Positions 1 to 64,000 of a stretch of 64,000 bases of DNA are shown in pieces; the first letter of the stretch is position 1, and every line of letters begins with the position of its first letter. Origin of the DNA: Psychrobacillus glaciei (GTDB taxonomy: Bacteria; Bacillota; Bacilli; Bacillales_A; Planococcaceae); assembly GCF_008973485.1 (NCBI RefSeq), contig NZ_CP031223.1, positions 3,868,001 to 3,932,000 on the forward strand, given 5' to 3'. The position numbers were made by a program, and so were the translations under genes. The notes under the pieces were generated by a model. It had not been told where the DNA came from and made no database searches. It saw only the letters and a list, made by a program, of their open reading frames with translations.

Positions 1-141
1 ATAAATACTCGTATATAGCTTTCGAGTTGTTCCAAATGCATCTATTGATTGATCGGAATTATATGTACTTTTATAATACCCGCCTTCTGGGTGAGGCTCC
101 AAACCTAAATGGTGTATGTAATAGTTGGCATCCTTCTGCAT
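1..141 (-). CDS. Cupin-like DUF985 protein, N-terminal part (runs off the window)
   Basis: The first 47 codons are visible and the gene continues past the left edge. The N-terminus reads MQKDANYYIHHLGLEPHPEGG followed by YYKSTY, which matches the start of the DUF985 family of small beta-barrel (cupin-like) proteins of poorly known function. The start is the ATG at 141-139. It overlaps the stop codon of the upstream phosphatase gene by one base (TAATG), and a GAGGGA ribosome site lies in the end of that gene, so the two are probably translationally coupled. The family call rests on the short N-terminal motif only. Confidence 0.7.
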   Translation of the reverse strand, partial: MQKDANYYIHHLGLEPHPEGGYYKSTYNSDQSIDAFGTTRKLYTSIY

Positions 142-728
142 TATACTTCCCTCGTTTCTAAATGTTTCATACAATTGAATAGGTGACATAAATTTTTAGA
201 GTCTTGTAATTCTATCACTGTTAAAGAAGTATTTCCTATATCTCGAACGAATTCACCATTTGGTACAAGCACATTAATTAATCGTCCAATAAAGCCTCCG
301 TGACTAACAACTAATACTCGTTTTCCAGGGTGCGCTTGCTTAACATCTTCTATAAAAGACATACCACGAGCAATAATAACCTCTTCTGGTTCAAATCCCA
401 ATTCTAACTTCCTCCAGCCAAAGCCCCATTTTGCAACTCGCTCTCCCTCTGTTGTACCTTCAATAATACCTCCACCAACTTCCCCCAATCGCTTGTCAAC
501 AACAAAATCAATCTCCAGTTGTTTTTCAGCAATGATCTCAGCAGTTCTTTTCGCACGAATTAAAGGACTTGTATAAATGATGTCCCATTCTTCCTGTTCG
601 ATTCTATCGGCAACCCTCTCCGCCATTTCAATTCCTTCCTCATCCAGTGGTACATCTGTTGTTCCTTGTGCTCTTCCCTCTTTATTCCAAGCTGTTACAC
701 CATGTCTAACAAATCCTATTGTTGTCAT
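141..728 (-). CDS. Histidine phosphatase (phosphoglycerate mutase-like) family protein
   Basis: This 195-residue protein has the RHG motif at residues 8-10, whose histidine is the phosphate acceptor in this superfamily, and the second catalytic histidine in SHGG near residue 143. The length suits the small branch of the family (phosphatases acting on sugar phosphates, nucleotides or cobalamin precursors) rather than the roughly 250-residue glycolytic enzyme. It is a soluble cytoplasmic protein with no signal peptide. It is followed by the cupin-like gene with a one-base stop/start overlap. The substrate cannot be told from sequence. Confidence 0.85.
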   Translation of the reverse strand: MTTIGFVRHGVTAWNKEGRAQGTTDVPLDEEGIEMAERVADRIEQEEWDIIYTSPLIRAKRTAEIIAEKQLEIDFVVDKRLGEVGGGIIEGTTEGERVAKWGFGWRKLELGFEPEEVIIARGMSFIEDVKQAHPGKRVLVVSHGGFIGRLINVLVPNGEFVRDIGNTSLTVIELQDSKNLCHLFNCMKHLETREV

Positions 729-1014
729 TTTATTTCCCCCTTGTTATGTTCATATTTATTTCACCCATGAATCATTGTAGAGCAAAAGAAGAAGTACAAC
801 ACTTTGTTACTGGCTTATCATCCAGTTTCGCAATTGGTTCACCTAAAATCTATCTTCCACTACTCCAAGCCTAGCATAATTTGCTTTTCATTTTTCATTC
901 CCTAATTATTCTACTTGTTGCATGATTTCTTCTACTCGAATGAATAAAACCTACTTCTTATTCTTTCATTATAAAGAAATAAAACAATTGGAACAAATAC
1001 TTATTATTCACTTG

Positions 1015-1035
1015 ACCTTAACGTTACGTAAAGGT
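1015..1035 (+). promoter_or_regulatory. MerR-type operator inside a 19-bp spacer promoter
   Basis: A -35 hexamer TTGACC (1012-1017) and a -10 hexamer TAGACT (1037-1042) are separated by 19 bp, the overlong spacing typical of MerR-activated promoters. Between them sits a 21-bp near-perfect inverted repeat with ACCTT and AAGGT arms and an ACGT-rich centre. It lies 30 bases before the MerR gene start, so the regulator probably controls its own transcription by DNA distortion, as TipA and Mta do. Confidence 0.8.
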
Positions 1036-1064
1036 TTAGACTGTAGTTATGAGGAGATGTTGGT

Positions 1065-1823
1065 GTGGAATATACGATACAAAAGCTTGGTCAATTAGGG
1101 GGAATAAGTACCCGGACGCTTAGGTATTACGATGAAATTGGATTGCTTAAACCAGCACGCATTAATTCATCTGGCTATCGTATTTATAGTTCTGAAGAAG
1201 TAGATCGACTGCAGCAAATTCTTTTTTACCGAGAGCTCGGGGTGAATTTGGATAGCATTAAAGAAATAATGACTCCTGAGGCGTTCGACAAAGCAACTGC
1301 ATTAAAAGAACATCGGGAAAAATTGCTCAAAAAAAGAACACAATTGGATTTATTAATCCACAATGTGGATAAATCTATTCAACAAACTGAAAGGGGAATT
1401 ACAATGGCAGATAAAGAGAAATTTGAAGGCTTCAAACAGGAACTTGTGGATAACAATGAGATAAAGTACGGGAAAGAAATTCGAGAAAGATATGGTGAGG
1501 ATGCTGTCAATAAATCGAATGCTAAAATAAATGGTATGACGAAAACACAGTACGAAGAAGTAACAAGCTTAGAGCAACAAGTATTAAATAGTTTGAAAGA
1601 TGCGATGCAAGCGGGTGACCCCGCGGGAGAACTTGCGCAAAAAACAGCAGATATGCACCGCCAATGGCTAAGCTTTTACTGGGATAAGTACTCCAAAGAA
1701 GCACATGCCGGACTTGCCGAAATGTATGTAGCAGATGAACGATTTACTGCATATTACGACAAAATCCAAACTGGTGCTGCAGAGTTTTTAAGAGATGCAA
1801 TTTTAATCTATGCAAAAAACTAG
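1065..1823 (+). CDS. MerR family regulator with TipAS-type drug-binding domain
   Basis: The 252-residue protein has an N-terminal MerR winged helix (about residues 4-70, with TRTLRYYDEIGLLKP typical of the DNA-binding helix-turn-helix), a coiled-coil dimerisation helix (about 75-110) and a C-terminal helical domain of the TipAS type. That domain captures thiopeptide-like or other hydrophobic compounds in TipA, SkgA and Mta. The start is GTG with GAGGAG eight bases upstream. The promoter directly upstream carries a MerR operator in a 19-bp spacer, which supports autoactivation. No obvious effector gene follows in the same direction, since a terminator closes the unit. Confidence 0.88.
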   Translation: MEYTIQKLGQLGGISTRTLRYYDEIGLLKPARINSSGYRIYSSEEVDRLQQILFYRELGVNLDSIKEIMTPEAFDKATALKEHREKLLKKRTQLDLLIHNVDKSIQQTERGITMADKEKFEGFKQELVDNNEIKYGKEIRERYGEDAVNKSNAKINGMTKTQYEEVTSLEQQVLNSLKDAMQAGDPAGELAQKTADMHRQWLSFYWDKYSKEAHAGLAEMYVADERFTAYYDKIQTGAAEFLRDAILIYAKN

Positions 1824-1847
1824 AAGGTTTGATCCTTCTAGTTTTTT
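1818..1847. terminator. Bidirectional intrinsic terminator
   Basis: A perfect 10-bp stem (arms 1818-1827 and 1834-1843, starting AACTAGAAGG) with a 6-base loop is flanked by T-runs on both strands. It lies between the convergent MerR and NUDIX genes, and both stop codons fall at its edges. Confidence 0.85.
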
Positions 1848-2245
1848 AATACTTGTTCGATTATGTGGATATCTTCTGGATAAGCCAAAGGAAGGGTCGC
1901 AATTTCTTCTATCGATTTCCAAGCTATTTCATGGATAAACTCGTCTGGATCTTGTATCGTTATTTCGCCACTCATTATTTCCACTAAAAAATATTCCACA
2001 TTGTAAGAAATTTTATGTTCACTAATAATGCCGTTTTTATTATGTACTTTTTCAGTAATACGAATGTTAAAGCCAGTTTCTTCCCAAAATTCTCTTATGC
2101 AGCATTCTTCAAATGTTTCCCCATCTTCCATTGTCCCCGATGGAACTGTCCATTGCTTTTCTTCTCCCGGAGCTGCTTGAAGAACCATTAACACCTCTTG
2201 TTTTTCATTGATACAAATACCTGCTGCACCTTGCCAATTAAACAT
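1838..2245 (-). CDS. NUDIX hydrolase
   Basis: This 135-residue protein carries a recognisable Nudix box at about residues 38-60 (GTMEDGETFEECC then REFWEETGF), containing the glutamates that bind the metal ion for hydrolysis of nucleoside diphosphate-linked compounds. The size fits MutT-like members. The context (alkyltransferase-like gene immediately upstream on the same strand, 22-base gap) suggests a shared transcript and perhaps a nucleotide-sanitation role, but the substrate is unknown. Its stop codon lies in the bidirectional terminator shared with the MerR gene. Confidence 0.85.
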   Translation of the reverse strand: MFNWQGAAGICINEKQEVLMVLQAAPGEEKQWTVPSGTMEDGETFEECCIREFWEETGFNIRITEKVHNKNGIISEHKISYNVEYFLVEIMSGEITIQDPDEFIHEIAWKSIEEIATLPLAYPEDIHIIEQVLKN

Positions 2246-2267
2246 GTTCTTTTCCTCACTTCTTTTA

Positions 2268-2597
2268 TTAGATTAAATCTACATCATTGATTTCGGATAC
2301 ATATATTGATTTTTTTAAATCCACAAGCCCATTAGAACGAAAACAGACGCCTTCTGCTTCTAGCATCGCTCTTTGAGAATAGGCAGATTCTTCATCAGGA
2401 ATAGCAATCTCACCTTTAATATTAATGACACGATGCCATGGTAGCTTGTGCTTTGAACTCATTGTGTGAAGTATGCGCACCACTTGTCTTGCACCCCTCG
2501 GGCTTCCAGCAACCTTTGCAATTTGTCCGTATGTCATGACTTTTCCTGCAGGTATGGATTTTATTATTTCAATCACTTTTTCAGTAAAAGGGTTCAT
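2268..2597 (-). CDS. Alkyltransferase-like (ATL) DNA-damage recognition protein
   Basis: The 109-residue protein matches the C-terminal DNA-binding domain of O6-methylguanine methyltransferases (YGQIAKVAGSPRGARQV). The active-site PCHRV motif reads PWHRV at residues 53-57, with tryptophan replacing the methyl-accepting cysteine. That substitution defines ATL proteins, which bind and flip O6-alkylguanine but do not repair it, and instead hand the lesion to nucleotide excision repair. The true methyltransferase of this genome region is the separate gene at 8652-9158. It is probably co-transcribed with the NUDIX gene. Confidence 0.9.
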   Translation of the reverse strand: MNPFTEKVIEIIKSIPAGKVMTYGQIAKVAGSPRGARQVVRILHTMSSKHKLPWHRVINIKGEIAIPDEESAYSQRAMLEAEGVCFRSNGLVDLKKSIYVSEINDVDLI

Positions 2598-2649
2598 ACA
2601 AATTCATCCTTTCGTTACTTCGATTATAACTTATTTAGAATATTTTATT

Positions 2650-2701
2650 CAGTACCTTGCATAGAATAATACCGTATGATATATTACTATCAAAGGTACT
2701 G
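2650..2701. promoter_or_regulatory. Inverted repeat flanking the PadR gene promoter
   Basis: Perfect 9-bp arms CAGTACCTT (2650-2658) and AAGGTACTG (2693-2701) are separated by 34 bp of AT-rich sequence. The repeat sits between the divergent ATL and PadR genes, just before the PadR start at 2736. A PadR dimer or pair of dimers repressing its own promoter is the likely user. This is inferred from position only. Confidence 0.5.
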
Positions 2702-2735
2702 TTTATTGAATAGTAGTGAAGGGAGTGGAAGACAA

Positions 2736-3059
2736 ATGAATATTCAATTTAAGAAAGGCGTACTGAATCTTTGCGTACTTGTTTTATTGGATAAACAAGA
2801 TCGATATGGCTATGAACTTGTACAAAAAATTTCCGACCAAATTTCAATTTCAGAAGGATCTGTTTATCCATTATTACGTCGCTTAACTAAGGAAGGATAC
2901 TTTACGACCTATTTACAGGAATCATCGGAAGGCCCACCGCGTAAATATTACAAGCTTACCGAACTGGGGAGAACTTATTTACATGAACAATTAAATGAGT
3001 GGAAAAGCTTCACAAATGGCGTGAATAATCTAATCGAAGAGGGTGTAAAAAATGACTGA
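2736..3059 (+). CDS. PadR family transcriptional regulator
   Basis: The 107-residue protein has the compact PadR winged helix ([19 protein letters not shown], then [12 protein letters not shown] and [11 protein letters not shown] recognition region) and a short C-terminal dimerisation helix. I place the start at 2736, where GGGAGTGG lies 7 bases upstream. A longer in-frame reading from 2676 has no ribosome site. The gene overlaps the DUF1700/DUF4097 gene by 8 bases, the usual pairing in Firmicutes, so it most likely represses its own two-gene operon in response to cell-envelope signals. Confidence 0.9.
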
Positions 3060-4083
3060 ACAACAATTTATAAATGAACTAGAACTTGCTCTAACTGGAC
3101 TTCCTGCAGATGAGCGTAATGATATTCTTTCTGACATAAAAGAGTATTTTACAAATGGTCGTGAGGATGGAAAATCGGATAACGACATTGCGGCTTCTCT
3201 GGGTTCTCCAAAAGAAATCGCAAAAGAACTTTTGGAAAATCATGTTCCTGAGAAAATCATTCGTGATAATAAAGTAATTAAAATCCCTAATCCTACCTTT
3301 TCCAACGTTGTAATGAACATCGATCACGGCTCTCTATACGTTTTCCCCTCAGAAACAGATGAGACAACAGTGGAATTAATAGGGGAAAACGACAAGTTAG
3401 AATTCACTGCTAATGTCATAAACGATACATTATCGATTCAATTAAAAACAAAAAAATTCCAGTTATTTAACTTCCTGTTCTTTATTAAAGAACTCCGAGT
3501 AAATGTTTCACTTCCAAAAAAACTGTATGCATCAATCATCATGAAAACCGATAATGGCCGCATTCGTGCAGAAAAAATACTTGGTAAAGCTATTAAAGCC
3601 TCTTCCGATAACGGTAGCATCGGTCTAAAAGAATTTGCCGCTACTGTTTTAGAAGTAGAAACGGATAATGGTCGCATTGAAATTGATAAAGTGCAAACGG
3701 ATAAACTTTCTACCCAGACCGACAATGGCAGAATTGAATTGCGAAATGTCGATGCAGAGCAAATTATTACAGAAACGGATAATGGACGAATCATGATGGA
3801 AAACGTAAATGGGGATATTATCGGGAAAACCGATAATGGGCGAATTTCTCTACTCACAGCGAGTCTCGACCGCATGATCCAGTTAAAAACGGATAATGGT
3901 AGTATTTTAATTGAAACGGAAAACGATCCAACTGACGTATCAATTCATACTAAAACGGACCATGGCAGAGTTAGTGTATTTGGTGAAAAGAATTCACGTA
4001 CTGTGTTCGGAAATGGATCGAATACTATTCAGCTTTCTTCTGATAATGGGAAAATTACTGTTATGAAAAAAGGTTTAAGTTAA
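3052..4083 (+). CDS. DUF1700-DUF4097 protein with TDNGRI repeats
   Basis: The 343-residue protein begins with a DUF1700/HAAS-type helical domain (about residues 1-75, [16 protein letters not shown]) and continues as a DUF4097 beta-helix-like domain. Nine repeats of the form T/S-D-N/H-G-R/S/K-I occur every 16-25 residues from about residue 165, as expected for a right-handed beta-solenoid. There is no clear signal peptide. Such proteins are found next to PadR regulators and are thought to act in envelope-stress sensing, but the biochemical role is unknown. The gene overlaps padR by 8 bases and ends at a strong terminator. Confidence 0.85.
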
Positions 4084-4088
4084 AACTG

Positions 4089-4127
4089 AAGCTACGTATA
4101 AGATTAATTATACGTAGCTTTAGTTTT
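4089..4127 (+). terminator. Intrinsic terminator of the padR operon
   Basis: Perfect 13-bp stem (arms 4089-4101 and 4108-4120, AAGCTACGTATAA and its complement) with a 6-base loop, followed by TAGTTTT. Confidence 0.85.
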
Positions 4128-4183
4128 CATTTATGTGAAGCGCTCATGGGATTTTGAATCATGTTAGTATCTTGTATTTTATT

Positions 4184-4594
4184 TTATTCTTCTATTTTCA
4201 AAACTGCTTTTGTATATTTCGTGAAATCTTTGAGATGTTCTTCAATAATTGCCTGAAGAATTTCTAAATGTACAGCTTGATAATCATGTACGGCAATGTT
4301 CCGGAATCCAACCATCGATTTTAAGCTCTTCGCAAGAACTGTATCTAGTAAGCCCGCTTGTTCAACTAAATCAAAAGCTTCGCGGCTGGATTTAGGTAAT
4401 CCTAATTTTCTCTCACTGACAATATGCATTGCAAGATCGATACTTGCTTCACAAGCTCGTTGAATATTTAAGATGATACTATCTTGTCTCGTGTAATCAT
4501 TTAAATTGTTAGGATTATTCTCATATACTTCAAGGACTCTTTTCACGCAGCGTTCAATCGTTGCCACCTTATTGTAAAGTACATCACTTTTCAT
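4184..4594 (-). CDS. hepT: HepT-like toxin (DUF86 / HEPN ribonuclease)
   Basis: This 136-residue helical protein carries the RX4HXY motif of HEPN toxins at residues 98-105 (RNIAVHDY), exactly the spacing seen in HepT of type VII systems. The family cleaves RNA unless its tyrosine is adenylylated by the partner. I chose the ATG at 4594 because AAAGAGG lies 8 bases upstream. An ATG at 4612 lacks a ribosome site. The gene overlaps the mntA antitoxin gene upstream by 11 bases, so the pair is co-translated. Confidence 0.9.
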   Translation of the reverse strand: MKSDVLYNKVATIERCVKRVLEVYENNPNNLNDYTRQDSIILNIQRACEASIDLAMHIVSERKLGLPKSSREAFDLVEQAGLLDTVLAKSLKSMVGFRNIAVHDYQAVHLEILQAIIEEHLKDFTKYTKAVLKIEE

Positions 4595-4988
4595 ATATTT
4601 GACCTCTTTCATCTATTTGCTGAAGTAAGTCAGCTCGATATTCATTTAGTTGGACGTACATCGATAATGCTTTCATACGTTCTTTAATAAATAGATCTTC
4701 ATTTGCACAAGACACAACCTCACCGCTTGAAAATATTTGGGCTGCAAATACTGTATCTATTTGTCTAATATCCACTAAATCTACTTCCCTTTTTAATGCT
4801 TCTGCTAATTGACCTGCAACTAAAAAACGATCGTACGCCGATAATTGTTTTTCTGCTAAGTAGGCGATATCTATATCACTGTCAGTACGTGCATTTCCTT
4901 TAGAAAATGAACCGAATATCAGAATAAAATGCGGGTTTACTTCTTTCATTAATATTCCTTCAATCTCTTTCTTTAAATAGTCGTTCAT
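4584..4988 (-). CDS. mntA: MntA-like nucleotidyltransferase antitoxin
   Basis: The 134-residue protein shows the minimal nucleotidyltransferase signature GSX10DXD at residues 26-40 (GSFSKGNARTDSDID), the active site that transfers AMP groups to the HepT tyrosine and so silences the toxin. It is followed by helical sequence. The start has GGAGGTG eight bases upstream. Gene order antitoxin-toxin with an overlap matches described mntA-hepT operons. Addiction or phage defence are both plausible roles, and no mobile element borders the pair here. Confidence 0.88.
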   Translation of the reverse strand: MNDYLKKEIEGILMKEVNPHFILIFGSFSKGNARTDSDIDIAYLAEKQLSAYDRFLVAGQLAEALKREVDLVDIRQIDTVFAAQIFSSGEVVSCANEDLFIKERMKALSMYVQLNEYRADLLQQIDERGQIYEK

Positions 4989-5061
4989 TATAGCACCTCC
5001 ATACGTTTAGCTTGTTATTTACATTGTAAGGAAGTACCAGTGAAAAGTCTAATATCCCTAC

Positions 5062-5108
5062 GGTGCCAGGAACCAACACTATTCCGAATAGTTTGGGTTC
5101 CTGGCACC
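5062..5108. repeat. Palindromic repeat with GGTGCC-GGCACC core ends (copy 1)
   Basis: Outer arms GGTGCCAGGAACC (5062-5074) and GGTTCCTGGCACC (5096-5108) enclose a second palindrome ACTATTC-C-GAATAGT. It lies directly after the stop of the beta-clamp gene (5114), where it could also act as a transcript end. It shares the GGTGCC/GGCACC ends with three other copies in the window at 14644, 17899 and 19945. Confidence 0.75.
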
Positions 5109-5113
5109 ATACA

Positions 5114-6250
5114 CTAGTAAGTACGAACAGGCACAATTAATTGTAAAACTCCTTCATCGTGAACAGAATTTAATATAAATGGACGCATGGCACCTGTAAA
5201 TTGGACGATTACATCATGTCCATCCAAAGCTCTTAATGCATCCATCATATATTTTGCACTAAATGAAATTTTTATCTCTTCCCCTTCAATTGACGTTGTT
5301 TGAATCTCTTCTTCTACTTCCCCAATTTCAGGTGAGCTAGATGATATTTCAACAATATTTCCTTCTATTGAGGAGAGTCGAACAATATTATTACGCTCTT
5401 CCCGTGCCATTAAAGAAGCTCGGTCAATTGCTTGAAACAAAACTTTTCCATTCATAGAGACAGTAGTTTTATATTCAGTTGGAATTAAGCGAGAGGTATC
5501 TGGGTAATTCCCTTCTAGTAAACGAGAATACAGTAATACATTCCCTGTTTTAAATAACACTTGCTGACTCGTCATCGCAATATAAACTGGTTCTGATGAA
5601 TCACCGATGATTTTGCTTAATTCGTTTAAGCTCTTCCCCGGTATAACTACACTATATTCTCCTTCTGGTAGTTGCACTAAAATCACTTTACGACGTGCAA
5701 GACGATGACTATCCGTAGCTACGCAAACAAGCTCACCATTCTTCACTTGCCAATGAACACCTGTTAATACAGGACGACTTTCAGATGGTGATACAGCAAA
5801 TACAGTTTCACGAACAATTGATTTTAATAAATCGGCTGGCATAATAAACTGACGATCATCTTGAATCTCTGGAAGCAATGGATATTCTGAAGGCTCTAGT
5901 CCGATTATATGAAACTCTGACTTTCCTGAATGAATATGCGTATGATAGTTCTCTTTTACTTCAATTTCTACATCACTAGTTGGTAGCTTCCGTATAATTT
6001 CATTAAACATACGTGCTTGCACAACAATTGAACCTTCCTCAATAACACGGATCATTTGGTCCCCATTTTCCTCTGACTTGATAAACGTCTGAATCGTTAT
6101 ATCTGAATCACTACCTGTTAGGCGTAATCCATCTTCCGTAACTTCTAGTTTTATCCCCGTCAAAATTGGAGTGGTTGTTTTCGAGCTAACCGCCTTCATT
6201 ACATCATTTAATCCCTCTAGTAACCGATGGCGCATAATTTCAAACTTCAT
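5114..6250 (-). CDS. dnaN: DNA polymerase III beta subunit (sliding clamp), probable second copy
   Basis: The protein of 378 residues, counted from MKFEIMRHRLLEGLNDVMKAVSSKTTTPIL, has the length and three-fold clamp domain pattern of the Bacillus beta clamp, ending in LIVPVRTY. The clamp encircles DNA and tethers the replicative polymerase. GTG at 6262 and ATG at 6253 are also in frame. I prefer ATG at 6250 because it matches the family start and gives the best spacing from GGGGGA. The neighbours are not dnaA, recF or gyrB, so this is probably a paralogue away from the origin, as seen in some bacilli. The location argument is inference. Confidence 0.88.
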   Translation of the reverse strand: MKFEIMRHRLLEGLNDVMKAVSSKTTTPILTGIKLEVTEDGLRLTGSDSDITIQTFIKSEENGDQMIRVIEEGSIVVQARMFNEIIRKLPTSDVEIEVKENYHTHIHSGKSEFHIIGLEPSEYPLLPEIQDDRQFIMPADLLKSIVRETVFAVSPSESRPVLTGVHWQVKNGELVCVATDSHRLARRKVILVQLPEGEYSVVIPGKSLNELSKIIGDSSEPVYIAMTSQQVLFKTGNVLLYSRLLEGNYPDTSRLIPTEYKTTVSMNGKVLFQAIDRASLMAREERNNIVRLSSIEGNIVEISSSSPEIGEVEEEIQTTSIEGEEIKISFSAKYMMDALRALDGHDVIVQFTGAMRPFILNSVHDEGVLQLIVPVRTY

Positions 6251-6422
6251 CATTTCCCCCACTTTAATATGTATTATTTCGAATTAATTCGCCTTACTAA
6301 ATATCCATTTAGAATTAATGTAACATTACGAAAACTAATTTGCACTACGTTTTTTAACCATAAAAATCCCCATCACTAGAAAATCGTGACAGGGCCTTTA
6401 TAAAAAAATAAATATAAACCAA

Positions 6423-7271
6423 TTATTTTTCAAATCCCAAATGTACTGAATCTATGATTTTTTGATATCCTATTTCCTGATAGATTTTGTTGGATGTTGG
6501 GTTGAGCATATCTGTGTAGAGTACGCAAAATTGAAATTCTTTTAGTAATTCCTTGCTACCGGCTGCAACCATGGTTCGAGCGTATCCTTTTCTCCGTTCT
6601 TCTTTTGGTGTAAATACGAGTGAAACGGTTACTCCGTGTGCTGTAGGTCTTGCTTTCTTCATCATCGATACAATTTTACCTTCGTTTTCCCATAGGAATG
6701 CTTCATTTGCATCTAGCATTGCTTTTACTCTGTTCTTTATTTCCAACGGTGCGGTTTTAGGAAGTGCAATATCTTCTTCAAAGTGGTCATACCATTTTTC
6801 TATAAGGGGTGCATCCTCTATAGTTGCATAGCGCCATGCTCCTTGGCTCATTTCGAGTGACTCATCTATTTGATCTAATCGGTATAATCCTTGATCCATT
6901 AAAATAGAAAAATTTTGTCCTGCTCTTTCCTGCCACTTTTTCGCAAAAGAGTATGCCCATTCTTTCACACTAATAATAGATTCTATAGCAATAGATTGGT
7001 TGATTAATTCATTGACACTCATATCGATGCATGCATTTATCCGATCTTCATTCACAAAAATAATATTGAGAGGATGTGGTGGCGTCATTTGAAAAAGCGC
7101 TAGTAGCTCACCATCTTCTTCTATGGAGGCCATATACGGATTTTCATATTGTCCTTCTTTAATTCTTTGTAGTACTCCTAAAAACAAACTAAACTTGTCT
7201 TCGTTTTTTACTAAAAAAGGCATTGCTACTTTTGCAAAATCTTCTGCATTCTCATAGTGCTGAAAATTCAT
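6423..7271 (-). CDS. GNAT family N-acetyltransferase
   Basis: The 282-residue protein has a C-terminal GNAT fold. VSLVFTPKEERRKGYARTMVAAGSKELLKEF (about residues 216-246) contains the acetyl-CoA pyrophosphate-binding segment R-K-G-Y-A. A longer N-terminal region (MNFQHYENAEDFAKVAMPFL) is typical of the two-part acetyltransferases annotated in bacilli. The start ATG has AAGGAGGG about 8 bases upstream. The acceptor is unknown. It stands alone and is transcribed divergently from aroD. Confidence 0.82.
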   Translation of the reverse strand: MNFQHYENAEDFAKVAMPFLVKNEDKFSLFLGVLQRIKEGQYENPYMASIEEDGELLALFQMTPPHPLNIIFVNEDRINACIDMSVNELINQSIAIESIISVKEWAYSFAKKWQERAGQNFSILMDQGLYRLDQIDESLEMSQGAWRYATIEDAPLIEKWYDHFEEDIALPKTAPLEIKNRVKAMLDANEAFLWENEGKIVSMMKKARPTAHGVTVSLVFTPKEERRKGYARTMVAAGSKELLKEFQFCVLYTDMLNPTSNKIYQEIGYQKIIDSVHLGFEK

Positions 7272-7340
7272 ATTATTTCCCTCCTTTTTATCTTTGTATG
7301 TTAATATAACCTAAAACACCGTTGAAGGGGAGTTATTTTT

Positions 7341-8093
7341 ATGAAAATTTTTTCTATTCGGGATATTCATATCGGAGAAGGAATACCGAAAGTTATTGTC
7401 CCACTTATGGGAAAAAATACGGAACAACTTCTTTTGGAAATTAAAATAATAAAGGAAGCTACCCCCGATATTGTGGAATGGCGTGCTGATGTACTAGAAG
7501 AAGTGGAAAATATAGAAGCGGTGAAAAAGACACTTTCAGCCATTCGCACAGAGTTATACCCCACTCCACTATTATTCACTTTTAGAAGTCATCGTGAAGG
7601 TGGAAATAAAAAAATTACGGATTCTTATTACAAACAGCTTCTTGAAGAAGTTGTGCAAACAAACGAAATCGACATAATTGATGTGGAGTTATTTTCTTTA
7701 AATGTGCATGAAATTGTGGAATCAGCAATTGCTAATGACGTGTTTATCATTATGTCTAATCATGATTTTGAAAAAACACCAGTAAAAGAGGAAATTATTT
7801 GGAGACTCAGAAGAATGCAGGAGTTCGGTGCGCATATACCAAAAATAGCTGTTATGCCTAAATCACCAACTGATGTGCTCACATTATTAGATGCAACGTA
7901 CACGATGAATTCACTGTATGCAAATCGACCAATTATTACGATGTCCATGGCCTCTACTGGTATCATTAGTCGCTTAGCTGGACAAGTTTTCGGTTCCGCC
8001 GCAACGTTTGGTTCAGGAATCGAAGCATCCGCTCCTGGACAAATACCAGCTAGTGAGCTTAGGAGAATGCTAGAAATATTACATACAAACTAG
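7341..8093 (+). CDS. aroD: Type I 3-dehydroquinate dehydratase
   Basis: The 250-residue protein performs the third step of the shikimate pathway by Schiff-base chemistry. The catalytic histidine (SNHDF, residue 141) and the imine-forming lysine (IPKIAVMPKS, residue 168) sit at the positions expected for AroD. EWRADVLE near residue 47 and the C-terminal FGSGIEASAPGQIPASELR are family hallmarks. AAGGGGAG precedes the ATG. It is monocistronic and ends at a terminator, so it may be a catabolic or supplementary copy rather than part of an aro cluster. Confidence 0.95.
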   Translation: MKIFSIRDIHIGEGIPKVIVPLMGKNTEQLLLEIKIIKEATPDIVEWRADVLEEVENIEAVKKTLSAIRTELYPTPLLFTFRSHREGGNKKITDSYYKQLLEEVVQTNEIDIIDVELFSLNVHEIVESAIANDVFIIMSNHDFEKTPVKEEIIWRLRRMQEFGAHIPKIAVMPKSPTDVLTLLDATYTMNSLYANRPIITMSMASTGIISRLAGQVFGSAATFGSGIEASAPGQIPASELRRMLEILHTN

Positions 8094-8132
8094 AAACGAT
8101 GTAGTCTTTTATTAGGCTACATCGTTTTTATG
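8094..8132 (+). terminator. Intrinsic terminator after aroD
   Basis: Perfect 11-bp stem AAACGATGTAG (8094-8104) with its complement (8117-8127), followed by a T-run. Confidence 0.85.
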
Positions 8133-8203
8133 GAAAAATAAACCTGGACGCAACAAAGTAACAGTTAAAGACGACGAACACGTATGCAAACGTGACATCT
8201 TTT

Positions 8204-8665
8204 CTATAATTGCCGTCCTAGTCTTATCATATCCACACATACGATTCCGTTTTCCACAATTTCCTCTTCATAATGAATGGTGAAAAAGTCTTTATCCACA
8301 CCTGTTATGCGAAATCCACATTTTTGATATAAGGCAAGTTGCCCAATACTAGAATTGCCTGTGCCCACTTCCATTATCTTGTATCCTTGTTGTTCTGCTT
8401 TTTGAATCGCATCTAATACAAGTGCTTTGCCAATTCCTTTCGCCTGATGCTGCTCCGCAACCGCAATATTTACTAGTTCCACAGTTTCTGGTCTAGTCGG
8501 AAGTAAGACATATACACCGATTGTTTCCCCATCTTGTTCAACAATATAACATTGTCCACGATCTACATATTTCTTCACAAGTGTTTCAGATGGATCTGCA
8601 AGTAATAACAAATCCAGTGGATATGCTTCTTTTATTAATCTTGTTAGCAATTTACATTTCTCCAT
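8204..8665 (-). CDS. GNAT family N-acetyltransferase in the ada operon
   Basis: This 153-residue protein contains the acetyl-CoA binding motif AEQHQAKGIGKALVLDAI (about residues 69-86) and the following LYQKCGFRITG segment of the GNAT fold. Its start overlaps the end of ogt by 14 bases, so it is the third gene of the adaA-ogt transcript. Acetyltransferases of this kind are often found beside ada/ogt genes, but no repair function is established. The acceptor is unknown. Confidence 0.82.
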   Translation of the reverse strand: MEKCKLLTRLIKEAYPLDLLLLADPSETLVKKYVDRGQCYIVEQDGETIGVYVLLPTRPETVELVNIAVAEQHQAKGIGKALVLDAIQKAEQQGYKIMEVGTGNSSIGQLALYQKCGFRITGVDKDFFTIHYEEEIVENGIVCVDMIRLGRQL

Positions 8666-9158
8666 TTTCTAATGTTAGTAGCTTTTCTTTCATTTCTAAT
8701 CCCCCACGGTAACCAGTTAATGCACCATTTTTTGCTACTATTCGATGACATGGAATCTTGATTAGTACTGGGTTTGCTCCAATTGCTGCTCCAACAGCTC
8801 GAATGGCCGAAGGATTATTAATCATATCAGCAACTTTAGAGTATGATGTCTTCTCTCCATATGGAATTTTCATTAACGCATCCCAAATAGACAATTGAAA
8901 GGGCGTTCCTTTCAAATCCACTGGCATATGAAAATCACGTCGCTTACCGTCTAGATATTCTTTTATTTCATTCGTATATACGGTTAGCGCTTCGTCATTT
9001 TCCACTAACTCATATTTTGGAAAATGCTTCGTCAGCCACGCTTCCATTTCTTCGTATGGTTTACTAGGAGAACCTACGTAACAAAGCCCGTTTGCTGTTG
9101 CAGCCATATATAATTGCCATTCATTGTGTATGAAATGAGTCCAGTATATTTTATTCAT
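8652..9158 (-). CDS. ogt: Methylated-DNA-protein cysteine methyltransferase
   Basis: The 168-residue protein removes O6-methyl groups from guanine by irreversible transfer to its own cysteine. The active-site PCHRI motif is at residues 136-140 (Cys137), followed by GYRGGLEMKEKLL. The SYSKVADMINNPSAIRAVGAAIGANP stretch is the DNA-binding helix-turn-helix with its arginine finger. It is the second gene of the adaA operon (25-base gap) and corresponds to AdaB of Bacillus subtilis by position and function. Confidence 0.94.
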   Translation of the reverse strand: MNKIYWTHFIHNEWQLYMAATANGLCYVGSPSKPYEEMEAWLTKHFPKYELVENDEALTVYTNEIKEYLDGKRRDFHMPVDLKGTPFQLSIWDALMKIPYGEKTSYSKVADMINNPSAIRAVGAAIGANPVLIKIPCHRIVAKNGALTGYRGGLEMKEKLLTLENGEM

Positions 9159-9183
9159 TCGTTGAAATCTCCTTTTTTCTATA

Positions 9184-9717
9184 TTAATTGGGTGTATCGC
9201 CAGTGATCTTTTTAAAAAGTGTAATGAAATAGGAGGTATTATTCATTCCAACCGTAGAACCTATTTCTACAATTGGTTTGCTTGTTGTTGTCAGCATTTC
9301 TTTTGCTTTATTTATTCTAATTTGTTGAATATATTCTACAGGAGAAATGCCTATTATTTTTTTAAAAGTTCTTTGTAAATGGTACGGGCTTCCATGACAA
9401 ATGTCTGCAAGAATATCCAAAGTTAACTGCTTCTTGTAATACTTTTCGATGTACTCCGTAATTTGGTTGACCCATTCCTCATCAGGCAAGCGCAGTCCAT
9501 TTGGCTTGCAACGTTTGCATGGACGAAAGCCATTCTCTATCGCTTCTTTTACTTCTATATATATACGAACATTTTCTTTCTTCGGCGGTCGAGATTTACA
9601 AGAAGGCCTACAAAATATTCCCGTTGATTTTACGGCATAATAAAATACATCGTCATAGGTTGAGTTATTTTCAATGATTGCTTGCCAATATTCCTCGTAT
9701 ATTTTCTCGTTTTTCAA
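9184..9717 (-). CDS. adaA: AdaA: methylphosphotriester-sensing AraC-type activator
   Basis: The 177-residue protein joins an Ada zinc domain to an AraC helix-turn-helix. The four zinc-binding cysteines are C36, C40, C67 and C70 (FCRPSCKSRPPKKENV and FRPCKRCKPNG). One of them accepts a methyl group from DNA phosphotriesters and turns the protein into an activator. The AraC part spans about 85-177 and stops at KKITGDTPN, slightly short of the usual end. It heads the adaA-ogt-GNAT operon and is divergent from alkA. Confidence 0.93.
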   Translation of the reverse strand: MKNEKIYEEYWQAIIENNSTYDDVFYYAVKSTGIFCRPSCKSRPPKKENVRIYIEVKEAIENGFRPCKRCKPNGLRLPDEEWVNQITEYIEKYYKKQLTLDILADICHGSPYHLQRTFKKIIGISPVEYIQQIRINKAKEMLTTTSKPIVEIGSTVGMNNTSYFITLFKKITGDTPN

Positions 9718-9835
9718 GAAATCACCCCCATTTTTAGTATACTTTTATTTAGATAGAAAAGCTGATTTTCACGACATAATAGCAAGATAACGAAATTTTT
9801 TACGATTATTATAAAATAATAAAGAGGTGTTCTAT

Positions 9836-10750
9836 ATGTTATGGCAAGAGAATGATGAGCAAATCATCATAAATACATCATCCGAGTTCAGTTTTATCCA
9901 GAACCTTCAATATTTGTCCAGATCCACGAATGAATGCTTATTTCATATTCATGAGAATAAAGTAAGAAAAGCAATTCCGATGGATGAATGTACACCGCTA
10001 GTAGAGATTAGCGAGCAAGATGAATATTCTATCCGTGTACAGTTTTTAGGAAATACAAGACCTACAAGTAAACAAGTGCGAGAAGAAGTGGTTCAATATA
10101 TTATCGAATGGTTCGATTTGAAAACAGAGATAAAAGATTTTTATGAGCTGGCCAAAAATGATGCAATCCTTCATCAAGCAGTTGTGGATTTTAACGGATT
10201 ACGAATAATGGGTATTCCAGATTTATTCGAAGCAATGGCTTGGGGTATCCTGGGCCAACAAATCAATTTAACGTTTGCGTACACATTGAAGAGACGTTTA
10301 GTAGAAACATTTGGACGATCGATTGAATTTGAAGGTGAACAATATTGGATGTTCCCGAGACCAAGTGATATCTCGAAGCTCTCCGTGGAAAATTTAGTAG
10401 GCTTAAAGATGACGGTTAAAAAGTGTGAGTACTTAATAGACGTAGCAAATCAAATTGAAATGGGGTTACTTACAAAAGAAATGTTAATTGAAACAAGTGA
10501 TATAAAAATAGCAGAAAAAATGCTGACGAAAATTCGTGGAATTGGACCATGGACTGCTAACTATGTTTTAATGCGCTGTATAAGGTTTCCTTCCGCATTC
10601 CCTATTGATGACGTAGGTCTGCATAATGCGATTAAACATGTGACTGGTTCTGCGCAAAAACCTTCAAAGGATGAAATACAAAAACTATCCTTGTCTTGGA
10701 CAGGCTGGGAAGCATATGCGACTTTCTATTTGTGGAGGTTTTTATACTAA
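9836..10750 (+). CDS. alkA: DNA-3-methyladenine glycosylase (AlkA type)
   Basis: The 304-residue protein has the helix-hairpin-helix glycosylase fold. LTKIRGIGPWTANYVLMRC is the HhH motif, and FPIDDVG carries the catalytic aspartate near residue 259. LGQQINLTFAYTLKRRL is the preceding family motif. It excises alkylated bases to start base-excision repair. The start is ATG 9836 with AGAGG eight bases upstream. A GTG at 9827 lies inside that ribosome site. It is divergent from adaA across about 120 bases, so AdaA may activate both directions. Confidence 0.92.
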   Translation: MLWQENDEQIIINTSSEFSFIQNLQYLSRSTNECLFHIHENKVRKAIPMDECTPLVEISEQDEYSIRVQFLGNTRPTSKQVREEVVQYIIEWFDLKTEIKDFYELAKNDAILHQAVVDFNGLRIMGIPDLFEAMAWGILGQQINLTFAYTLKRRLVETFGRSIEFEGEQYWMFPRPSDISKLSVENLVGLKMTVKKCEYLIDVANQIEMGLLTKEMLIETSDIKIAEKMLTKIRGIGPWTANYVLMRCIRFPSAFPIDDVGLHNAIKHVTGSAQKPSKDEIQKLSLSWTGWEAYATFYLWRFLY

Positions 10751-10752
10751 AA

Positions 10753-10796
10753 AAATCCCTTCCATCTCTTTTCTGAGAAGGAAGGGATTTCTTTTA
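10753..10796. terminator. Bidirectional terminator between alkA and the secreted-protein gene
   Basis: An 11-bp perfect stem (AAATCCCTTCC 10753-10763 with 10780-10790) has an A-run before it and a TTTCTTTTA run after it. It serves both convergent genes. Confidence 0.85.
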
Positions 10797-12227
10797 TTGC
10801 TGATTTAGTAATTCTAAGATGTCTTCTGAAACATAGATTTTATTGTTCTTTAGTACTGGTTTTTCTTTAAATTGTTGTATGCTTTTATTGTAACTATACG
10901 TTTTTTTACCGCGTGTAACTTGGATGGTACTATTTCCTAATGATAGGGTCGTACTAAATCGTTTTGAATTTGTCTTTACTTCGTACCCTAGTTGTTCTGC
11001 AACTTTACGAAGTGGAATCATTTTGACCCCATTCTTCATAAAATGATCCTTTTCAATAATCTTTTGTACTTCCTTCATTTCTGGAGAAAGATAGTTAATC
11101 GCTACGATTTTAGTTGGTGGTGTTTGTGCTGGAATACTCATAGTTGTTATTGTATAAAATACAACTAGCTCTTTTCCGTTTAAGTCTTCTTGTTTAATCT
11201 TCTCGCCTTTTTCATTTACTAAAAGTGTTTCTTTGCCAATGTTTAACTTTAGCTCTTTATCTAAACTTAAAAATTTATCGTCAAACTTTGATACTTTTAC
11301 AGATCCAACCTGTTCTTCGTCATGTACAATAATCAACTCTGGAGTAATTTGCGCAGGGTAGATTAAAATCATTGGTTTGTTTTTATCATAGTATGCGTCT
11401 ATTCGTTGTCCTTTTTTGAAAGACTCTATTTTTACCGTTTTTGTTGTACCACTATTGAATACAAGTGTGTCATTAGTGATTGTAAAAATTGTGGTTATTG
11501 GCTCTTTTTCTTCTGTATCTACCGTTAGGATGGCTTTTCCATCTTTTGAAGCAATACTTTTAATAATCCCAGTACTCTCCATGAAATTGGTTGTATCTTG
11601 TGGGGAAAGATCATCCATCACTACAACTTTACTTGGTGTCGTCTGAGCAGGAATACTTCTAGTGGAAACTGTATAAAATACAACGAGCTCTTTGCCAGCT
11701 ATATCTTTTTGATCCAGTTTCTCTCCTTTTCCACTTATTATAATAGTTTCTTTTCCAATGTTTAATTTTAGATCATTATCTAAACTAACAAATTTATTAT
11801 CGAACTTGCTGATTTTTACGTTGCCAAATTTTTCAGCGTCATGCACAATCACTAACTCTGGAGAGATTTGTGGTGGATAAATCGCAAGCATCGGTTTATT
11901 CTTACCGTAATATGCATCTACTTTTTGCCCTTTTTGAAAGGTTTCTTTTTTTAATGCTTTTGTCGTTCCACTATTGAATATAAGCGTGTCTTCTGTCAGC
12001 TTTAATATAGTGGTTTGTGGCTCTTTTTCTTCTGTCTTCACTGTAAGTGTGATTGTCTCATCTTGCTTTACAACATCTGTAATAATTCCTGAAGTTTTTA
12101 TAAAATTGGATGTGTCTTTTGGTTTCACTATTGATTCTTCCTCACTTTGCGCTTTAGCAACTGGCTGATGGAAATTGAAACCTACCATTAGTAATAATGC
12201 TACTGTAAATATGCTTATTTTCTTCAT
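10794..12227 (-). CDS. Secreted protein with two ~172-residue repeats and a C-terminal copper amine oxidase N-domain-like module
   Basis: The start is ATG 12227 (AAGGAG just upstream) and gives 477 residues. A signal peptide (MKKISIFTVALLLMVGF, likely cleaved after AKA near 26) precedes two tandem homologous blocks, about residues 38-210 and 211-384. Each has SGTTK, DAYYxKNKPM, IVHD, LKLNIGKET and GKELVVFYT landmarks. The last 90 residues (FMKNGVKMIPLRKVAEQLGYEV) resemble the copper amine oxidase N-terminal-like domain found in many secreted Bacillales proteins, where it is probably structural. The function is unknown. The internal repeat indicates a gene duplication. Confidence 0.8.
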   Translation of the reverse strand: MKKISIFTVALLLMVGFNFHQPVAKAQSEEESIVKPKDTSNFIKTSGIITDVVKQDETITLTVKTEEKEPQTTILKLTEDTLIFNSGTTKALKKETFQKGQKVDAYYGKNKPMLAIYPPQISPELVIVHDAEKFGNVKISKFDNKFVSLDNDLKLNIGKETIIISGKGEKLDQKDIAGKELVVFYTVSTRSIPAQTTPSKVVVMDDLSPQDTTNFMESTGIIKSIASKDGKAILTVDTEEKEPITTIFTITNDTLVFNSGTTKTVKIESFKKGQRIDAYYDKNKPMILIYPAQITPELIIVHDEEQVGSVKVSKFDDKFLSLDKELKLNIGKETLLVNEKGEKIKQEDLNGKELVVFYTITTMSIPAQTPPTKIVAINYLSPEMKEVQKIIEKDHFMKNGVKMIPLRKVAEQLGYEVKTNSKRFSTTLSLGNSTIQVTRGKKTYSYNKSIQQFKEKPVLKNNKIYVSEDILELLNQQ

Positions 12228-12364
12228 CGTATCACTCCTTTTTTTGCCACTCATTGCATTTGACGTATCATTTTGGAAAACGTTACATAAAAAACTGAAA
12301 CATTCTATATACTAAAAACGTATACAGTAGTTAGAAGAAAAAAATAAAAGAATGGAGTCTACAT

Positions 12365-13264
12365 ATGACGTTATCTATTAATCAAGTAACAAAGAGATAT
12401 CAAGACTTTGTAGCCGTTGATAATCTATCTTTTACGATTGAAAAAGGTGAGATTTACGGTTTGATTGGGCAAAATGGTGCTGGTAAAACAACGACATTTC
12501 GGATGATTTTAGACCTTCAAGAAACGACAGAAGGAACAATTACATGGGAAGGGAAACATATTAATTCTATTAATAGAAATATTTTAGGATATTTACCGGA
12601 AGAACGTGGTATTTTTCCTGCAATGAAAGTGGAAGATCAACTTTATTTTTTTGGAGAGTTAAGAGGGAAACTTCGGAAGGATCTACATAAAGAAGTGGAT
12701 TATTGGATTGATCGTTTTCAATTAGAAGATAAACGAAAAGCAAAAGCCGAAACTTTGTCCAAAGGGAATCAACAAAAGGTTCAACTTATCGCGAGCTTTA
12801 TTCACCAACCGGATTTTCTTATTTTAGATGAACCATTTAGTGGGCTAGATCCCGTCAATATGGATTTATTGAAAAATGCAATATTAGAGTTAAAAGAAAA
12901 AGGGACAACGATTTTATTTTCTAGCCACCAAATGGATAATGTGGAGGAACTTTGTGATCACCTTTGCCTTTTGAAACGTGGTGTCTCTTTATTTTCCGGT
13001 AGTTTACTAGATTTGAAAAAGCAATATGGGAAAACGAAGCTTACCATACGAACCGATGTCCCAAAAGAAACGCTTCAAAGTTTGGATGGCGTGAAGGATA
13101 TTCATGTTGGAAAAGATCAGTATATCCTTACTTTAACGGATGAGTCATACGCTCAATCTATTTTTGACTTCGTTTCAAATGGGAAATATATTGAGAAGTT
13201 CAGTTTAGATTATTTGTCGCTAGATGAAATTTTCAAAGATAAGGTTGGTGGTACGCATGTCTAA
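12365..13264 (+). CDS. ABC transporter ATPase, NatA/YhaQ type
   Basis: The 299-residue ATPase has Walker A GQNGAGKTTT (about 35-44), the signature LSKGNQQKV (about 135-143), Walker B FLILDEPFSGLDP and the H-loop SSHQMDNVEELCDHL. The C-terminal extension of about 80 residues is typical of drug- or sodium-export ABC-2 ATPases such as B. subtilis YhaQ and NatA. AATGGAG precedes the start. It overlaps the permease gene by 8 bases and powers that partner. Confidence 0.9.
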   Translation: MTLSINQVTKRYQDFVAVDNLSFTIEKGEIYGLIGQNGAGKTTTFRMILDLQETTEGTITWEGKHINSINRNILGYLPEERGIFPAMKVEDQLYFFGELRGKLRKDLHKEVDYWIDRFQLEDKRKAKAETLSKGNQQKVQLIASFIHQPDFLILDEPFSGLDPVNMDLLKNAILELKEKGTTILFSSHQMDNVEELCDHLCLLKRGVSLFSGSLLDLKKQYGKTKLTIRTDVPKETLQSLDGVKDIHVGKDQYILTLTDESYAQSIFDFVSNGKYIEKFSLDYLSLDEIFKDKVGGTHV

Positions 13265-14495
13265 GTTTTGGCTTCTTGTTAAGCAATTATATAAACAAAA
13301 AATCAAGGCAAAGTCATTTATTATTTCGATTATTTTATATGTTGGTATTATTAGTGTTGCAATGTTTTGGACCGATATTAAGGAAGCTTTTTTCCAAAGC
13401 GAACCTTTGCAAATTGCTTTATTGAATGAAACGAATGCTGATATTGAAGACTTATTCAAATCGAGTAACGATATTGAATTTACGTTTCCTTCCAAAGGGA
13501 ATGCAGAAGTAGAAAAACAAGTTATTGATGGTGATTTTGATGCAGCAATTTTTGTGAAGGATCAAAATCAATCATTGGCGGCGGATATCGCTACATATAA
13601 GCCATTAACTTTTAATGATCAACAGAGTTTATCATCGCAACTTCAGTACGCTGGAAAGCTTTATGAAGTTCAGCAGCTCAATTTGACGGCAGAGCAGGCG
13701 GAGAAAATTCTTCAGTCTCAAACAGTTATTTCGATGAAAAACTTGAATAAGGAATCGGAAACCGGAAAAAGTGAAGATGAAAAAGCAGCAGGAATCGGCG
13801 CTTCTTTCTTAGTAGGATTTCTAATCTATTCCTTTGTCATGACATTCTTGTCCATGATTACAACCGATGTTGCCTCTGAAAAAGGATCCCGTGTTTTAGA
13901 AGTATTACTCGCAAGCGTGAAACCATCTACCCATTTCATGGCAAAGCTTACAGGAACCTTTCTATTAGCATTGACTCAAATTATGACACTTTTGGTTGTT
14001 CAAAGTTTACTGTTCATGTTAATAGATAACGGCTCTAAATGGGATGCTGTATTAGACATTGTTAACGAGTTGTCCTATGGATTTATCGGATATGCAGTTA
14101 TGTTCTTATTGTTTACGATTATGCTTTACTTAATCATTGGTGCATTACTGGGCTCTCTCGTTTCGAAAGTTGAAGAATCGAGCCAAGCAATGATGCCTGC
14201 GATGATGCTTGGCATCCTTGGCTTCTACGTGTTACTTTCCGGAATGTACAGTCCTGATACATTACTGATCCAAGTATTCTCTTACATCCCATTCACGTCT
14301 GGAATGGTTATGCCACTTCGAATTGGCGCAACAGACATTTCGTCATTCGCACCTATGCTGTCGATGCTTGTATTAGTTGGAACCGTCGTGTTAATGTTCT
14401 TAATCAGCCTATCCTTCTACAAACGAAGCGTATTAACATACAGCTCAGGTGGCGTCATTCAAAAAATTAAAACGGTGTTAAAAGTAACAACGTAA
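13257..14495 (+). CDS. ABC-2 type permease, NatB/YhaP type
   Basis: The 412-residue permease starts at ATG 13257 (MSKFWLLVKQLYKQKIKAK), inside the end of the ATPase gene. It has one N-terminal membrane segment (about 20-42), a large extracytoplasmic domain (about 45-175) and five or six C-terminal segments, including the ASEKGSRVLEVLLASVKPSTHFMAKL linker seen in NatB/YhaP proteins. It is the membrane half of an exporter. In bacilli related systems export sodium, or take part in lantibiotic resistance, and the substrate here is not determined. Earlier in-frame starts overlap the ATPase further and lack ribosome sites. Confidence 0.88.
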   Translation: MSKFWLLVKQLYKQKIKAKSFIISIILYVGIISVAMFWTDIKEAFFQSEPLQIALLNETNADIEDLFKSSNDIEFTFPSKGNAEVEKQVIDGDFDAAIFVKDQNQSLAADIATYKPLTFNDQQSLSSQLQYAGKLYEVQQLNLTAEQAEKILQSQTVISMKNLNKESETGKSEDEKAAGIGASFLVGFLIYSFVMTFLSMITTDVASEKGSRVLEVLLASVKPSTHFMAKLTGTFLLALTQIMTLLVVQSLLFMLIDNGSKWDAVLDIVNELSYGFIGYAVMFLLFTIMLYLIIGALLGSLVSKVEESSQAMMPAMMLGILGFYVLLSGMYSPDTLLIQVFSYIPFTSGMVMPLRIGATDISSFAPMLSMLVLVGTVVLMFLISLSFYKRSVLTYSSGGVIQKIKTVLKVTT

Positions 14496-14514
14496 ATCAA
14501 CATTTATGAAAATT

Positions 14515-14556
14515 ATAATAGGAGCTGCCTTGTGTATAGGCAACTCCTATTTTTAT
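14515..14556 (+). terminator. Terminator after the ABC-2 operon
   Basis: ATAGGAG and CTCCTAT arms (14518-14524 and 14544-14550) with an inner TGCC/GGCA pairing (one mismatch), followed by TTTTTAT. Confidence 0.75.
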
Positions 14557-14605
14557 AGGATGAGTATATCAGAAAAATTAAACGATAAATGTATTCCGAG
14601 TTCTC

Positions 14606-14656
14606 AAAACAAACGTGAATGTTCGAACATTCACGTTTGTTTTGGTGCCAGGCACC
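14606..14656. repeat. 38-bp perfect palindrome plus GGTGCC-A-GGCACC palindrome (copy 2)
   Basis: Positions 14606-14643 form a perfect 38-bp palindrome (arms AAAACAAACGTGAATGTTC and its complement, with no loop). GGTGCCAGGCACC (14644-14656) follows immediately. It lies in the 370-base gap between the ABC-2 operon and the TAXI gene. The long palindrome could act as a terminator or extrude as a cruciform. The remainder of this gap, 14657-14864, shows only AT-rich promoter-like sequence. Confidence 0.75.
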
Positions 14657-14864
14657 TGAAATATGTTTGTAATATATGATGCGAATATCATCATTTACTG
14701 TCGAATTATAGGAAAAAACCGAGAATACATTGTTAATCTACAGAATAAAAGTATAATAATGTTAATCTTCTATCTGATGTGCTAACCAATCCACAAGTTA
14801 TATGTTCTTTATTTATGAAAGCGCTATCAAAAAAGGGGAAATATTAATTTTGGAGGAGAGAGAA

Positions 14865-15863
14865 TTGAAGAAGAAATTACTAGGTTTTGTTACTGTACTT
14901 CTCAGCATGATGTTACTGATTGCTGGTTGTAGTGAGGGGAAAAAGAATATTGCAATTGGTCCTCCAGCAAGTGAGACGAACTCGATTTCCAAACTCATAT
15001 TGGACGCATATGGTATTGGAGATGACGACTATACGGGTTTTCAAGAAGGGTTTGGAGATGCAGCTGATGGCGTGCAAGATGGGAATATCGACATTTCTAT
15101 TGGAATTTTGGGACTTCCGGCAGCTAGTATTGAAAGCTTACAAGCATCCGTCGGGGATGTTGTTATGTTAAGCCTCTCGGATGATGCTATTGCAAAAATT
15201 GAGAAAAACAGTGGATATAGACATCACACGATTCCAAAAGACACCTACGATTTTCTTGAGAACGATGTTCAAACAGTTACGGCATATGCTATTCTCATGG
15301 GAAATACGGATACAATCGACGATGAATTAGGCTATGAACTTGCCAAAATAATGATAGAAAAAGCTAGTGAGAACACGCACGCTCAGGCGAAACAAATGAC
15401 TTTAGAAAATGCACTTCGAGGTTCAGAGGGACTGCCAATCCATCCTGGTGCTAAGCGCTATTACGAGGAACAAGGTTTAACAGTAGATAATCCTGTTGCT
15501 GAACTTACTGCTGATAAAAGTAAACGTAAGAAAGAGTTAATTTTAGGTACGGGCAGTCAAGGTGGTACTTATTATCCCCTTGGAGGAGAAATGGCAAGCA
15601 TTTGGAATAAAAATATTAAAGGCGTTAACGTAACGAACACTGAAACAGGTGCATCCGTTGAAAACTTATCCAGTATCCGTGACGGAAATATGGATCTTGG
15701 AATGACCGTTCATGTTCCAGCTTTACAAGCAGTGAAAGGTGAAGGCGCTTTTGCCGGTCATGAAGTTCCAAACGCCGCTTTTATCGGGCATATCTATCCA
15801 GAAGTTATTCAGATCGTCACACGTAAAAGTACTGGAATAAAAAGTTTTGATGATTTGAAATAA
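14865..15863 (+). CDS. TAXI-family TRAP solute-binding lipoprotein with circularly permuted halves
   Basis: The start is TTG at 14865 with GGAGG upstream and gives 332 residues. A lipoprotein signal with lipobox LIAGC (Cys22) is followed directly by what is normally the C-terminal half of a TAXI protein: IAIGPPASETNSISKLILDAYG, DISIGILGLPAASIESL and ending LPIHPGAKRYYEEQGL. After a short linker comes the normal N-terminal half (residues 222-332: LILGTGSQGGTYYPLGGEMA, TGASVENLSSIRDGNMDLGM, IYPEVIQIVTRKSTGIKSFDDLK), and then the stop. The two halves add up to one full-length protein in swapped order. It could be a working permutant or a broken gene. It precedes its TRAP permease. Confidence 0.85.
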   Translation: MKKKLLGFVTVLLSMMLLIAGCSEGKKNIAIGPPASETNSISKLILDAYGIGDDDYTGFQEGFGDAADGVQDGNIDISIGILGLPAASIESLQASVGDVVMLSLSDDAIAKIEKNSGYRHHTIPKDTYDFLENDVQTVTAYAILMGNTDTIDDELGYELAKIMIEKASENTHAQAKQMTLENALRGSEGLPIHPGAKRYYEEQGLTVDNPVAELTADKSKRKKELILGTGSQGGTYYPLGGEMASIWNKNIKGVNVTNTETGASVENLSSIRDGNMDLGMTVHVPALQAVKGEGAFAGHEVPNAAFIGHIYPEVIQIVTRKSTGIKSFDDLK

Positions 15864-15905
15864 CATTGAAGGATAAATATACCTATTGGAAAGTGTGGTG
15901 GGAAA

Positions 15906-17876
15906 ATGAATGAGCAACAAACCGTTGACGCTCAGGAAATATTAGAAAAATACGACAAAGAAAATCAGTTTCGAACTAAGATTGGCAAATGGGCATGGAT
16001 TGTCACATTTTTAGGAGTTTCTCTTACCGTGTTCCATCTATATACTGCATATTTCGGTACGCTCCCTTCCCAAAAGCAAGGTGCAGTCCACTTAGGAACC
16101 GCACTCGGAGTTATATTTTTACTGTATCCTTTAAAAAAGGGTATGCAGAAAATCCAGAAAACAGTTCCGTGGTATGATGTTTTGCTTGCCTTTACCGCGA
16201 TGTATGTAACTTATCATAAGATTTTTTTCTTTGATTCCATCCTGCAGAGTAGGATTTCCGGATATAGTTTACCCGATGTCATCATCTCAGTACTTGGTAT
16301 CGTTCTAGTACTTGAGGCAACAAGGAGAACGGTCGGCTTACCAATTGTTATTGTGGCCCTAGTTGCCATGCTATATGCGATTTTCGGAAATTTCGTTCCT
16401 ACACAAATTCTTTCGCATCCAGGCTTTTCATTCGATCGTACTGCAACGACACTTTGGTATAAGGAAAGCGGAATATTTGGAACACCAATTCAAATTTCAG
16501 CAAAGTTTATTTTCCTGTTCCTATTTTTTGGTGTAATGCTTGTGCAAACAAATATTGGAAAGTTTTTTAATGATCTAGCATTTGCCCTAACTGGTCGCTA
16601 TACAGGTGGAACAGCAAAAACTGCAGTAGTGGCAAGTGCATTACAAGGAACTGTTTCGGGAAGCTCGGTTGGTAATACGGTCGCAACCGGTTCTTTTACA
16701 ATTCCGATGATGAAGAAAGCGGGATTTAAACCTGAATTTGCTGGTGCGACGGAAGCCGCTGCATCAACCGGAGGTCAAATCATGCCCCCAATGATGGGGG
16801 CTGCTGCATTCATTATGATGGAATACTTAGGTGTTTCATATGGAGTCATTATGTTGGCAGCTGTCATTCCAGCAATTCTTTATTTTACGGGAATTTTCAT
16901 TGGGACACATTTTGAGGCTAAAAAGCTAAAAATAAACGGTTTGCCAAAATCCCAATTACCTTCCTTTAGAAAACTAATGAAGAGAAACTGGTTTATGCTA
17001 TTACCTTTGCTTATCATTATGGGAACAATTATGAATGGCTTCACACCACAGCGGGCGGCCCTTTTTGGAATTATCTCGGCATTTTTAGTTAGCCTTGTTC
17101 GAAAAGAAACAAGAATGTCATTCAGGCAGACGGTTAATGTTCTTGAACAAGGTACTAGAGTAGCACTTCCTGTCATTGCTGCTGTTGCAACTGCTGGTGT
17201 CATCGCAGGGGTCGTTAGTATGACTGGGCTAGGTTCAAAATTTGCTGCTGGTGTTATTGCTCTATCTAATGGTTATCTAATACTTGCACTATTCTTCACA
17301 ATGATTGCCTGCCTTATCTTAGGAATGGGGCTGCCAACAACAGCAAACTATGTCGTAACAGCAACCATCGCTGCCCCGGTGCTTATCAATGAATTCGGAG
17401 TGGCACCAATCGCGGCTCATATGTTCGTTTTCTACTTTGGCATTGCTGCCGATATTACCCCTCCTGTATGTCTTGCAGCATACGCGGCGGCTGGAATTGC
17501 GAGGGCCAATCCATTTAAGACAGGAATGAATGCAGTTAAACTAGCTATTGCAGCATTCATCGTTCCATATATTTTCATTTATAATCCGATTTTAGTTATG
17601 GTTGACGTAAAATTAAATATGTTAGTTTTTTCAGTTATAGCCTCCCTAATTGGGATGGTTGCTGTTAGTAGTTCAATGATTGGCTACTTTATACGAAATT
17701 CCAGGATTTGGGAGAGGATCGTTCTATTTGGAGCAGGTATTATGTTAATTGTACCTGAAATTGTAAGTAGCCTAATTGGTGTAGTCCTAATATTAGCAAT
17801 ATGGTTCATCCAAAGACAACGTACTGACGATGTATTTGAACCAGAAAGCTCATCAGTCAGTCAAGCTTTGTATTAA
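15906..17876 (+). CDS. TRAP transporter fused permease (4TM+12TM)
   Basis: The 656-residue protein fuses the small (DctQ-like) and large (DctM-like) TRAP subunits, the form that normally works with TAXI binding proteins. It has about 16-18 hydrophobic segments. Typical large-subunit landmarks are TAVVASALQGTVSGSSVGNT, EAAASTGGQIMPPMMGAAAF and LGMGLPTTANYVVTATIAAP. It imports organic acids or amino acids using the sodium or proton gradient. The gene starts 42 bases after the permuted binding protein, and the intact permease argues that the system is recent or still in use. Confidence 0.93.
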   Translation: MNEQQTVDAQEILEKYDKENQFRTKIGKWAWIVTFLGVSLTVFHLYTAYFGTLPSQKQGAVHLGTALGVIFLLYPLKKGMQKIQKTVPWYDVLLAFTAMYVTYHKIFFFDSILQSRISGYSLPDVIISVLGIVLVLEATRRTVGLPIVIVALVAMLYAIFGNFVPTQILSHPGFSFDRTATTLWYKESGIFGTPIQISAKFIFLFLFFGVMLVQTNIGKFFNDLAFALTGRYTGGTAKTAVVASALQGTVSGSSVGNTVATGSFTIPMMKKAGFKPEFAGATEAAASTGGQIMPPMMGAAAFIMMEYLGVSYGVIMLAAVIPAILYFTGIFIGTHFEAKKLKINGLPKSQLPSFRKLMKRNWFMLLPLLIIMGTIMNGFTPQRAALFGIISAFLVSLVRKETRMSFRQTVNVLEQGTRVALPVIAAVATAGVIAGVVSMTGLGSKFAAGVIALSNGYLILALFFTMIACLILGMGLPTTANYVVTATIAAPVLINEFGVAPIAAHMFVFYFGIAADITPPVCLAAYAAAGIARANPFKTGMNAVKLAIAAFIVPYIFIYNPILVMVDVKLNMLVFSVIASLIGMVAVSSSMIGYFIRNSRIWERIVLFGAGIMLIVPEIVSSLIGVVLILAIWFIQRQRTDDVFEPESSSVSQALY

Positions 17877-17883
17877 CACAAGA

Positions 17884-17930
17884 GTTACAAGTATATTAGT
17901 GGTGCTAGGCACAAGTAATATACTTGTAAC
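17884..17930. repeat. Palindromic repeat with TGGTGC-TAG-GCAC core (copy 3)
   Basis: Perfect outer arms GTTACAAGTATATTA (17884-17898) and its complement (17916-17930) enclose an imperfect core TGGTGCTAGGCAC. It lies 8 bases after the TRAP permease stop and probably also ends that transcript. The right arm ends in TTGTAAC, shared with copy 4. Confidence 0.7.
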
Positions 17931-18231
17931 AAAAATTAACGAAATATGTTATAATTCAGTTAATATCTTTGAAGGGACGATGGGTGGACAATGAAGTTCT
18001 AATCTTATTTCTCAGTGAAAGTTTTTTCTGCGATTTACTTGCGCAGTAACAAAATAAACTTTACGAAACGGAAATAGGATTAGTCTGCCCATTTTTCAAT
18101 TTTAATACGTTTAATTCCCTACATATTATCATTTTGTAGTGGCTTTTTGTGTATTCATTTAATGGTCAGTAATTAATCCTTCCGTATAAAATCGGAGGGA
18201 TTTTTTTATTCCTCCAAAGGGAGAGGATATT
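17924..18231 (+). promoter_or_regulatory. ABC-F leader: extended -10 promoter, three-codon uORF and attenuator
   Basis: An extended -10 TGTTATAAT (17947-17955) starts a leader of about 270 bases. A mini-ORF MKF-stop lies at 17991-18002. Segment 1 (17999-18011, CTAATCTTATTTC) pairs with segment 2 (18071-18083, GAAATAGGATTAG, 12 of 13). Segment 3 (18174-18184) pairs with segment 4 (18193-18201) to form a terminator with a T7 run, 25 bases before the ABC-F start. Segment 2 can instead pair with segment 3 (AGGATTA with TAATCCT). A ribosome stalled on the mini-ORF would cover segment 1 and allow read-through. The mechanism is inferred from these pairings and from known ABC-F genes. Confidence 0.75.
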
Positions 18232-19887
18232 ATGACACTACACGGTAAGTTAGTAGATATATGTATCATGTATGGAGAAAAAGTTATTTTAGAAAGTTTA
18301 AAAGCCGATATTGGTACTGGGGCAGTTATTGGTATTGTGGGAGGAAATGGTGAGGGTAAGTCCTCCCTCCTTTCTATACTTGCAAATGAGGCTGCTCCCA
18401 CGATGGGACAAATTGAATGGTTTGGTACTCAACCGACTATTAGTTACTTTAAACAAGAGGATGATCAATTTCATAAAACTGGTTATGTATACGATGAAAG
18501 GGAATACTTTAGTAAATGGTCTGTTCCTCATGAGCGTGATTATACGCAACTTAGTGGTGGAGAGAAAATGAAGAGAAGATTGTCTCGTGTATTTGCGGAA
18601 AAGGCTCAACTCCTTTTATTAGATGAACCTACTAACCATTTAGATCAAGAAAGTTTATCTTTCCTAAAAAAGCAAATACACTCCTACCAAGGAACAATTA
18701 TTTTAGTGTCTCATGACCGATATTTTTTAGACGAGGTAGCTGAATGGATTTGGGAAGTAGAAAACAAAAAGTTAACGGTCTATGCTGGAAATTACACTTC
18801 TTACAGACAAAAGAAGGAAGAAAACAGATTAACCCAACAACGACTCTATGATGGACAACAATCAAAAATCCAACAAGTAGAAAAACAAATATCGGACCTT
18901 AAAAACTGGTCATCCAAAGCACATGCAGATTCAACTAAACATGAATTTAATAAAGAATATTATCGTGTCAAGGCTAAGAAAATGGATGTTCAAATTCGTT
19001 CCAAAAAGAAACGGTTAGAATTGGAACTTTCTAAAAATACTATAGAGAAACCTGAAGAAGAAAAAGAAGTGATTTTTTCAATAGAAGGAAATAAGAAAAA
19101 GGGGAAACGTGTTTTAGAAGCCAAAAGTATTTCCAAAAGCTTCGAGGACAAACTATTATTTCAAAACGCTTCCTTTACTATACAATCTCAAGAACGGATT
19201 GGCATCATCGGTTCTAACGGAAGTGGTAAGTCGACATTTTTCCACATGTTATTAGGAGAAGAAAGTGTACAAGGAGAACTTTGGAAATCGGAAGCCATGA
19301 ATATTGGCTATTTACGTCAGACGGTATTCGACTTGCCAGAGGATAAAACCCCTTTTGAATTTTTTGTACCATCTGATTTTGAAACAAGAGGGCAAATTCA
19401 AACACTTATGATGAATTTAGGCTTCTCAAAGGAACACTGGTCTCGTCCGATTTATACAATGAGTATGGGTGAACGAGTAAAGTTAAAACTAATGGAGTTT
19501 ATGTTAGATAAAAAAGATGTGCTGCTTTTAGATGAACCAACAAACCATTTGGACCTTTCTTCTAGAGAGCAATTGGAGAAGACCCTCTCCGCTTATCCTG
19601 GAACTATTTTGTTAGTCACGCACGACCGTTACTTCTTAGAAAAACTAACTAATAAACTGCTTGTCTTTGAAAACAACACGATTCGAAAAGTAGAAATGAG
19701 CTATAAAGAGTGGATGCATAAAAATGATGAATCTTCTCTAGAAAAAGATCTATTGAAATTAGAAACCGAACAACAAGCCGTATTAGGATTACTCAGTTAC
19801 ATGAAGAAAAATGATCCTAAATACACCGAATTAGACCAAAAATTTATGACACTGTCTAAACAAATAAACGAATTAAAGAAAAAATAA
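18232..19887 (+). CDS. vmlR: ABC-F ribosomal protection protein, VmlR/Vga-like
   Basis: The 551-residue protein has two ABC ATPase domains and no membrane part. The Walker A motifs are GGNGEGKSS (about 37-45) and GSNGSGKST (about 327-335), both with LSGGEK/MSMGER signatures and LLLDEPTNHLD Walker B motifs. The inter-domain linker includes LKNWSSKAHADSTK and KEYYRVKAKKMD, closely like the VmlR linker that reaches the peptidyl-transferase centre and displaces streptogramin A, lincosamide or pleuromutilin drugs. The C-terminal helical extension ends in KQINELKKK. GGGAGAGG precedes the ATG. A leader attenuator lies upstream. Confidence 0.9.
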   Translation: MTLHGKLVDICIMYGEKVILESLKADIGTGAVIGIVGGNGEGKSSLLSILANEAAPTMGQIEWFGTQPTISYFKQEDDQFHKTGYVYDEREYFSKWSVPHERDYTQLSGGEKMKRRLSRVFAEKAQLLLLDEPTNHLDQESLSFLKKQIHSYQGTIILVSHDRYFLDEVAEWIWEVENKKLTVYAGNYTSYRQKKEENRLTQQRLYDGQQSKIQQVEKQISDLKNWSSKAHADSTKHEFNKEYYRVKAKKMDVQIRSKKKRLELELSKNTIEKPEEEKEVIFSIEGNKKKGKRVLEAKSISKSFEDKLLFQNASFTIQSQERIGIIGSNGSGKSTFFHMLLGEESVQGELWKSEAMNIGYLRQTVFDLPEDKTPFEFFVPSDFETRGQIQTLMMNLGFSKEHWSRPIYTMSMGERVKLKLMEFMLDKKDVLLLDEPTNHLDLSSREQLEKTLSAYPGTILLVTHDRYFLEKLTNKLLVFENNTIRKVEMSYKEWMHKNDESSLEKDLLKLETEQQAVLGLLSYMKKNDPKYTELDQKFMTLSKQINELKKK

Positions 19888-19893
19888 CTCCAA

Positions 19894-19927
19894 AAGCTAT
19901 CCTAGAAGTTTTAGGATAGCTTCTTTT
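19894..19927 (+). terminator. Terminator after the ABC-F gene
   Basis: An 11-bp perfect stem AAGCTATCCTA (19894-19904) with its complement (19912-19922) is followed by CTTTTATT. Confidence 0.85.
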
Positions 19928-19930
19928 ATT

Positions 19931-19971
19931 ACAAGTTTGTTACTGGTGCCTGGCACCAGTAACAAACTTGT
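19931..19971. repeat. 41-bp perfect palindrome with GGTGCC-T-GGCACC core (copy 4)
   Basis: Arms of 20 bp (19931-19950, ACAAGTTTGTTACTGGTGCC, and its complement 19952-19971) around a single T. It lies in the convergent gap after the ABC-F gene. This is the most complete member of the repeat family in the window. Confidence 0.85.
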
Positions 19972-20019
19972 AACACACTATAATTTTTCGTCAATTTGTT
20001 TAGCAGTTTCTCCATTTGT

Positions 20020-20433
20020 TTAATCCAAGTTCAATATACTTTTTAACATCTGAACGTTTTTTTCATCTAGTTTTCCAAGTGAATTCGCATCGCGATTAAT
20101 AATCGTCGCCGTCCCATTTTGATTAAACCATATGAAGTATCCATCTAATAATTCAGGCATATTTTCTTCAACTTCCATAAACAAAACTACTTTTATATCT
20201 GCTTTCCTCACCATTTCTGCTTTTACATTTTGTTCCCATACTATTTGTTCAAACGCTTTACTTAAGACATCCACCCCTGACTTATCTGAGATAATCACTT
20301 CTTCCTCATACTGTTCGACTGCATTTACTTTATAAACATCCACTCGAGTTAGTACGTTCTTATCCTCTTCCTCACTACATCCTGTTAATAATAGAATGAA
20401 AAAGATGAAGAAAGGTGTAAACCATCTTTTCAA
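20020..20433 (-). CDS. Small lipoprotein of unknown function
   Basis: The 137-residue protein starts at TTG 20433, seven bases after GGAGGG. The longer reading would place the start within that ribosome site. The signal sequence KRWFTPFFIFFILLLTGC ends in a lipobox (Cys19), so it should be anchored outside the membrane. The mature part (RVDVYKVN, FLMEVEENMPELLDGYFIWFNQNGTATIINRD) has no domain I recognise. It is the last gene of a five-gene minus-strand run starting at 22491. Confidence 0.75.
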   Translation of the reverse strand: MKRWFTPFFIFFILLLTGCSEEEDKNVLTRVDVYKVNAVEQYEEEVIISDKSGVDVLSKAFEQIVWEQNVKAEMVRKADIKVVLFMEVEENMPELLDGYFIWFNQNGTATIINRDANSLGKLDEKNVQMLKSILNLD

Positions 20434-20453
20434 GATTAAACCCTCCAAATTTC

Positions 20454-20831
20454 TTATTCATGACGAAAATCAAATTTATCTCGAAGGACATCTAATACAT
20501 GACCATTAATAACGACAGTATCATTGTCTACCCAAGAAATGTCCGCTGACTCCTCACGGTAATTCCAGTAAATATTTTTCTTCCTTCCCTTTTCATCATT
20601 AAATACCAGTTCACCCCGGATTGCATAGCTTGTTGTAGCCCCCCCGTCTGAAATGTAAGCTCTTAAAGTATACTTACCATTTGGAGAGAATTCTTCGGTC
20701 AAAAAATCTCCTTTAGGCAACCTATTCATATCAAAAAAAGCCCAATAGACTCCAAAACTTACTAGCACACCAATTATTGAAATAGGAACTGCTAATACTA
20801 GTAGAGTTATCTTTATCTTTCTCTTTATCAT
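20454..20831 (-). CDS. DUF5412-like membrane-anchored protein
   Basis: The 125-residue protein has one N-terminal membrane segment (about residues 8-30) and an extracytoplasmic beta-rich domain: SPNGKYTLRAYISDGGATTSYAIRGELV and KKNIYWNYREESADISWVDNDTVVING. This pattern fits the DUF5412 family of Bacillales, whose function is unknown. It lies 20 bases upstream of the lipoprotein gene and 10 bases downstream of the 244-residue gene, so all are probably on one transcript. Confidence 0.75.
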   Translation of the reverse strand: MIKRKIKITLLVLAVPISIIGVLVSFGVYWAFFDMNRLPKGDFLTEEFSPNGKYTLRAYISDGGATTSYAIRGELVFNDEKGRKKNIYWNYREESADISWVDNDTVVINGHVLDVLRDKFDFRHE

Positions 20832-20841
20832 GTTTCCGCCT

Positions 20842-21576
20842 CTACTTCCCTACTTTCATAGCTGTTTGACTTATAATTAAACTAAGATTTAAACGACTGT
20901 ACCATCTTTCAGACTCACTAACATTTCGGTTCAAGCCATTTATTTCTTCTTGATACTCTAATCCTTCTACAGCACAATAAGCCACTTGTCGTTTCGCAAT
21001 TCTTAATGCAATCATTGCCCATTCCGCATCCGTCATCTTTTCTTTAGAATATTGATTAATGAAATCGGCACTGATTCTAGAAAATGCACATGAACCTGCA
21101 GTTACATCTGCATCTTTTCCTAGTTCTATTGAAAAAATTCTATTCGTAATTTTTTCTGTTTCTATCCATTCAATAGGGTGAGTATTCATTGCTCTTTCTG
21201 TCCGACCAATTATCAAATAATCATGATTTGGAATATCTTCAACTACTTCCTTCAACTCAGTTATATAATTTTTTCCCCATGTTAATAACCTATCAAAGTC
21301 GCAGTAATGATAATGCTGACTTTCCCCGGTAAGTGCAAATTTTAATGCTTCCCTTCTTGCATATGCTGCTCCATTTTTAGGGATGATTTTATACTTAAAT
21401 TTACTTTTTTCTATTTCTTTTATTAGATCCAAGGAGGATTCTTCACTAATTGTAATAAATAGCTTTGAATATATTGCCTCCAAAGTATATTGCAACTCTT
21501 TAAAGATTTTGATATTTCTTCCCTCAGGGTCATGCGTTACTGTAACTAGCGCCGTTGTTAACAAAGATCCCTTCAT
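20842..21576 (-). CDS. Probable glycosyltransferase-like (GT-A fold) protein
   Basis: The 244-residue protein opens with LLTTALVTVTHDPEGRNIKIFKEL and later has YHYCDFDRLLTWGKNY, resembling the strand and the D-x-D region of family GT-A enzymes. LIIGRTERAMNTHP and DVTAGSCAFSR then resemble substrate-site segments. No signal peptide is present. The start overlaps the end of the NUDIX gene by four bases (ATGA), so the two are co-translated. I do not recognise a specific family. A role in modifying a sugar nucleotide together with the NUDIX enzyme is conceivable but unproven. Confidence 0.55.
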   Translation of the reverse strand: MKGSLLTTALVTVTHDPEGRNIKIFKELQYTLEAIYSKLFITISEESSLDLIKEIEKSKFKYKIIPKNGAAYARREALKFALTGESQHYHYCDFDRLLTWGKNYITELKEVVEDIPNHDYLIIGRTERAMNTHPIEWIETEKITNRIFSIELGKDADVTAGSCAFSRISADFINQYSKEKMTDAEWAMIALRIAKRQVAYCAVEGLEYQEEINGLNRNVSESERWYSRLNLSLIISQTAMKVGK

Positions 21577-22037
21577 TCCAATCTACCAAGTAAATTGTAC
21601 GGACTCACTTCCCATGTTTCATAAGGGATAAAATTTACTGACTTCATAGCATCCAATGTACGTGATCTCATATGTGGACGTGTGATAAATTGTTCAATAT
21701 TTATCTCTGTTAATTTAACAAACTTAGCTTCTTTTATTTCTTCAGGTTGGATTTTCAATTCGCCACTTACATATTCTGCTTTGAAAATAACAGATAGAAT
21801 ATGTTTTGTTACATTATAATAAATACCTGTAATTCCAAGAGGTCGTACGACAATCCCTGTTTCCTCTAGTATTTCCCGATATACTGCTTCATCTAAAGGT
21901 TCCCCTACTTCTACCTGTCCTCCTGGTGCTTCCCATGTATCTGAACGCCAATGTGTTTTAACTAATAAAACTTCCCCATTATCATTTGTAACATAAGCAG
22001 AAACTGCGATTATATGCTTCGGATGCTCATTTACCAT
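21573..22037 (-). CDS. NUDIX hydrolase
   Basis: The 154-residue protein has a clear Nudix box (GGQVEVGEPLDEAVYREILEETGI, about residues 38-61). I use ATG 22037, eight bases after AAGGAG. An ATG at 22043 is only two bases from that site. It overlaps the upstream membrane-protein gene by 11 bases and the downstream glycosyltransferase-like gene by 4 bases, showing a tightly packed operon. The substrate is unknown. Confidence 0.85.
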   Translation of the reverse strand: MVNEHPKHIIAVSAYVTNDNGEVLLVKTHWRSDTWEAPGGQVEVGEPLDEAVYREILEETGIVVRPLGITGIYYNVTKHILSVIFKAEYVSGELKIQPEEIKEAKFVKLTEINIEQFITRPHMRSRTLDAMKSVNFIPYETWEVSPYNLLGRLE

Positions 22038-22491
22038 TTTCATTTCTCCTTTTACTAATAAAATAAATGCTCAAAATAGCAATTAACAAAGTTATTAGTG
22101 TCCATAAAATAATAGTCGAAGAACTTTTCTGCAGAATGTCGTATATATTTCTAGCGTATTCTCCATCCCTAGCTGCTTTAATGTATTTTCCCTTTTCATC
22201 TTTTATTGCAATTGCCTCATCTGTGTTAAATCCAACTATTGAATAGTATTTAGTCCCTTTCGGATAGACATTTGAAAAGTTACCAGAATAAGTCCCTTCC
22301 CTATCCGAATACCTGGTCACATGTCCGATTTCTTTTTCTACCTCATTTACAATTTCATCCGTTATGACATAAACATATCCATCCCAAACGACAAATGCAT
22401 ATGCCCAATCCGCTAGTGTTTTAGATGGAAATAAAATCGATGCAAATAAGGTAAAAATGATTGCATAAGAAATTAAGGACTTATCTTTCAT
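22027..22491 (-). CDS. Exported protein with C-terminal membrane anchor
   Basis: The 154-residue protein has an N-terminal signal-like segment (ISYAIIFTLFASILFPSKTLA) and a C-terminal membrane segment (TIILWTLITLLIAILSIYFI) followed by a basic tail SKRRNENGK, so the middle (about 28-120) lies outside the cell. The middle contains WDGYVYVITDEIV and KGTKYYSIVGFNTDEAIAIKD, with no family I can name. It is the first gene of the five-gene run down to 20020. Confidence 0.7.
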   Translation of the reverse strand: MKDKSLISYAIIFTLFASILFPSKTLADWAYAFVVWDGYVYVITDEIVNEVEKEIGHVTRYSDREGTYSGNFSNVYPKGTKYYSIVGFNTDEAIAIKDEKGKYIKAARDGEYARNIYDILQKSSSTIILWTLITLLIAILSIYFISKRRNENGK

Positions 22492-22592
22492 TCCATATCC
22501 ACCTCTTTATGGTATTGGACGTTCTATATTGGTTTCAGTTCCACTTTTTACTTATATTGGTTGACGCAATTTATAGATTACAACTAAACCCT

Positions 22593-22697
22593 GGGGTTTT
22601 ATGGGATACCTCAGGGATTTTCTGAGATACTCCTGTGTTTTCTGAGATACCTCAGGGATTTTCTGAGATACTCCCAAGATTTTCTGAGATAACCCCC
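22593..22697. repeat. Five ~21-bp tandem repeats
   Basis: Units begin at 22593, 22614, 22635, 22655 and 22676. The consensus is GGGATTTTCTGAGATACYYC, and the first unit is the most divergent. They lie in the 280-base gap between the exported-protein operon and the YebC gene. No reading frame is evident. The unit contains a near-palindrome, TGAGATACCTCA. Confidence 0.8.
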
Positions 22698-22727
22698 TTT
22701 TTTAAAATAAATCTAAGACACAAAAAA

Positions 22728-22775
22728 AAGGCTGTCTCCCAGTAGAAAACCTACTGATCAGACAACCTTTTTCTC
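22728..22775. terminator. Terminator of the YebC-family gene
   Basis: Long stem with AAGGCTGTCT/AGACAACCTT outer arms and CAGTAG/CTACTG inner arms, A-run on the left and T-run on the right. It directly follows the stop at 22778 on the minus strand. Confidence 0.75.
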
Positions 22776-22777
22776 TA

Positions 22778-23497
22778 TTATTCTCCTAAGTCTACGTTGT
22801 GGTAAACTTGTTGAACGTCTTCTAAATCTTCAATTGCGTCAATCATTTTCTCAAATTGCGCTTGAGCATCCGCATCTAATGCGATGTCATTTTGAGCAAG
22901 CATTGTCAGCTCGGCTACTGTAAAATCTGTTACGCCAGCTGAACGTAATGCCTCTTGTACTGCATGGAATTGATCTGGATCAGCGTAAACGATGACGGAA
23001 TCTTCTTCTTCTAAAATGTCGCGAGCATCTACGTCCGCTTCCATCAATATTTCTAAAACATCGTCCGCTGTTTTTCCTTCAAGACCAATAACAGCAGTTG
23101 CATCGAACATATAAGCAACAGAACCGCTGACACCCATGTTGCCGCCATTTTTACCAAATGCAGCACGCACATCCGATGCAGTACGGTTTACGTTATTTGT
23201 TAACGCATCCACGATTACCATAGAACCACTTGGACCGAAACCTTCATAACGAAGCTCATCATAGCTTTCTTCTGATCCGCCTTTTGCTTTTTCAATTGCT
23301 TTATCAATAATATGCTTCGGCACACTGTATGTTTTTGCACGTTCCAATACTACTTTCAATGCTTGGTTAGAAGTAGGATCTGGTTCACCTTGTCTTGCAG
23401 CTACATATATTTCACGTCCAAATTTCGCGTATATACGGCTAGTATTTGCGTCTTTGGAAGCTTTCTTTTCTTTAATATTATTCCACTTACGACCCAT
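22778..23497 (-). CDS. yeeI: YebC/PmpR (TACO1) family protein
   Basis: The 239-residue protein begins [30 protein letters not shown], the standard start of the YebC family, and has the helical N-terminal domain followed by two alpha-beta domains ([38 protein letters not shown]). Members were described as transcription regulators, and recent work assigns some to relieving ribosome stalling. The form with a W in GRKWNN and lacking the AGHSKWANI start resembles B. subtilis YeeI. It is monocistronic with a terminator downstream. Confidence 0.9.
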
Positions 23498-23605
23498 AAA
23501 GTCCCACTCTCTTCCGATTAAGTTTCTACTTGAATTTACACTGTGTTATTATACATTAATTTCATATTAAGTAGCAAAGGAAAATACATTAACTTCCATA
23601 TATTA

Positions 23606-24034
23606 TCAATTATCTGGATATAATTTTTGTAAAAACGTAATAGATTGTGTAATCATTTCTTTTAAAACATCTACTTCGATATCATCTACTTTATTAATAT
23701 ATACACATGATTTCCCTGAAGTATACTTCCCAAATCGTTTTAAGCTTTCTTCACGAGTCGTATCACCTGTTGCAAAATAAAGACTAATCTTGGCTTTTCT
23801 TGGAGAGAACCCAACAAGAGGTGCATCCCCTTCGTGACCGGTCGCATATTGATAATGATACGTCCCGAAACCAATAATACTTGGCCCCCACATTTTCGCT
23901 TCATAACCTGATGTTTCTTCAAAAATCTCTAAAAGTTTGTAAGCATCTGCTCGTTTCTTCAGACTATCCACTTTTTCGATAAACTCTACAACATCATGAT
24001 CCGTCTCTTTCGTCTTTTGCTCATATTTAGCCAT
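23606..24034 (-). CDS. DUF1801 domain protein
   Basis: The 142-residue protein shows the DUF1801 pattern: helical N-terminus, YEAKMWGPSIIGFGTYHYQYATG (about residues 45-67), GFSPRKAKISLYF, and GKSCVYINKVDDIEVDVLKEMI near the end. The fold is similar to YdhG/frataxin-like proteins and the function is unknown. It is a single gene with its own ribosome site (AAGGAGG). Nothing nearby suggests a pathway. Confidence 0.82.
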   Translation of the reverse strand: MAKYEQKTKETDHDVVEFIEKVDSLKKRADAYKLLEIFEETSGYEAKMWGPSIIGFGTYHYQYATGHEGDAPLVGFSPRKAKISLYFATGDTTREESLKRFGKYTSGKSCVYINKVDDIEVDVLKEMITQSITFLQKLYPDN

Positions 24035-24171
24035 ACATTGACCTCCTTAAGAATTTTGTTTTGTAGTAGCATCTTATAATCTTCTAGAAGTCTCCTGTAA
24101 TTCCTCTATTTATCTGTGATGGTTGATGACAAAAAGGAGCATTCCATTTTTATGAATGCCCCTTCTTTCAG

Positions 24172-24627
24172 CTATAATTCTTTCTCCATAACAATCTTAT
24201 GGGTCCCTTTTTCACTCGTAAAAGCTTCCAGTACATCAAACCCATGCTTAATATTTAATAAGAGCATCTCTCGTCTTTTATTTCTAGAAATTGTACGAAC
24301 CTTCGTGTAGCCAAGTGATTTAATAAGCATATGTTGTCGTCGCATAAGTTCTGAAGCAATTCCTTTTCCACGATAATCAGAATGGACTCCGCCGAGCCAG
24401 CTATAAAAAGTGTCCTCTGAAAATTTATATCCAATTTTAAAGCCTACAACTCTAATCCCATCTACCGCTACAAAGATTAATACATTTTCTTTCTCTACTA
24501 ACTCTTCTTCCATAAGCTTTGCACCTTCAAATACATGCTCATGAACTTCCATAATTCCTGCAAGTATTTCAGAATTCGGTGTTGTCAGGAAATATAGGAA
24601 CTCCAAGTGGCTATTCCGATTCAACAT
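24172..24627 (-). CDS. GNAT family N-acetyltransferase
   Basis: This 151-residue protein contains the acetyl-CoA binding segment GGVHSDYRGKGIASELMRRQHMLIKSLGYTKVRTISRNKRREMLLLNIKHGFDVL, with R-G-K-G-I-A at the pyrophosphate site. It overlaps the preceding SRPBCC-domain gene by 7 bases, and with the MarR gene it forms a three-gene minus-strand unit. The acceptor is unknown. Confidence 0.84.
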   Translation of the reverse strand: MLNRNSHLEFLYFLTTPNSEILAGIMEVHEHVFEGAKLMEEELVEKENVLIFVAVDGIRVVGFKIGYKFSEDTFYSWLGGVHSDYRGKGIASELMRRQHMLIKSLGYTKVRTISRNKRREMLLLNIKHGFDVLEAFTSEKGTHKIVMEKEL

Positions 24628-25082
24628 CTTTCACCCATCTCTGCAATCTTTTTTAACTCAATTGCTCTAGTAATAATAAAGTTTTTCATGTATTTTTCTA
24701 AAAACAATTTATCAGCTATTTTTCCAACTAAACCAAAAGGTGATTTATACTCGAATGTATCCTTCATCAAAGTTCCACTTCCACGTTCTTCAAACTCATG
24801 CGTATGAGTAAATGAATGAAAAGCACCTTTCACCATAACATCCACAAACTTATATGGCTCATTCATTTCTATAATCTTGGCTGTCAACCTTTGCTTAACA
24901 CAAAAGTGGGTTGCCTCCCACGTGATACTTTCCCCAAGATTCAAAAGACCCTTCGTTGCCCCAGTGACCGCTTTTTCATTCGTATTCCTAGTAGTTTTTG
25001 TATGAATCTCCACATGTCTAGCAAAATCAAAACACTTATTAATAGGAGCCTCCATATATGTAGTATGTTTTATAACAGGCAT
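24621..25082 (-). CDS. SRPBCC family (START-like) protein
   Basis: The 153-residue protein fits the helix-grip fold of the SRPBCC/polyketide-cyclase superfamily: an N-terminal strand IKHTTYMEAPINKCFDFARHVEIH, WEATHFCVKQRLTAKIIEMNEPYKFVDVM and a long C-terminal helix LEKYMKNFIITRAIELKKIAE. Members bind hydrophobic ligands. The gene begins 15 bases after the MarR gene and overlaps the acetyltransferase gene, which suggests regulation by that MarR protein. Confidence 0.8.
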   Translation of the reverse strand: MPVIKHTTYMEAPINKCFDFARHVEIHTKTTRNTNEKAVTGATKGLLNLGESITWEATHFCVKQRLTAKIIEMNEPYKFVDVMVKGAFHSFTHTHEFEERGSGTLMKDTFEYKSPFGLVGKIADKLFLEKYMKNFIITRAIELKKIAEMGERC

Positions 25083-25097
25083 ATGAACACCTACCTC

Positions 25098-25529
25098 TTA
25101 CTTTTCCTTGTCACTCAAATTTTGGAGTATCTTTTCGTATAAGGTTAGCAGCTGTTGAAGTTCTTCCTCACTTAATGCACTAAATAATTCAATGTGAAGC
25201 TTTTCTCCTTTTACTATCGCCTCTTGTAGTAATTCTTTTCCTTTTGGGGTAATTTTAAGCAAAACATTGCGGCGATCCTCTTCATTGTATATTCTTTCTA
25301 CATATTTTTCTTTTACAAGTTTTGTAGAAATGTTCGTGATAGCTCCCGGCGTGTATCCTAAATTTGATGCCAACACCGTGGATTTCTGAAGTCCATTTTT
25401 ATTAAGCTCTGATAAAACGAGTATTGGGGACAAACCAATACTTTTGTTAAACGATTTTGTAAATCTAACTATTGTTTCATTCGATAAGGTTTCGAATTTT
25501 CGTATCACTTTAAAAATATCTTGTTCCAA
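25098..25529 (-). CDS. MarR family transcriptional regulator
   Basis: The 143-residue protein has a central winged helix (LQKSTVLASNLGYTPGAITNISTKLVKEKYVERIYNEEDRRNVLLKITPKG) flanked by dimerisation helices, as in MarR. The start is TTG at 25529, six bases after GGAGGAG. A reading from 25544 would begin inside that site. The two genes downstream (SRPBCC and GNAT) are likely its operon partners. The ligand is unknown. Confidence 0.87.
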   Translation of the reverse strand: MEQDIFKVIRKFETLSNETIVRFTKSFNKSIGLSPILVLSELNKNGLQKSTVLASNLGYTPGAITNISTKLVKEKYVERIYNEEDRRNVLLKITPKGKELLQEAIVKGEKLHIELFSALSEEELQQLLTLYEKILQNLSDKEK

Positions 25530-25595
25530 TGCAAACTCCTCCAAAATATAAACGTCATTACAGTTATTTTAGCTTACTTTTTAAAGAATTGGCTT

Positions 25596-27191
25596 TTATT
25601 TTTTATAATAGGCACGTGACACGAGTAATCCAACCGCCCCAAGAGTGATGAATAGCAATGCTTTAACAGGTACTGAAACAAATGGTAGGTCTAACAAAAT
25701 AATTTTTGCTAAAGTAAAAAACAATATACCAACACCAGCATACTTTCCTTGTTGTAACGAATACCGGCGACTTAATAACATATATAGAATTGCTACAGCA
25801 ACCCATAAAGAACTTGTAAATACACGCTCCATATTACTTCCGGAATCTCCTACAAAAATACTAGCAATCATATGTAAAAAGTATAATAACAAAATGCTGA
25901 AATAGGCTATTCCAATATTAAAAACCATATACTTGTTCTGTTTGCTAATAACTGCAAGCAAATAAATTCCATAGCCAGTTATCGCTATAAAGACTAGCCA
26001 GTGTAACATCTCCCACGAAAGCCAACTAGTAATGGGAGTGTAGAATACATAGTACAATGCGATAAAGTAGGTGATACCACAAAGAGTTGCGTGTAATATA
26101 TGATTGAACTTTTTATACACTAACAAGTAAATAATACTCAAGCCAACAATTCCTTCAAAGAATAAATCATCTATTAGTAACTGCATAAGCATTAACAAAC
26201 CGATTGAACCATTTGCAATAAAAATAGGCGTACGAATCAAGTCGTTCTTATTTATATACAGGCAAACTCCATACACAAGTGCAATGACCACTAATAAAAC
26301 GGATGCTTCATTTTCTGTGAAAACAATCTGAACCCACATTGCAGTGAAAAGCATCACTGAAAAAAGTGTATAAGCCTGATCCTTTAACATTCGTTTTGTT
26401 TTCAAGAAGCCAACCAATAAAGCTCCATGCTGTAGCAAAATCGGAAGAACAGCAATCCATTTGAATGCTTCGGGTATATTAGTAAAAATAAAAAATACTA
26501 CAATAGCTATTTGTAGGAAAATAACAGAGATATAATATAAAGCTTTATAACTATATCGAAGTGCTATCCACAAGAAAAGTATAAAGAGGAGGGCTTCATA
26601 AAATGAAAAAAGCGGAATATTTGGTGAAACACTTTTAATCAAAAATGGGACAAATACTCCTCCTATAGTGGAAACAATTCCAATTCCTTGTGATTTGAAT
26701 TTATAAGTTAGAAATAACCCCAATATAATCCAAGTTACATTTAAAACAAAGGATATTCCAGGTCCAGTCATCGCATAGAGTTGATGCATTGCAAAAGTGG
26801 TTAACATGAAAATAGGAATAGCCCCGCCTAGTAGCATTTGACCTAAATTTTTTCGACCTTGTTTTATTTGCCATACACCTAATCCCATTAGTATGAAACC
26901 AACGATAAATCCAAGTACAACTTTTACTTGACCATTTAAAATACCGTAATCAGAGGCTGCCTTGAATGCCCAAAGGATACCTACAATAAAAACAATTATA
27001 AATAAAGGGGGCAAGATTTTCTGAAATATAAGCGTATCCCATTCAATTGCTGTTTTTTCTTGTTGTTTCGTATGTACAATAGGATTTTGAGGTGGAACGA
27101 TAGATTGTTTCATATATAATTGTTCTTCTAAAAAACGAACACGCTCTTCCAAGTGTGCTACTCTTTTTTCTAGAACTTTATTCTCTCCCAT
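25596..27191 (-). CDS. DUF2339 multi-pass membrane protein
   Basis: The 531-residue protein begins with a coiled coil (KVLEKRVAHLEERVRFLEEQL, about residues 5-25), a short linker, and then about 14 hydrophobic segments filling residues 50-530. This layout is that of the DUF2339 family, large bacterial membrane proteins of unknown function. It is a single gene starting 184 bases from the divergent NUDIX gene. The ribosome site is GAAGGAGGG. Confidence 0.82.
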   Translation of the reverse strand: MGENKVLEKRVAHLEERVRFLEEQLYMKQSIVPPQNPIVHTKQQEKTAIEWDTLIFQKILPPLFIIVFIVGILWAFKAASDYGILNGQVKVVLGFIVGFILMGLGVWQIKQGRKNLGQMLLGGAIPIFMLTTFAMHQLYAMTGPGISFVLNVTWIILGLFLTYKFKSQGIGIVSTIGGVFVPFLIKSVSPNIPLFSFYEALLFILFLWIALRYSYKALYYISVIFLQIAIVVFFIFTNIPEAFKWIAVLPILLQHGALLVGFLKTKRMLKDQAYTLFSVMLFTAMWVQIVFTENEASVLLVVIALVYGVCLYINKNDLIRTPIFIANGSIGLLMLMQLLIDDLFFEGIVGLSIIYLLVYKKFNHILHATLCGITYFIALYYVFYTPITSWLSWEMLHWLVFIAITGYGIYLLAVISKQNKYMVFNIGIAYFSILLLYFLHMIASIFVGDSGSNMERVFTSSLWVAVAILYMLLSRRYSLQQGKYAGVGILFFTLAKIILLDLPFVSVPVKALLFITLGAVGLLVSRAYYKK

Positions 27192-27375
27192 TTAAACCCT
27201 CCTTCTGAATAGCTTCTACTCATACTATTAGACAAATGATGAGAATATCCTTTATTTATCCTCTTCGTTCTTTTTTCAGACTGACAATTAATATTAGTTC
27301 ATTCATTATTTTCACTCTTTACGATTAATTATTGTTATACTTTTACTATTAAAGAAGATACGAGGAGAATTACAC

Positions 27376-27762
27376 ATGAGAAACCGAGGAGCCACTGTCA
27401 TTATCGAAAACGGCCGTGTTGCGCTTATCAAAAGAACAAAACCGCATATGACCTATTATGTATTTCCAGGTGGTGGCATAGAAAGTGGTGAAACCCCGGA
27501 ACAAGCAGCAATTCGAGAAACGTACGAAGAACTCGGCGTTAACATCCGAATTCAACGCTTACTAAAAGTACTAGAGCAAAATGGAACACAGCATTTTTTC
27601 TTAGCAGATATTGTAGGTGGAAACTTTGGGACAGGTACAGGAGAAGAATATACACATACTTCTATTGAACGCGGAACTTACGAACCAGTATGGTTGGATA
27701 TCGATGACCTTTCTTCCTTTGAAGTTCGCGCTCGAGAAATTGTGGATATAATTCTCTCTTAA
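27376..27762 (+). CDS. NUDIX hydrolase
   Basis: The 128-residue protein carries the Nudix box GGGIESGETPEQAAIRETYEELGV at about residues 33-56. HMTYYVFPGGG before it is typical of MutT-like enzymes that clean up damaged or excess nucleotides. GAGGAG precedes the ATG. It is transcribed divergently from the DUF2339 gene. This is the third NUDIX gene in the window, and the three are not recent duplicates of each other. Confidence 0.86.
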   Translation: MRNRGATVIIENGRVALIKRTKPHMTYYVFPGGGIESGETPEQAAIRETYEELGVNIRIQRLLKVLEQNGTQHFFLADIVGGNFGTGTGEEYTHTSIERGTYEPVWLDIDDLSSFEVRAREIVDIILS

Positions 27763-27896
27763 TCAAAAATCACTTGTTGTTTTTAAGTTTAGATTTCCAA
27801 CCTTAGTTTGAAGTTAGTTGAACAGTCCAAAGTTAGCACAAAATGACAGGATTCATCGTTCATAACATCTTATGATATATGCAAGGAGTGAAGGCC

Positions 27897-28760
27897 ATGG
27901 GATGGGTGGAGTCGATTCAAAAAGCAATTAACTATATGGAAGATCATTTACTAGATGAGTTGAAAATGGAACAAATCGCGAAAGAAGCAAATTCTTCGGT
28001 ATTCCATTTTCAACGAACGTTTGCGATTTTAACGAATATATCCGTAGCAGATTATATCCGACAAAGACGATTAACATTAGCCGCACAGGAATTAATGAAT
28101 ACAGATAACAAAATAATCGATCTCTCCTATAAATATGGCTACGATACTCCCGAAGCTTTTACAAAAGCCTTTCGCAAACAACACAGCATAACGCCTAGTG
28201 AAGCACGAAAGAAACTAGGTAAATTAAAATCATACAACCGCCTGGTAATCCAGGTGAGCTTGAGAGGAGCCGAACCGATGAAGTACAAAATTGTAGAGAA
28301 AGAAAGTTTTCAAGTAGTTGGAGTAAAAAGAACGTACAATTGTAAAAACGGAGAAAACTTCCAAGGAATCCCTGTGTTCTGGGATGAAGTAAATGCAGAT
28401 GGCACAGATAACTTGCTGTTTCAATTAAACAATGGAACAGTAGAAGGTGTGCTAGGAGTGTGCGTTGCAGACAAGGATTATCAAGAGAACAGCTTGATTG
28501 ATTATTGGATTGCAACAACTCGTGAAGGGGATGTACCAGAGAAATTTTTAGGAATGGAAATCCCAGCTTCTAAATGGGTAGTTTTTGAAGTACATGGCCC
28601 AATGCCCGATGCTATGCAAAACACATGGAAGCAAATTTTTTCTGAATGGTTTCCATCTAACCCTTACGAGCACGCAGGTACACCAGAGTTAGAAGTGTAC
28701 TCCGATGGGAACGCGTCTAGTCCGGATTATTATTCAGAAATTTGGATTCCGGTAAAATAA
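27897..28760 (+). CDS. AraC-type regulator with GyrI-like ligand domain
   Basis: The 287-residue protein has two AraC helix-turn-helix motifs at the N-terminus (about 8-105; VFHFQRTFAILTNISVADYIRQRRL and YGYDTPEAFTKAFRKQHSITPSEARK), then a GyrI-like effector domain (about 125-287; YKIVEKESFQVVGVKRTY and the final LEVYSDGNASSPDYYSEIWIPVK). Proteins of this design (Rob, BmrR-like) bind hydrophobic drugs. Start ATG 27897 is nine bases after AAGGAG. The gene stands alone with a terminator, so its targets lie elsewhere. Confidence 0.9.
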   Translation: MGWVESIQKAINYMEDHLLDELKMEQIAKEANSSVFHFQRTFAILTNISVADYIRQRRLTLAAQELMNTDNKIIDLSYKYGYDTPEAFTKAFRKQHSITPSEARKKLGKLKSYNRLVIQVSLRGAEPMKYKIVEKESFQVVGVKRTYNCKNGENFQGIPVFWDEVNADGTDNLLFQLNNGTVEGVLGVCVADKDYQENSLIDYWIATTREGDVPEKFLGMEIPASKWVVFEVHGPMPDAMQNTWKQIFSEWFPSNPYEHAGTPELEVYSDGNASSPDYYSEIWIPVK

Positions 28761-28762
28761 TA

Positions 28763-28815
28763 AAAAAAAGTATCACCTAAGTAGTAAAAACTACTCCTTG
28801 GGTGATACTTTATTA
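28763..28815. terminator. Terminator after the AraC-type regulator
   Basis: AAAGTATCACC (28768-28778) pairs with 28801-28811, with further inner pairing AGTAG/CTACT. An A8 run precedes it and TTTATTA follows, so it may work in both directions. Confidence 0.8.
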
Positions 28816-28877
28816 CGGCAAAGTTTATTCCAGTTCGTTTATCATCCGATCTTTCTGGTTCATCATCCGATTCTCCA

Positions 28878-29273
28878 TTAATTAGCTAGATTCAACTGCC
28901 ATGATACCCCAAACTTATCTTGTATCCAGCCAAATTTTTTGCTGAATGGATACTTGTCAATTGGCATTAATGACTGTCCACCCTCTAATAGCTTATCATA
29001 GGCTTCATCAATTTCTTCTTCCGAATCACACTCAACAAATAAAGATAAAGAAGGTGTGAATGTGAACGCATGTTGAACAAAACTATCTGTACACAAAAAC
29101 TCTTGCCCATTAATATTGAATGCCGCTTGTGATACTTCTCCTTCTTTTCCAGGTCCATCTGCACCGTAGTGAGCAAGCCTAATTATTTTGAAATCCCTGA
29201 AAACTGATGTGTAAAAGTTTATTGCAGCTTCTGCTTGGCCTTCGAACATTAGAAATGGTGTGATTTTAGACAT
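28878..29273 (-). CDS. VOC family protein, PhnB-like
   Basis: The 131-residue protein starts at ATG 29273 nine bases after GAGGGAG. It has the PhnB/YdcA-type glyoxalase fold: PFLMFEGQAEAAINFYTSVFRD, DGPGKEGEVSQAAFNINGQEFLCTDS and a terminal FGWIQDKFGVSWQLNL. Such proteins are metal-dependent or simply ligand-binding, and many are called 3-demethylubiquinone methyltransferase-like although they have no methyltransferase fold. The substrate is unknown. Confidence 0.85.
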   Translation of the reverse strand: MSKITPFLMFEGQAEAAINFYTSVFRDFKIIRLAHYGADGPGKEGEVSQAAFNINGQEFLCTDSFVQHAFTFTPSLSLFVECDSEEEIDEAYDKLLEGGQSLMPIDKYPFSKKFGWIQDKFGVSWQLNLAN

Positions 29274-29366
29274 AGTATTAAACTCCCTCACATTTTATTT
29301 AATTTTAACATTCCCTTATTTTTATGGAGGAATGAAAATTCCCTGTTTTTATGTTACTGTTTTGAT

Positions 29367-29840
29367 ATGAAAAAAATAATTCCTCTATTCGTTTTACTTA
29401 TCATCGTGTTCATTGCATCTGGACAATCATCTGAACAGCAATCACTTATCCCTTTATTAGAGACGTGGCTGCCAAATAAACCACTAGAATCTTTTCTTTC
29501 TTATCTTCAAATTCCATATTGGGGCATTCTAGTTTCTATAGAGGAACGTGGTTACTATCCCTTTATCGAGTTTTTAATTCGAAAAGGTACGCATTTTTTC
29601 TATTTTGGAATGATCGCTCTTGCAGTTTATGCTGCCTTGCCGAAATTCAAATATCGGTTCCTGACTGCAGCAATTCTGACCATGTTCTTTGCCATTTTCG
29701 ATGAATTTCACCAGTCATTAACAAGCGGACGTACAGCTACTGCTCAGGACGTCATGCTCGATACAGTTGGTGCCATTAGTGCACTTCTATTATGGAAGTT
29801 TATTAAAATAATAGAACAAAGGAGATTCGCAAAGGAGTAA
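29367..29840 (+). CDS. VanZ family membrane protein
   Basis: The 157-residue protein has four hydrophobic segments and the VanZ landmarks RKGTHFFYFGMIALAVY (about residues 72-88) and FAIFDEFHQSLTSGRTATAQDVMLDTVGA (about 110-138). VanZ of the glycopeptide cluster gives teicoplanin tolerance, while most chromosomal homologues have unknown roles. The ATG has no ribosome site of its own. A 12-codon ORF preceded by GGAGG (29332-29370) ends across its start codon (ATGA), so initiation may depend on coupling. Confidence 0.85.
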   Translation: MKKIIPLFVLLIIVFIASGQSSEQQSLIPLLETWLPNKPLESFLSYLQIPYWGILVSIEERGYYPFIEFLIRKGTHFFYFGMIALAVYAALPKFKYRFLTAAILTMFFAIFDEFHQSLTSGRTATAQDVMLDTVGAISALLLWKFIKIIEQRRFAKE

Positions 29841-29950
29841 TCCTTTAGCGAGTTTTCTTCCATAGAAAGACAAGTCCAAACGTGAAAGAGTTAGAACAAG
29901 CTTCAAGTGAATGATAGGCTTAACCTGAACTTTTCTGCTTACCTTTTGGA

Positions 29951-30454
29951 TTATAAGATTAGTACCATATGATCCTCATCGTAGTATGTATCTTCCACCT
30001 TTAGCGCTTTTTCTTCCACACCAAAAACTTTAAATCCTAACTGTATGTAAAGTTTCTTTGCTGCTTCATTGGTCGATACAACAGACAGATTAAGTTTTTC
30101 AATTCCTTCAATCGTTTTAGCTTTATTTATTGCTTCATTGACCAATGCTTTGCCAACACCTTGCCCACGCGTCTCAGGTCTCACGTACATCGCGTAAATA
30201 TTCGCTCGGTGGTTCAATTTTAATGAACTCTCCCGAACTAAAGTAACCATTCCCACAAGCTTATTCTGAATGAATGCCCCGAATGTATAGTTTCCTTCCG
30301 TTCGCAGATTATTTTCTACTCGTTCAATCGGATTGGTTCTTTGTATCGCTTCCTCATAACTTGAGGCAAATGATTCTGGACTTAGCTTGAGTGCTTCTAA
30401 TCTTAAATCCCAATAAGTTGCTGCATCATCTGCTGTTAATAGTTTTATTTCCAT
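29951..30454 (-). CDS. GNAT family N-acetyltransferase
   Basis: The 167-residue protein shows RANIYAMYVRPETRGQGVGKALVNEAINKA (about residues 85-114), the acetyl-CoA motif R-G-Q-G-V-G, and AAKKLYIQLGFKVFGVE near the end. It is the last of three overlapping minus-strand genes (acetyltransferase, nucleotidyltransferase, acetyltransferase) and overlaps the nucleotidyltransferase gene by 29 bases. The acceptor could be a small molecule such as an amine or a drug, and this is not shown. Confidence 0.85.
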   Translation of the reverse strand: MEIKLLTADDAATYWDLRLEALKLSPESFASSYEEAIQRTNPIERVENNLRTEGNYTFGAFIQNKLVGMVTLVRESSLKLNHRANIYAMYVRPETRGQGVGKALVNEAINKAKTIEGIEKLNLSVVSTNEAAKKLYIQLGFKVFGVEEKALKVEDTYYDEDHMVLIL

Positions 30455-31268
30455 AGTTACCCCTCTTTAAAAAGTCTTCTTTATATAATTGATGTGTATA
30501 CAATATAAAATCTCTACAATCTTTTGCTCTTTTTATTTTGTTTTTATATAATGATTTCTTATTTGCATTTGATCGAATTCGTGCACCTTCATTTAAAAGA
30601 AGATGCCATTTTTCTGGCAGTGTGGCCAAACATAACTTAACAGCTTCATCTTTCGAAAAAATAGCTTGTTGTTCAAGCGAGCATATGATTCTACTAATCG
30701 TACAAGTTGTGAATTCTATCATACTATCGAACAAAAATAGATACCTTTTTTTAGTCTTGGTGAACCAGTATTTGTTCACATTATATTCCAACGTTTTCAA
30801 GATATCATCCCATTCAGTGGGAAGATTTAATTCTGCTATTGGTGTACCTTGCAGCGCAATCCCATGCCGTTTTAAAACCCACCATGTAATATGATTAACA
30901 TCCCAATGCCCCAAACTTACTTTTCCATCCGAGCAATATGGATACATCGGTTGCTCTTCATTTGTTTTGCCCACTAAACTTGCTTGAACGTAAACCCCGT
31001 CCATACGTTTTCCAAATTCATAATTGTTCATTTGTGAATGGATTGCTTTAATAGCCCCCACTTCTTGATCACTTAGTTCGCGCTTCAATAAAACAATAAA
31101 GTCGATATCGCTTTTCTGTTCATTAAAAGCCCCTAAAGCAATCGATCCATAAATATAAACACCTTCCATAATATTTTCAGGTAAATGTTTATTGAGCGCT
31201 CCTACAAATAGTTGTGTAAAAGCTTGAACTCTCTTTGGCAGACGTTCATTCATATTTTTTGTACTCAT
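30426..31268 (-). CDS. aadA-like aminoglycoside nucleotidyltransferase (DUF4111)
   Basis: The 280-residue protein has the nucleotidyltransferase signature YGSIALGAFNEQKSDIDF (about residues 41-58, GS then D-x-D) and a C-terminal helical region of the AadA/ANT(9) type (MIEFTTCTISRIICSLEQQAIFSKDEAV). Relatives adenylylate streptomycin and spectinomycin. The C-terminal WLLLNEGARIRSN-like stretch is similar but I cannot confirm drug resistance. It overlaps acetyltransferase genes on both sides, by 29 and 23 bases. ATG 31253 is a possible alternative start. Confidence 0.75.
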   Translation of the reverse strand: MSTKNMNERLPKRVQAFTQLFVGALNKHLPENIMEGVYIYGSIALGAFNEQKSDIDFIVLLKRELSDQEVGAIKAIHSQMNNYEFGKRMDGVYVQASLVGKTNEEQPMYPYCSDGKVSLGHWDVNHITWWVLKRHGIALQGTPIAELNLPTEWDDILKTLEYNVNKYWFTKTKKRYLFLFDSMIEFTTCTISRIICSLEQQAIFSKDEAVKLCLATLPEKWHLLLNEGARIRSNANKKSLYKNKIKRAKDCRDFILYTHQLYKEDFLKRGNYGNKTINSR

Positions 31269-31806
31269 CTTTCAAAATGGAACATACCGAAGCATCACAA
31301 AAACGTCCCTTTTCAAAGGAAGATTTCCGCAAAGTTCCTTCATAGATAAAACCTGCTTTTTCAAGCGTCTTTTTAGAAGCTGTGTTTTCTGGATCATATA
31401 GAGCTTCGATTCGAAAGAGCCCCATTTCTTCAAAACCGTATTGTATTACATGTGGTAGAACCTCTGCCATAACCCCTTGTTGCCAATACTCCGGTGTTAC
31501 TTCAAACCCTACTTCTGCTTTGAAGTGTTCCTTTTCCCAACAGTGATAACCACAGCTTCCGATTATTTTATTTTCATCTTTAGTTGCAATTCCCCAGCGA
31601 ATGCCTGCGTTGCTCACAAAGCGTTTTTGCCAGTTTTCAATTAATTGAATAGCTTCATCCACATCCGTAAACGTATCCAAATCATAGTACTTTGTTACTT
31701 CATCTTTTGAAAAATAATGAAATACTGCATTTGCATCACTTATTTCTATTGAACGCATTAGATAACGTTCTGTCTCTATATGCGGAAAATTATTGAATGT
31801 AATCAT
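31246..31806 (-). CDS. RimJ/RimL-type GNAT acetyltransferase
   Basis: The 186-residue protein begins with FPHIETERYLMRSIEISDANAVFHYF, the common start of ribosomal-protein-type (RimJ/RimL) acetyltransferases. It has EVGFEVTPEYWQQGVMAEVLPHVIQYGFEEMGLFRIEALYDPENTASKKTLEKAGF, which includes the acetyl-CoA site. It overlaps the nucleotidyltransferase gene by 23 bases and starts the three-gene unit. Its substrate may be a protein N-terminus or a small molecule. Confidence 0.87.
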   Translation of the reverse strand: MITFNNFPHIETERYLMRSIEISDANAVFHYFSKDEVTKYYDLDTFTDVDEAIQLIENWQKRFVSNAGIRWGIATKDENKIIGSCGYHCWEKEHFKAEVGFEVTPEYWQQGVMAEVLPHVIQYGFEEMGLFRIEALYDPENTASKKTLEKAGFIYEGTLRKSSFEKGRFCDASVCSILKDEYKKYE

Positions 31807-31884
31807 GAAATCCCTCCTACTAGTTTTATTCGAGAAGAATAATGAAAAATCCTTTGTAGGAGAGGTATTCGTTATTATAATTCT

Positions 31885-33087
31885 TTAAATTCTTTGTTCA
31901 GCATTTAAATATCCAATCAATTCATCCATATCCATTTCTCCAATACTTCCTTCTTTATGCTTTCTCACAGAGACCATACCATGCTCCATTTCCTGGTCTC
32001 CAATTATCAACATATACGGATGCTTTTGCAGTGCGGCTTCGCGTATTTTCAAACCAATTTTCTCTATTCGGTCATCCATTTCAACGCGATATCCCTCTTG
32101 TTCAAGTCGTTGTTTTACTCCTACTGCATACGAAACATGTGCATCTGCTATAGGTAAAATTTTCACTTGAACAGGTGCCAGCCAAAGTGGAAAGCTTCCT
32201 TGAAAATGTTCCAAAAGAATAGCCATAAAACGTTCGATGGATCCATAAATTGCACGGTGAATCATAATTGGTTGATGTAGTTGATTGTCCTCGTCGATAT
32301 ATTGACATTTGAACTTTTCAGGCATTTGAAAATCAAGCTGCACTGTTCCACATTGCCAACTACGTCCAAGAGAATCTAAAATATGAAAATCGATTTTAGG
32401 ACCATAAAATGCCCCGTCCCCTTCATTTACTTGATAATCTAATTGTTTTTTCTTTAAAACTGATTCAAGCGCTAGCTCTGCTTGATCCCAAACTTCTACT
32501 GCACCCATAAAATCTTCTGGACGAGTAGAAAGCTCTATTCTATAGCTAAAACCAAACTCTGAATAAAATTCATCCACTAAATCCAACACTTTATCTATTT
32601 CAGTTTCTATTTGTTCCTCACGTACAAAAAGATGTGCATCATCTTGAGTAAATGCTCGAACCCGTAACAGTCCATTTAATGATCCTGATAGTTCATGACG
32701 GTGAACTAATCCAAGCTCTGCATAACGAATAGGTAGCTCCCTGTAGCTTCTTTTTTTGCTATTAAAAATAAGTACTGCTCCTGGGCAACTCATTGGCTTA
32801 ATCGCGTATTTTTGTTCATCTACATCTGAAAAATACATATTTTCATGATAATGATCCCAGTGTCCCGACTTCTCCCAAAGTTCTTGTTTCATCATTATCG
32901 GAGTTTTAATCTCTTGATATCCTGCCTTTTGATGCTTCATTCTCCATAAACTTTCAAGCTCATTACGCAACACCATACCTTTTGGCAAATAAAAAGGCAT
33001 GCCTGGCGCTTCTTCACTAGACATAAATAGTTCTAACTTTTGACCTAATTTCTGATGACTAACTCTTTCTTCTGCTTTTGCTGACAT
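31885..33087 (-). CDS. thrZ: Threonyl-tRNA synthetase lacking the N-terminal editing domains
   Basis: The 400-residue protein starts at ATG 33087 (MSAKAEERVS) with GGAGGA upstream. It contains only the class II catalytic core (about 20-305; motif 2 region with LVHRHELSGSLNGLLRVRAFTQDDAH, MSCPGAV cysteine and MIHRAIYGSIERFMAILLEHF) and the anticodon-binding domain (about 310-400). The TGS and editing domains, some 240 residues in normal bacterial ThrRS, are absent, so mischarged serine could not be removed in cis. Two tandem threonine T-boxes precede it. The name follows the Bacillus inducible ThrRS, and homology to it is partial. Confidence 0.9.
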   Translation of the reverse strand: MSAKAEERVSHQKLGQKLELFMSSEEAPGMPFYLPKGMVLRNELESLWRMKHQKAGYQEIKTPIMMKQELWEKSGHWDHYHENMYFSDVDEQKYAIKPMSCPGAVLIFNSKKRSYRELPIRYAELGLVHRHELSGSLNGLLRVRAFTQDDAHLFVREEQIETEIDKVLDLVDEFYSEFGFSYRIELSTRPEDFMGAVEVWDQAELALESVLKKKQLDYQVNEGDGAFYGPKIDFHILDSLGRSWQCGTVQLDFQMPEKFKCQYIDEDNQLHQPIMIHRAIYGSIERFMAILLEHFQGSFPLWLAPVQVKILPIADAHVSYAVGVKQRLEQEGYRVEMDDRIEKIGLKIREAALQKHPYMLIIGDQEMEHGMVSVRKHKEGSIGEMDMDELIGYLNAEQRI

Positions 33088-33117
33088 TGTAAATTCCTCC
33101 ATTTTTTTATTTTATTA

Positions 33118-33370
33118 AATACAAAAAGACCACACCCATCCCGGCAAAGGGACGAGTGTGGTCGTGGTTCCACCCTAATTCTGCAACACAAAGAATGTAT
33201 TGCGCTCATACAAGATAACGGTTTTCCCGATTATGGATAATCACATGAATGCTTTCCCCATAATAGCTCCAAGGTGGTAAATCATTCGGTTTCCTTCAGG
33301 GCTCTCAGCCAATGACCCTGTTCTCTGATAAGAGAAATGAAAATGATTCATATCCTTTTCTTCGCTTCAT
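33118..33370 (-). promoter_or_regulatory. Threonine T-box riboswitch, gene-proximal copy
   Basis: On the minus strand, Stem I sequence with AGGGTCATTGGCTGAGAGCC is followed by specifier ACC (33278-33276, threonine), the T-box GGGTGGAACCACG (around 33163-33177), and a terminator whose arms GACCACACTCGTCCC and GGGATGGGTGTGGTC end in TTTTT (33121-33163). It lies directly before thrZ. Uncharged threonine tRNA would be needed for read-through. Confidence 0.93.
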
Positions 33371-33387
33371 TATTTGATTATAAATAC

Positions 33388-33661
33388 AAAAAGACCACAC
33401 CCATCCCTGGTAAAGGGACGAGTGTGGTCGTGGTTCCACCCTAATTTTGCAACACAAAAAATGTATTGCGCTCATACAAGATAACGGTTTCCCGATTATG
33501 GATAATGGCATTCATTGCTTTCCCCATAATAGCTCCAAGGTGGTAAATCATTCGTTTTTCTTCAGGGCTTTCAGCCATTGGCCCTGTTCTCTAATAAGAA
33601 AATCGGAAAATAATTCATGTCCTTTTCTTTGCTTGTTAATTTTCTGAAACTGATTTTGATT
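33388..33661 (-). promoter_or_regulatory. Threonine T-box riboswitch, promoter-proximal copy
   Basis: This is a second, nearly identical T-box upstream of the first on the same transcript. The specifier ACC is at 33544-33542 (six bases before GAGC, the same spacing as in the methionine T-box). The T-box GGGTGGAACCACG is near 33429-33443, and the terminator arms lie at 33391-33429. Tandem copies make read-through depend on two independent tRNA-binding events, which sharpens the response. Confidence 0.93.
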
Positions 33662-33690
33662 AGTATATGCAACAAAAAGAAAATCGTCAA
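33662..33690 (-). promoter_or_regulatory. SigA-type promoter of the thrZ leader
   Basis: TTGACG (33690-33685) and TATACT (33667-33662) are separated by exactly 17 bases. They lie between the stop of the CoA-disulfide reductase gene (33704) and the first T-box. Confidence 0.85.
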
Positions 33691-33703
33691 GGTCTTTGTT
33701 TCC

Positions 33704-35038
33704 TTATTTTCTTTCCATTCGCTTTGCCAATTGTTGTAAAGGATCCCAAACCCCGTTGTATGGTGGTGCATAGGCAAGATCTAAATCTAATAACTCACTT
33801 ATCGTCATCTGATGGTAAAGTGCCGTAGCTAACACATCAATTCGTTTATCTACTCCATTTCCACCTATGATTTGGCCTCCTAGTAGTGATTGATCTTCTT
33901 TTCGATAGAGTAATTTGATGTGCATCGTTTTCTTACCGGGGAAATAACCCGCAATATCGGTTGCTTGCTGCATAAGTGTCTCGTACGGAATGCCAAGCTG
34001 CTCCACTTCTTTTTCAGAAAGCCCAGTTTTACCAAGCGATAAATCAAAAAATTGCATAATGGAAGTTCCAACAATCCCTTTGAATTCTCTTCCATCTTCC
34101 ATCATATTGAGTCCAGCCAAACGACCTTGCTTGTTAGCTGTAGTACCAAGAGGGATGTAATCATCTTCTTGTTTTATTCGATGAAAATGTGTTGCACAAT
34201 CTCCTGCTGCATAGATATTTTCCACATTTGTTTCTAAACGAGCATTAACGACGATTGCTCCATTAGGTAGTGTAGTAATTCCGGTATCCTTTAAAAATTC
34301 TGTTTTCGGTTTTACACCTATTGCTATTAACACTAAATCGGTTTGGTAGCTTCCTTTGTTCGTTATGACCGACTCTACTCTTTTCCCACCAGCAAACGAT
34401 TTTACTTCTTCATTCAAGATTACCTCTACATGGTGGTCAGCAGCTTTTTTGTGAATAAAAGTTGCCATGTCTTTATCAAAAATGCCCGCTAATTGATCTC
34501 CGCGTTGAATAATTCGCACTTTCTTTCCTAGACTTGCAAAGTTCTCCGCCATTTCTAGACCAATATAACCTCCACCGATAATCGTCACCTGATGTGCATT
34601 TTCTAAATCAGCTATAATCTCTTCTGTATTAGGTATTGTTTTAATCGTATGAATTCCAGCTAAATTACTTCCATCCCATTTAGGAATAATTGGACTAGCT
34701 CCTGTAGCTATAAGTAGTCGATCATAGTTTACTTCAAATGTATCTTTTGTTTGCAAGATGTTTCCCGATACTGTTTTATTTGCTACATCAATATTGGTTA
34801 CTTCATATCCCGTCTTTGCGTCAATTCCATACTTACTTCGAAATGTTTCGACGCTTCTTGCAATAACATCCTCAGAAGATGGAACATGCTTTCCAACTAC
34901 ATAAGGTAAACCACATTGTCCATACGAATATATATGTCCTTTTTCGAGTGTAGTAATTTGAGCAGTCGGATCCTTTCGAACAATTTCCATTGCTGCACTC
35001 ATTCCTGCCGCATCCCCACCAATAATTACGTACTGCAT
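33704..35038 (-). CDS. cdr: CoA-disulfide reductase / NADH oxidase-like flavoprotein
   Basis: The 444-residue protein has an N-terminal FAD-binding motif (VIIGGDAAGMSAAMEI, about 4-19), the single redox cysteine in SYGQCGLPYV (residue 42) typical of CoA-disulfide reductases and NADH peroxidases/oxidases, a second nucleotide motif (VTIIGGGYIGLEMAENFASLG, about 148-168) for NAD(P)H and a C-terminal dimerisation domain. It lacks the rhodanese extension of some relatives. It would keep CoA or peroxide balance, and the exact electron acceptor is unknown. GGGAGGG precedes the ATG. Confidence 0.87.
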   Translation of the reverse strand: MQYVIIGGDAAGMSAAMEIVRKDPTAQITTLEKGHIYSYGQCGLPYVVGKHVPSSEDVIARSVETFRSKYGIDAKTGYEVTNIDVANKTVSGNILQTKDTFEVNYDRLLIATGASPIIPKWDGSNLAGIHTIKTIPNTEEIIADLENAHQVTIIGGGYIGLEMAENFASLGKKVRIIQRGDQLAGIFDKDMATFIHKKAADHHVEVILNEEVKSFAGGKRVESVITNKGSYQTDLVLIAIGVKPKTEFLKDTGITTLPNGAIVVNARLETNVENIYAAGDCATHFHRIKQEDDYIPLGTTANKQGRLAGLNMMEDGREFKGIVGTSIMQFFDLSLGKTGLSEKEVEQLGIPYETLMQQATDIAGYFPGKKTMHIKLLYRKEDQSLLGGQIIGGNGVDKRIDVLATALYHQMTISELLDLDLAYAPPYNGVWDPLQQLAKRMERK

Positions 35039-35156
35039 AAATCTCCCTCCCTATAAGTTTCTACCTTCCAATTACTATACCCATAATTACTAATTTGAAT
35101 TAAAAGGATTCTCACACATAAAAGGAAGGAAGTTTCAGAGTGTGAAAAACCTTTTC

Positions 35157-36797
35157 TCAATTATTATTCACTTGAGTATCCAAAAAAGTAAGTTCTTCTC
35201 CAATCAAGTCGATATCCAATCGTTCAAATAACGGGGAAACACAAGATAATGTGTAGCTTTTTTTCTGAATTACTTTCCAACTATGTTCTTCTAGATTCAA
35301 CGTTTCTTTTACTGTTGCACTGGAGAATGGAAGAAACGGTTCTAGTATTTGTGAGACATTTGCAATGATGAAAACACAAGTAAGAAGAGTATTATCACAT
35401 GAATCTTTTTCTTCGTTAATTTGTTTCCATGGTTGCTCTGCATCAAAGTATTTATTCGCAGATCGTATAAAATCAAAGACCTGATCTATCGCTTGTTTAA
35501 AGTGTCCTGATTCAATTAACCCTCCAACTATGTCATACAGGCTCTCCATCTTTTCTTTTATTTCAATATTTATCACTCCGCTCGAAATAATCCCACCATA
35601 TGACTTTTCAATAAATTTCAACGTACGATTGATGAAATTCCCATACGCTCCAAGTAACTCTGAATTATGACTTAAAATAAATTCCCTCCAAGAAAAATCC
35701 GCATCCCGGTTTTCCGGTGCATTCGTCGTTAAAAAGTATCTGATTGAATCTGGATGATACTTCTCTAAAATATAAGGCACCCAAACTGCCCAATTTTTAC
35801 TCGTAGAAAGTTTCTTTTTCTCCAATGTTAAATACTCATTAGAGACAATATGTGTAGGTAAGGAGTGATTGTTAATTCCTAATAATATCGCAGGCCAAAT
35901 GATTGTATGGAATGGAATATTGTCTTTTCCATGCACATAGTAAGAAGTCGTATTTTCGCTCCAAAATGCTTCGTCATTCGTCCCCTGAAGAGATGCCCAT
36001 TCCTTACTTGCAGAATAATAACCTGAAACTGCTTCAATCCAAACATATACCTTTTTATCTTCATAACCTATCACAGGTATACCAACACCATTAGGCAAAT
36101 CCCTAGAAGCCGCTCGGTCAATGAGTCCTTCATGAAGATATCTCTCAGACAAATTTAGTGCATTCTCTCTCCAGTGATGTTTCCTTTTTGCTGTATGAAC
36201 ATACGATTCGAGTTCTTTTTGAAATTGGCTTAAAGCAAAGTAAAAATGCTCTGTTTTTTTCACTATTGGTTCATTTCCGCATATTTTGCATTTTAGATCA
36301 AGTAAGTCTAATGGATCTAGAATGGTTGAACAATTATCACATTGATCCCCTCTTGAAGGATGTAAGCAATTCGGGCAAATACCTTCCACGAATCGATCCG
36401 GAAGAAATTGATTGTCATACTCACAATATGTTTGATCAATTTCCTTTTTATAAATATGACCGTTTTCGAGCAATGTCAAAAATATTTTTTGGACAATCCG
36501 ATGATGAAATTCTCCGTCTGTTCGTGTGTATAAATCATAAGTGAACCCTAGATTTGTAAAACATTCTTGAAATTCCTTATGATAACGATTGGCTATTTCT
36601 TTAGTTGTTGTACCTTCCTGTTTTGCCCGAATGGATATAGGTGTTCCATTGCAATCACTTCCAGAAACGTATAACACATTTTCTCCTTTTAAACGATAAT
36701 ATCTGGCCAATATATCCCCTGGTAATAAAGCTGCTATATGTCCTAAATGTAACGAGCCATTCGCATAAGGCCAAGCTCCTCCAATAAAAATACTCAT
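35157..36797 (-). CDS. metG: Methionyl-tRNA synthetase (MetG1-like), T-box regulated
   Basis: The 546-residue class I synthetase has the HLGH signature (SLHLGHIA, about residues 15-22), zinc-knuckle cysteines (CPNC and CDNC near 140-160, CKIC near 175) and KLSTS in place of KMSKS (about residue 328). The C-terminal tRNA-binding (EMAP-like) domain of the usual Bacillus MetS is absent. This form resembles MetRS2 enzymes that some Gram-positives carry as a drug-tolerant second copy. Whether it is the sole MetRS cannot be judged from this window. A methionine T-box precedes it. Confidence 0.92.
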
Positions 36798-36829
36798 TTT
36801 CCATCTCCTTTTTATTTTTAAAATTTAAC

Positions 36830-37115
36830 ACAAAAAACCCCGTCCTAATAAAAGGACGAGGTTAAACTCGTGGTACCACCTAAATTTATAAACAACTCTC
36901 ATTGTTTACCTTAGCGAGTATCAAAACATAATACTCCGGCATTTATAACAAGTGCCGATACTTGTCGTAGCTTACTAGTAAGAATACGTTCAGTACGAAG
37001 CTCAGAGGCCATTTTCAAATAAGTGTTTTTTGCTTCTTTTCAGCAAACGAAGCTCTCTTTTAAAAAACAACATCACTTTACTTTTCTCTTCAAAGCTTAT
37101 AAAATATCCATTTAT
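36830..37115 (-). promoter_or_regulatory. Methionine T-box riboswitch
   Basis: On the minus strand, Stem I carries the specifier ATG (37012-37010) in GAAAATGGCC, six bases before GAGC. The T-box reads AGGTGGTACCACGAG (36868-36882). The terminator arms AACCTCGTCCT and AGGACGGGGTT (36863-36836) run into TTTTT. It directly precedes the methionyl-tRNA synthetase gene. Confidence 0.93.
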
Positions 37116-37118
37116 CAG

Positions 37119-37147
37119 AATATATCAAATACTAAAGGATTAGTAAA
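37119..37147 (-). promoter_or_regulatory. Promoter of the metG leader
   Basis: TTTACT (37147-37142) and TATATT (37124-37119) with a 17-base spacer. TG precedes the -10 (TGATATATT), giving an extended -10. Confidence 0.75.
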
Positions 37148-37259
37148 GCGAATTTATTAGAATTAAACTTTTTCAAAACCATCCCTAGCTAACTGGGTAA
37201 TCCCCAAAGAATATTAACGCAAGAGTAGAATCAGAAATTATTGAAGTTCCACATCTACC

Positions 37260-39296
37260 TTATACAGCACGATCCCAAAAGCGGTGTTTAGCAATTAACT
37301 CAATAAAACGAGCAATAAAATTGTTTCCTGCTTCATTCATTAAAACGCCAATTTTTCCAGTTAAACCGAGTTCATCTATAAGTTGGTTGCCGCTAAATGT
37401 TGAGGCAATTGGCTTATAATGAGCAAACGCTTCTTTAAGAAAGTAAGATGCTTCTTTTTTATATAGGGAAAATTCGCCTTGTGCACATGCAATGTAGACT
37501 GCGTCAAATAAAACTGAGTCGGCTGTTAAGAAAGTATGATCCACCGGCAACTTAGATCCATCATCCCCTTTAATAAATCCTTGATGATCACTTACAATTT
37601 CTGGCTGAGTACATTTCGCTTTTAAATCATCTAAAATGGCTGGAAGTTCACTATCAAAACCATCAGTAGCTAAAACCGCAATTTTACGTGTACTATGTGT
37701 CATGATTGTATTAAGCTGGCTAAGTGCTGGAGAAGATTTAGTGTTCGTTGATACATTTCTTCCCTGCACTTCTAAACCTAGGTTTTCAGCTACTCGATTT
37801 GCTAATCCCAAATCAACTTTTGCAAACATTTCCAACACTTGTTGGCGAACAGATATTTCTTTACATTTTCCTAGCTCGAAGCTGAACGCATTTACAATAT
37901 GCTCTTTTTCGAGGTCACTCATACTATTCCAAAATAATGTTGCCTGTGAAAAATGATCCTTAAAACTTTCACTTCTTACACGAATTTTACGCCCTTCTAT
38001 TTTTTCTTGGTAGCTTGCATAACCACCCTCCGCCTCACTTACAGGTGTTGGAGTATTACCAGCAAGAGAGTTTTTATGATAGCTTACTTGCCCTACATTA
38101 ATCGTTTGTCTACCATACCCATCTCGTTGATTGTTATGGAAAGGACAAACAGGTCGGTTAATCGGAAGCTCGTGGAAGTTTGGTCCTCCTAATCTGATTA
38201 ATTGTGTGTCTGTGTAAGAAAACAGTCTTCCTTGCAGGAGAGGATCATTTGTAAAGTCTATTCCAGGGACAACATGTCCAGGATGGAAAGCAACTTGTTC
38301 CGTTTCCGCAAAAACATTATCTACATTACGGTTCAATGTCATTTTCCCAATAATTTTTACCGGCACTTCTTCCTCTGGCCATAGCTTTGTTGGATCTAAA
38401 ATGTCAAAATCAAATTGGAACTCATCTTTCTCTTCAATTAGTTGAACTCCTAATTCAAACTCCGGATAATCCCCATTTTCAATAGCTTCATAAAGATCTT
38501 GTCGATGGAAGTCTGGATTTTTCCCATTTATTTTCTGGGCTTCATCCCACACAACCGAGTGGACTCCTAGCACTGGCTTCCAATGAAATTTTACAAAATG
38601 AGACTTTCCTTCTTCATTAATAAACCGGAATGTATGGACTCCGAATCCTTCCATCATTCGAAAACTTCGAGGAATTGCTCGGTCAGACATTGCCCACATT
38701 ATCATATGTGCGCTTTCTTGATTGTTTGCGATGAAATCCCAAAAAGTATCATGTGCTGTTGCGGCTTGTGGTATTTCGTTATGTGGTTCAGGTTTCAAGG
38801 CATGCACTAAATCGGGAAACTTTATAGCGTCTTGAATGAAAAAAACAGGGATATTATTCCCTACTAAGTCGTAATTTCCTTCTTCTGTATAGAATTTAGT
38901 AGCAAAACCTCTAGCATCCCTTGCTAGTTCACCAGATCCTCGAGACCCAGCTACCGTTGAAAACCTTACAAATACAGGAGTTTTTACTCCGGTTGTTTGC
39001 AAGAATTTAGCTTTAGTATAATCTTGCATTGATTCATATAATTCGAAAACACCATGCGCCCCATATCCTCTTGCGTGTACAATTCGCTCTGGAATTCGCT
39101 CATGGTCAAAGTGAGTCATTTTTTCTCGAAGATGAAAGTCCTCTAGTAATGTAGGACCACGTTCACCAGCTTTTAAGGAAAATTCATCTTCCGAAACTTT
39201 TAGCCCTTGGTTTGTGGTCATTGCTTTATCTTTGTCATCTACGCGAAACTGTTCCAATTGTTTATTTTTGCTGTTTTCATTCACCTTGTTATCCAA
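37260..39296 (-). CDS. katE: Large-subunit catalase (KatE type) with DJ-1/PfpI domain
   Basis: The 678-residue protein starts with TTG (GAGGAGG seven bases upstream). The catalytic histidine is at residue 74 ([10 protein letters not shown]), the asparagine in [16 protein letters not shown], and the heme-ligand tyrosine in [14 protein letters not shown]. After the roughly 500-residue core there is a C-terminal DJ-1/PfpI-like domain ([21 protein letters not shown] to the end), which marks the clade II enzymes such as KatE/KatX. It breaks down hydrogen peroxide in stress or stationary phase. A sigma-B-like promoter lies upstream. Confidence 0.95.
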
Positions 39297-39335
39297 GCTT
39301 ATTCCTCCTCTGAATTCGTATCATATTTATCTCTA

Positions 39336-39360
39336 ATACCCTTTGACTCTAGTAAAAAAC
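39336..39360 (-). promoter_or_regulatory. Sigma-B-type promoter of the catalase gene
   Basis: On the minus strand GTTTTT (39360-39355), a 13-base spacer and GGGTAT (39341-39336) match the general-stress consensus GTTTAA-N12-15-GGGTAT. It lies 40 bases before the TTG start of katE, a known sigma-B target in Bacillus. Confidence 0.75.
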
Positions 39361-39396
39361 ATTTTTAAAGGAAAAAAAAACTAGCAGACAACAAAA

Positions 39397-39427
39397 AAAC
39401 GGATGAAGATTCACTCTTCATCCGTTT
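39397..39427 (-). terminator. Terminator after the HhH gene
   Basis: Perfect 13-bp stem (arms 39397-39409 and 39415-39427, AAACGGATGAAGA) with a T-run on the minus strand. The present reading frame of the HhH gene runs into it. Confidence 0.85.
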
Positions 39428-39624
39428 CTATTTATCTTTCTATTCGAATGACAGCCCTTTTTCTGCAAGAGCAGTTTGAAGCCGGTTTTTCCAATACCAT
39501 GGAGTTCCATAATCTCTGCTTTCGTAAACTTGGACAATTGCTCAAAATTCTCAATTCCTACTCCTGCAAGTGCACGTTGCCCTGGCTTAGCTAGTATTCC
39601 TTGAAAATCATTTTTAGTCGTCAT
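39418..39624 (-). pseudogene. Small helix-hairpin-helix protein with a C-terminal frameshift
   Basis: The 68-residue reading starts like a common small DNA-binding HhH protein (LAKPGQRALAGVGIENFEQLSKFTKAEIMELHGIGK) but then continues KTGFKLLLQKKGCHSNRK, which does not fit. Adding one A to the A5 run (T5 at 39486-39490 on the plus strand) restores GIGKNRLQTALAEKGLSFE followed by TAG at 39442-39440. That is the expected end, and it also moves the stop out of the terminator hairpin. The gene follows fabI by 23 bases. It is either a real frameshift or a homopolymer sequencing error. Confidence 0.85.
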
Positions 39625-39647
39625 TATACACTCTCCTCATATTAAGG

Positions 39648-40427
39648 TTAGCCCATAATATTATATCCAGAATCCACGTAAACGATTTCTCCTGTTACAC
39701 CTCTAGATAAATTACTTAGCAGTGCAACTGTCATATCTCCTACTTCTTCTGCTGTAACATTGCGTTTTAAAGGAGATGTTTCTTCAATTTTATGCAAAAT
39801 AGTATTAAAAGAAGAGATTCCTTTTGCCGCTAGTGTACGAACAGCTCCAGCAGAGATAGCATTGACACGAATATTATTTTTCCCAAGATCTAACGCCAAA
39901 TATTTAACAGAAGCCTCTAATGATGCTTTTGCAATTCCCATTACGTTATATCCTTCCAACACGCGCTCTGCTCCTAAATAACTCATTGTAACAATAGAGC
40001 CACCTTCAGTCATGAAAGGAGCCGCTTCTCTAGCCGCAGCAATTAGTGAATACGCACTCGTGTCTTGTGCAAACGCATAACCTTCTCTAGAAGTATTAAT
40101 AAAATCATTCTTCAAGTCTTCCGCATTTGCAAAAGCAACCGAGTGGACAACCCCGTGGATTACTCCTACTTCTTTCCCAATCAATTCGAAAGCGGCTTTC
40201 ATGCTTTCATCACTATTAACATCACACTCAACTACTAGTTTTGCTTCCAAATTATTATCATTTAAAGCTTTTTCAATTTTACTTAAAGAACGTTCTTTAC
40301 GATAAGTGAAAATGACGTTTGCGCCAACTTCAAATAGTGATTTAGCCACTCCCCAAGCAAGACTACGTTCATTTGCAACACCCATTACAACTATATTTTT
40401 ATCTTTTAATTGAATTAAATCTTTCAT
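39648..40427 (-). CDS. fabI: Enoyl-[acyl-carrier-protein] reductase
   Basis: The 259-residue short-chain dehydrogenase reduces the enoyl-ACP in the last step of each fatty-acid elongation cycle. It has the FabI start NIVVMGVANERSLAWGVAKSL, IHGVVHSVAFAN, SYLGAERVLEGYNVMGIAKASLEASVKYLALDLG with the catalytic Y-x6-K pattern, and RVNAISAGAVRTLAAKGISSF. GGGAGG precedes the ATG. It is the usual target of triclosan and isoniazid-like inhibitors. It is co-transcribed with the HhH gene. Confidence 0.96.
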   Translation of the reverse strand: MKDLIQLKDKNIVVMGVANERSLAWGVAKSLFEVGANVIFTYRKERSLSKIEKALNDNNLEAKLVVECDVNSDESMKAAFELIGKEVGVIHGVVHSVAFANAEDLKNDFINTSREGYAFAQDTSAYSLIAAAREAAPFMTEGGSIVTMSYLGAERVLEGYNVMGIAKASLEASVKYLALDLGKNNIRVNAISAGAVRTLAAKGISSFNTILHKIEETSPLKRNVTAEEVGDMTVALLSNLSRGVTGEIVYVDSGYNIMG

Positions 40428-40612
40428 ATAAACCTCCCATTTATTATCGCAATATACTATACCTATTATTAGTACCAGTTACTAATTTTATCTTATCATA
40501 TTTCCTTCCTTTTGTACTATTCTCTCTCCTATTTTCGTTTTGATTTTTCAATTGAATGATGTACTATTATGTCAATTAGTAGAGTAATCTTGGAGAAATA
40601 GAGGTGCGTTAC

Positions 40613-41296
40613 ATGAAGCTCTTGATAGTGGAGGATGATAGGCTCTTGGCTGAAAGTGTGCAGGATATGGTTAGTGAGTGGTACGAAGTCCGCATGGCGC
40701 ATAACGGCGAAGATGGGTTATTTATGGCGGAGCAAAACGTTGATGATATTATACTTTTAGATGTCATGATGCCAGGTTTGAACGGTTATGAGGTTGTTGA
40801 AGCTATTCGTAAAAAAGGAATTATGACACCAGTTCTTATGCTAACTGCAAAGGATGGTATATCAGATAAAGTGAAAGGCTTTGAAACAGGAGCTGATGAT
40901 TACTTAGTGAAGCCTTTCCATCGGGATGAACTACTGGTTCGATTGCAATCACTCGTTAGACGCTCCAATAATCAAATAAAGATTAATACATTAACTTTTG
41001 AGGATTTGCTGCTTGATTTAACAAATAAGCAGGCATCCATTAATGGTGAACAAATTCAATTGAATGGTCGCCAATTCGATGTATTAGAATTTCTTGTTAA
41101 AAATCAAGGAACAATCGTGACGAAAGAGCAACTTTTTGACCGTGTTTGGGGGTTTGACTCCGAAACTTCTCAAACAGTCGTAGAAGTATATGTGAGTCAT
41201 GTTCGCAAGAAACTTAAACCATTTGGATATGATGAAAATTTCCGTACATTCCGCGGACTGGGCTATATGCTAAATAAGGGTGCTCCACATGTATAG
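40613..41296 (+). CDS. OmpR-family response regulator
   Basis: The 227-residue protein has a receiver domain (phosphorylation site Asp50 in ILLDVMMPG, acidic pair EDD at 7-9, Lys in VKPFH) and an OmpR winged helix (about 130-225, LNGRQFDVLEFLVKNQGTIVTKEQLFDRVWG). I use ATG 40613, eight bases after GAGG. GTG 40604 lies in the ribosome site. It overlaps the kinase gene by 8 bases. The direct repeat before the VTC operon (42639-42660) is a good candidate binding site. Confidence 0.93.
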   Translation: MKLLIVEDDRLLAESVQDMVSEWYEVRMAHNGEDGLFMAEQNVDDIILLDVMMPGLNGYEVVEAIRKKGIMTPVLMLTAKDGISDKVKGFETGADDYLVKPFHRDELLVRLQSLVRRSNNQIKINTLTFEDLLLDLTNKQASINGEQIQLNGRQFDVLEFLVKNQGTIVTKEQLFDRVWGFDSETSQTVVEVYVSHVRKKLKPFGYDENFRTFRGLGYMLNKGAPHV

Positions 41297-42521
41297 GAAC
41301 CAAATGATTAAAAAGCAGCAAAATAGACTTGCACTATTGAATTTTGTAGCTTTCACAATTATTTTTTCTATTTTTTCTTTTATTATTTATCAACTCGTGG
41401 AAGGAACATTATACTCTTCAGTGGATAATGAATTAAAAATGGCAAAGCAGATGGAAGAAAGGCCTGGAAATAGACCCCCTCGTCCCTTCAACCCCAGAAT
41501 GATTGTGCTAGTTAGAGATGATGCAGGAAATATTTTAAATGGCGAACAAATTGGCACGAGATTTTTAAATGACTTCTCAGGAGATATTCCTTTTTTACCG
41601 GACACTGTAGATTCAATTCAAACGACCAAAATTGGTAGTGATTATGTATTTCGTTCACTGCTTTATGAAAATAGTAACGGTACTTTCACAGAGTTATTAA
41701 TCAGTATCGAAGCAGAACAAAATGTAATTGGTAACTTTATCGAAATACTCGCTACTTGTACGATTATATTCGTACTTCTTTCCATTACTGCGAGCTATGT
41801 TCTTGCAAAACGATCAATGAAACCAATTATTAATTCATGGAATAAGCAATCAGAATTTGTCGAAAATGCATCACATGAATTACGTACCCCCCTTACCATT
41901 ATTCAAAGCAAGCTAGAGCATCTATTAACAAAACCAAATGCTACTATTATGGAACAATTTGAGTCGATTGGGCTTAGTCTTTCCGAAACTAGAAGAATGA
42001 CCAAAATGACGAGTAATCTGCTTACACTCGCTCGAGCGGACTCATTAGAACAGCAGCTCCAAAAAGAATCAGTGAATATTAGCGAGCTTGTGACAGAAGT
42101 TGCACAACCTTTTATCGAAATGGCGGAACTCGAAGAAAAAGAATTAATCGTGCAAACTCACAATGATCACGCCATTTTAGCCGACAAAGTACGAATTCAT
42201 CAGCTTCTCATTATTCTGTTAGATAATGCACTGAAATACACAAATGCAACTGATAAAATTTATATTGTTGTAAAAAATGTTCCTGAACAAGTCATTATTG
42301 AAGTAAATGATACAGGAATTGGCATTAAACCTGAAAATTTACCCCGGGTGTTTGATCGATTTTACCGCGAAGATACAGCCAGAGCCTTTGAATCTGCGGG
42401 AACTGGTCTCGGACTTTCCATTGCACAGTGGATTGTAGAAAGTCACAACGGGTCCATACATGTATTTTCTAATAGGCAAAAAGGAACTGTTTTTCAGGTT
42501 ACATTACCAGCTAATAGATGA
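41289..42521 (+). CDS. Sensor histidine kinase
   Basis: The 410-residue kinase has two membrane segments (about 18-38 and 152-172) around an extracytoplasmic domain of about 110 residues rich in proline near its start (ERPGNRPPRPFNPR). There is no evident HAMP domain. The HisKA histidine is residue 196 (ASHELRTP), followed by the ATPase N box (LLDNALKYT) and G boxes (DTGIGI, GTGLGLSI). The start is ATG 41289, eight bases after AAGGG. The stimulus is unknown. The gene order links it to the VTC/DUF4956/CotH genes that follow. Confidence 0.92.
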   Translation: MYRNQMIKKQQNRLALLNFVAFTIIFSIFSFIIYQLVEGTLYSSVDNELKMAKQMEERPGNRPPRPFNPRMIVLVRDDAGNILNGEQIGTRFLNDFSGDIPFLPDTVDSIQTTKIGSDYVFRSLLYENSNGTFTELLISIEAEQNVIGNFIEILATCTIIFVLLSITASYVLAKRSMKPIINSWNKQSEFVENASHELRTPLTIIQSKLEHLLTKPNATIMEQFESIGLSLSETRRMTKMTSNLLTLARADSLEQQLQKESVNISELVTEVAQPFIEMAELEEKELIVQTHNDHAILADKVRIHQLLIILLDNALKYTNATDKIYIVVKNVPEQVIIEVNDTGIGIKPENLPRVFDRFYREDTARAFESAGTGLGLSIAQWIVESHNGSIHVFSNRQKGTVFQVTLPANR

Positions 42522-42539
42522 AAATAATAGCGCTTTTGT

Positions 42540-42572
42540 GTGCCACAACCCATGAGGTTGCGGCACTTTTTT
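42540..42572 (+). terminator. Terminator after the two-component genes
   Basis: GTGCCACAACC (42540-42550) pairs with GGTTGCGGCAC (42556-42566), one mismatch, followed by six T. Confidence 0.85.
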
Positions 42573-42638
42573 GGTTGGGAAATGAGTTAGTTGGAATACT
42601 CTAGTTTCATCAAAAGTCCCAGACGCTTCATTTAAAGC

Positions 42639-42671
42639 TTTAAGGTTTCTTTAAGGTTTCCTTTCTATACT
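42639..42671 (+). promoter_or_regulatory. Direct-repeat activator box and -10 of the VTC operon
   Basis: Two perfect adjacent 11-bp copies of TTTAAGGTTTC (42639-42649, 42650-42660) occupy the -35 region, five bases before TATACT (42666-42671). One-turn-spaced direct repeats over the -35 are the standard site of an activating OmpR-family regulator, and one is encoded just upstream. Confidence 0.8.
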
Positions 42672-42713
42672 TCATTACAGGAATAATATTTCACCAATGA
42701 AGGAGAGAAAAAA

Positions 42714-43391
42714 ATGAAAGGAAGACATGAGCTTAAACACGAAATGTCTAAAGCAGATTGCTATTTGTTAAAACAAAAGCTACAGCATATCATGTCCCCA
42801 GACCCACACGCAGGTCCAGATGGTAAGTATGTAATCCGCAGCATTTACTTTGATAATTTTACAAATAAAGTATTAACCGAAAAGAAAGAAGGTTATTTCA
42901 ATCGTTGCAAATTTAGAGTGCGATTGTACAACAATAATTTTGCTTACATGAACGTAGAGAAAAAAACGAAAGTAAACAATATGACATTCAAAGAAAAGTG
43001 CTCACTTACTCCTGAAGAATATGAAAAAATTCGACTAGGAGATATTGAGTGGTTGCAGAATGATGAACGTAAATTGTTAAATGAGCTTCATCTTCATATG
43101 ACGCTTTATCAGTTAAAGCCGGTAACAATCATTGATTACACGAGAGAAGTTTTCATCAAAGAAGAAGGAAATGTGCGTGTGACATTTGATAGTGACGTAA
43201 AAACAAGTTTTCATAATACAGATCTTTTGAATCTTCATACACCAATGATCGACGTGCTCGATTACGGGACTGTTATTGTGGAAGTGAAATACGACGGATA
43301 CTTACCAGATGTAATCAAAAAGTTGCTTCAAATTAGCGATAGACGAAGTAGCGCGTTTTCAAAATATCAATTAGGCCGCATGTTCGGCTAA
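42714..43391 (+). CDS. VTC-domain polyphosphate polymerase-like protein
   Basis: The 225-residue protein is a stand-alone VTC catalytic domain, the tunnel-fold of the triphosphate tunnel metalloenzyme superfamily. The landmarks are GRHELKHEMSKADCYLLKQKL, YVIRSIYFDN, CKFRVRLYNNN, MNVEKKTKVNNMTFKEK, IDYTREVF and IVEVKYDGYLPDVIKKLL, whose basic and acidic residues line the tunnel in yeast Vtc4. It has no membrane segment. Vtc4 builds polyphosphate from ATP and passes it across a membrane. Here the next gene encodes a membrane protein that may take the place of the yeast transmembrane subunit. Confidence 0.88.
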   Translation: MKGRHELKHEMSKADCYLLKQKLQHIMSPDPHAGPDGKYVIRSIYFDNFTNKVLTEKKEGYFNRCKFRVRLYNNNFAYMNVEKKTKVNNMTFKEKCSLTPEEYEKIRLGDIEWLQNDERKLLNELHLHMTLYQLKPVTIIDYTREVFIKEEGNVRVTFDSDVKTSFHNTDLLNLHTPMIDVLDYGTVIVEVKYDGYLPDVIKKLLQISDRRSSAFSKYQLGRMFG

Positions 43392-43413
43392 TTACTTAAT
43401 GGAGGAAATAATA

Positions 43414-44097
43414 ATGAATACTACTACTTTTAAAGATATATTCAAATCAAGTTTTCTGGAGCAAACAACTAGCTTCTCGCTAGTAGATTCCTTAATAGGC
43501 CTACTAGTAGCTTTTGCAGTTGGGTTATTTATATATGTGATTTATAAAAAGACCTATTCCGGTGTAATTTATTCGCATACTTTCAATATTGCATTGATTG
43601 TCATATCTATGGCAACTGCCCTAATTATTATGGGTATATCTTCAAACGTTCTATTGTCTCTTGGTATGGTTGGTGCACTTTCCATCGTCCGCTTCAGAAC
43701 ACCTATTAAAGATCCTATGGATTTAGTTTACTTATTTTGGTCCATAGTTGTAGGTATCTTATGTGGTGCTGGATTTATTCCGCTCGTGATTTTAGGCTCT
43801 GCTTTGATCGGTCTTGTTCTTGTTTTATTTGTAAACCGTATTACAGTCGAAAATCCATATCTTATTGTAATAAAATACGACCATATGGAAGTAGAAAAAA
43901 CACTTGAAAAATTAGTTGGTAATCTTTCTAAAAAGCATACATTGAAATCTAAATCTGCCGTTGGACAAAGTTATTATGAGAATACGTATGAAGTTCGTTT
44001 GAAAAAAGAGGAACAAAATATTATCAATTTGATAGCTGACGTAGACGGGGTTACCTCTGCTGTAATGCTTAGCTATGATGGTAATTTCACTGCCTAG
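43414..44097 (+). CDS. DUF4956 membrane protein
   Basis: The 227-residue protein has about five membrane segments (25-45, 55-75, 80-100, 110-130, 130-150 roughly), the conserved cytoplasmic-edge motif GALSIVRFRTPIKDPMDLVYLFWSI, and a soluble C-terminal domain (about 160-227). It matches DUF4956, a family often encoded beside VTC-domain and CotH-type genes. Its function is undefined. The start is ATG 43414, eight bases after GGAGG. An ATG at 43399 overlaps that site. It lies 22 bases after the VTC gene. Confidence 0.87.
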   Translation: MNTTTFKDIFKSSFLEQTTSFSLVDSLIGLLVAFAVGLFIYVIYKKTYSGVIYSHTFNIALIVISMATALIIMGISSNVLLSLGMVGALSIVRFRTPIKDPMDLVYLFWSIVVGILCGAGFIPLVILGSALIGLVLVLFVNRITVENPYLIVIKYDHMEVEKTLEKLVGNLSKKHTLKSKSAVGQSYYENTYEVRLKKEEQNIINLIADVDGVTSAVMLSYDGNFTA

Positions 44098-44112
44098 TAA
44101 GGAGGAAAAAGC

Positions 44113-45912
44113 ATGAAGAAAACGCCCGTTATCTTGGTGTTTAGCCTCCTGTTAGTCCTCTTTTGTTTTGGCCTATTTGTTTATCCAAAAGTTGGACTCG
44201 AATCGACAAACAGAGGCTATGAATATATGGACACCGTCTTTGACCAAAGCAAAGTTACAAGTGTGGATATTAAGTTGGATGATAAAGATTTAACAACAAT
44301 GCTTGCAAATGCCTCTGATGAAGAAATAGTCGAAGCGAATGTAACCATTAACGGCACTACCGTTAATCATGTTGGCTTACGGACGAAGGGTAATCTGTCG
44401 CTTCGGTCTGTCGTTCAAATGGATGATTCGGAACGATATAGCTTTAAGATAGACTTTGACTATTATGACAGTACACAAAGTCTAGATGGATTGAAAAAAT
44501 TAAATTTGAATAATAACTATAGTGACGCTTCTCAAATGCGAGAATTTATGTCCTATAAAATGATGGACGGTCTCGGCATTGCTACGCCAGGTTATTCGTA
44601 TATGTATGTAACGATTAATGGAGAAGAATGGGGACTATATCTTGGTGTGGAAGCAATTGAAGAAACATTCCTTGCTCGAAGTTTCGATAAAGGATCTGAC
44701 TCTCTATATAAACCAGATGGTACTGGTAGCGATTTAAAGTATATTTCCAATGATTATAATGATTATACTGGAATTGGGGCTAAAACAGACATTAGTAGAC
44801 AAGATGAAGACGAATTTATGGACTTTATTAACGCGATAAATGCAGAAAATTCCGATTTGGAAACCGTTTTGGATGTAGATGAAATGCTACGTTATTTTAC
44901 AGCTAATACGGCACTCGTCAATCTTGACAGCTATCAAGGGAATTTGAAACATAATTACTATTTGTATGAAGAAGATGGGATATTCTCTGTCTTACCATGG
45001 GACTATAATATGGCATTCGGTGGTTTCGGGGCAGGCATGGGTGGCGGCGGTGGAAAAGATGGATTCCCTGGTCGTGAAGATGCCGCTGCTGGAAACGTTG
45101 GAAATGCAGTAGCCCCTACTATAAATGACGCACAAACAGAAAGACAAAATAATATGGCTCCTGCAAATGCTAATTCAGGAGCTGCTCAGAGCGATGCCCG
45201 TCAACCAATGGGCATGATGGTTGGTAATGCATTAAGTGACAGTACTATTAACTTAAGCATCTATGAGCCTGTAAGTGGTACAACAATGGAAGAGCGTCCA
45301 CTTATCAATGCACTACTTTCCAATGAAGGAAATGTAGCATTATATGAAAAGTATGTCTCTGAAATTGCTACTTCTTTTTTGGCGAAAGAAAACTTCACTC
45401 AAATGGTGGATGAAGTTTATACATTGATTCACCCATATGTAGAGAAAGATCCAACTGCATTTTATACAGTAGATGAGTTTGAAGAAGATGTTCATGGTGA
45501 CAATGGGATTATCGAATTTGCAAGCAAACGAAGTGACTCTATACTTGCACAACTATCGGGAGAATTAGTGGTGGAAAACACTAATTCTAATACTAGCGCT
45601 CCATCAACTGATGGCGCAGCGAATAAAAATAGTAACGATAATGCAGTAGACGGTGCGCAATCTCATAATCGTGGGGAAATGCCTGAAGGTATGCAACATC
45701 CTAATGGCGAGGGAATGCCTGAAGGTATGCAACATCCTAATGGGGAAGGGATGCGTGGTGGACAAGGTGGGCCTGGATTTGGTGAAAACGGGACAATTGG
45801 TACGCAATCTACTGGATATTCAAAAACAATGATTATTACGTCTGCAGTAAGTGTGGTTTTATTAGTTCTACTCACCTTTGCAACTAGCCGATTTAAGCGA
45901 CGAAGGGAGTAA
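44113..45912 (+). CDS. CotH-type kinase, membrane-anchored outside the cell
   Basis: The 599-residue protein has an N-terminal signal/anchor (about 3-24), a CotH kinase domain (about 50-320: RTKGNLSLRS, SFKIDFDYYD, LKKLNLNNNYSDASQMREFMSYKM, NHNYYLYEE-like region and LPWDYNMAFGG with the metal-binding aspartate), a Gly/Met/Asn-rich insert, and a helical part. A 12-residue tandem repeat (MPEGMQHPNGEG, twice) comes next, then a C-terminal membrane segment with basic tail RFKRRRE. CotH in B. subtilis phosphorylates spore-coat serines. This one should face outside the membrane, where ATP is absent. It is the third gene of the operon. Confidence 0.87.
   Translation: MKKTPVILVFSLLLVLFCFGLFVYPKVGLESTNRGYEYMDTVFDQSKVTSVDIKLDDKDLTTMLANASDEEIVEANVTINGTTVNHVGLRTKGNLSLRSVVQMDDSERYSFKIDFDYYDSTQSLDGLKKLNLNNNYSDASQMREFMSYKMMDGLGIATPGYSYMYVTINGEEWGLYLGVEAIEETFLARSFDKGSDSLYKPDGTGSDLKYISNDYNDYTGIGAKTDISRQDEDEFMDFINAINAENSDLETVLDVDEMLRYFTANTALVNLDSYQGNLKHNYYLYEEDGIFSVLPWDYNMAFGGFGAGMGGGGGKDGFPGREDAAAGNVGNAVAPTINDAQTERQNNMAPANANSGAAQSDARQPMGMMVGNALSDSTINLSIYEPVSGTTMEERPLINALLSNEGNVALYEKYVSEIATSFLAKENFTQMVDEVYTLIHPYVEKDPTAFYTVDEFEEDVHGDNGIIEFASKRSDSILAQLSGELVVENTNSNTSAPSTDGAANKNSNDNAVDGAQSHNRGEMPEGMQHPNGEGMPEGMQHPNGEGMRGGQGGPGFGENGTIGTQSTGYSKTMIITSAVSVVLLVLLTFATSRFKRRRE
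45679..45750 (+). repeat. Two 36-bp tandem repeats inside the CotH gene
   Basis: Copies 45679-45714 and 45715-45750 differ at only three positions and encode MPEGMQHPNGEG twice, followed by a partial MRGGQGG. They form a flexible linker before the C-terminal anchor, and their number could vary between strains without a frameshift. Confidence 0.85.
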
Positions 45913-45916
45913 TATA

Positions 45917-45972
45917 AAAAGCCTTGCTTGGGGTTCCAATGATACGGAATCCCTATAGCAAGGCTTTCTTTC
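45917..45972. terminator. Terminator after the CotH gene
   Basis: AAAGCCTTGCT pairs with AGCAAGGCTTT (arms near 45918-45928 and 45957-45967), with an inner GGTTCC/GGAATCC pairing. A T-run follows. Confidence 0.8.
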
Positions 45973-46037
45973 AATTAATCCAGGAGCAGTTAAAGTTTTT
46001 TTAAGGATTCGATAAATACTTGAAATTTTATTGACAA

Positions 46038-46053
46038 ATGCAATCGATTACAA
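46038..46053 (+). promoter_or_regulatory. CcpA cre site
   Basis: ATGCAATCGATTACAA matches every position of the Bacillus cre consensus WTGNAANCGNWNNCWW. It begins one base after a TTGACA hexamer (46031-46036), so bound CcpA would block the promoter of the nucleoside/ribose operon. Confidence 0.75.
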
Positions 46054-46073
46054 TAATCTTTATACTGTTCAGA

Positions 46074-46099
46074 GAAAACGTTTTCGTAAAACGTTTTCC
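46074..46099 (+). promoter_or_regulatory. Two adjacent LacI-family operators
   Basis: Two perfect copies of AAAACGTTTT (46075-46084 and 46088-46097), 13 bp apart, lie between the promoter and the LacI-family gene start (46126). The AACGTT core is typical of LacI/RbsR-type operators, so the operon is probably self-repressed and induced by ribose or a nucleoside. Confidence 0.8.
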
Positions 46100-46125
46100 T
46101 AACTAAAGGAATAGGTGATACATAT

Positions 46126-47130
46126 ATGGGGAAGTTAACGATTAAGGATATTGCAAGAGTAGCAGGTGTTTCAATTACTACTGTTTCAAGGGTTATGAAT
46201 AATAAAGCAGAAGGTATGTCAAAAGAAACCCGTAAAAAAGTTTTGCAGGTAATAGAAGAGTTAAATTATCAGCCAAATAAATTAGCACGTGGTCTAGTGA
46301 CAAAGCGTTCCAATATGCTTGGGTTAATCGTCCCAAATATCTCCAATCCCTTTTTCCCAGAACTTTGTAGAGGTGCTGAAGATGAGGCAAACGAAAGAAA
46401 CTATAGCCTCATCATTTGTAATTCAGATGATCAATCCCAAAAAGAAGAAAACTATTTACGATTGCTGCAAGAACAACAAGTTGATGGGATTTTACTTTCA
46501 AGTAAGAATCGGTTGTCTCAGACTAGCAGAGATCAATTAGAGAGCGGAAAAATTCCATACGTATTATTTGATCGTGGCGAGGAAGCAAGTAACCACCCCG
46601 GTGTTTTCTTAGACAATGAAAAAGGAGGATATATTGCAGGAAAGCATTTGGCTGACTTAGGGCATACTAAAATGGCATGTATGACAGGTCCATCTGAGAT
46701 TCTGAATGCACAACAACGTCTTTCCGGATTTCAACGTGCCTTAACAGAAGCTTCTATAGATCTCCCTAAATCATTTATCTTAGTTGGTGACTTTCAGATG
46801 GACGTGGCTTATCTAATAGCAAAGAAATTTCTACAAAATAACCTCGTGACTGCAATATTTGCCAGCAATGACTTAATGGCATGTGGAATTTATCGGGCTG
46901 CTCATGAGCTAGGAATTCAAGTTCCTGAACAACTGTCCATCGTCGGTTTTGATGATATTCCTTTAGTAACTGCTTTAATCCCAAAACTAACTACCGTTAA
47001 ACAAGGTACATATGAAATGGGAAGAAAAGCAATCGAACTACTCATAAATGAAATTGAAACCAATTCATCTGAAGGAGTAATTTTTGAACCAACTTTAATC
47101 GTTAGAGAAAGTACGAAAAAAATAAAATGA
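46126..47130 (+). CDS. LacI family regulator of nucleoside/ribose use
   Basis: The 334-residue protein has the LacI DNA-binding start MGKLTIKDIARVAGVSITTVSRVMNNKAEGMSKETRKKVLQVIEELNYQPNKLARGL, a hinge helix and a periplasmic-binding-protein-like effector domain (IVPNISNPFFPELCRGAEDEA, ASNDLMACGIYRAAHELGIQVPEQLSIVGFDDI). It heads an operon with a nucleoside hydrolase and a ribokinase, so the inducer is likely ribose or a nucleoside. Paired AAAACGTTTT operators and a cre site lie upstream. Confidence 0.92.
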   Translation: MGKLTIKDIARVAGVSITTVSRVMNNKAEGMSKETRKKVLQVIEELNYQPNKLARGLVTKRSNMLGLIVPNISNPFFPELCRGAEDEANERNYSLIICNSDDQSQKEENYLRLLQEQQVDGILLSSKNRLSQTSRDQLESGKIPYVLFDRGEEASNHPGVFLDNEKGGYIAGKHLADLGHTKMACMTGPSEILNAQQRLSGFQRALTEASIDLPKSFILVGDFQMDVAYLIAKKFLQNNLVTAIFASNDLMACGIYRAAHELGIQVPEQLSIVGFDDIPLVTALIPKLTTVKQGTYEMGRKAIELLINEIETNSSEGVIFEPTLIVRESTKKIK

Positions 47131-47141
47131 GGTGTAATGAA

Positions 47142-48098
47142 ATGACTATTCCCGTAATTATTGATTGTGATCCTGGTATTGATGACGTAATGGCACTAAC
47201 CCTTGCATTTGCACATCCGGAATTAGATATTAAGTTAATCACAACAGAGCCTGGAAATCAAACGCAAGAAAAAACGATATACAATGCACTCGCTTTCACT
47301 AGTTATATGAAAAAAAATATCGAAGTTGCTAAAGGTTTAGATAAGCCATTTTTCCGCAAACTTGAAATTGCTGATGAAGTACATGGTGAAAATGGACTCG
47401 GTGATGTCCAATTTCCTGAACCTACACTCCAGTTAAGTAATCGCACAGCAGTTGAAGCAATGAAAGAAACACTACTATTAAGTGATGAGCAAATAATTCT
47501 TATTGCAACTGGCCCACTTACAAACGTAGGCGCACTTCTATTAGCACATCCAGAAGTGAAATCGAAAATTAAATACATTTCTTATATGGGTGGCGCCGCT
47601 GTTGGTGGAAATATGTCACCAACTGCAGAGTTTAATGTATACGTCGATCCACATGCAGCAGATATTGTCTTTCGTTCAGGAGTTCCTATTGTAATGAGTG
47701 GACTTGATGTCACTCATAAAGCTTACGTCACAATAGAAGAATTAGATGAAATTGAAGCAATAGGAACTGAATTTGCACTCAAGGTTGCTACAATGCTTCG
47801 TTTTTACATTCATACTGCAAAGCAAACTGCTTTCCATACCCCTAATTTTGAAGGACAGATTCGTTTACATGATTTATGCGCAGTATCTTATGTATTAACA
47901 CCCGAGCTATTTTCAGGGGATGATTGCCATGTGGCAGTGGAACTAGAAGGAAGACTTACATCCGGAACAACGGTTGTAGATTATTCTCAACGAACAGGGC
48001 TTCCTCATAATGTGAAAGTATTGCATACGGTTCACAGAGAGAAGTTCCTCGAGCAATTTCTGAATGCAGTTAAAATAATGGGCCAACAAATCGGATAA
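47142..48098 (+). CDS. Inosine-uridine-preferring nucleoside hydrolase
   Basis: The 318-residue enzyme cleaves ribonucleosides to base and ribose. The calcium-binding DCDPGIDDVMAL motif lies at residues 7-18, EFNVYVDPHAAD and the catalytic-region histidine (LHDLCAVSYVL, about residue 245) follow, and ATGPLTNVGALL is a family landmark. Start ATG 47142 has GAGGTG seven bases upstream, and an upstream in-frame start overlaps the LacI gene. It precedes the ribokinase that would phosphorylate the ribose released. Confidence 0.93.
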   Translation: MTIPVIIDCDPGIDDVMALTLAFAHPELDIKLITTEPGNQTQEKTIYNALAFTSYMKKNIEVAKGLDKPFFRKLEIADEVHGENGLGDVQFPEPTLQLSNRTAVEAMKETLLLSDEQIILIATGPLTNVGALLLAHPEVKSKIKYISYMGGAAVGGNMSPTAEFNVYVDPHAADIVFRSGVPIVMSGLDVTHKAYVTIEELDEIEAIGTEFALKVATMLRFYIHTAKQTAFHTPNFEGQIRLHDLCAVSYVLTPELFSGDDCHVAVELEGRLTSGTTVVDYSQRTGLPHNVKVLHTVHREKFLEQFLNAVKIMGQQIG

Positions 48099-48151
48099 AA
48101 AGTATGTTAAACCTGTTGCGATAGCTCAAACGGAAAGGAGCGAGATGATTC

Positions 48152-49033
48152 ATGAATATAGCCGTCGTAGGGAGCATCAATATGGATCTTGTGTATCAGG
48201 TTCCCCATATTGTGAAAGCAGGGGAAACATTACACAGCACCAAACATGAGATGTTTTTTGGAGGTAAAGGAGCCAATCAGGCAGTAACCGCTGGGCAATT
48301 AGGGGCCGATGTCAACTTTATAGGGAATGTCGGAGTGGATGTTTTCGGTGAACAAGCCTTGCAAAACCTACAAGCGAGAGGAGTTAATACTTCCGCTATA
48401 AAGAAGGTTGGATTAACTGGACAAGCGATAATTCAACTAGCAGATTCAGGGGAAAATTCGATAGTACTTTTTGCTGGAGCAAATTTCCTTGTGACAACCG
48501 AACAGATTCAAGCAGAAAGAAGCAAAATAGAAGCGAGTAATGCCCTACTTTTACAATTGGAGATTCCGATGCCAACTGTAGAGTTTGCAGCAAGTATTGC
48601 AGCACAAAAAGGTATACCAATTATATTAAATCCAGCTCCTGCACAAGAAATTAGCAATTCCTTATTAAGTAAAGTGAGCATATTAACACCAAATGAAACA
48701 GAGTTAGAAGTATTAACGGGTCTAAAAACTGAAACCGATGCAGAGCTTTACCAAGCATGCTCCTTATTAGTTCAAAAAGGAGTCGGAGCGGTAGTAGTTA
48801 CTTTAGGTGAAAAAGGGTCATATTATTTGAATAGTCATGAACATGGCCGCATACAAGCAAACCAAGTTAATGTGAAAGATACAACTGGGGCTGGGGATGC
48901 ATTCAACGGTGCGTTAGCTGTAGGCTTATGTAAAGGACACTCCTTGAAAGAGAGTATCCTTTATGCATCCGAAGTCGCTGCATTTGCTGTTACACAAATG
49001 GGAGCACAACCTACCTTGCCCTCGTCATTTTAA
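48152..49033 (+). CDS. rbsK: Ribokinase
   Basis: The 293-residue PfkB-family kinase phosphorylates ribose to ribose 5-phosphate. It has the first family motif (FFGGKGANQAVTAGQLGADVNFIGNVG, about residues 38-64) and the second, containing the catalytic aspartate (DTTGAGDAFNGALAVGL, about 244-260). NPAPA is typical of ribokinases. AAAGGAGCGAG precedes the start. It completes a salvage unit of regulator, nucleoside hydrolase and kinase, without a linked transporter. Confidence 0.94.
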   Translation: MNIAVVGSINMDLVYQVPHIVKAGETLHSTKHEMFFGGKGANQAVTAGQLGADVNFIGNVGVDVFGEQALQNLQARGVNTSAIKKVGLTGQAIIQLADSGENSIVLFAGANFLVTTEQIQAERSKIEASNALLLQLEIPMPTVEFAASIAAQKGIPIILNPAPAQEISNSLLSKVSILTPNETELEVLTGLKTETDAELYQACSLLVQKGVGAVVVTLGEKGSYYLNSHEHGRIQANQVNVKDTTGAGDAFNGALAVGLCKGHSLKESILYASEVAAFAVTQMGAQPTLPSSF

Positions 49034-49044
49034 ATAAATAAAGA

Positions 49045-49085
49045 TGGAATCCCGTAGCAATCCTCTATATTGCTACGGGATTCCA
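49045..49085 (+). terminator. Terminator after rbsK
   Basis: Perfect 17-bp stem (arms 49045-49061 and 49069-49085, starting TGGAATCCCGTAGC). There is only a weak T-run, yet the stem is long and directly follows the stop. Confidence 0.75.
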
Positions 49086-49127
49086 ATTCTACTAAAGTAC
49101 ATTTCGTTTTTTTAACCCAAATAAAAA

Positions 49128-49153
49128 AACCGACTACTGTATAAATAATCGGC
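49128..49153 (-). terminator. Terminator after tatA
   Basis: CCGATTA/TAGTCGG stem (plus-strand arms 49130-49136 and 49146-49152) followed on the minus strand by T7. Confidence 0.75.
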
Positions 49154-49163
49154 CTTTCTGTAT

Positions 49164-49349
49164 TTATTTTTCTTTATCTTCTGTTTTAAATTCCTCTGTT
49201 ACATCATCCACAATATTCTTTGTTGACTTCTTGAATTCTCTTAACGTTTCTCCAACAGCTTTGCCTAGTTGAGGTAGTTTGGCTGGTCCGAAGACTATTA
49301 GAGCGATGACTAGAATAATAATTAAACCTGGTACTCCGATGTTTGGCAT
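49164..49349 (-). CDS. tatA: Twin-arginine translocase subunit TatA
   Basis: The 61-residue protein has the TatA layout: a short N-terminal membrane helix ([19 protein letters not shown], residues 3-21), the F-G-P hinge, an amphipathic helix ([22 protein letters not shown]) and an acidic tail. TatA oligomers form the passage for folded proteins. No tatC gene is next to it, so the partner must be elsewhere. GGGAGG precedes the start. It is monocistronic with a terminator. Confidence 0.95.
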
Positions 49350-49537
49350 GGTTTTTCCTCCCTATTACTGTTTTTATTAGAATCCATTGGCGAATAGTTA
49401 ATAAAATGACATGTAAAATTTGTTTTCTTGTTTCATTTACACATTATACTCCTTCATTGCAATTTGTAAACAAATGTGATAAAGAACTTTTGCAACTTAC
49501 AATAAAGTATGTATAAACAATTAAAAATCTAAGCTTT

Positions 49538-50452
49538 TTAATTCCTACAAGCATCTAATACATCTTCAATTGAGTTGGCTACACGAATGGTATTTAAATG
49601 ATGCTTTTTTAAATAGCAAAGCGAACCAGCACCACCAATATAAAATTTAACCTCGTCATTTTCTGAGGCAAATTGGTCCAGTTTTGTTAATAAATTCGGG
49701 TATTTTTCAAAAGGAAGCGTGGTAGAAGCAGATAATAAGACGATTTTTGGCTTAAGCTTTTTCACCAAAGCTTCAATAGAGCCAGGTGCAGGAGATGTCC
49801 CTATTAGTATCCCTTTCCAACCTCTCATCATGAATTGTAGCAATAAAATATGCATAGGTACTTCATGGTGTTCACTTGGGAGACAAGCCCCAATTATTAA
49901 AGGTGCATCTTCTCTATACTGATAGTTCCTACGAATCTGTACCAAAAAGTCTCGCACTACTTGACTACAAACAGATTCTTGGTATTCGTCCCATTCTCCT
50001 TTTTCCCATCTTTTACCAACCTCTTTCAGAAAAGGTATCACTACTGCTGTCAAAAAATTATCTAGTCCAAAATGATGATATCCTTGCTGCAATATGATAT
50101 TTAATTCTATTTCATCGCAGTAGGAGCCTTTTTCAAGTAACTGGAATACATAATCATTAAACTCTCCATATGATTCTGAAGAAATTGGTTTAAATTGTTT
50201 CTCAAATGTTTCATTTTCATCTTTCACGAGAACAACTGCTTGTTTAATCGAGTATCCTTGTTCTGATAAAGTTTTAACCCTTAAAAGGATATTTACATCC
50301 TTTTCACTATAAGTTCTATAACCATTTGCTAACCGATTAGGTTGAACAAGTTCATATCTTTCTTCCCATTTACGAATGACTTGTTTAGACAATCCTGTGA
50401 CATCTGCCACTTGCTGTATATTATAGTGACCGCCTGGGCGTGACTGTATCAT
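49538..50452 (-). CDS. MerR-type regulator with B12-binding domains (CarH/LitR-like)
   Basis: The 304-residue protein has a MerR winged helix (about 8-75, YNIQQVADVTGLSKQVIRKWEERYEL), a helical B12-cap domain (about 95-175) and a Rossmann-like cobalamin-binding domain (about 183-300). In the cap the family motif W-x9-E-H reads W149 to E159-S160, so the last histidine is missing and the residue after the Trp is Glu. The lower-ligand motif reads EHHEVP (194-199), keeping His196 but with Pro for Gly. Light sensing through adenosylcobalamin may therefore be changed or lost. It is divergent from a membrane-protein gene. Confidence 0.85.
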   Translation of the reverse strand: MIQSRPGGHYNIQQVADVTGLSKQVIRKWEERYELVQPNRLANGYRTYSEKDVNILLRVKTLSEQGYSIKQAVVLVKDENETFEKQFKPISSESYGEFNDYVFQLLEKGSYCDEIELNIILQQGYHHFGLDNFLTAVVIPFLKEVGKRWEKGEWDEYQESVCSQVVRDFLVQIRRNYQYREDAPLIIGACLPSEHHEVPMHILLLQFMMRGWKGILIGTSPAPGSIEALVKKLKPKIVLLSASTTLPFEKYPNLLTKLDQFASENDEVKFYIGGAGSLCYLKKHHLNTIRVANSIEDVLDACRN

Positions 50453-50541
50453 TTTCTACTTCCTCTCAATCATTATTACTTATTGAGCAATAGGGGTTTA
50501 ATTTAACTTTACTCCCCACATCTTTTACTGCAATTAATCTA

Positions 50542-50576
50542 GTTGTACAATGTTTAATCATTAAACATTGTACAAC
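50542..50576. promoter_or_regulatory. 35-bp palindromic operator between the B12-MerR gene and a membrane-protein gene
   Basis: Perfect 16-bp arms GTTGTACAATGTTTAA (50542-50557) and its complement (50561-50576) around TCA. TGTACA-type half sites are known for CarH/LitR proteins, so the adjacent B12-MerR regulator is the likely binder, controlling both divergent genes. Confidence 0.75.
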
Positions 50577-50642
50577 AGTTTGACTAAAAAGCATATATCT
50601 GATAAGAGTAAAGTATCTTATTTCAGAAGGGTGTTATTTGAT

Positions 50643-51083
50643 ATGAAACTACAAATTGGACTTCAAAAACCTTTTATAGATGGAATAATCTCGGGCATTT
50701 TGTTAACTATTTTCTTTAAGTTCGTAGAGTACTTCACACCCAATAAAGTATATACCCTCCTCTTAAATGTGGATTATATTCCCTTTCTTAATCAGCAGAA
50801 ACTCATGGAAACGATAGAAGTTGCCCTACATCTCACTATCTCTATTATCCTTAGTATGTGCCTTTACCTACTTGTCCATTACTTAAAAATAGTTTCGCCA
50901 AGAAAAATTATTATTTTTTATGTACTTGTATGCTTCCTCATTGGGTTATTGTTATTTTCTACAACTGCTTTATCTGTGCGAACCCCTTCTATTACTAGCC
51001 TTCCTGCTATTACATATTGGTTAGTAGGCCACATTTTCTATGGATACATCTTAGGCTTTTTATTCATTAAGAGGTTAAATTAA
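50643..51083 (+). CDS. Unknown four-helix membrane protein
   Basis: I place the start at ATG 50643, about nine bases after AAGGGTG, giving 146 residues. The longer frame from 50568 begins inside the palindromic operator. Four hydrophobic segments (about 12-30, 58-82, 90-112, 122-140) follow MKLQIGLQKPFIDGIISGILL, with a basic KR near the end. I do not recognise the family. Position across a shared operator from the B12-MerR gene suggests it is a target of that regulator. Confidence 0.7.
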   Translation: MKLQIGLQKPFIDGIISGILLTIFFKFVEYFTPNKVYTLLLNVDYIPFLNQQKLMETIEVALHLTISIILSMCLYLLVHYLKIVSPRKIIIFYVLVCFLIGLLLFSTTALSVRTPSITSLPAITYWLVGHIFYGYILGFLFIKRLN

Positions 51084-51255
51084 TTCGGTACTAATTAATT
51101 CATTCCTGTACAACAAGGAATGAATTATACTATACAAACCTTTGACAAAATAATTGTAAACTGTTAATAATAGTAATAGAAGCTAGCATACAATTCACAC
51201 AGAATATTAGATTAGGGGAATTACATACGTTACTACCTTTCTAAGTGTAAAAAAA

Positions 51256-51800
51256 TTCAATTGGATACAACAGGCGGAAATGCAATGGTAGAAAAATTAG
51301 AATCCAAATGGAATTCATCACTGGAAGTACAAATCATATGGTAGATATGATAGAGCAATTAAAAGTGTCCTCCAATGAGATTAGTAGCATTATTAGTCTA
51401 ATAAAACAAATTGCGGAACAAACGAATTTACTAACGGTAAATGCCTCTATTGAAGCTGCCCCAGAGCTGGAGTTCATGGAAATGGATTCGCTGTAGTTGC
51501 ACAAGAAGTTCGAAAAGCTAGCCAAACAATCCAAAAGTTCAGTGTTAGAAATAACAAATCTTGTCCAAACTTCCACAGAACTTACAGATCAAGCGGTACC
51601 CACTATTTCTGATACTAAAAAAGTGGCACAATAGGACTCGACAGCTTCATTGAACCGCAAAATCGCTTCCACCAAATTCTTTATTCCATTAAAGAAAACA
51701 ATATACATATCCATCGAGTTGAAACAGATGTGACCGAGTTAGTGCAAGTTATTAAAGCCATTGGAAGTAACACAAAAAGTGGCGATTACTGCGGATAGGT
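51256..51800 (+). pseudogene. Decayed methyl-accepting chemotaxis protein, C-terminal part
   Basis: The stretch encodes pieces of the MCP signalling hairpin in shifting frames: [11 protein letters not shown], then [51 protein letters not shown]. An extra C then breaks the frame, and [41 protein letters not shown] and later RVETDVTELVQVIKAIGS follow in other frames with stops. The sensor, membrane and HAMP parts are missing. At least three lesions make it non-functional. It lies between the membrane-protein gene and the ABC permease gene. Confidence 0.85.
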
Positions 51801-51846
51801 TTCATCTAAGGCGACTCAACTATAAATAACTAAAGGAAGTGACCAA

Positions 51847-52917
51847 ATGTTTTTAGCTTGGAACGAAATTAATAAAAATAAATTACGTTTTACTTTAATC
51901 ATAGGTGTTTTAATGCTCGTCTCCTATCTCGTGTTTTTCTTATCTGGACTTGCAACTGGACTCGCTAGTCTAAATAGAGAATCAGTAGATAAATGGGACG
52001 CAACAGCAATTGTCTTAACAGAACAATCCGACAAGAGTTTACCGCAATCATTCATTACAACAGAAGAACTCGACCATATCGAAGGAAAAGAAACTGCTGT
52101 CCTTGGCCAATTAAATTCTATAGCAACAAATGGGGATTCAAAACAAAATATATCCCTCTTCGGTATTCATCCCGATGAATTTATCATGCCAAAAGTAATA
52201 GAAGGCGAAGTATTTTCAAGTGAAAATGAAGTTATTGCAAGTGATTCATTGAAAGATGAAGGTTTCAAAATTGGAGATACACTTAAATTATCTTCTTCAG
52301 ATGAAATCTTAAAAATCGTCGGTTTTACGGATAGCGCAAGGTTCAATGCAGCGCCTGTTCTTTATAGTGAACTATCTACTTTCCAAAAAGTAAGATTTGG
52401 CGACGCTGCTGAAGAAAGTAAAGACAAAATTAACGGGATTGTCGTACGCGGCGATGATATGTCCTCCATTTCTACTTCCAATAAGGACTTAGAAGTCATT
52501 GAAATTGAGACGTTCATTGAAAACTTACCTGGATATACTGAGCAAGCATTAACGTTGAACTTTATGATTTACTTCTTATTCGCTATCTCTTCTGTCATCG
52601 TGGCTATTTTCCTATATGTATTAACAGTACAAAAAATAAGCATGTTTGGCGTCATGAAAGCACAAGGCATTTCAAGTGAATACTTATCAAGATCTGTCAT
52701 TGCACAAACGTTCATTCTAGCAGTAGTTGGTGTAGTTGTCGGATTTATATTAACCCTTATTTCAGGAGCATTTTTACCAAGTGCAGTACCAGTTGCTTTT
52801 GATATTCCAACGATGATTATTTATGGCGTTGTTCTTATTGTTGTTGCTATTCTTGGAGCAGTATTCTCCGTATTAACGATTGTCAAAATTGATCCGCTTA
52901 AAGCGATTGGAGGGTAA
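51847..52917 (+). CDS. ABC transporter permease, FtsX/HrtB-like
   Basis: The 356-residue protein has the four-segment layout of MacB/FtsX-type permeases. The first segment is near residues 14-36, followed by a large extracytoplasmic domain (about 40-235) and three C-terminal segments (about 240-350). LTVQKISMFGVMKAQGISSEYLSRSVIAQ and the terminal IVKIDPLKAIGG closely resemble staphylococcal HrtB, which exports excess heme. AAAGGAAG precedes the start. The ATPase gene follows after 3 bases. The heme assignment is by resemblance only. Confidence 0.85.
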   Translation: MFLAWNEINKNKLRFTLIIGVLMLVSYLVFFLSGLATGLASLNRESVDKWDATAIVLTEQSDKSLPQSFITTEELDHIEGKETAVLGQLNSIATNGDSKQNISLFGIHPDEFIMPKVIEGEVFSSENEVIASDSLKDEGFKIGDTLKLSSSDEILKIVGFTDSARFNAAPVLYSELSTFQKVRFGDAAEESKDKINGIVVRGDDMSSISTSNKDLEVIEIETFIENLPGYTEQALTLNFMIYFLFAISSVIVAIFLYVLTVQKISMFGVMKAQGISSEYLSRSVIAQTFILAVVGVVVGFILTLISGAFLPSAVPVAFDIPTMIIYGVVLIVVAILGAVFSVLTIVKIDPLKAIGG

Positions 52918-52920
52918 ATC

Positions 52921-53622
52921 ATGGCTATTTTAGTATTAAAAAAGGTGAAGAAATCATTCGGAACTGGCCATAAACAAGTAGATGCACTGAAAGAAACAGA
53001 CTTCATCGCCGAAAAAGGAGAACTTATTGCTGTCATTGGTCCTTCTGGATCCGGTAAAAGTACTTTTTTAACCATTGCAGGAGGTTTACAAAGCCCAACT
53101 AGTGGAGAAATTATTATTAATAAACAAAACCTATCCGAATTAAATGAAAAGAAACGCTCTAAGGTTCGATTAAACGAAATCGGTTTTATTTTGCAAGCTT
53201 CTAATTTGGTTCCATTTTTAACAGTGGAAAAACATATGAAGTTATTAGACAATGTCAAAAAAGATAATATGACTAAAAAAGAATTAGAAAAGTTATATAA
53301 AGACTTAGGAATAAGTGATTTACGTAAAAAATATCCTGCTGATCTATCGGGCGGAGAGCGTCAACGCGTAGCCATTGCAAAAGCCTTGTATAGCAAGCCT
53401 TCCATTATCCTTGCAGATGAACCTACTGCCTCTTTAGACTCTAATCGTGCATATGAAGTGATGGGACTACTGAAAAAAGAAACGAAAAATAATAATACAA
53501 CCACTATTGTTGTGACGCACGATATACGCTTAATCGATTATTGCGACAAAGTGTATAAAATGACAGATGGTGTCCTAAGATTAGAAGACAATCTGAATGT
53601 GAAAGAGATGGAGTCTTCTTAA
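52921..53622 (+). CDS. ABC transporter ATPase, LolD/HrtA-like
   Basis: The 233-residue ATPase has Walker A GPSGSGKST (about residues 40-48), signature LSGGERQRVAIAKAL (about 140-154), Walker B IILADEPTASLDS and the H-loop VVTHDIRLIDYCDKV. FILQASNLVPFLTVEKHMKLL is characteristic of the MacB/LolD branch. It pairs with the permease 3 bases upstream. The photolyase gene starts 1 base after its stop, so the three may share a transcript. Confidence 0.88.
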   Translation: MAILVLKKVKKSFGTGHKQVDALKETDFIAEKGELIAVIGPSGSGKSTFLTIAGGLQSPTSGEIIINKQNLSELNEKKRSKVRLNEIGFILQASNLVPFLTVEKHMKLLDNVKKDNMTKKELEKLYKDLGISDLRKKYPADLSGGERQRVAIAKALYSKPSIILADEPTASLDSNRAYEVMGLLKKETKNNNTTTIVVTHDIRLIDYCDKVYKMTDGVLRLEDNLNVKEMESS

Positions 53623-53623
53623 T

Positions 53624-55031
53624 ATGAGAAAAATTATCGTGTGGTTTAGAAAAGACCTACGACTACATGATCATCCTGCATTATGGGAAGCAATACAACA
53701 AGGGATTGTCATCCCTATCTTTATTTGGTCGAAGGAAGAAGAACTAGAATATCAAGCGAGTGATGCCTCTTTATGGTGGCTCCATCACTCGCTACTTTCT
53801 TTTCGGCAACGACTTCCTCTTATAATTCGAGAAGGAAATACTTTAGAAATACTCCAAAACTTAATCGATGAGACCCAGGCAGATGCTCTTTTTTTTAATG
53901 AACGATATGAGCCCTCTATAGTGAGAAGGGATCAACAGATTGTAACTCAGTTGAAACTCCAAAATATTGATGTTCGTACCTTCAACGCACATCTACTTTA
54001 TTCTCCAAAGGATATGCTCAATCAAAAACAAGAACCCTATAAAGTATTTACATCTTTTTGGAAAAAAAGTATGCAGGTAACTGCCCATCGCCCATCGCCC
54101 AACGCCCACTCCCCATGCTTTCGAGATTTACAGGGAACCTCTAGAAAGTCTAGAAGTAGAAGAACTCACTCTAGTTACATCTTTGCCCTGGAATAAAAGA
54201 TTGAACTCATATTGGGAGCCAGGAGAACTAAGTGCTATAAAAACATGGGAGCAATTTCAAAGTGGAGATATATCTATTTACGATCAGATGAGAGATTTCC
54301 CTTTTAAAATAGCTACTTCTACTCTTTCTCCCTACCTAGCATGGGGAGATATTAGTGTTCGTTCTATTTTTTATTCAGTAATGAAGAATGATAGTCCGGC
54401 TACCCACACTTTTACTAAACAACTAATATGGCGTGAATTTGCTTATCACCAACTCATACATTTCCCTTCTTTCCCAACTAGACCTCTCCGTTTTAATTTT
54501 GAACGGTTTCCTTGGCAGAATGATGCAGAATCTTTCGAACGGTGGACAAAAGGACTTACAGGATATCCTCTTGTAGATGCTGGGATGCGTGAACTTTGGG
54601 AAACAGGTTATATGCATAATCGTGTTCGTATGGTAACTGCTTCTTTTCTGGTAAAACATTTGCTAGTTGATTGGAGAAAAGGGTATGAGTGGTTCCAACA
54701 CACACTCTTGGATTTTGATGTAGCTAATAACGCGATGGGATGGCAGTGGATCGCAGGCACCGGAATTGATTCGTCCCCCTACTTCCGTATATTCAATCCA
54801 ATTACTCAAAGTGAAAAGTTTGACTCAAGTGGAGCGTATATTCGAGAGTGGGTTCCAGAACTATCTAATCTTCCTGCTCCTTATATTCATCGACCATGGG
54901 AAGCACCAGATTTCATGCTAGAGGAATTGGATATAAGGATGGGAATAAAGTACCCACTGCCTATAGTTGAACATTCTCGGGCTAGACTTCGCGCATTAGA
55001 TGCATACAATACGATCAAAGGAACCAAATAA
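53624..55031 (+). pseudogene. phrB: Deoxyribodipyrimidine photolyase split by a frameshift at a heptamer repeat
   Basis: The N-terminal antenna-domain part (53624 onward: IVWFRKDLRLHDHPALWEAI, FFNERYEPSIVRRDQQI, YKVFTSFWKKS) and the C-terminal FAD domain part (PWNKRLNSYWEPGE, TKQLIWREFAYHQLI, VDAGMRELWETGYMHNRVRM, NAMGWQWIAGTGIDSSPYFRIFNP) are in frames offset by one. The break lies in five degenerate 7-bp units (54084-54118, CCCATCG twice, then CCCAACG, CCCACTC, CCCATGC). Removing one unit restores an open frame with no stop. Joined, it is a class I photolyase of about 466 residues that repairs UV dimers with light. Confidence 0.9.
54084..54118 (+). repeat. Five-unit heptanucleotide repeat in the photolyase gene
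   Basis: Consecutive 7-mers all start CCCA. The first two (CCCATCG) are identical, as expected from a recent single-unit duplication. Seven is not a multiple of three, so copy number decides the reading frame. Four units would be ON and five are OFF. Confidence 0.85.
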
Positions 55032-55124
55032 GAGTAATGAAAGCGTCCTCTAAGTGCATCTGGTCTTTACCTTTTCCAAAGTGCTTTGGACTAAACATTA
55101 GCTACACTATTGTAGGAGGAATTT

Positions 55125-55162
55125 GGCTCGTGAAGTGACTGCATCACTTCACGAGCCTTTTT
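55125..55162 (+). terminator. Strong terminator downstream of the photolyase
   Basis: Perfect 14-bp stem GGCTCGTGAAGTGA (55125-55138) and its complement (55144-55157) followed by TTTTTC. The gap 55032-55420 otherwise shows no convincing gene. Confidence 0.85.
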
Positions 55163-55419
55163 CGGTAATCTTGTGGCGGGTGTTTGTCCGTCGCCCTCTT
55201 GGAATATGTAAAGACTTGACACATTTGTTTTGGATAATGAGGAATAAGATGCTTTCTTACTCTTTTAAAGGCGGACGTAGATACAATTTCGTCTGCTCAG
55301 CACTTCTTTATCTATTAATGCTATCTATTTTTCTACAGGTTCACCAGCACTAATCATACTCACACAAAATCAGTTTAACTTTTTATAGGAAAGTAAAAGT
55401 AAAAACAATAAAGATTAAC

Positions 55420-55695
55420 CTATAATTTATTGGAGCGAAAGGTAGCGACACCTTGGGGAATAGCAAGCAAATCAATACCCCGGACGGAGCATAGCGTAAT
55501 TAATTTTTGCGACGAGCTTGCGCAGGAGCATATCTTTCTTGCGACGATTTTGCGACGAGCTCGCGCAGAAGCAAGCGAAGCGGCTTGATGCTTGCCTTCA
55601 GGAATGCGTCCGCCTGCAGCGGAAATCAAGCTGTACATGGGTTAGTAGGTTCATACTTAATTCACAAAATAGTCAAATTATCCAATAAATTATAG
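55420..55695. repeat. 276-bp structured repeat element with 15-bp terminal inverted repeats
   Basis: Perfect ends CTATAATTTATTGGA (55420-55434) and its complement (55681-55695) enclose a GC-richer interior. Its parts (TTGGAGCGAAAGG, GCGACGAGC, GCGTCCGCC-x-GCAGCGGAAATCAA) resemble a dispersed non-coding repeat common in Bacillaceae genomes. Two internal direct copies of TTTTGCGACGAGCT (55504 and 55548 region) show a tandem expansion. No protein is encoded. It may be a MITE-like element. Confidence 0.78.
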
Positions 55696-55774
55696 CCATA
55701 TTTTTCTCAATATTGTAGTAACTTGTGATAGAATGAATGATAAATTTATTTTTGCTAGTGAGGAGTGCTTTTAA

Positions 55775-56956
55775 TTGATTATCGAACCATCTAAAAAAAT
55801 GTCTATATTTGAACCAGCTATTTTCGGTGATTTAAAAGCAGCAGCCGCAGCTAAAAAGGCAGCAGGTTTTGACCTATATGATTTAAGTTTAGGTAGCCCC
55901 GATCTGCCGCCCGACGAAAAAGTTAGAAAGATTTTATCGGAGCAAAGCTACTCAGTAACTACATATGGCTACACATTAAGTGGCACAAAACGTTTTTGCG
56001 AAGCAGTAGCTGATTATTATAAACGGCGTACTAGTGTTACCATAGACCCTCAAACAGAAATTGTACAAACGATGGGATCTCAAGAAGGACTTGTTCATCT
56101 TCCATTTGCCTTTTGTAATGAAGGAGATTATGTGTTAACGACCAATCCTGGATATGTCGCGTACGATGCTGGCATTAAACTAGCTGGGGCAGTTCCATAC
56201 TATATGAATCTATTAGAAGAAAATAATTTTTTACCTGATTTAAATGCAATCCCAGATGAAGTGGCTTATAAAGCAAAACTAATGATTTTGAACTTACCAG
56301 GAAACCCTGTTCCTGCTATGCCAGATGCAACTTTTTTTGAAAAAGTCGTGGCATTCGCAAATAAATATAATGTTATTATTCTACATGATGCAGCTTATTC
56401 CGAATTCTACTTTACTGGCGATTCTCCAAGTAGTTTCCTAGCTACACCTGGAGCATTAGAAGTTGGAATGGAGATCAATTCTTTATCCAAAAGTTTTAGT
56501 CTTGCAGGTACACGGATTGCTTATATCGTAGGAAATGCGGAAATGATAAGTATAATGAAGCAGCTTAAATCGAATCTAGATTTTGGTATTTTCGGACCTA
56601 TCCAAGAAGCAGGAATTACTGCATTAAATAATGCGGAAGAAATTACAGATCGTTTACGAAAAGTTTTTGCGGAGCGACATAGAGTATTATCGCAAGGATT
56701 GGAAAGTATCGGTTGGACAGTCACACCTTCTACAGGTGGTATGTTTGTATGGGCAAAGTATCCATATGACATGCATGATATAGATTTTGTCTTTGAAGTA
56801 ATCGACCAAACAGGTGTCGTCATGGTACCAGGTACTGTGTTTGGTTCAGCAGGAGCTAGATTTGTTCGAGTTGCTCTAGTGCAAGATATAGAGATTCTAA
56901 AAAAAGCAGTTGAGCAGTTGAAAAAGTTAAAAATTAAAGTCCCTTCGCCAATTTGA
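55775..56956 (+). CDS. PLP-dependent class I/II aminotransferase
   Basis: The 393-residue enzyme starts with TTG nine bases after GAGGAG. The fold-type I landmarks are present: YDLSLGSPDLPP, TYGYTLSGTKRFCEAVADYY, LNLPGNPVPAM (the substrate-site Asn-Pro region), HDAAYSEFYF, and the PLP lysine in SLSKSFSLAGTRIAYIVGN (about residue 236). The pattern is close to LL-diaminopimelate or alanine/aromatic-type aminotransferases (DapL, YugH-like). The amino donor and acceptor are not determined. A terminator follows. Confidence 0.87.
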   Translation: MIIEPSKKMSIFEPAIFGDLKAAAAAKKAAGFDLYDLSLGSPDLPPDEKVRKILSEQSYSVTTYGYTLSGTKRFCEAVADYYKRRTSVTIDPQTEIVQTMGSQEGLVHLPFAFCNEGDYVLTTNPGYVAYDAGIKLAGAVPYYMNLLEENNFLPDLNAIPDEVAYKAKLMILNLPGNPVPAMPDATFFEKVVAFANKYNVIILHDAAYSEFYFTGDSPSSFLATPGALEVGMEINSLSKSFSLAGTRIAYIVGNAEMISIMKQLKSNLDFGIFGPIQEAGITALNNAEEITDRLRKVFAERHRVLSQGLESIGWTVTPSTGGMFVWAKYPYDMHDIDFVFEVIDQTGVVMVPGTVFGSAGARFVRVALVQDIEILKKAVEQLKKLKIKVPSPI

Positions 56957-56985
56957 TTAATGAATTTAAAAAATATGACCAATCA

Positions 56986-57028
56986 AAAACGCTTCTAAGT
57001 ATAAATCCTACTTAGAAACGTTTTTTGT
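56986..57028. terminator. Terminator between the aminotransferase and MATE genes
   Basis: The AAAACG-CTTCTAAGTA arm (56986-57001) pairs with 57009-57024, one mismatch, followed by a T-run. Confidence 0.8.
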
Positions 57029-57061
57029 TTTCTATTTTCAAAGCTGTATTGTTTAAACCGT

Positions 57062-58447
57062 CTAATTTTTACTTGTTCTTTTTTCATTCTCCTGAGGATG
57101 CACGAGAGCGAATCTCTCCCATCTTCTAGTTCTCCATCTGAAATACATAATTGTTGCTCTTGTCCATTCGTCAGCGGCGATTGCTAACCAAATTCCGGGA
57201 AGTCCCAAATCTAATACAAATACAAAAAAGTAACCTAGTGGCAAACTCATCATAACCATAGAAAAAGCGCCAATCACAACTGGAAAGCTTGCATCTCCTG
57301 CAGCTCGCAATGAGTTAATAATAACTATATTCATTGTACGCCCGGTTTCAAGAAACAGACTTAGTATTAATACAGACGCTCCAATCTTTATGATTTGCTC
57401 ATTACTTGTAAACAGCCCCATCAGTGGATATCGAAATATTGTTACAACCGTAACCATGACTAATGTGAAAAGTAGTGCCCACTTTACACTAAACCAAACT
57501 GACTTATACGCTTCGTCTTTTTCATTGGCCCCCACAAATCTACCGACAATGATTGCCGTTCCCATACCAATCGCAATGGCAAATAAATAAGTGAACATCG
57601 ATATATTTACCGCATATTGTCTAGCTGCTAAGGATTCTGCACCTAAATATGTCGCATAATACAAAAATACAATTTGGCAGCCTTGGTATAAAATCTGTTC
57701 AAATGCAGATGGCAAGCCAATTTTTAAAATCTTACGAATGTACTCTTTTGAAATTGTGAAATAGTAATGCACTTTCACACGATACTCCATTACTTGATAT
57801 AACAACCAGAAGAAAATAAGCAATGCAACAAATCGACTAACTACGGATGATATCGCTGCTCCTTGAACCCCTAATTCTGGGAAACCAAACTTCCCAAATA
57901 TCAATACATAGTTTCCAAAAACATGAATTATATTCATTCCTAATGAAACAAACATCGTCTGTTTTGTATATCCATGTACTCGAATAATAGCTGCTAAAGC
58001 ATTAATTATTGCTTGCAGGAAGATCGCTCCGCCAACAATCGACAAGTATTTATATGCATAGGCCAATACATCTGCCTGTAAGTTCATCGAAATCATAATA
58101 CTTTTAGAAAACAATATAAATCCTATACTTAGTACAATTCCAACTCCTAAATTTAATGTCACAGCTAATCCAGAAATTTTAGACGCTTCTATGTATCGCT
58201 TTGATCCTAAATACTGCGAAACAACAATCGCTGCTCCGTTTCCAACCACTTCTAATATTAATATAGCTATATGAATATACTGATTTGCTGCTCCAACACC
58301 TGATACAGCATCATCTGACAATGCACTAAGCATAAAGGTATCTGCAATACCCATTAACATAAACAAAAATACTTCTAGAAAAATAGGCCAAGTCAAATGA
58401 TATAAACTTAACTTTTCTCCTAGATCCTTTTTCTTACTAATTGCCAT
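57062..58447 (-). CDS. MATE family efflux transporter
   Basis: The 461-residue protein has 12 membrane segments in two homologous halves, as in MATE (NorM-like) exporters. LTWPIFLEVFLFMLMGIADTFMLSALSDDAVSGVGAANQ is the conserved first helix pair, and the corresponding GLPSAFEQILYQGCQ opens the second half. These proteins export cationic drugs by sodium or proton antiport. It is a single gene. The C-terminus EKRTSKN is basic. The substrate is unknown. Confidence 0.92.
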   Translation of the reverse strand: MAISKKKDLGEKLSLYHLTWPIFLEVFLFMLMGIADTFMLSALSDDAVSGVGAANQYIHIAILILEVVGNGAAIVVSQYLGSKRYIEASKISGLAVTLNLGVGIVLSIGFILFSKSIMISMNLQADVLAYAYKYLSIVGGAIFLQAIINALAAIIRVHGYTKQTMFVSLGMNIIHVFGNYVLIFGKFGFPELGVQGAAISSVVSRFVALLIFFWLLYQVMEYRVKVHYYFTISKEYIRKILKIGLPSAFEQILYQGCQIVFLYYATYLGAESLAARQYAVNISMFTYLFAIAIGMGTAIIVGRFVGANEKDEAYKSVWFSVKWALLFTLVMVTVVTIFRYPLMGLFTSNEQIIKIGASVLILSLFLETGRTMNIVIINSLRAAGDASFPVVIGAFSMVMMSLPLGYFFVFVLDLGLPGIWLAIAADEWTRATIMYFRWRTRRWERFALVHPQENEKRTSKN

Positions 58448-58608
58448 CTAAATTCCTTCCTTGCCTAGTTACTTTCAATCGGATGAATCTTACCATATAT
58501 GTAGTAATTCTAAAACAGCTATACAAACTAGTTTTGAATATTATAAAATGCAATGTGAAAGAACCCATTCAAATCATAGAAGCCTAGTTCTCATTCCAAA
58601 CTAAAAAA

Positions 58609-58641
58609 CGTTTGACTACAAATTATAGTCAAACGCCATAA
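58609..58641 (-). terminator. Terminator after the 120-residue gene
   Basis: Perfect 10-bp stem CGTTTGACTA (58609-58618) with its complement (58626-58635). The T-run lies on the minus-strand exit side. Confidence 0.8.
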
Positions 58642-58662
58642 TCTTTTTTAGTTTGGTGTTAT

Positions 58663-59025
58663 TCAATCAATACCTACATGCTTATGGATATATTCTTTCA
58701 ACGTGCCGTTTGAAAAAACCATTTCATTAATTAAAAGACTATCTTTTACATACGCTAATTTATTTCTTTCCGTCGCATCAGAGTTGATATGCAAAGTATT
58801 ATCCATATAAAGTATTCCTTCATTTGTAGTTCTTTCTTTTCCATCGTCCTGTGAATTATTAACTAATCCCTCCCTCTTCAAATCTTCCAAAGTTTTTGTG
58901 TATTCATTCTGCAAAGCATTTTTCAACGTATTCTCTAATTCTTGCATGGATGCTGCTTTTTCCTCTAAAAAGTTATAAGTGTAATAGGCAAGCAATACTT
59001 GTTCTTTTAAGGTCAATGTTCCCAA
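58663..59025 (-). CDS. Unknown 120-residue protein
   Basis: The start is TTG at 59025 after GGAGGAGG. The sequence (TLKEQVLLAYYTYNFLEEKAASMQELENTLKNALQNEYTKTLEDLKREGLVNNSQDDGKERTTNEGILYMDN) looks like a small helical domain followed by a winged-helix-like wing, perhaps similar to YjcQ-type proteins. No signal or membrane segment is seen. It has its own terminator. I cannot name a function. Confidence 0.65.
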   Translation of the reverse strand: MGTLTLKEQVLLAYYTYNFLEEKAASMQELENTLKNALQNEYTKTLEDLKREGLVNNSQDDGKERTTNEGILYMDNTLHINSDATERNKLAYVKDSLLINEMVFSNGTLKEYIHKHVGID

Positions 59026-59111
59026 TAGTAATCCTCCTCCGTATACCCTTTATATCCATTATTCCTTTTCTTACGTACGCTTAAACCTAGAATTTATTAA
59101 AGATAAAAATA

Positions 59112-59140
59112 GCTCGAATCTACTTTAGATTCGAGCCATA
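59112..59140 (-). terminator. Terminator after the 128-residue membrane-protein gene
   Basis: Perfect 11-bp stem GCTCGAATCTA (59112-59122) with its complement (59126-59136) and a T-run on the minus strand. Confidence 0.82.
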
Positions 59141-59166
59141 AAACTATTTACCAAACACAAGAATTT

Positions 59167-59553
59167 CTATTTTATAAGGAGCTTTCTAATAAATAAATCG
59201 AAAAAATAATAGAAAATGGAACAGATCATTCCACAAACTAAAATTGTCCACCCATACATAAAGAAGTCTGTATCCCAAAAAGGATAAAGACAGGGAATCC
59301 CAATGAAACCGATTCCGAATGCACCATGTAAAGCAAACATTACAAGTTCTTTCTTTTTTTCTCTCCTATTAGCAACCCGTTCCGCCCAGATGGAAGTAAA
59401 TATTCCATAAGTAAAGATGATCGGAGCAGATACAATACTTACACCTAAACATACCTCGAAATAGGTATCATAAGGTTGCATGAAAACGAGTGGTAAAACA
59501 AAAAAGGAAACTATTGAAGTGAGCAATGCTGCTAATAACTTTCTATCTCCCAT
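59167..59553 (-). CDS. Small membrane protein (UPF0715-like)
   Basis: The 128-residue protein has four membrane segments (about 6-22, 32-52, 72-90, 98-120) with a basic loop RVANRREKKKE between the second and third. It resembles the UPF0715 (YwlA) group of Bacillus, whose function is unknown, and this resemblance is weak. It follows the EamA exporter gene by 16 bases on the same strand and may share its transcript. Confidence 0.65.
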   Translation of the reverse strand: MGDRKLLAALLTSIVSFFVLPLVFMQPYDTYFEVCLGVSIVSAPIIFTYGIFTSIWAERVANRREKKKELVMFALHGAFGIGFIGIPCLYPFWDTDFFMYGWTILVCGMICSIFYYFFDLFIRKLLIK

Positions 59554-59569
59554 CTACTTTCCCCTTCCC

Positions 59570-60448
59570 TTATTCAAAAACAACCAATTGCTTATTCGGT
59601 TTTACTAAGGTGTAAATAATACCTCCAAAAATAAGCAGGATACCGATTGATTGTAAAATAGAAGGACGGAAATCTAATATAATTGTATCAAGTAATATTG
59701 CAACTACGGGATCCACAAAAACTAGAGCTGATATGACAAGGGTTGATAACTTGCGAAGACTATCAAAAAATAAATAATAAACGAACCCGGTATGTATCAA
59801 TCCAGTTCCTAATATGTAAAGCCAATTGGATATACTTAAACCATGAAACACATTAAAGTTCATAAATGGAAATAACATCAAAATGCCAATCGTCGTCTGT
59901 AAAAATGTCATGGCATACGCACTTAAGCCATTAATGCCTTTCCCAAGCAGCATTGTCATGGCATAGCACAAAGCCGATAGAAGTGCCCATACAAAACCTG
60001 AACCAAAGAAATCCGTGAGAGAAGTGAAGTTCTGAACACCGATAATGAGTATACTTCCGAGAAAGCACACTACAATTGCAAGCAATGATGTCATTGTCAT
60101 CTTCTCTTTTAAAAATAAGCTTCCTAATATCAACACAAATATAGGAGCTAAGTTATAAATAGAAATGGCAACGGTAATCGACATCTCTTCAAAAGCTTTA
60201 AATAAAAACACCCAATTTAACACTAAAAAGATTCCGCATATCATCGTTTGTATAACTTCACGCTTACACCAAGCTTCCACTTTATGTTGACCTGAGATAA
60301 ACCAACATAAGCCTAAAAAAAGAGTAGCGCAAATACAACGAACAAAAACTAATTCTGCCGCAGGAATTCCTGTCTTTCCTGTAAAAAAACCGATAGAACC
60401 GAAAATAGCCATCGATAAAGTCATTTTCAGCATTGCTGCTCCATTCAT
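59570..60448 (-). CDS. EamA/DMT superfamily transporter
   Basis: The 292-residue protein has ten membrane segments in two EamA repeats (about 5-140 and 150-285). Signatures are FGSIGFFTGKTGIPAAELVFVRC, ALCYAMTMLLGKGINGLSAYAMTFLQ and ALVFVDPVVAILLDTIILD. Members export amino acids or metabolites. It has its own promoter region upstream. The small membrane-protein gene follows after 16 bases. The substrate is unknown. Confidence 0.88.
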   Translation of the reverse strand: MNGAAMLKMTLSMAIFGSIGFFTGKTGIPAAELVFVRCICATLFLGLCWFISGQHKVEAWCKREVIQTMICGIFLVLNWVFLFKAFEEMSITVAISIYNLAPIFVLILGSLFLKEKMTMTSLLAIVVCFLGSILIIGVQNFTSLTDFFGSGFVWALLSALCYAMTMLLGKGINGLSAYAMTFLQTTIGILMLFPFMNFNVFHGLSISNWLYILGTGLIHTGFVYYLFFDSLRKLSTLVISALVFVDPVVAILLDTIILDFRPSILQSIGILLIFGGIIYTLVKPNKQLVVFE

Positions 60449-60536
60449 ATTAGTAAACCTCTCTTCTTTCGCAATAAATCTGAATACTTAAATTTAACCT
60501 TATCACTCTAGTTAATAAGTTTACAATAGTAAAAAT

Positions 60537-61058
60537 TTATCCCCCTACAAACAATGCGCATTGACTAATGGCAATAAAGAATGCCTCGTTTTGAATCGGA
60601 GAGTCCTCTTCTATTTCTAACTGAATTGAAAATTCCTCTTTTAGTTCTGCTTTCCAACGAGCAATTTCTTTGTTGTTATGTGTATATCTGGACCAACCTT
60701 CCATTTCCTTATGCAATTTGATTTGCAAGTTGCCGTCTGTAATCATGAGATCTGGAATGAGTTCTTTCCATTTATCGTAGGCAACAATGTATGTATGTTG
60801 TTGCACAAGATCACTTGCTTCATAATAGACTCTACCTTTTTTTGAAACTTTCTTACATGTGAAAATGAGCTCTTTATTTGTGTTATATACGTTATAACGT
60901 AAAAAATAGCGATAATCCATTAGCTTATCGACGAATTTCTTTAATTTATTGGAATAATATCTTTGGAATTCAACAGAAGCTACCCCTTCATGATTATAAA
61001 CAGAGATCAGGGGTGTTATGTCTATTGAGTTAGGTTGGGTATACGTATATATGTGCAC
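60537..61058 (-). CDS. Tubby C-terminal-like domain protein
   Basis: The 173-residue protein has the strand-rich pattern of bacterial tubby C-terminal-like (LURP-one related) proteins: SVEFQRYYSNKLKKFVDKLMDYRYFLRYNVYNTNKELIFTCKKVSKKGRVYYEASDL, then DGNLQIKLHKEMEGWSRYTHNNKEIARWKAEL. The family may bind phospholipids, and its bacterial role is unknown. It lacks signal or membrane segments. It is a single gene with no obvious partner. The family call is by pattern and is moderate. Confidence 0.6.
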   Translation of the reverse strand: MHIYTYTQPNSIDITPLISVYNHEGVASVEFQRYYSNKLKKFVDKLMDYRYFLRYNVYNTNKELIFTCKKVSKKGRVYYEASDLVQQHTYIVAYDKWKELIPDLMITDGNLQIKLHKEMEGWSRYTHNNKEIARWKAELKEEFSIQLEIEEDSPIQNEAFFIAISQCALFVGG

Positions 61059-61432
61059 ATTAAATTCTCCTTTATGGCTCTACTATTTTTCCTACAAAAA
61101 TTTAATATAATTCAAACCTACTGCACATAAAAGAAATTATTTAGACCAAGATTTAAACAAGCTTTCTGACTAGTATCAACAAAAATTATCGAATTTTTCC
61201 GAAAAGTACTTGTTAGTTTATTTATACTGAAACAGTTCAAACATTCTATAATTATGGCTCTAAAACAGTAATTAATAACCAGCACTTCTTCGTCACTTTG
61301 GTCTGTTAGTTGCAAATATAAATGTTAATCATTAATATCAATTAAATTAAATCGTTTTTATACTTTCTTATCCAATATACAAAGAGTACGAATAAGCAAA
61401 AAAACTAAAAAACATTGGGATGTTTCTTTAAA

Positions 61433-61668
61433 ATGAACAATTAACAAAAAGCTACTTGGAAGTTTTTCAGTAGTTCTATTATTACTAATCATAACAATTG
61501 TTGTTAGTCACATACAAATCAAAGAAGTAGACAATTCGTATAATGACTTAGCAAACAAAAAAGGGATGAAAATAGTTAGGGAGACTGGAGGAGATTACTT
61601 CATTCGCTTCGTCCTTATCAAATATAGCAGAGGATTTACAACCAGTAGTTAGCAAATTTAAAATTTAA
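61433..61668 (+). pseudogene. Remnant of a methyl-accepting chemotaxis protein joined by deletion
   Basis: In one frame it reads KLLGSFSVVLLLLIITIVVSHIQIKEVDNSYNDLANKKGMK, which is an MCP N-terminal membrane helix and the start of the sensor domain. In another frame it reads RLEEITSFASSLSNIAEDLQPVVSKFKI and stops at 61668, which is a typical MCP C-terminus. The roughly 500 residues between are missing, and stops interrupt both frames. A strong terminator follows. The rest of the 640-base gap (61059-61432) shows nothing I can identify. Confidence 0.75.
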
Positions 61669-61670
61669 TC

Positions 61671-61718
61671 AAAAAGCCTCCTGTAGAATAATAACAAATT
61701 CTACAGGAGGCTTTTTCT
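61671..61718. terminator. Bidirectional terminator
   Basis: Perfect 19-bp stem (arms 61671-61689 and 61698-61716, AAAAAGCCTCC ends) with A- and T-runs. It serves the MCP remnant and the epimerase gene that ends at 61701. Confidence 0.87.
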
Positions 61719-62633
61719 TTGATAGTTTAAAATATCTTCCAGTGATTTTTCAAACGATATTAGGGGCGACCATCCAGCATCTAAAAGCTTTTTAGATGTA
61801 GTAACCTCTATATTTTCTTGAGTATTCTTCAAAGTTTGGATCTTAAAATCTACTATTGATAAGTTTTGTAATGCTACTGTTATCTCTTTTAGGCTTCTTA
61901 GCTGACCAGATGTAATATCATAAATTACTCCCGATTTTCCAATCTCGAATAGTTTTTCATATGCACGCACAGCATCTCTCACGTCAATAAAGTCTCTTTG
62001 GACAAATAAGTTGTTTACCGTGAGTACTCTTTGTGAACCATGCAATTCCATCTCGGCAACTTTCTTTGCAAGTATGGAGCATACTCCTGTAGAATCTCCA
62101 GGTCCTATTAAATTGGACGGTTTTGCAATTACTATATCCATTCCATAAAGTGATTCCCATGATTGCGCAACTAAAACTTGAATTGTTTTACTTAAGCTAT
62201 AAGGATGTTGGAACGAAGAGTACATACCTAAATCTAATTGGAGAGCCGAACCGACAATTACTATTTTACAAGGTAAGTTTTCTTGTCTTATTGAGTCGAT
62301 TATATAAGCAGTGGACATTGCATTCGCTTCTAATGATGTGATTGGTTCATTCCAAGAATCTTGCACATTATTTTGCCCAGCAAGATGAAGTAATTGTTCA
62401 GGTTTTACCTTACTTATCAAGTTCTTCACTTGATTTTTATTCGTCAGATCACATTGTTCCATATGAATTCTTTCGTCTGTTAGGTTCATCGGGAAGACTC
62501 TTGAAACAGCGGTAACATCGTATCCTGCCTTTTTGAAGTATTGGCATGCGTGTAAACCAGTAAAACCATTGGCTCCAGTTATCATTATTCTTTGTTTTCT
62601 TGTCATTTTTTTAACCACTTGATTTCTAAGCAT
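61701..62633 (-). CDS. NAD-dependent sugar-nucleotide dehydratase/reductase (GDP-mannose type)
   Basis: The 310-residue extended short-chain dehydrogenase has the Rossmann motif TGANGFTGLHAC (about residues 19-30), and YSLSKTIQ carries the catalytic Tyr and Lys (about 145-150). The pattern resembles GDP-4-keto-6-deoxymannose reductase and related enzymes. ATG 62606 (MTRKQRIMITGANG) is a possible shorter start. It follows the other epimerase gene by only 3 bases, so the pair likely works in surface or spore polysaccharide sugar synthesis. The exact sugar is unknown. Confidence 0.82.
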   Translation of the reverse strand: MLRNQVVKKMTRKQRIMITGANGFTGLHACQYFKKAGYDVTAVSRVFPMNLTDERIHMEQCDLTNKNQVKNLISKVKPEQLLHLAGQNNVQDSWNEPITSLEANAMSTAYIIDSIRQENLPCKIVIVGSALQLDLGMYSSFQHPYSLSKTIQVLVAQSWESLYGMDIVIAKPSNLIGPGDSTGVCSILAKKVAEMELHGSQRVLTVNNLFVQRDFIDVRDAVRAYEKLFEIGKSGVIYDITSGQLRSLKEITVALQNLSIVDFKIQTLKNTQENIEVTTSKKLLDAGWSPLISFEKSLEDILNYQRKSLL

Positions 62634-62636
62634 GGA

Positions 62637-63584
62637 CTAGTCATTGGATTTTGCCTCGTTTACGTTACTCTCAGCTTTTATATTAAAAGCATATGTCTCC
62701 TTTAATCCATCCTCTATGTTATAAATTGGCTTCCAATTTAAATGATGTTGTGCTTTTTTATTGCAAAGACAGCTGTGTTTAATATCTCCTTCTCTGGCTG
62801 CTGTGAAACCTCTCGCTACACTAATCCCATGAATGTCTGAAATGAGGGATAAAATTTCATTAATCGAAGTTTTTTGCGAAGTGCTAATTTGTATAGTTTC
62901 TTGATTACCGTAAGTTAATGCAGCAAGATTAGCTGAAACAATATCCTTTACGTAAATGAAATCTCTTGTTTGTTTTCCATCCCCATGAACATTGATACTT
63001 CCACCCTTTTTAATACGATCAAAAAAGACAGCCACAACACCTCCCTCGCCTTTTGCCATTTGCCTTGGTCCGTATACGTTTGCATACCGCAAAATAGTAT
63101 AAGGTTGTCGATAAAGCTCATAAAAAAGCCTTATGTATGACTCTGCAGTCAACTTTGACAACCCATAGTAGGAAGCTGGAATCGTTACCTCATCTTCTGA
63201 GAGAAGTTCTCTGTTTAGATTGCCATATACGGCAGAAGTACTTGCAAATATGAATTTCTTTACCTTCGCTTTATGACATGCTTCTAACATATTTATAGTG
63301 CCAATAATATTTATATCTGCATCATACCTTGGATAAAGGACGGATTTCCCTACATCCGCTTGCGCCGCTAAATGGAAGACCGCGTCTGGTCGAACTTCCA
63401 TAATAATCTTTCTTGCTTCTTCACTACCTATATCCACTACATACATATGAGCCTGCGGATTTACATATTCTTTCTGCCCTGAAACTAAATTATCTAGAAT
63501 ATGAACCTCCATTCCTTTTGAAATAAGTGCATCAACAAGGTGAGAACCAATAAAGCCTGCTCCACCTGAAACGATTACTTTCAT
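62637..63584 (-). CDS. NAD-dependent epimerase (UDP-glucose 4-epimerase-like)
   Basis: The 315-residue protein has the Rossmann motif GGAGFIGSHLVDAL (residues 6-19), HLAAQADVGKSV, the catalytic serine in ASTSAVYG and Y-x3-K in YYGLSKLTAE, then RYANVYGPRQ and DFIYVKDIV. This is the GalE/WbpP pattern, also seen in Bacillus spore-coat polysaccharide genes such as ytcB. It is the first of two adjacent sugar-nucleotide genes. It likely supplies UDP-sugars for surface or spore coat glycans. Confidence 0.88.
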   Translation of the reverse strand: MKVIVSGGAGFIGSHLVDALISKGMEVHILDNLVSGQKEYVNPQAHMYVVDIGSEEARKIIMEVRPDAVFHLAAQADVGKSVLYPRYDADINIIGTINMLEACHKAKVKKFIFASTSAVYGNLNRELLSEDEVTIPASYYGLSKLTAESYIRLFYELYRQPYTILRYANVYGPRQMAKGEGGVVAVFFDRIKKGGSINVHGDGKQTRDFIYVKDIVSANLAALTYGNQETIQISTSQKTSINEILSLISDIHGISVARGFTAAREGDIKHSCLCNKKAQHHLNWKPIYNIEDGLKETYAFNIKAESNVNEAKSND

Positions 63585-63734
63585 AACTAATCCCCTTCTG
63601 ACTTTTCCATACTATATGCAGAACAGCAAGCTACTTATGGGACATGTGCCGATAAAAGATTAGTAGTTATAAAAAAATTAATGAACGAAATAGAACATTC
63701 GTCGAAGTCAGCAGAAAACTAGTACTATTTACAC

Positions 63735-64000
63735 TCATTCAAATTGTGTTTGATTAGTATTGGCAGTTCTATTTTCGTTTGGAGAATTTACAAGGACAGT
63801 AAATGTTGGATTCGGGAGGGTGTAATACTTGGGAAGATTTTTGGCTATCCTTTCCCAAATTACTTCATCTACAAAAACACTAGTCATTCCAAGTGGTTGT
63901 GAGAATAAGCTATCGTAGTATTCACTACTAACTGGATACTTATTTTTTTCAAAAGTTGGAGTAGGTAGTAGATAATCTTTGGGTAAATTATTTATCACTT
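63735..64000 (-). CDS. C-terminal part of an unknown protein (runs off the window)
   Basis: The frame ends at 63735 and is open to the right edge, with a GTG at 63998 as the only in-window start near the edge, so the N-terminus may lie outside. Two similar segments, NLPKDYLLPTPTF and NLPKYYTLPNPTF, are about 48 residues apart, suggesting an internal repeat. The tail is rich in Asn/Thr/Gln (NENRTANTNQTQFE). No family is recognised. It lies 150 bases upstream of the epimerase pair on the same strand. Confidence 0.5.
   Translation of the reverse strand, partial: VINNLPKDYLLPTPTFEKNKYPVSSEYYDSLFSQPLGMTSVFVDEVIWERIAKNLPKYYTLPNPTFTVLVNSPNENRTANTNQTQFE

Follow-up and report, generated by a model that had tools for sequence, protein, structure and literature searches.

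How is a binding protein to be understood when its two segments stand in the reverse of the order seen in its solved relatives? The question is raised by a gene of Psychrobacillus glaciei that codes for a TAXI-type solute-binding lipoprotein beside the permease of a TRAP transporter, and which could represent a pseudogene or assembly rearrangement, a recombinant of two paralogues, a protein that has left transport, or a natural circular permutant that still works with its permease.

Gene and locus organization

The window considered here, i.e., the whole stretch of DNA that was analyzed, comprises 64,000 nucleotides, and all positions refer to it. The binding protein (332 aa) is coded on the plus strand at 14865..15863 by a single open frame with a TTG start at 14865 and a stop at 15861–15863, an in-frame ATG being present at 14802; its delineation rests on the ORF, the family profiles and colinear relatives. 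At its start the sequence displays a lipoprotein signal peptide (residues 1–21) and Cys22 (codon 14928–14930), together spanning 14865..14930 (+), followed by a short tether from the Cys to the first strand (residues 23–26; 14931..14942, +), with the new N-terminus corresponding to the interlobe hinge at the GKK/NIAIGPP junction. Next comes the equivalent of the ordinary C-terminal part (residues 27–205; 14943..15479, +), which is defined by Pfam, TIGR and PDB matches, then a new linker, TVDNPVAELTADKSKRKK (residues 206–223; 15480..15533, +), which by comparison with relatives leads from the old C-terminus to the old N-terminus, and lastly the equivalent of the ordinary N-terminal part (residues 224–332; 15534..15860, +), which is defined by PDB matches and the sister alignment and ends in IKSFDDLK.

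The adjacent gene codes for an intact and complete fused TRAP transporter permease (QM; 656 aa) at 15906..17876 (+), which starts 42 bases past the stop of the binding protein and is recognized by TIGR02123 with 733.2 bits. The genome has one match each to TAXI and to the fused TRAP permease (TRAP_fused), and with one TAXI match only, a tandem gene pair in this genome is rejected. The genes upstream of the pair resemble, by eye, those of ABC transporters, and visual inspection of the 369 bases upstream and the 42 bases downstream of the binding-protein gene revealed no recognizable remnants of lost segments. A perfect 38-base palindrome (14606–14643), directly followed by a 13-base inverted repeat, GGTGCCAGGCACC (the whole at 14606–14656), lies in the interval that separates the ABC-type permease gene from the binding-protein gene. 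Elsewhere in the window, 10794–12254 (−) codes for a 486-aa protein that looks secreted and has, ahead of a different C-terminal part, two modules that resemble each other at a spacing of about 173 residues (TSGIITDV... and STGIIKSI...).

Swapped order of the TAXI segments

Membership in the TAXI-type TRAP solute-binding proteins is supported both by curated family cut-offs, which are passed, and by the adjacency of a fused TRAP permease. The Pfam profile PF16868 (NMT1_3) matches in two stretches with 219.2 bits against a cut-off of 27, the best stretch placing protein residues 26–204 on profile positions 111–289 of 289; likewise, TIGR02122 (TRAP_TAXI) matches in two stretches with 227 bits against a cut-off of 84.35, the best placing residues 27–204 on positions 142–320 of 320. 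In a PDB search the protein matched seven distinct TAXI sequences. In the three printed alignments, query residues 223–332 (or 225–332, 225–331) precede query residues 27–205 along the chain; for the remaining four we have the best stretch only, with the C segment near the chain end or the N segment near the start, which is consistent with the reversed order. A profile built from 48 permuted proteins retrieves the same seven sequences. The canonical linear order of these solved proteins, which is not part of the curated cut-offs, is therefore what the protein lacks: its C segment precedes its N segment, and accordingly we class it as a permuted variant descended from TAXI rather than as an ordinary TAXI protein.

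A sequence-only reading of this gene had claimed that the usual C-terminal half of a TAXI protein follows the lipoprotein signal and is itself followed by the N-terminal half, and that an intact fused TRAP permease comes after the gene; both claims held, the former on the family profiles and PDB alignments and the latter on the TIGR02123 match. Its claim that the halves make up one full TAXI protein held only in part: they do, but the linker of about 18 residues (206–223) intervenes between the old ends.

Predicted fold of the permutant

A structure prediction had been proposed as a check on the permutation, and the AlphaFold2 model obtained from a 48-row permuted alignment forms both lobes (pLDDT 91.0, pTM 0.86). 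As a control, the ordinary protein L165 was modeled with 26 other ordinary rows (pLDDT 93.8, pTM 0.89). Each model has 21 secondary-structure elements, which agree in kind and order only after rotation, i.e., when the permutant is read from the strand at 203–207 on through the strand at 6–9. It should be borne in mind that ordinary TAXI structures may have been among those on which AlphaFold2 was trained.

Foldseek, which aligns in chain order, matched the ordinary control to TAXI crystal structures over 299–309 columns in the first seven rows (e.g., 1us4 with 299 columns, TM 0.90, rmsd 1.9 and E 7.8e-34). For the permutant, the sole TAXI entry among the 50 listed rows was 9ibp (two chains), with 201 columns, TM 0.50 and E 1.2e-08, the other rows being unrelated binding proteins and enzymes with low TM. 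Circular permutation predicts such a pattern, namely a roughly full-length match for the control and a partial chain-order match for the permutant. The model thus predicts a two-lobed TAXI fold with hinge and pocket formed, in the absence of a superposition in rotated order.

Distribution and conservation

Colinear full-length matches are present in 8 of the 19 genomes of the genus (82–100% identity) and in 36 of the 261 genomes of the family, with its own genome included in both counts. In the family they occur in 3 of 19 genera, with identities of 74–79% in genus g17 and 71–73% in genus g2, and 225 of the 261 lack any match at E 1e-30. Of 398 genomes drawn from the class, 37 matched at E 1e-28, eight of them colinearly; of 398 drawn from the phylum, only two matched at E 1e-45, namely its own genome and one with an ordinary protein. 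When the halves were located separately at 75 loci of named genomes, 70 showed the C–N order and five the N–C order. The 70 span two phyla: Psychrobacillus, Sporosarcina, Siminovitchia, Oceanobacillus, Virgibacillus, Bhargavaea, Salinibacillus and others among the Bacillota, and, beyond these, Halomonas, Vreelandella, Billgrantia, Bisbaumannia and one record titled Pseudomonas. In the family of a Halomonas genome, 19 of the 201 genomes drawn have the permuted form. As to plasmid-borne spread, no match was found in 72,556 plasmid records at E 1e-40.

These data bear on the possibility that the gene is a pseudogene or the product of a local assembly rearrangement. In its favor stands only the fact that the order differs from that of the seven matched solved TAXI sequences. 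Against it, the same order in one open frame recurs at 70 of the 75 named loci across two phyla, and independent genomes share the same junctions. The frame is open from the signal through the N half in all 100 permuted rows inspected, a set in which some genes are represented by copies from two collections. Moreover, the permuted order is seen in complete or single-contig records (L128, which is NZ_CP048812; G011; G182, G184, G203, G205 and G219), and assembly error is therefore excluded. The gene is also under strong purifying selection: whole-gene dN/dS (NG86) is 0.036–0.074 in the five of eight pairs where it could be computed, dS being saturated in the other three. These values are rough because dS itself exceeds 1 in the pairs used. 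The linker is looser, with dN/dS of 0.05–0.46 in the four pairs where it was computable. We hence regard this rival as excluded for practical purposes. Both the pseudogene and the assembly rearrangement had been put forward as options in the sequence-only reading and both failed, whereas its option of a natural circular permutant held, the route by duplication and loss of the ends within that option remaining inferred. The search of related genomes that it had proposed recovered the same order at the above 70 of 75 loci and in the 36 of 261 family genomes.

Some genomes show additional copies. Oceanobacillus damuensis strain PT-20 has two permuted copies (L062 and L072) on two contigs, which are sisters in the 89-row tree described below. 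Two Siminovitchia records and one titled Bacillus norwichensis have, on the strand of the permuted pair and a few kb upstream of it, an ordinary TAXI gene accompanied by a permease-type gene of its own (L061 1430–2284, L063 1426–2280 and L065 138–992).

Junctions, linker and tether

In the closest ordinary sisters the chain runs across the hinge as ...DLRGKRVAIGPPGSG... or ...DLKGKKVAIGPPGSG... (L164, L165); past the point that matches IKSFDDLK, ordinary sisters run on with G-K-type residues and then V/I-AIGP. The permutant, by comparison, is laid out with the signal peptide, Cys, short tether and NIAIGPP at the start and ...KSFDDLK at the end. In the 74 loci matched, 23–24 residues lead from the invariant IYPE to the stop. 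The linker, when counted from the conserved GL/GI up to LGTGS, measures 18–21 residues in 74 of 76 permuted loci, or about 15–18 once the roughly three strand residues before LGTGS are excluded, and it looks similar by eye in the remaining two (L162, L163). The ordinary sisters inspected end within a few residues of the matching point, i.e., without the extension of about 18 residues, and the ordinary L172 has ...SGKKQEMILGTGS ahead of its first strand, much like ...SKRKKELILGTGS in the permutant. We infer that the linker resembles an old C-terminal extension joined to an old lipoprotein tether, which fits a tandem in-frame duplication trimmed at both ends.

A lipobox-like motif, [LVIMT]-[ASTVGI]-[AG]-C, is present in all 76 permuted loci. 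The permuted tether, measured from the Cys to the IAIG strand motif, is 6–9 residues long in 64 of the 76 (6–18 overall), as against a median of 30 (range 6–59) from the Cys to the first strand in 15 ordinary sisters, among which two from Anaerobacillus are also short. The 76 loci include L159 and L160, second copies of L088 and L087, respectively; another 29 loci (L002–L008, L032–L053), some of them copies of named contigs and others separate genomes, were omitted from the trees and from the tether and linker counts. The permuted proteins of the Halomonadaceae (L096–L119 without L101; L128) retain a lipoprotein-type Cys adjoined by Gly or Ser. Under the sorting rule of E. coli, lipoproteins with such a Cys would go to the outer membrane, which would be odd for a short-tethered binding protein of a transporter.

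A probable single origin of the permuted clade

For phylogenetic analysis, the two halves were aligned separately and set in the ordinary order, giving 89 rows (63 permuted and 26 ordinary) after removal of near-duplicates; ordinary paralogues from the genus (L009–L030, about 30–40% identity) were left out. In the 89-row tree, the permuted rows fall on one side of a branch with SH-aLRT 99. A more careful tree of 53 of these rows supports the permuted clade with 99/98 and recovers it in 100% of 200 bootstrap trees, and trees of the single halves support it with 98 (N half) and 96 (C half), with one change of state each. The permease tree is congruent: the 58 partners of permuted proteins form one clade against eight others with support of 100. 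Given the permuted clade in the whole and half trees and the matching permease clade, one gene was most likely permuted once, and we consider a single permutation event in one ancestral gene to be very likely.

An alternative is that the halves came from two different TAXI paralogues, making the protein a recombinant and not a single-gene permutant. It draws some support from the two halves having different nearest ordinary rows, L165 (N half) and L164 (C half). However, both lie inside the same small ordinary group (L164, L165, L166, L167 and L172), which has support of 98/94 in the 53-row tree; differences inside it fall within tree error, and each half tree gives a single permuted clade. 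We accordingly find this recombinant origin very improbable.

As to the route by which the single gene was permuted, tandem duplication followed by trimming remains an inference: no doubled gene was seen and a path of fission and refusion is not excluded. In that rival, the gene split into separately expressed halves that later fused again in the opposite order to give a functional permutant. It may be said in its favor that no doubled gene is seen, the ORFs at the listed colinear matches being 334–385 aa. However, a split gene is not seen either, one of the halves would lack a secretion signal of its own while the gene was split, and two ordered fusions would be required. In natural permutants generally, duplication and trimming takes fewer steps than fission and refusion. 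The latter route is hence unlikely, and we retain duplication and trimming as the preferred one.

In the best tree, the Halomonadaceae and the Pseudomonas record form a clade within the permuted Bacillota (98/96 for the enclosing group). Strict proof of this nesting had to be given up, as the AU test did not reject the alternative with all permuted Bacillota as one clade (p 0.131). All ordinary sisters in the tree belong to Bacillota, the group in which they were mainly sought, and the further TAXI matches of the three Halomonas genomes examined are only distantly related, with identities no higher than 35% (C half) and 40% (N half). On these two grounds, transfer from the Bacillota towards the Halomonadaceae is the likelier direction, though it is not proven.

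Ligand-binding pocket and gene neighborhoods

The TAXI protein VcGluP holds glutamate with Y45, S75, Q93, E125, Y200 and M201, while waters are held by S40, Y46, H123, G203 and others (PMC11574862). Y45 and Q93 are the most important for glutamate, and Q93 occurs in only 54% of the TAXI sequences of that study (PMC11574862); it therefore marks the type of ligand rather than membership in the family. We mapped ten VcGluP positions by hand via the PDB alignment and added the neighbor of Q93, giving 11 positions, with V44, G156 and D157 left out. At 10 of the 11, the majority residue is the same in the 63 permuted and 15 sister rows. The S40, Y45, S75, E125 and G203 positions are kept in all 63 permuted and all 15 sister rows, and that of Y46 is Tyr in all 63 permuted and 12 of the 15 sisters. 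In every row of both sets, Q93 is replaced by Val, with His beside it, H123 by Tyr and Y200 by Gly. The M201 position alone has a different majority residue, Ile in the permuted proteins (I/V/L across the 63 rows) and Leu in the sisters. Going by residue conservation, the pocket thus changed little on permutation and remains close to that of the ordinary sisters; there are no binding data.

Judged against the VcGluP glutamate pocket, the permuted proteins keep three of the six residues (Y45, S75 and E125), with Q93 replaced by Val, Y200 by Gly and M201 by I/V/L, and thus do not qualify. In particular, Val in place of Gln93 in all 63 permuted rows means that glutamate is not assured as the ligand, and we infer from the pocket residues that the ligand is likely something other than plain glutamate.

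The gene neighborhoods offer a hint in one lineage. Of the 24 loci in the Halomonadaceae and the Pseudomonas record, 21 have at least one of three aminoadipate genes within about 5 kb on either side, namely those for 2-aminoadipate transaminase (NF049976), the 2-oxoadipate dioxygenase/decarboxylase HglS (NF049974) and the D-2-hydroxyglutarate dehydrogenase YdiJ (NF049975); the three loci without them are L099, L103 and the short contig L110. By clustering, 22 of the 24 also have a LysR gene of the GcvA type. The aminoadipate families were each named from one representative, and no comparison was made with the neighbors of other TAXI genes in Halomonadaceae. Since 2-aminoadipate differs from glutamate by a single additional methylene group, it is our first guess for the ligand in Halomonadaceae. 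With only neighboring genes to infer it from and no binding data, we lean slightly against this guess being correct, and no paper on a TRAP transporter for 2-aminoadipate was found in the open-access literature searched. Strong matches to the three genes are limited to the Halomonadaceae/Pseudomonas loci, four Bacillota loci having merely an aminotransferase match of 28–31%. The HglS family PF07063 has no match in the P. glaciei genome, while the control matches in E. coli; this, together with the confinement of strong matches, weakens 2-aminoadipate as the ligand in P. glaciei.

In 11 Bacillota loci, genes for M20 amidohydrolases lie near the pair (by clustering, in two clusters with one representative each named). 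In five Sporosarcina/Filibacter loci (L060, L068, L070, L080 and L082) such a gene lies upstream on the same strand, immediately so in four, and in six loci of the Psychrobacillus group (L054–L059) another M20 gene lies on the opposite strand. These neighbors might possibly bear on the ligand in Bacillota.

Proposed anchoring and coupling to the permease

A TRAP permease match lies just downstream at 74 of the 75 named loci, including all five ordinary ones. At the one permuted locus without such a match (L069 5340–5620), the next long ORF starts about 210 bases downstream. We posit that this is very likely a working TRAP binding protein, circularly permuted, that arose from one old gene by duplication and trimming; its fold is predicted, its ligand binding, ligand delivery and the duplication route are inferred, and no binding, transport or expression data are available. 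The ancestral TAXI gene in Bacilli would have doubled in tandem and in frame, after which the first copy would have lost its N-terminal segment and the second its C-terminal segment. The remaining chain would comprise the signal peptide, a short tether, the old C segment, a linker of about 15–18 residues and the old N segment, with the cut falling in the loop after the short helix DDLK, just ahead of the first strand of lobe 2. By inference from the family, the exported and lipidated protein would fold into two lobes about the hinge and close on a small acidic ligand, and the loaded protein would dock on the adjacent fused permease for import of the ligand by ion-coupled symport. The lipid anchor would thereby have left the start of lobe 1 for the interlobe hinge of lobe 2, on a mostly short tether, and such hinge anchoring would restrict the pose of the binding protein.

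A different possibility is that the protein left transport and lost its docking on the permease, acting instead as a ligand sensor or scavenger tethered to the surface. The anchor at the hinge, the mostly short tether (6–9 residues in 64 of 76) and the lack of a permease match at L069 could be cited for it. Yet the permease downstream at 74 of 75 loci and the matching permease clade amount to co-inheritance, and we deem this departure from transport most unlikely, preferring the working TRAP binding protein set out above. A bolder joint reading of that protein is possible though rather unlikely, in which the permutation is an adaptation to anchoring, with the tether moved from lobe 1 to the hinge and shortened to give a fixed pose over the TRAP permease, as a second independent case beside TpMglB-2 (see below), and the Halomonadaceae variant, acquired from Bacillota, serves 2-aminoadipate uptake. 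That the permutation is neutral is also conceivable.

Relation to known systems and implications

The ordinary TAXI proteins (TIGR02122/PF16868; e.g., VcGluP, 8s4j and 9ibo; TtGluBP, 1us4 and 8u79) are homologous to the permutant in both segments and share the adjacent fused permease; the predicted elements agree after rotation, and the positions of VcGluP S40, Y45, Y46, S75, E125 and G203 are conserved. In contrast to VcGluP and TtGluBP, the permutant has swapped segments, a linker of about 15–18 residues in place of the old termini and an anchor at the hinge, and it differs from VcGluP in having Val at Gln93 and Gly at Tyr200. Its ordinary sisters in Bacilli, with identities per half of 50–66% (L164–L172) and 53–59% (L123–L127, from Salipaludibacillus, Alkalicoccus and Anaerobacillus), have nearly the same pocket residues but the N–C order and a mostly longer tether.

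Among other transporters, TpMglB-2 (Tp0684) of Treponema pallidum is a circularly permuted ABC glucose-binding lipoprotein, whose authors raise the possibility that its topology is an adaptation to anchoring (PMC4990184). It is likewise a natural circular permutant of a two-lobed binding protein and a tethered lipoprotein, and both traits of this type (cluster Bc), circular permutation and a lipoprotein anchor, are present in our protein, the anchor by sequence motif only. However, TpMglB-2 belongs to type I/cluster B, has an ABC partner, a poorly conserved permuted portion and an extra fourth hinge crossing (PMC4990184), and homology to MglB or the type I sugar-binding cluster is not met by our protein, which matched only TAXI families and TAXI-type chains by sequence at the thresholds used. 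The TAXI-GltS protein BP0403 (PMC12344293) also has a TAXI binding domain in an unusual architecture, but that domain sits at the C-terminal end of a longer protein and has GltS as its partner, and the abstract states no permutation (PMC12344293).

In the open-access literature searched, which is partial and without bioRxiv and subscription journals, we found no permuted TAXI or TRAP binding protein; "permut" occurs there alongside TRAP transporter and TAXI in the statistical sense only, and one paper mentions circular permutation only as a means to improve sensors (PMC3454389). Circular permutation of binding proteins and TAXI proteins are thus each known, while a permuted TAXI/TRAP form is new within that literature. 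Profile tools score the permutant as a plain TAXI protein since both halves match, and such permutants are easily missed in automatic annotation.

The Halomonadaceae gene context supplies a specific ligand hypothesis for a poorly characterized class of transporters. More generally, natural permutants with conservation over many genera and an unbroken link to their partner gene are useful test cases for the importance of chain order in folding and function. With ordinary sisters of 50–66% identity per half beside a large permuted clade, and with similar pockets and permeases, one can test directly what permutation does to folding, closing, anchoring and delivery. The permuted TAXI protein, which belongs to a different cluster than TpMglB-2 and has close ordinary sisters, likewise makes the idea of permutation as an adaptation to anchoring testable.
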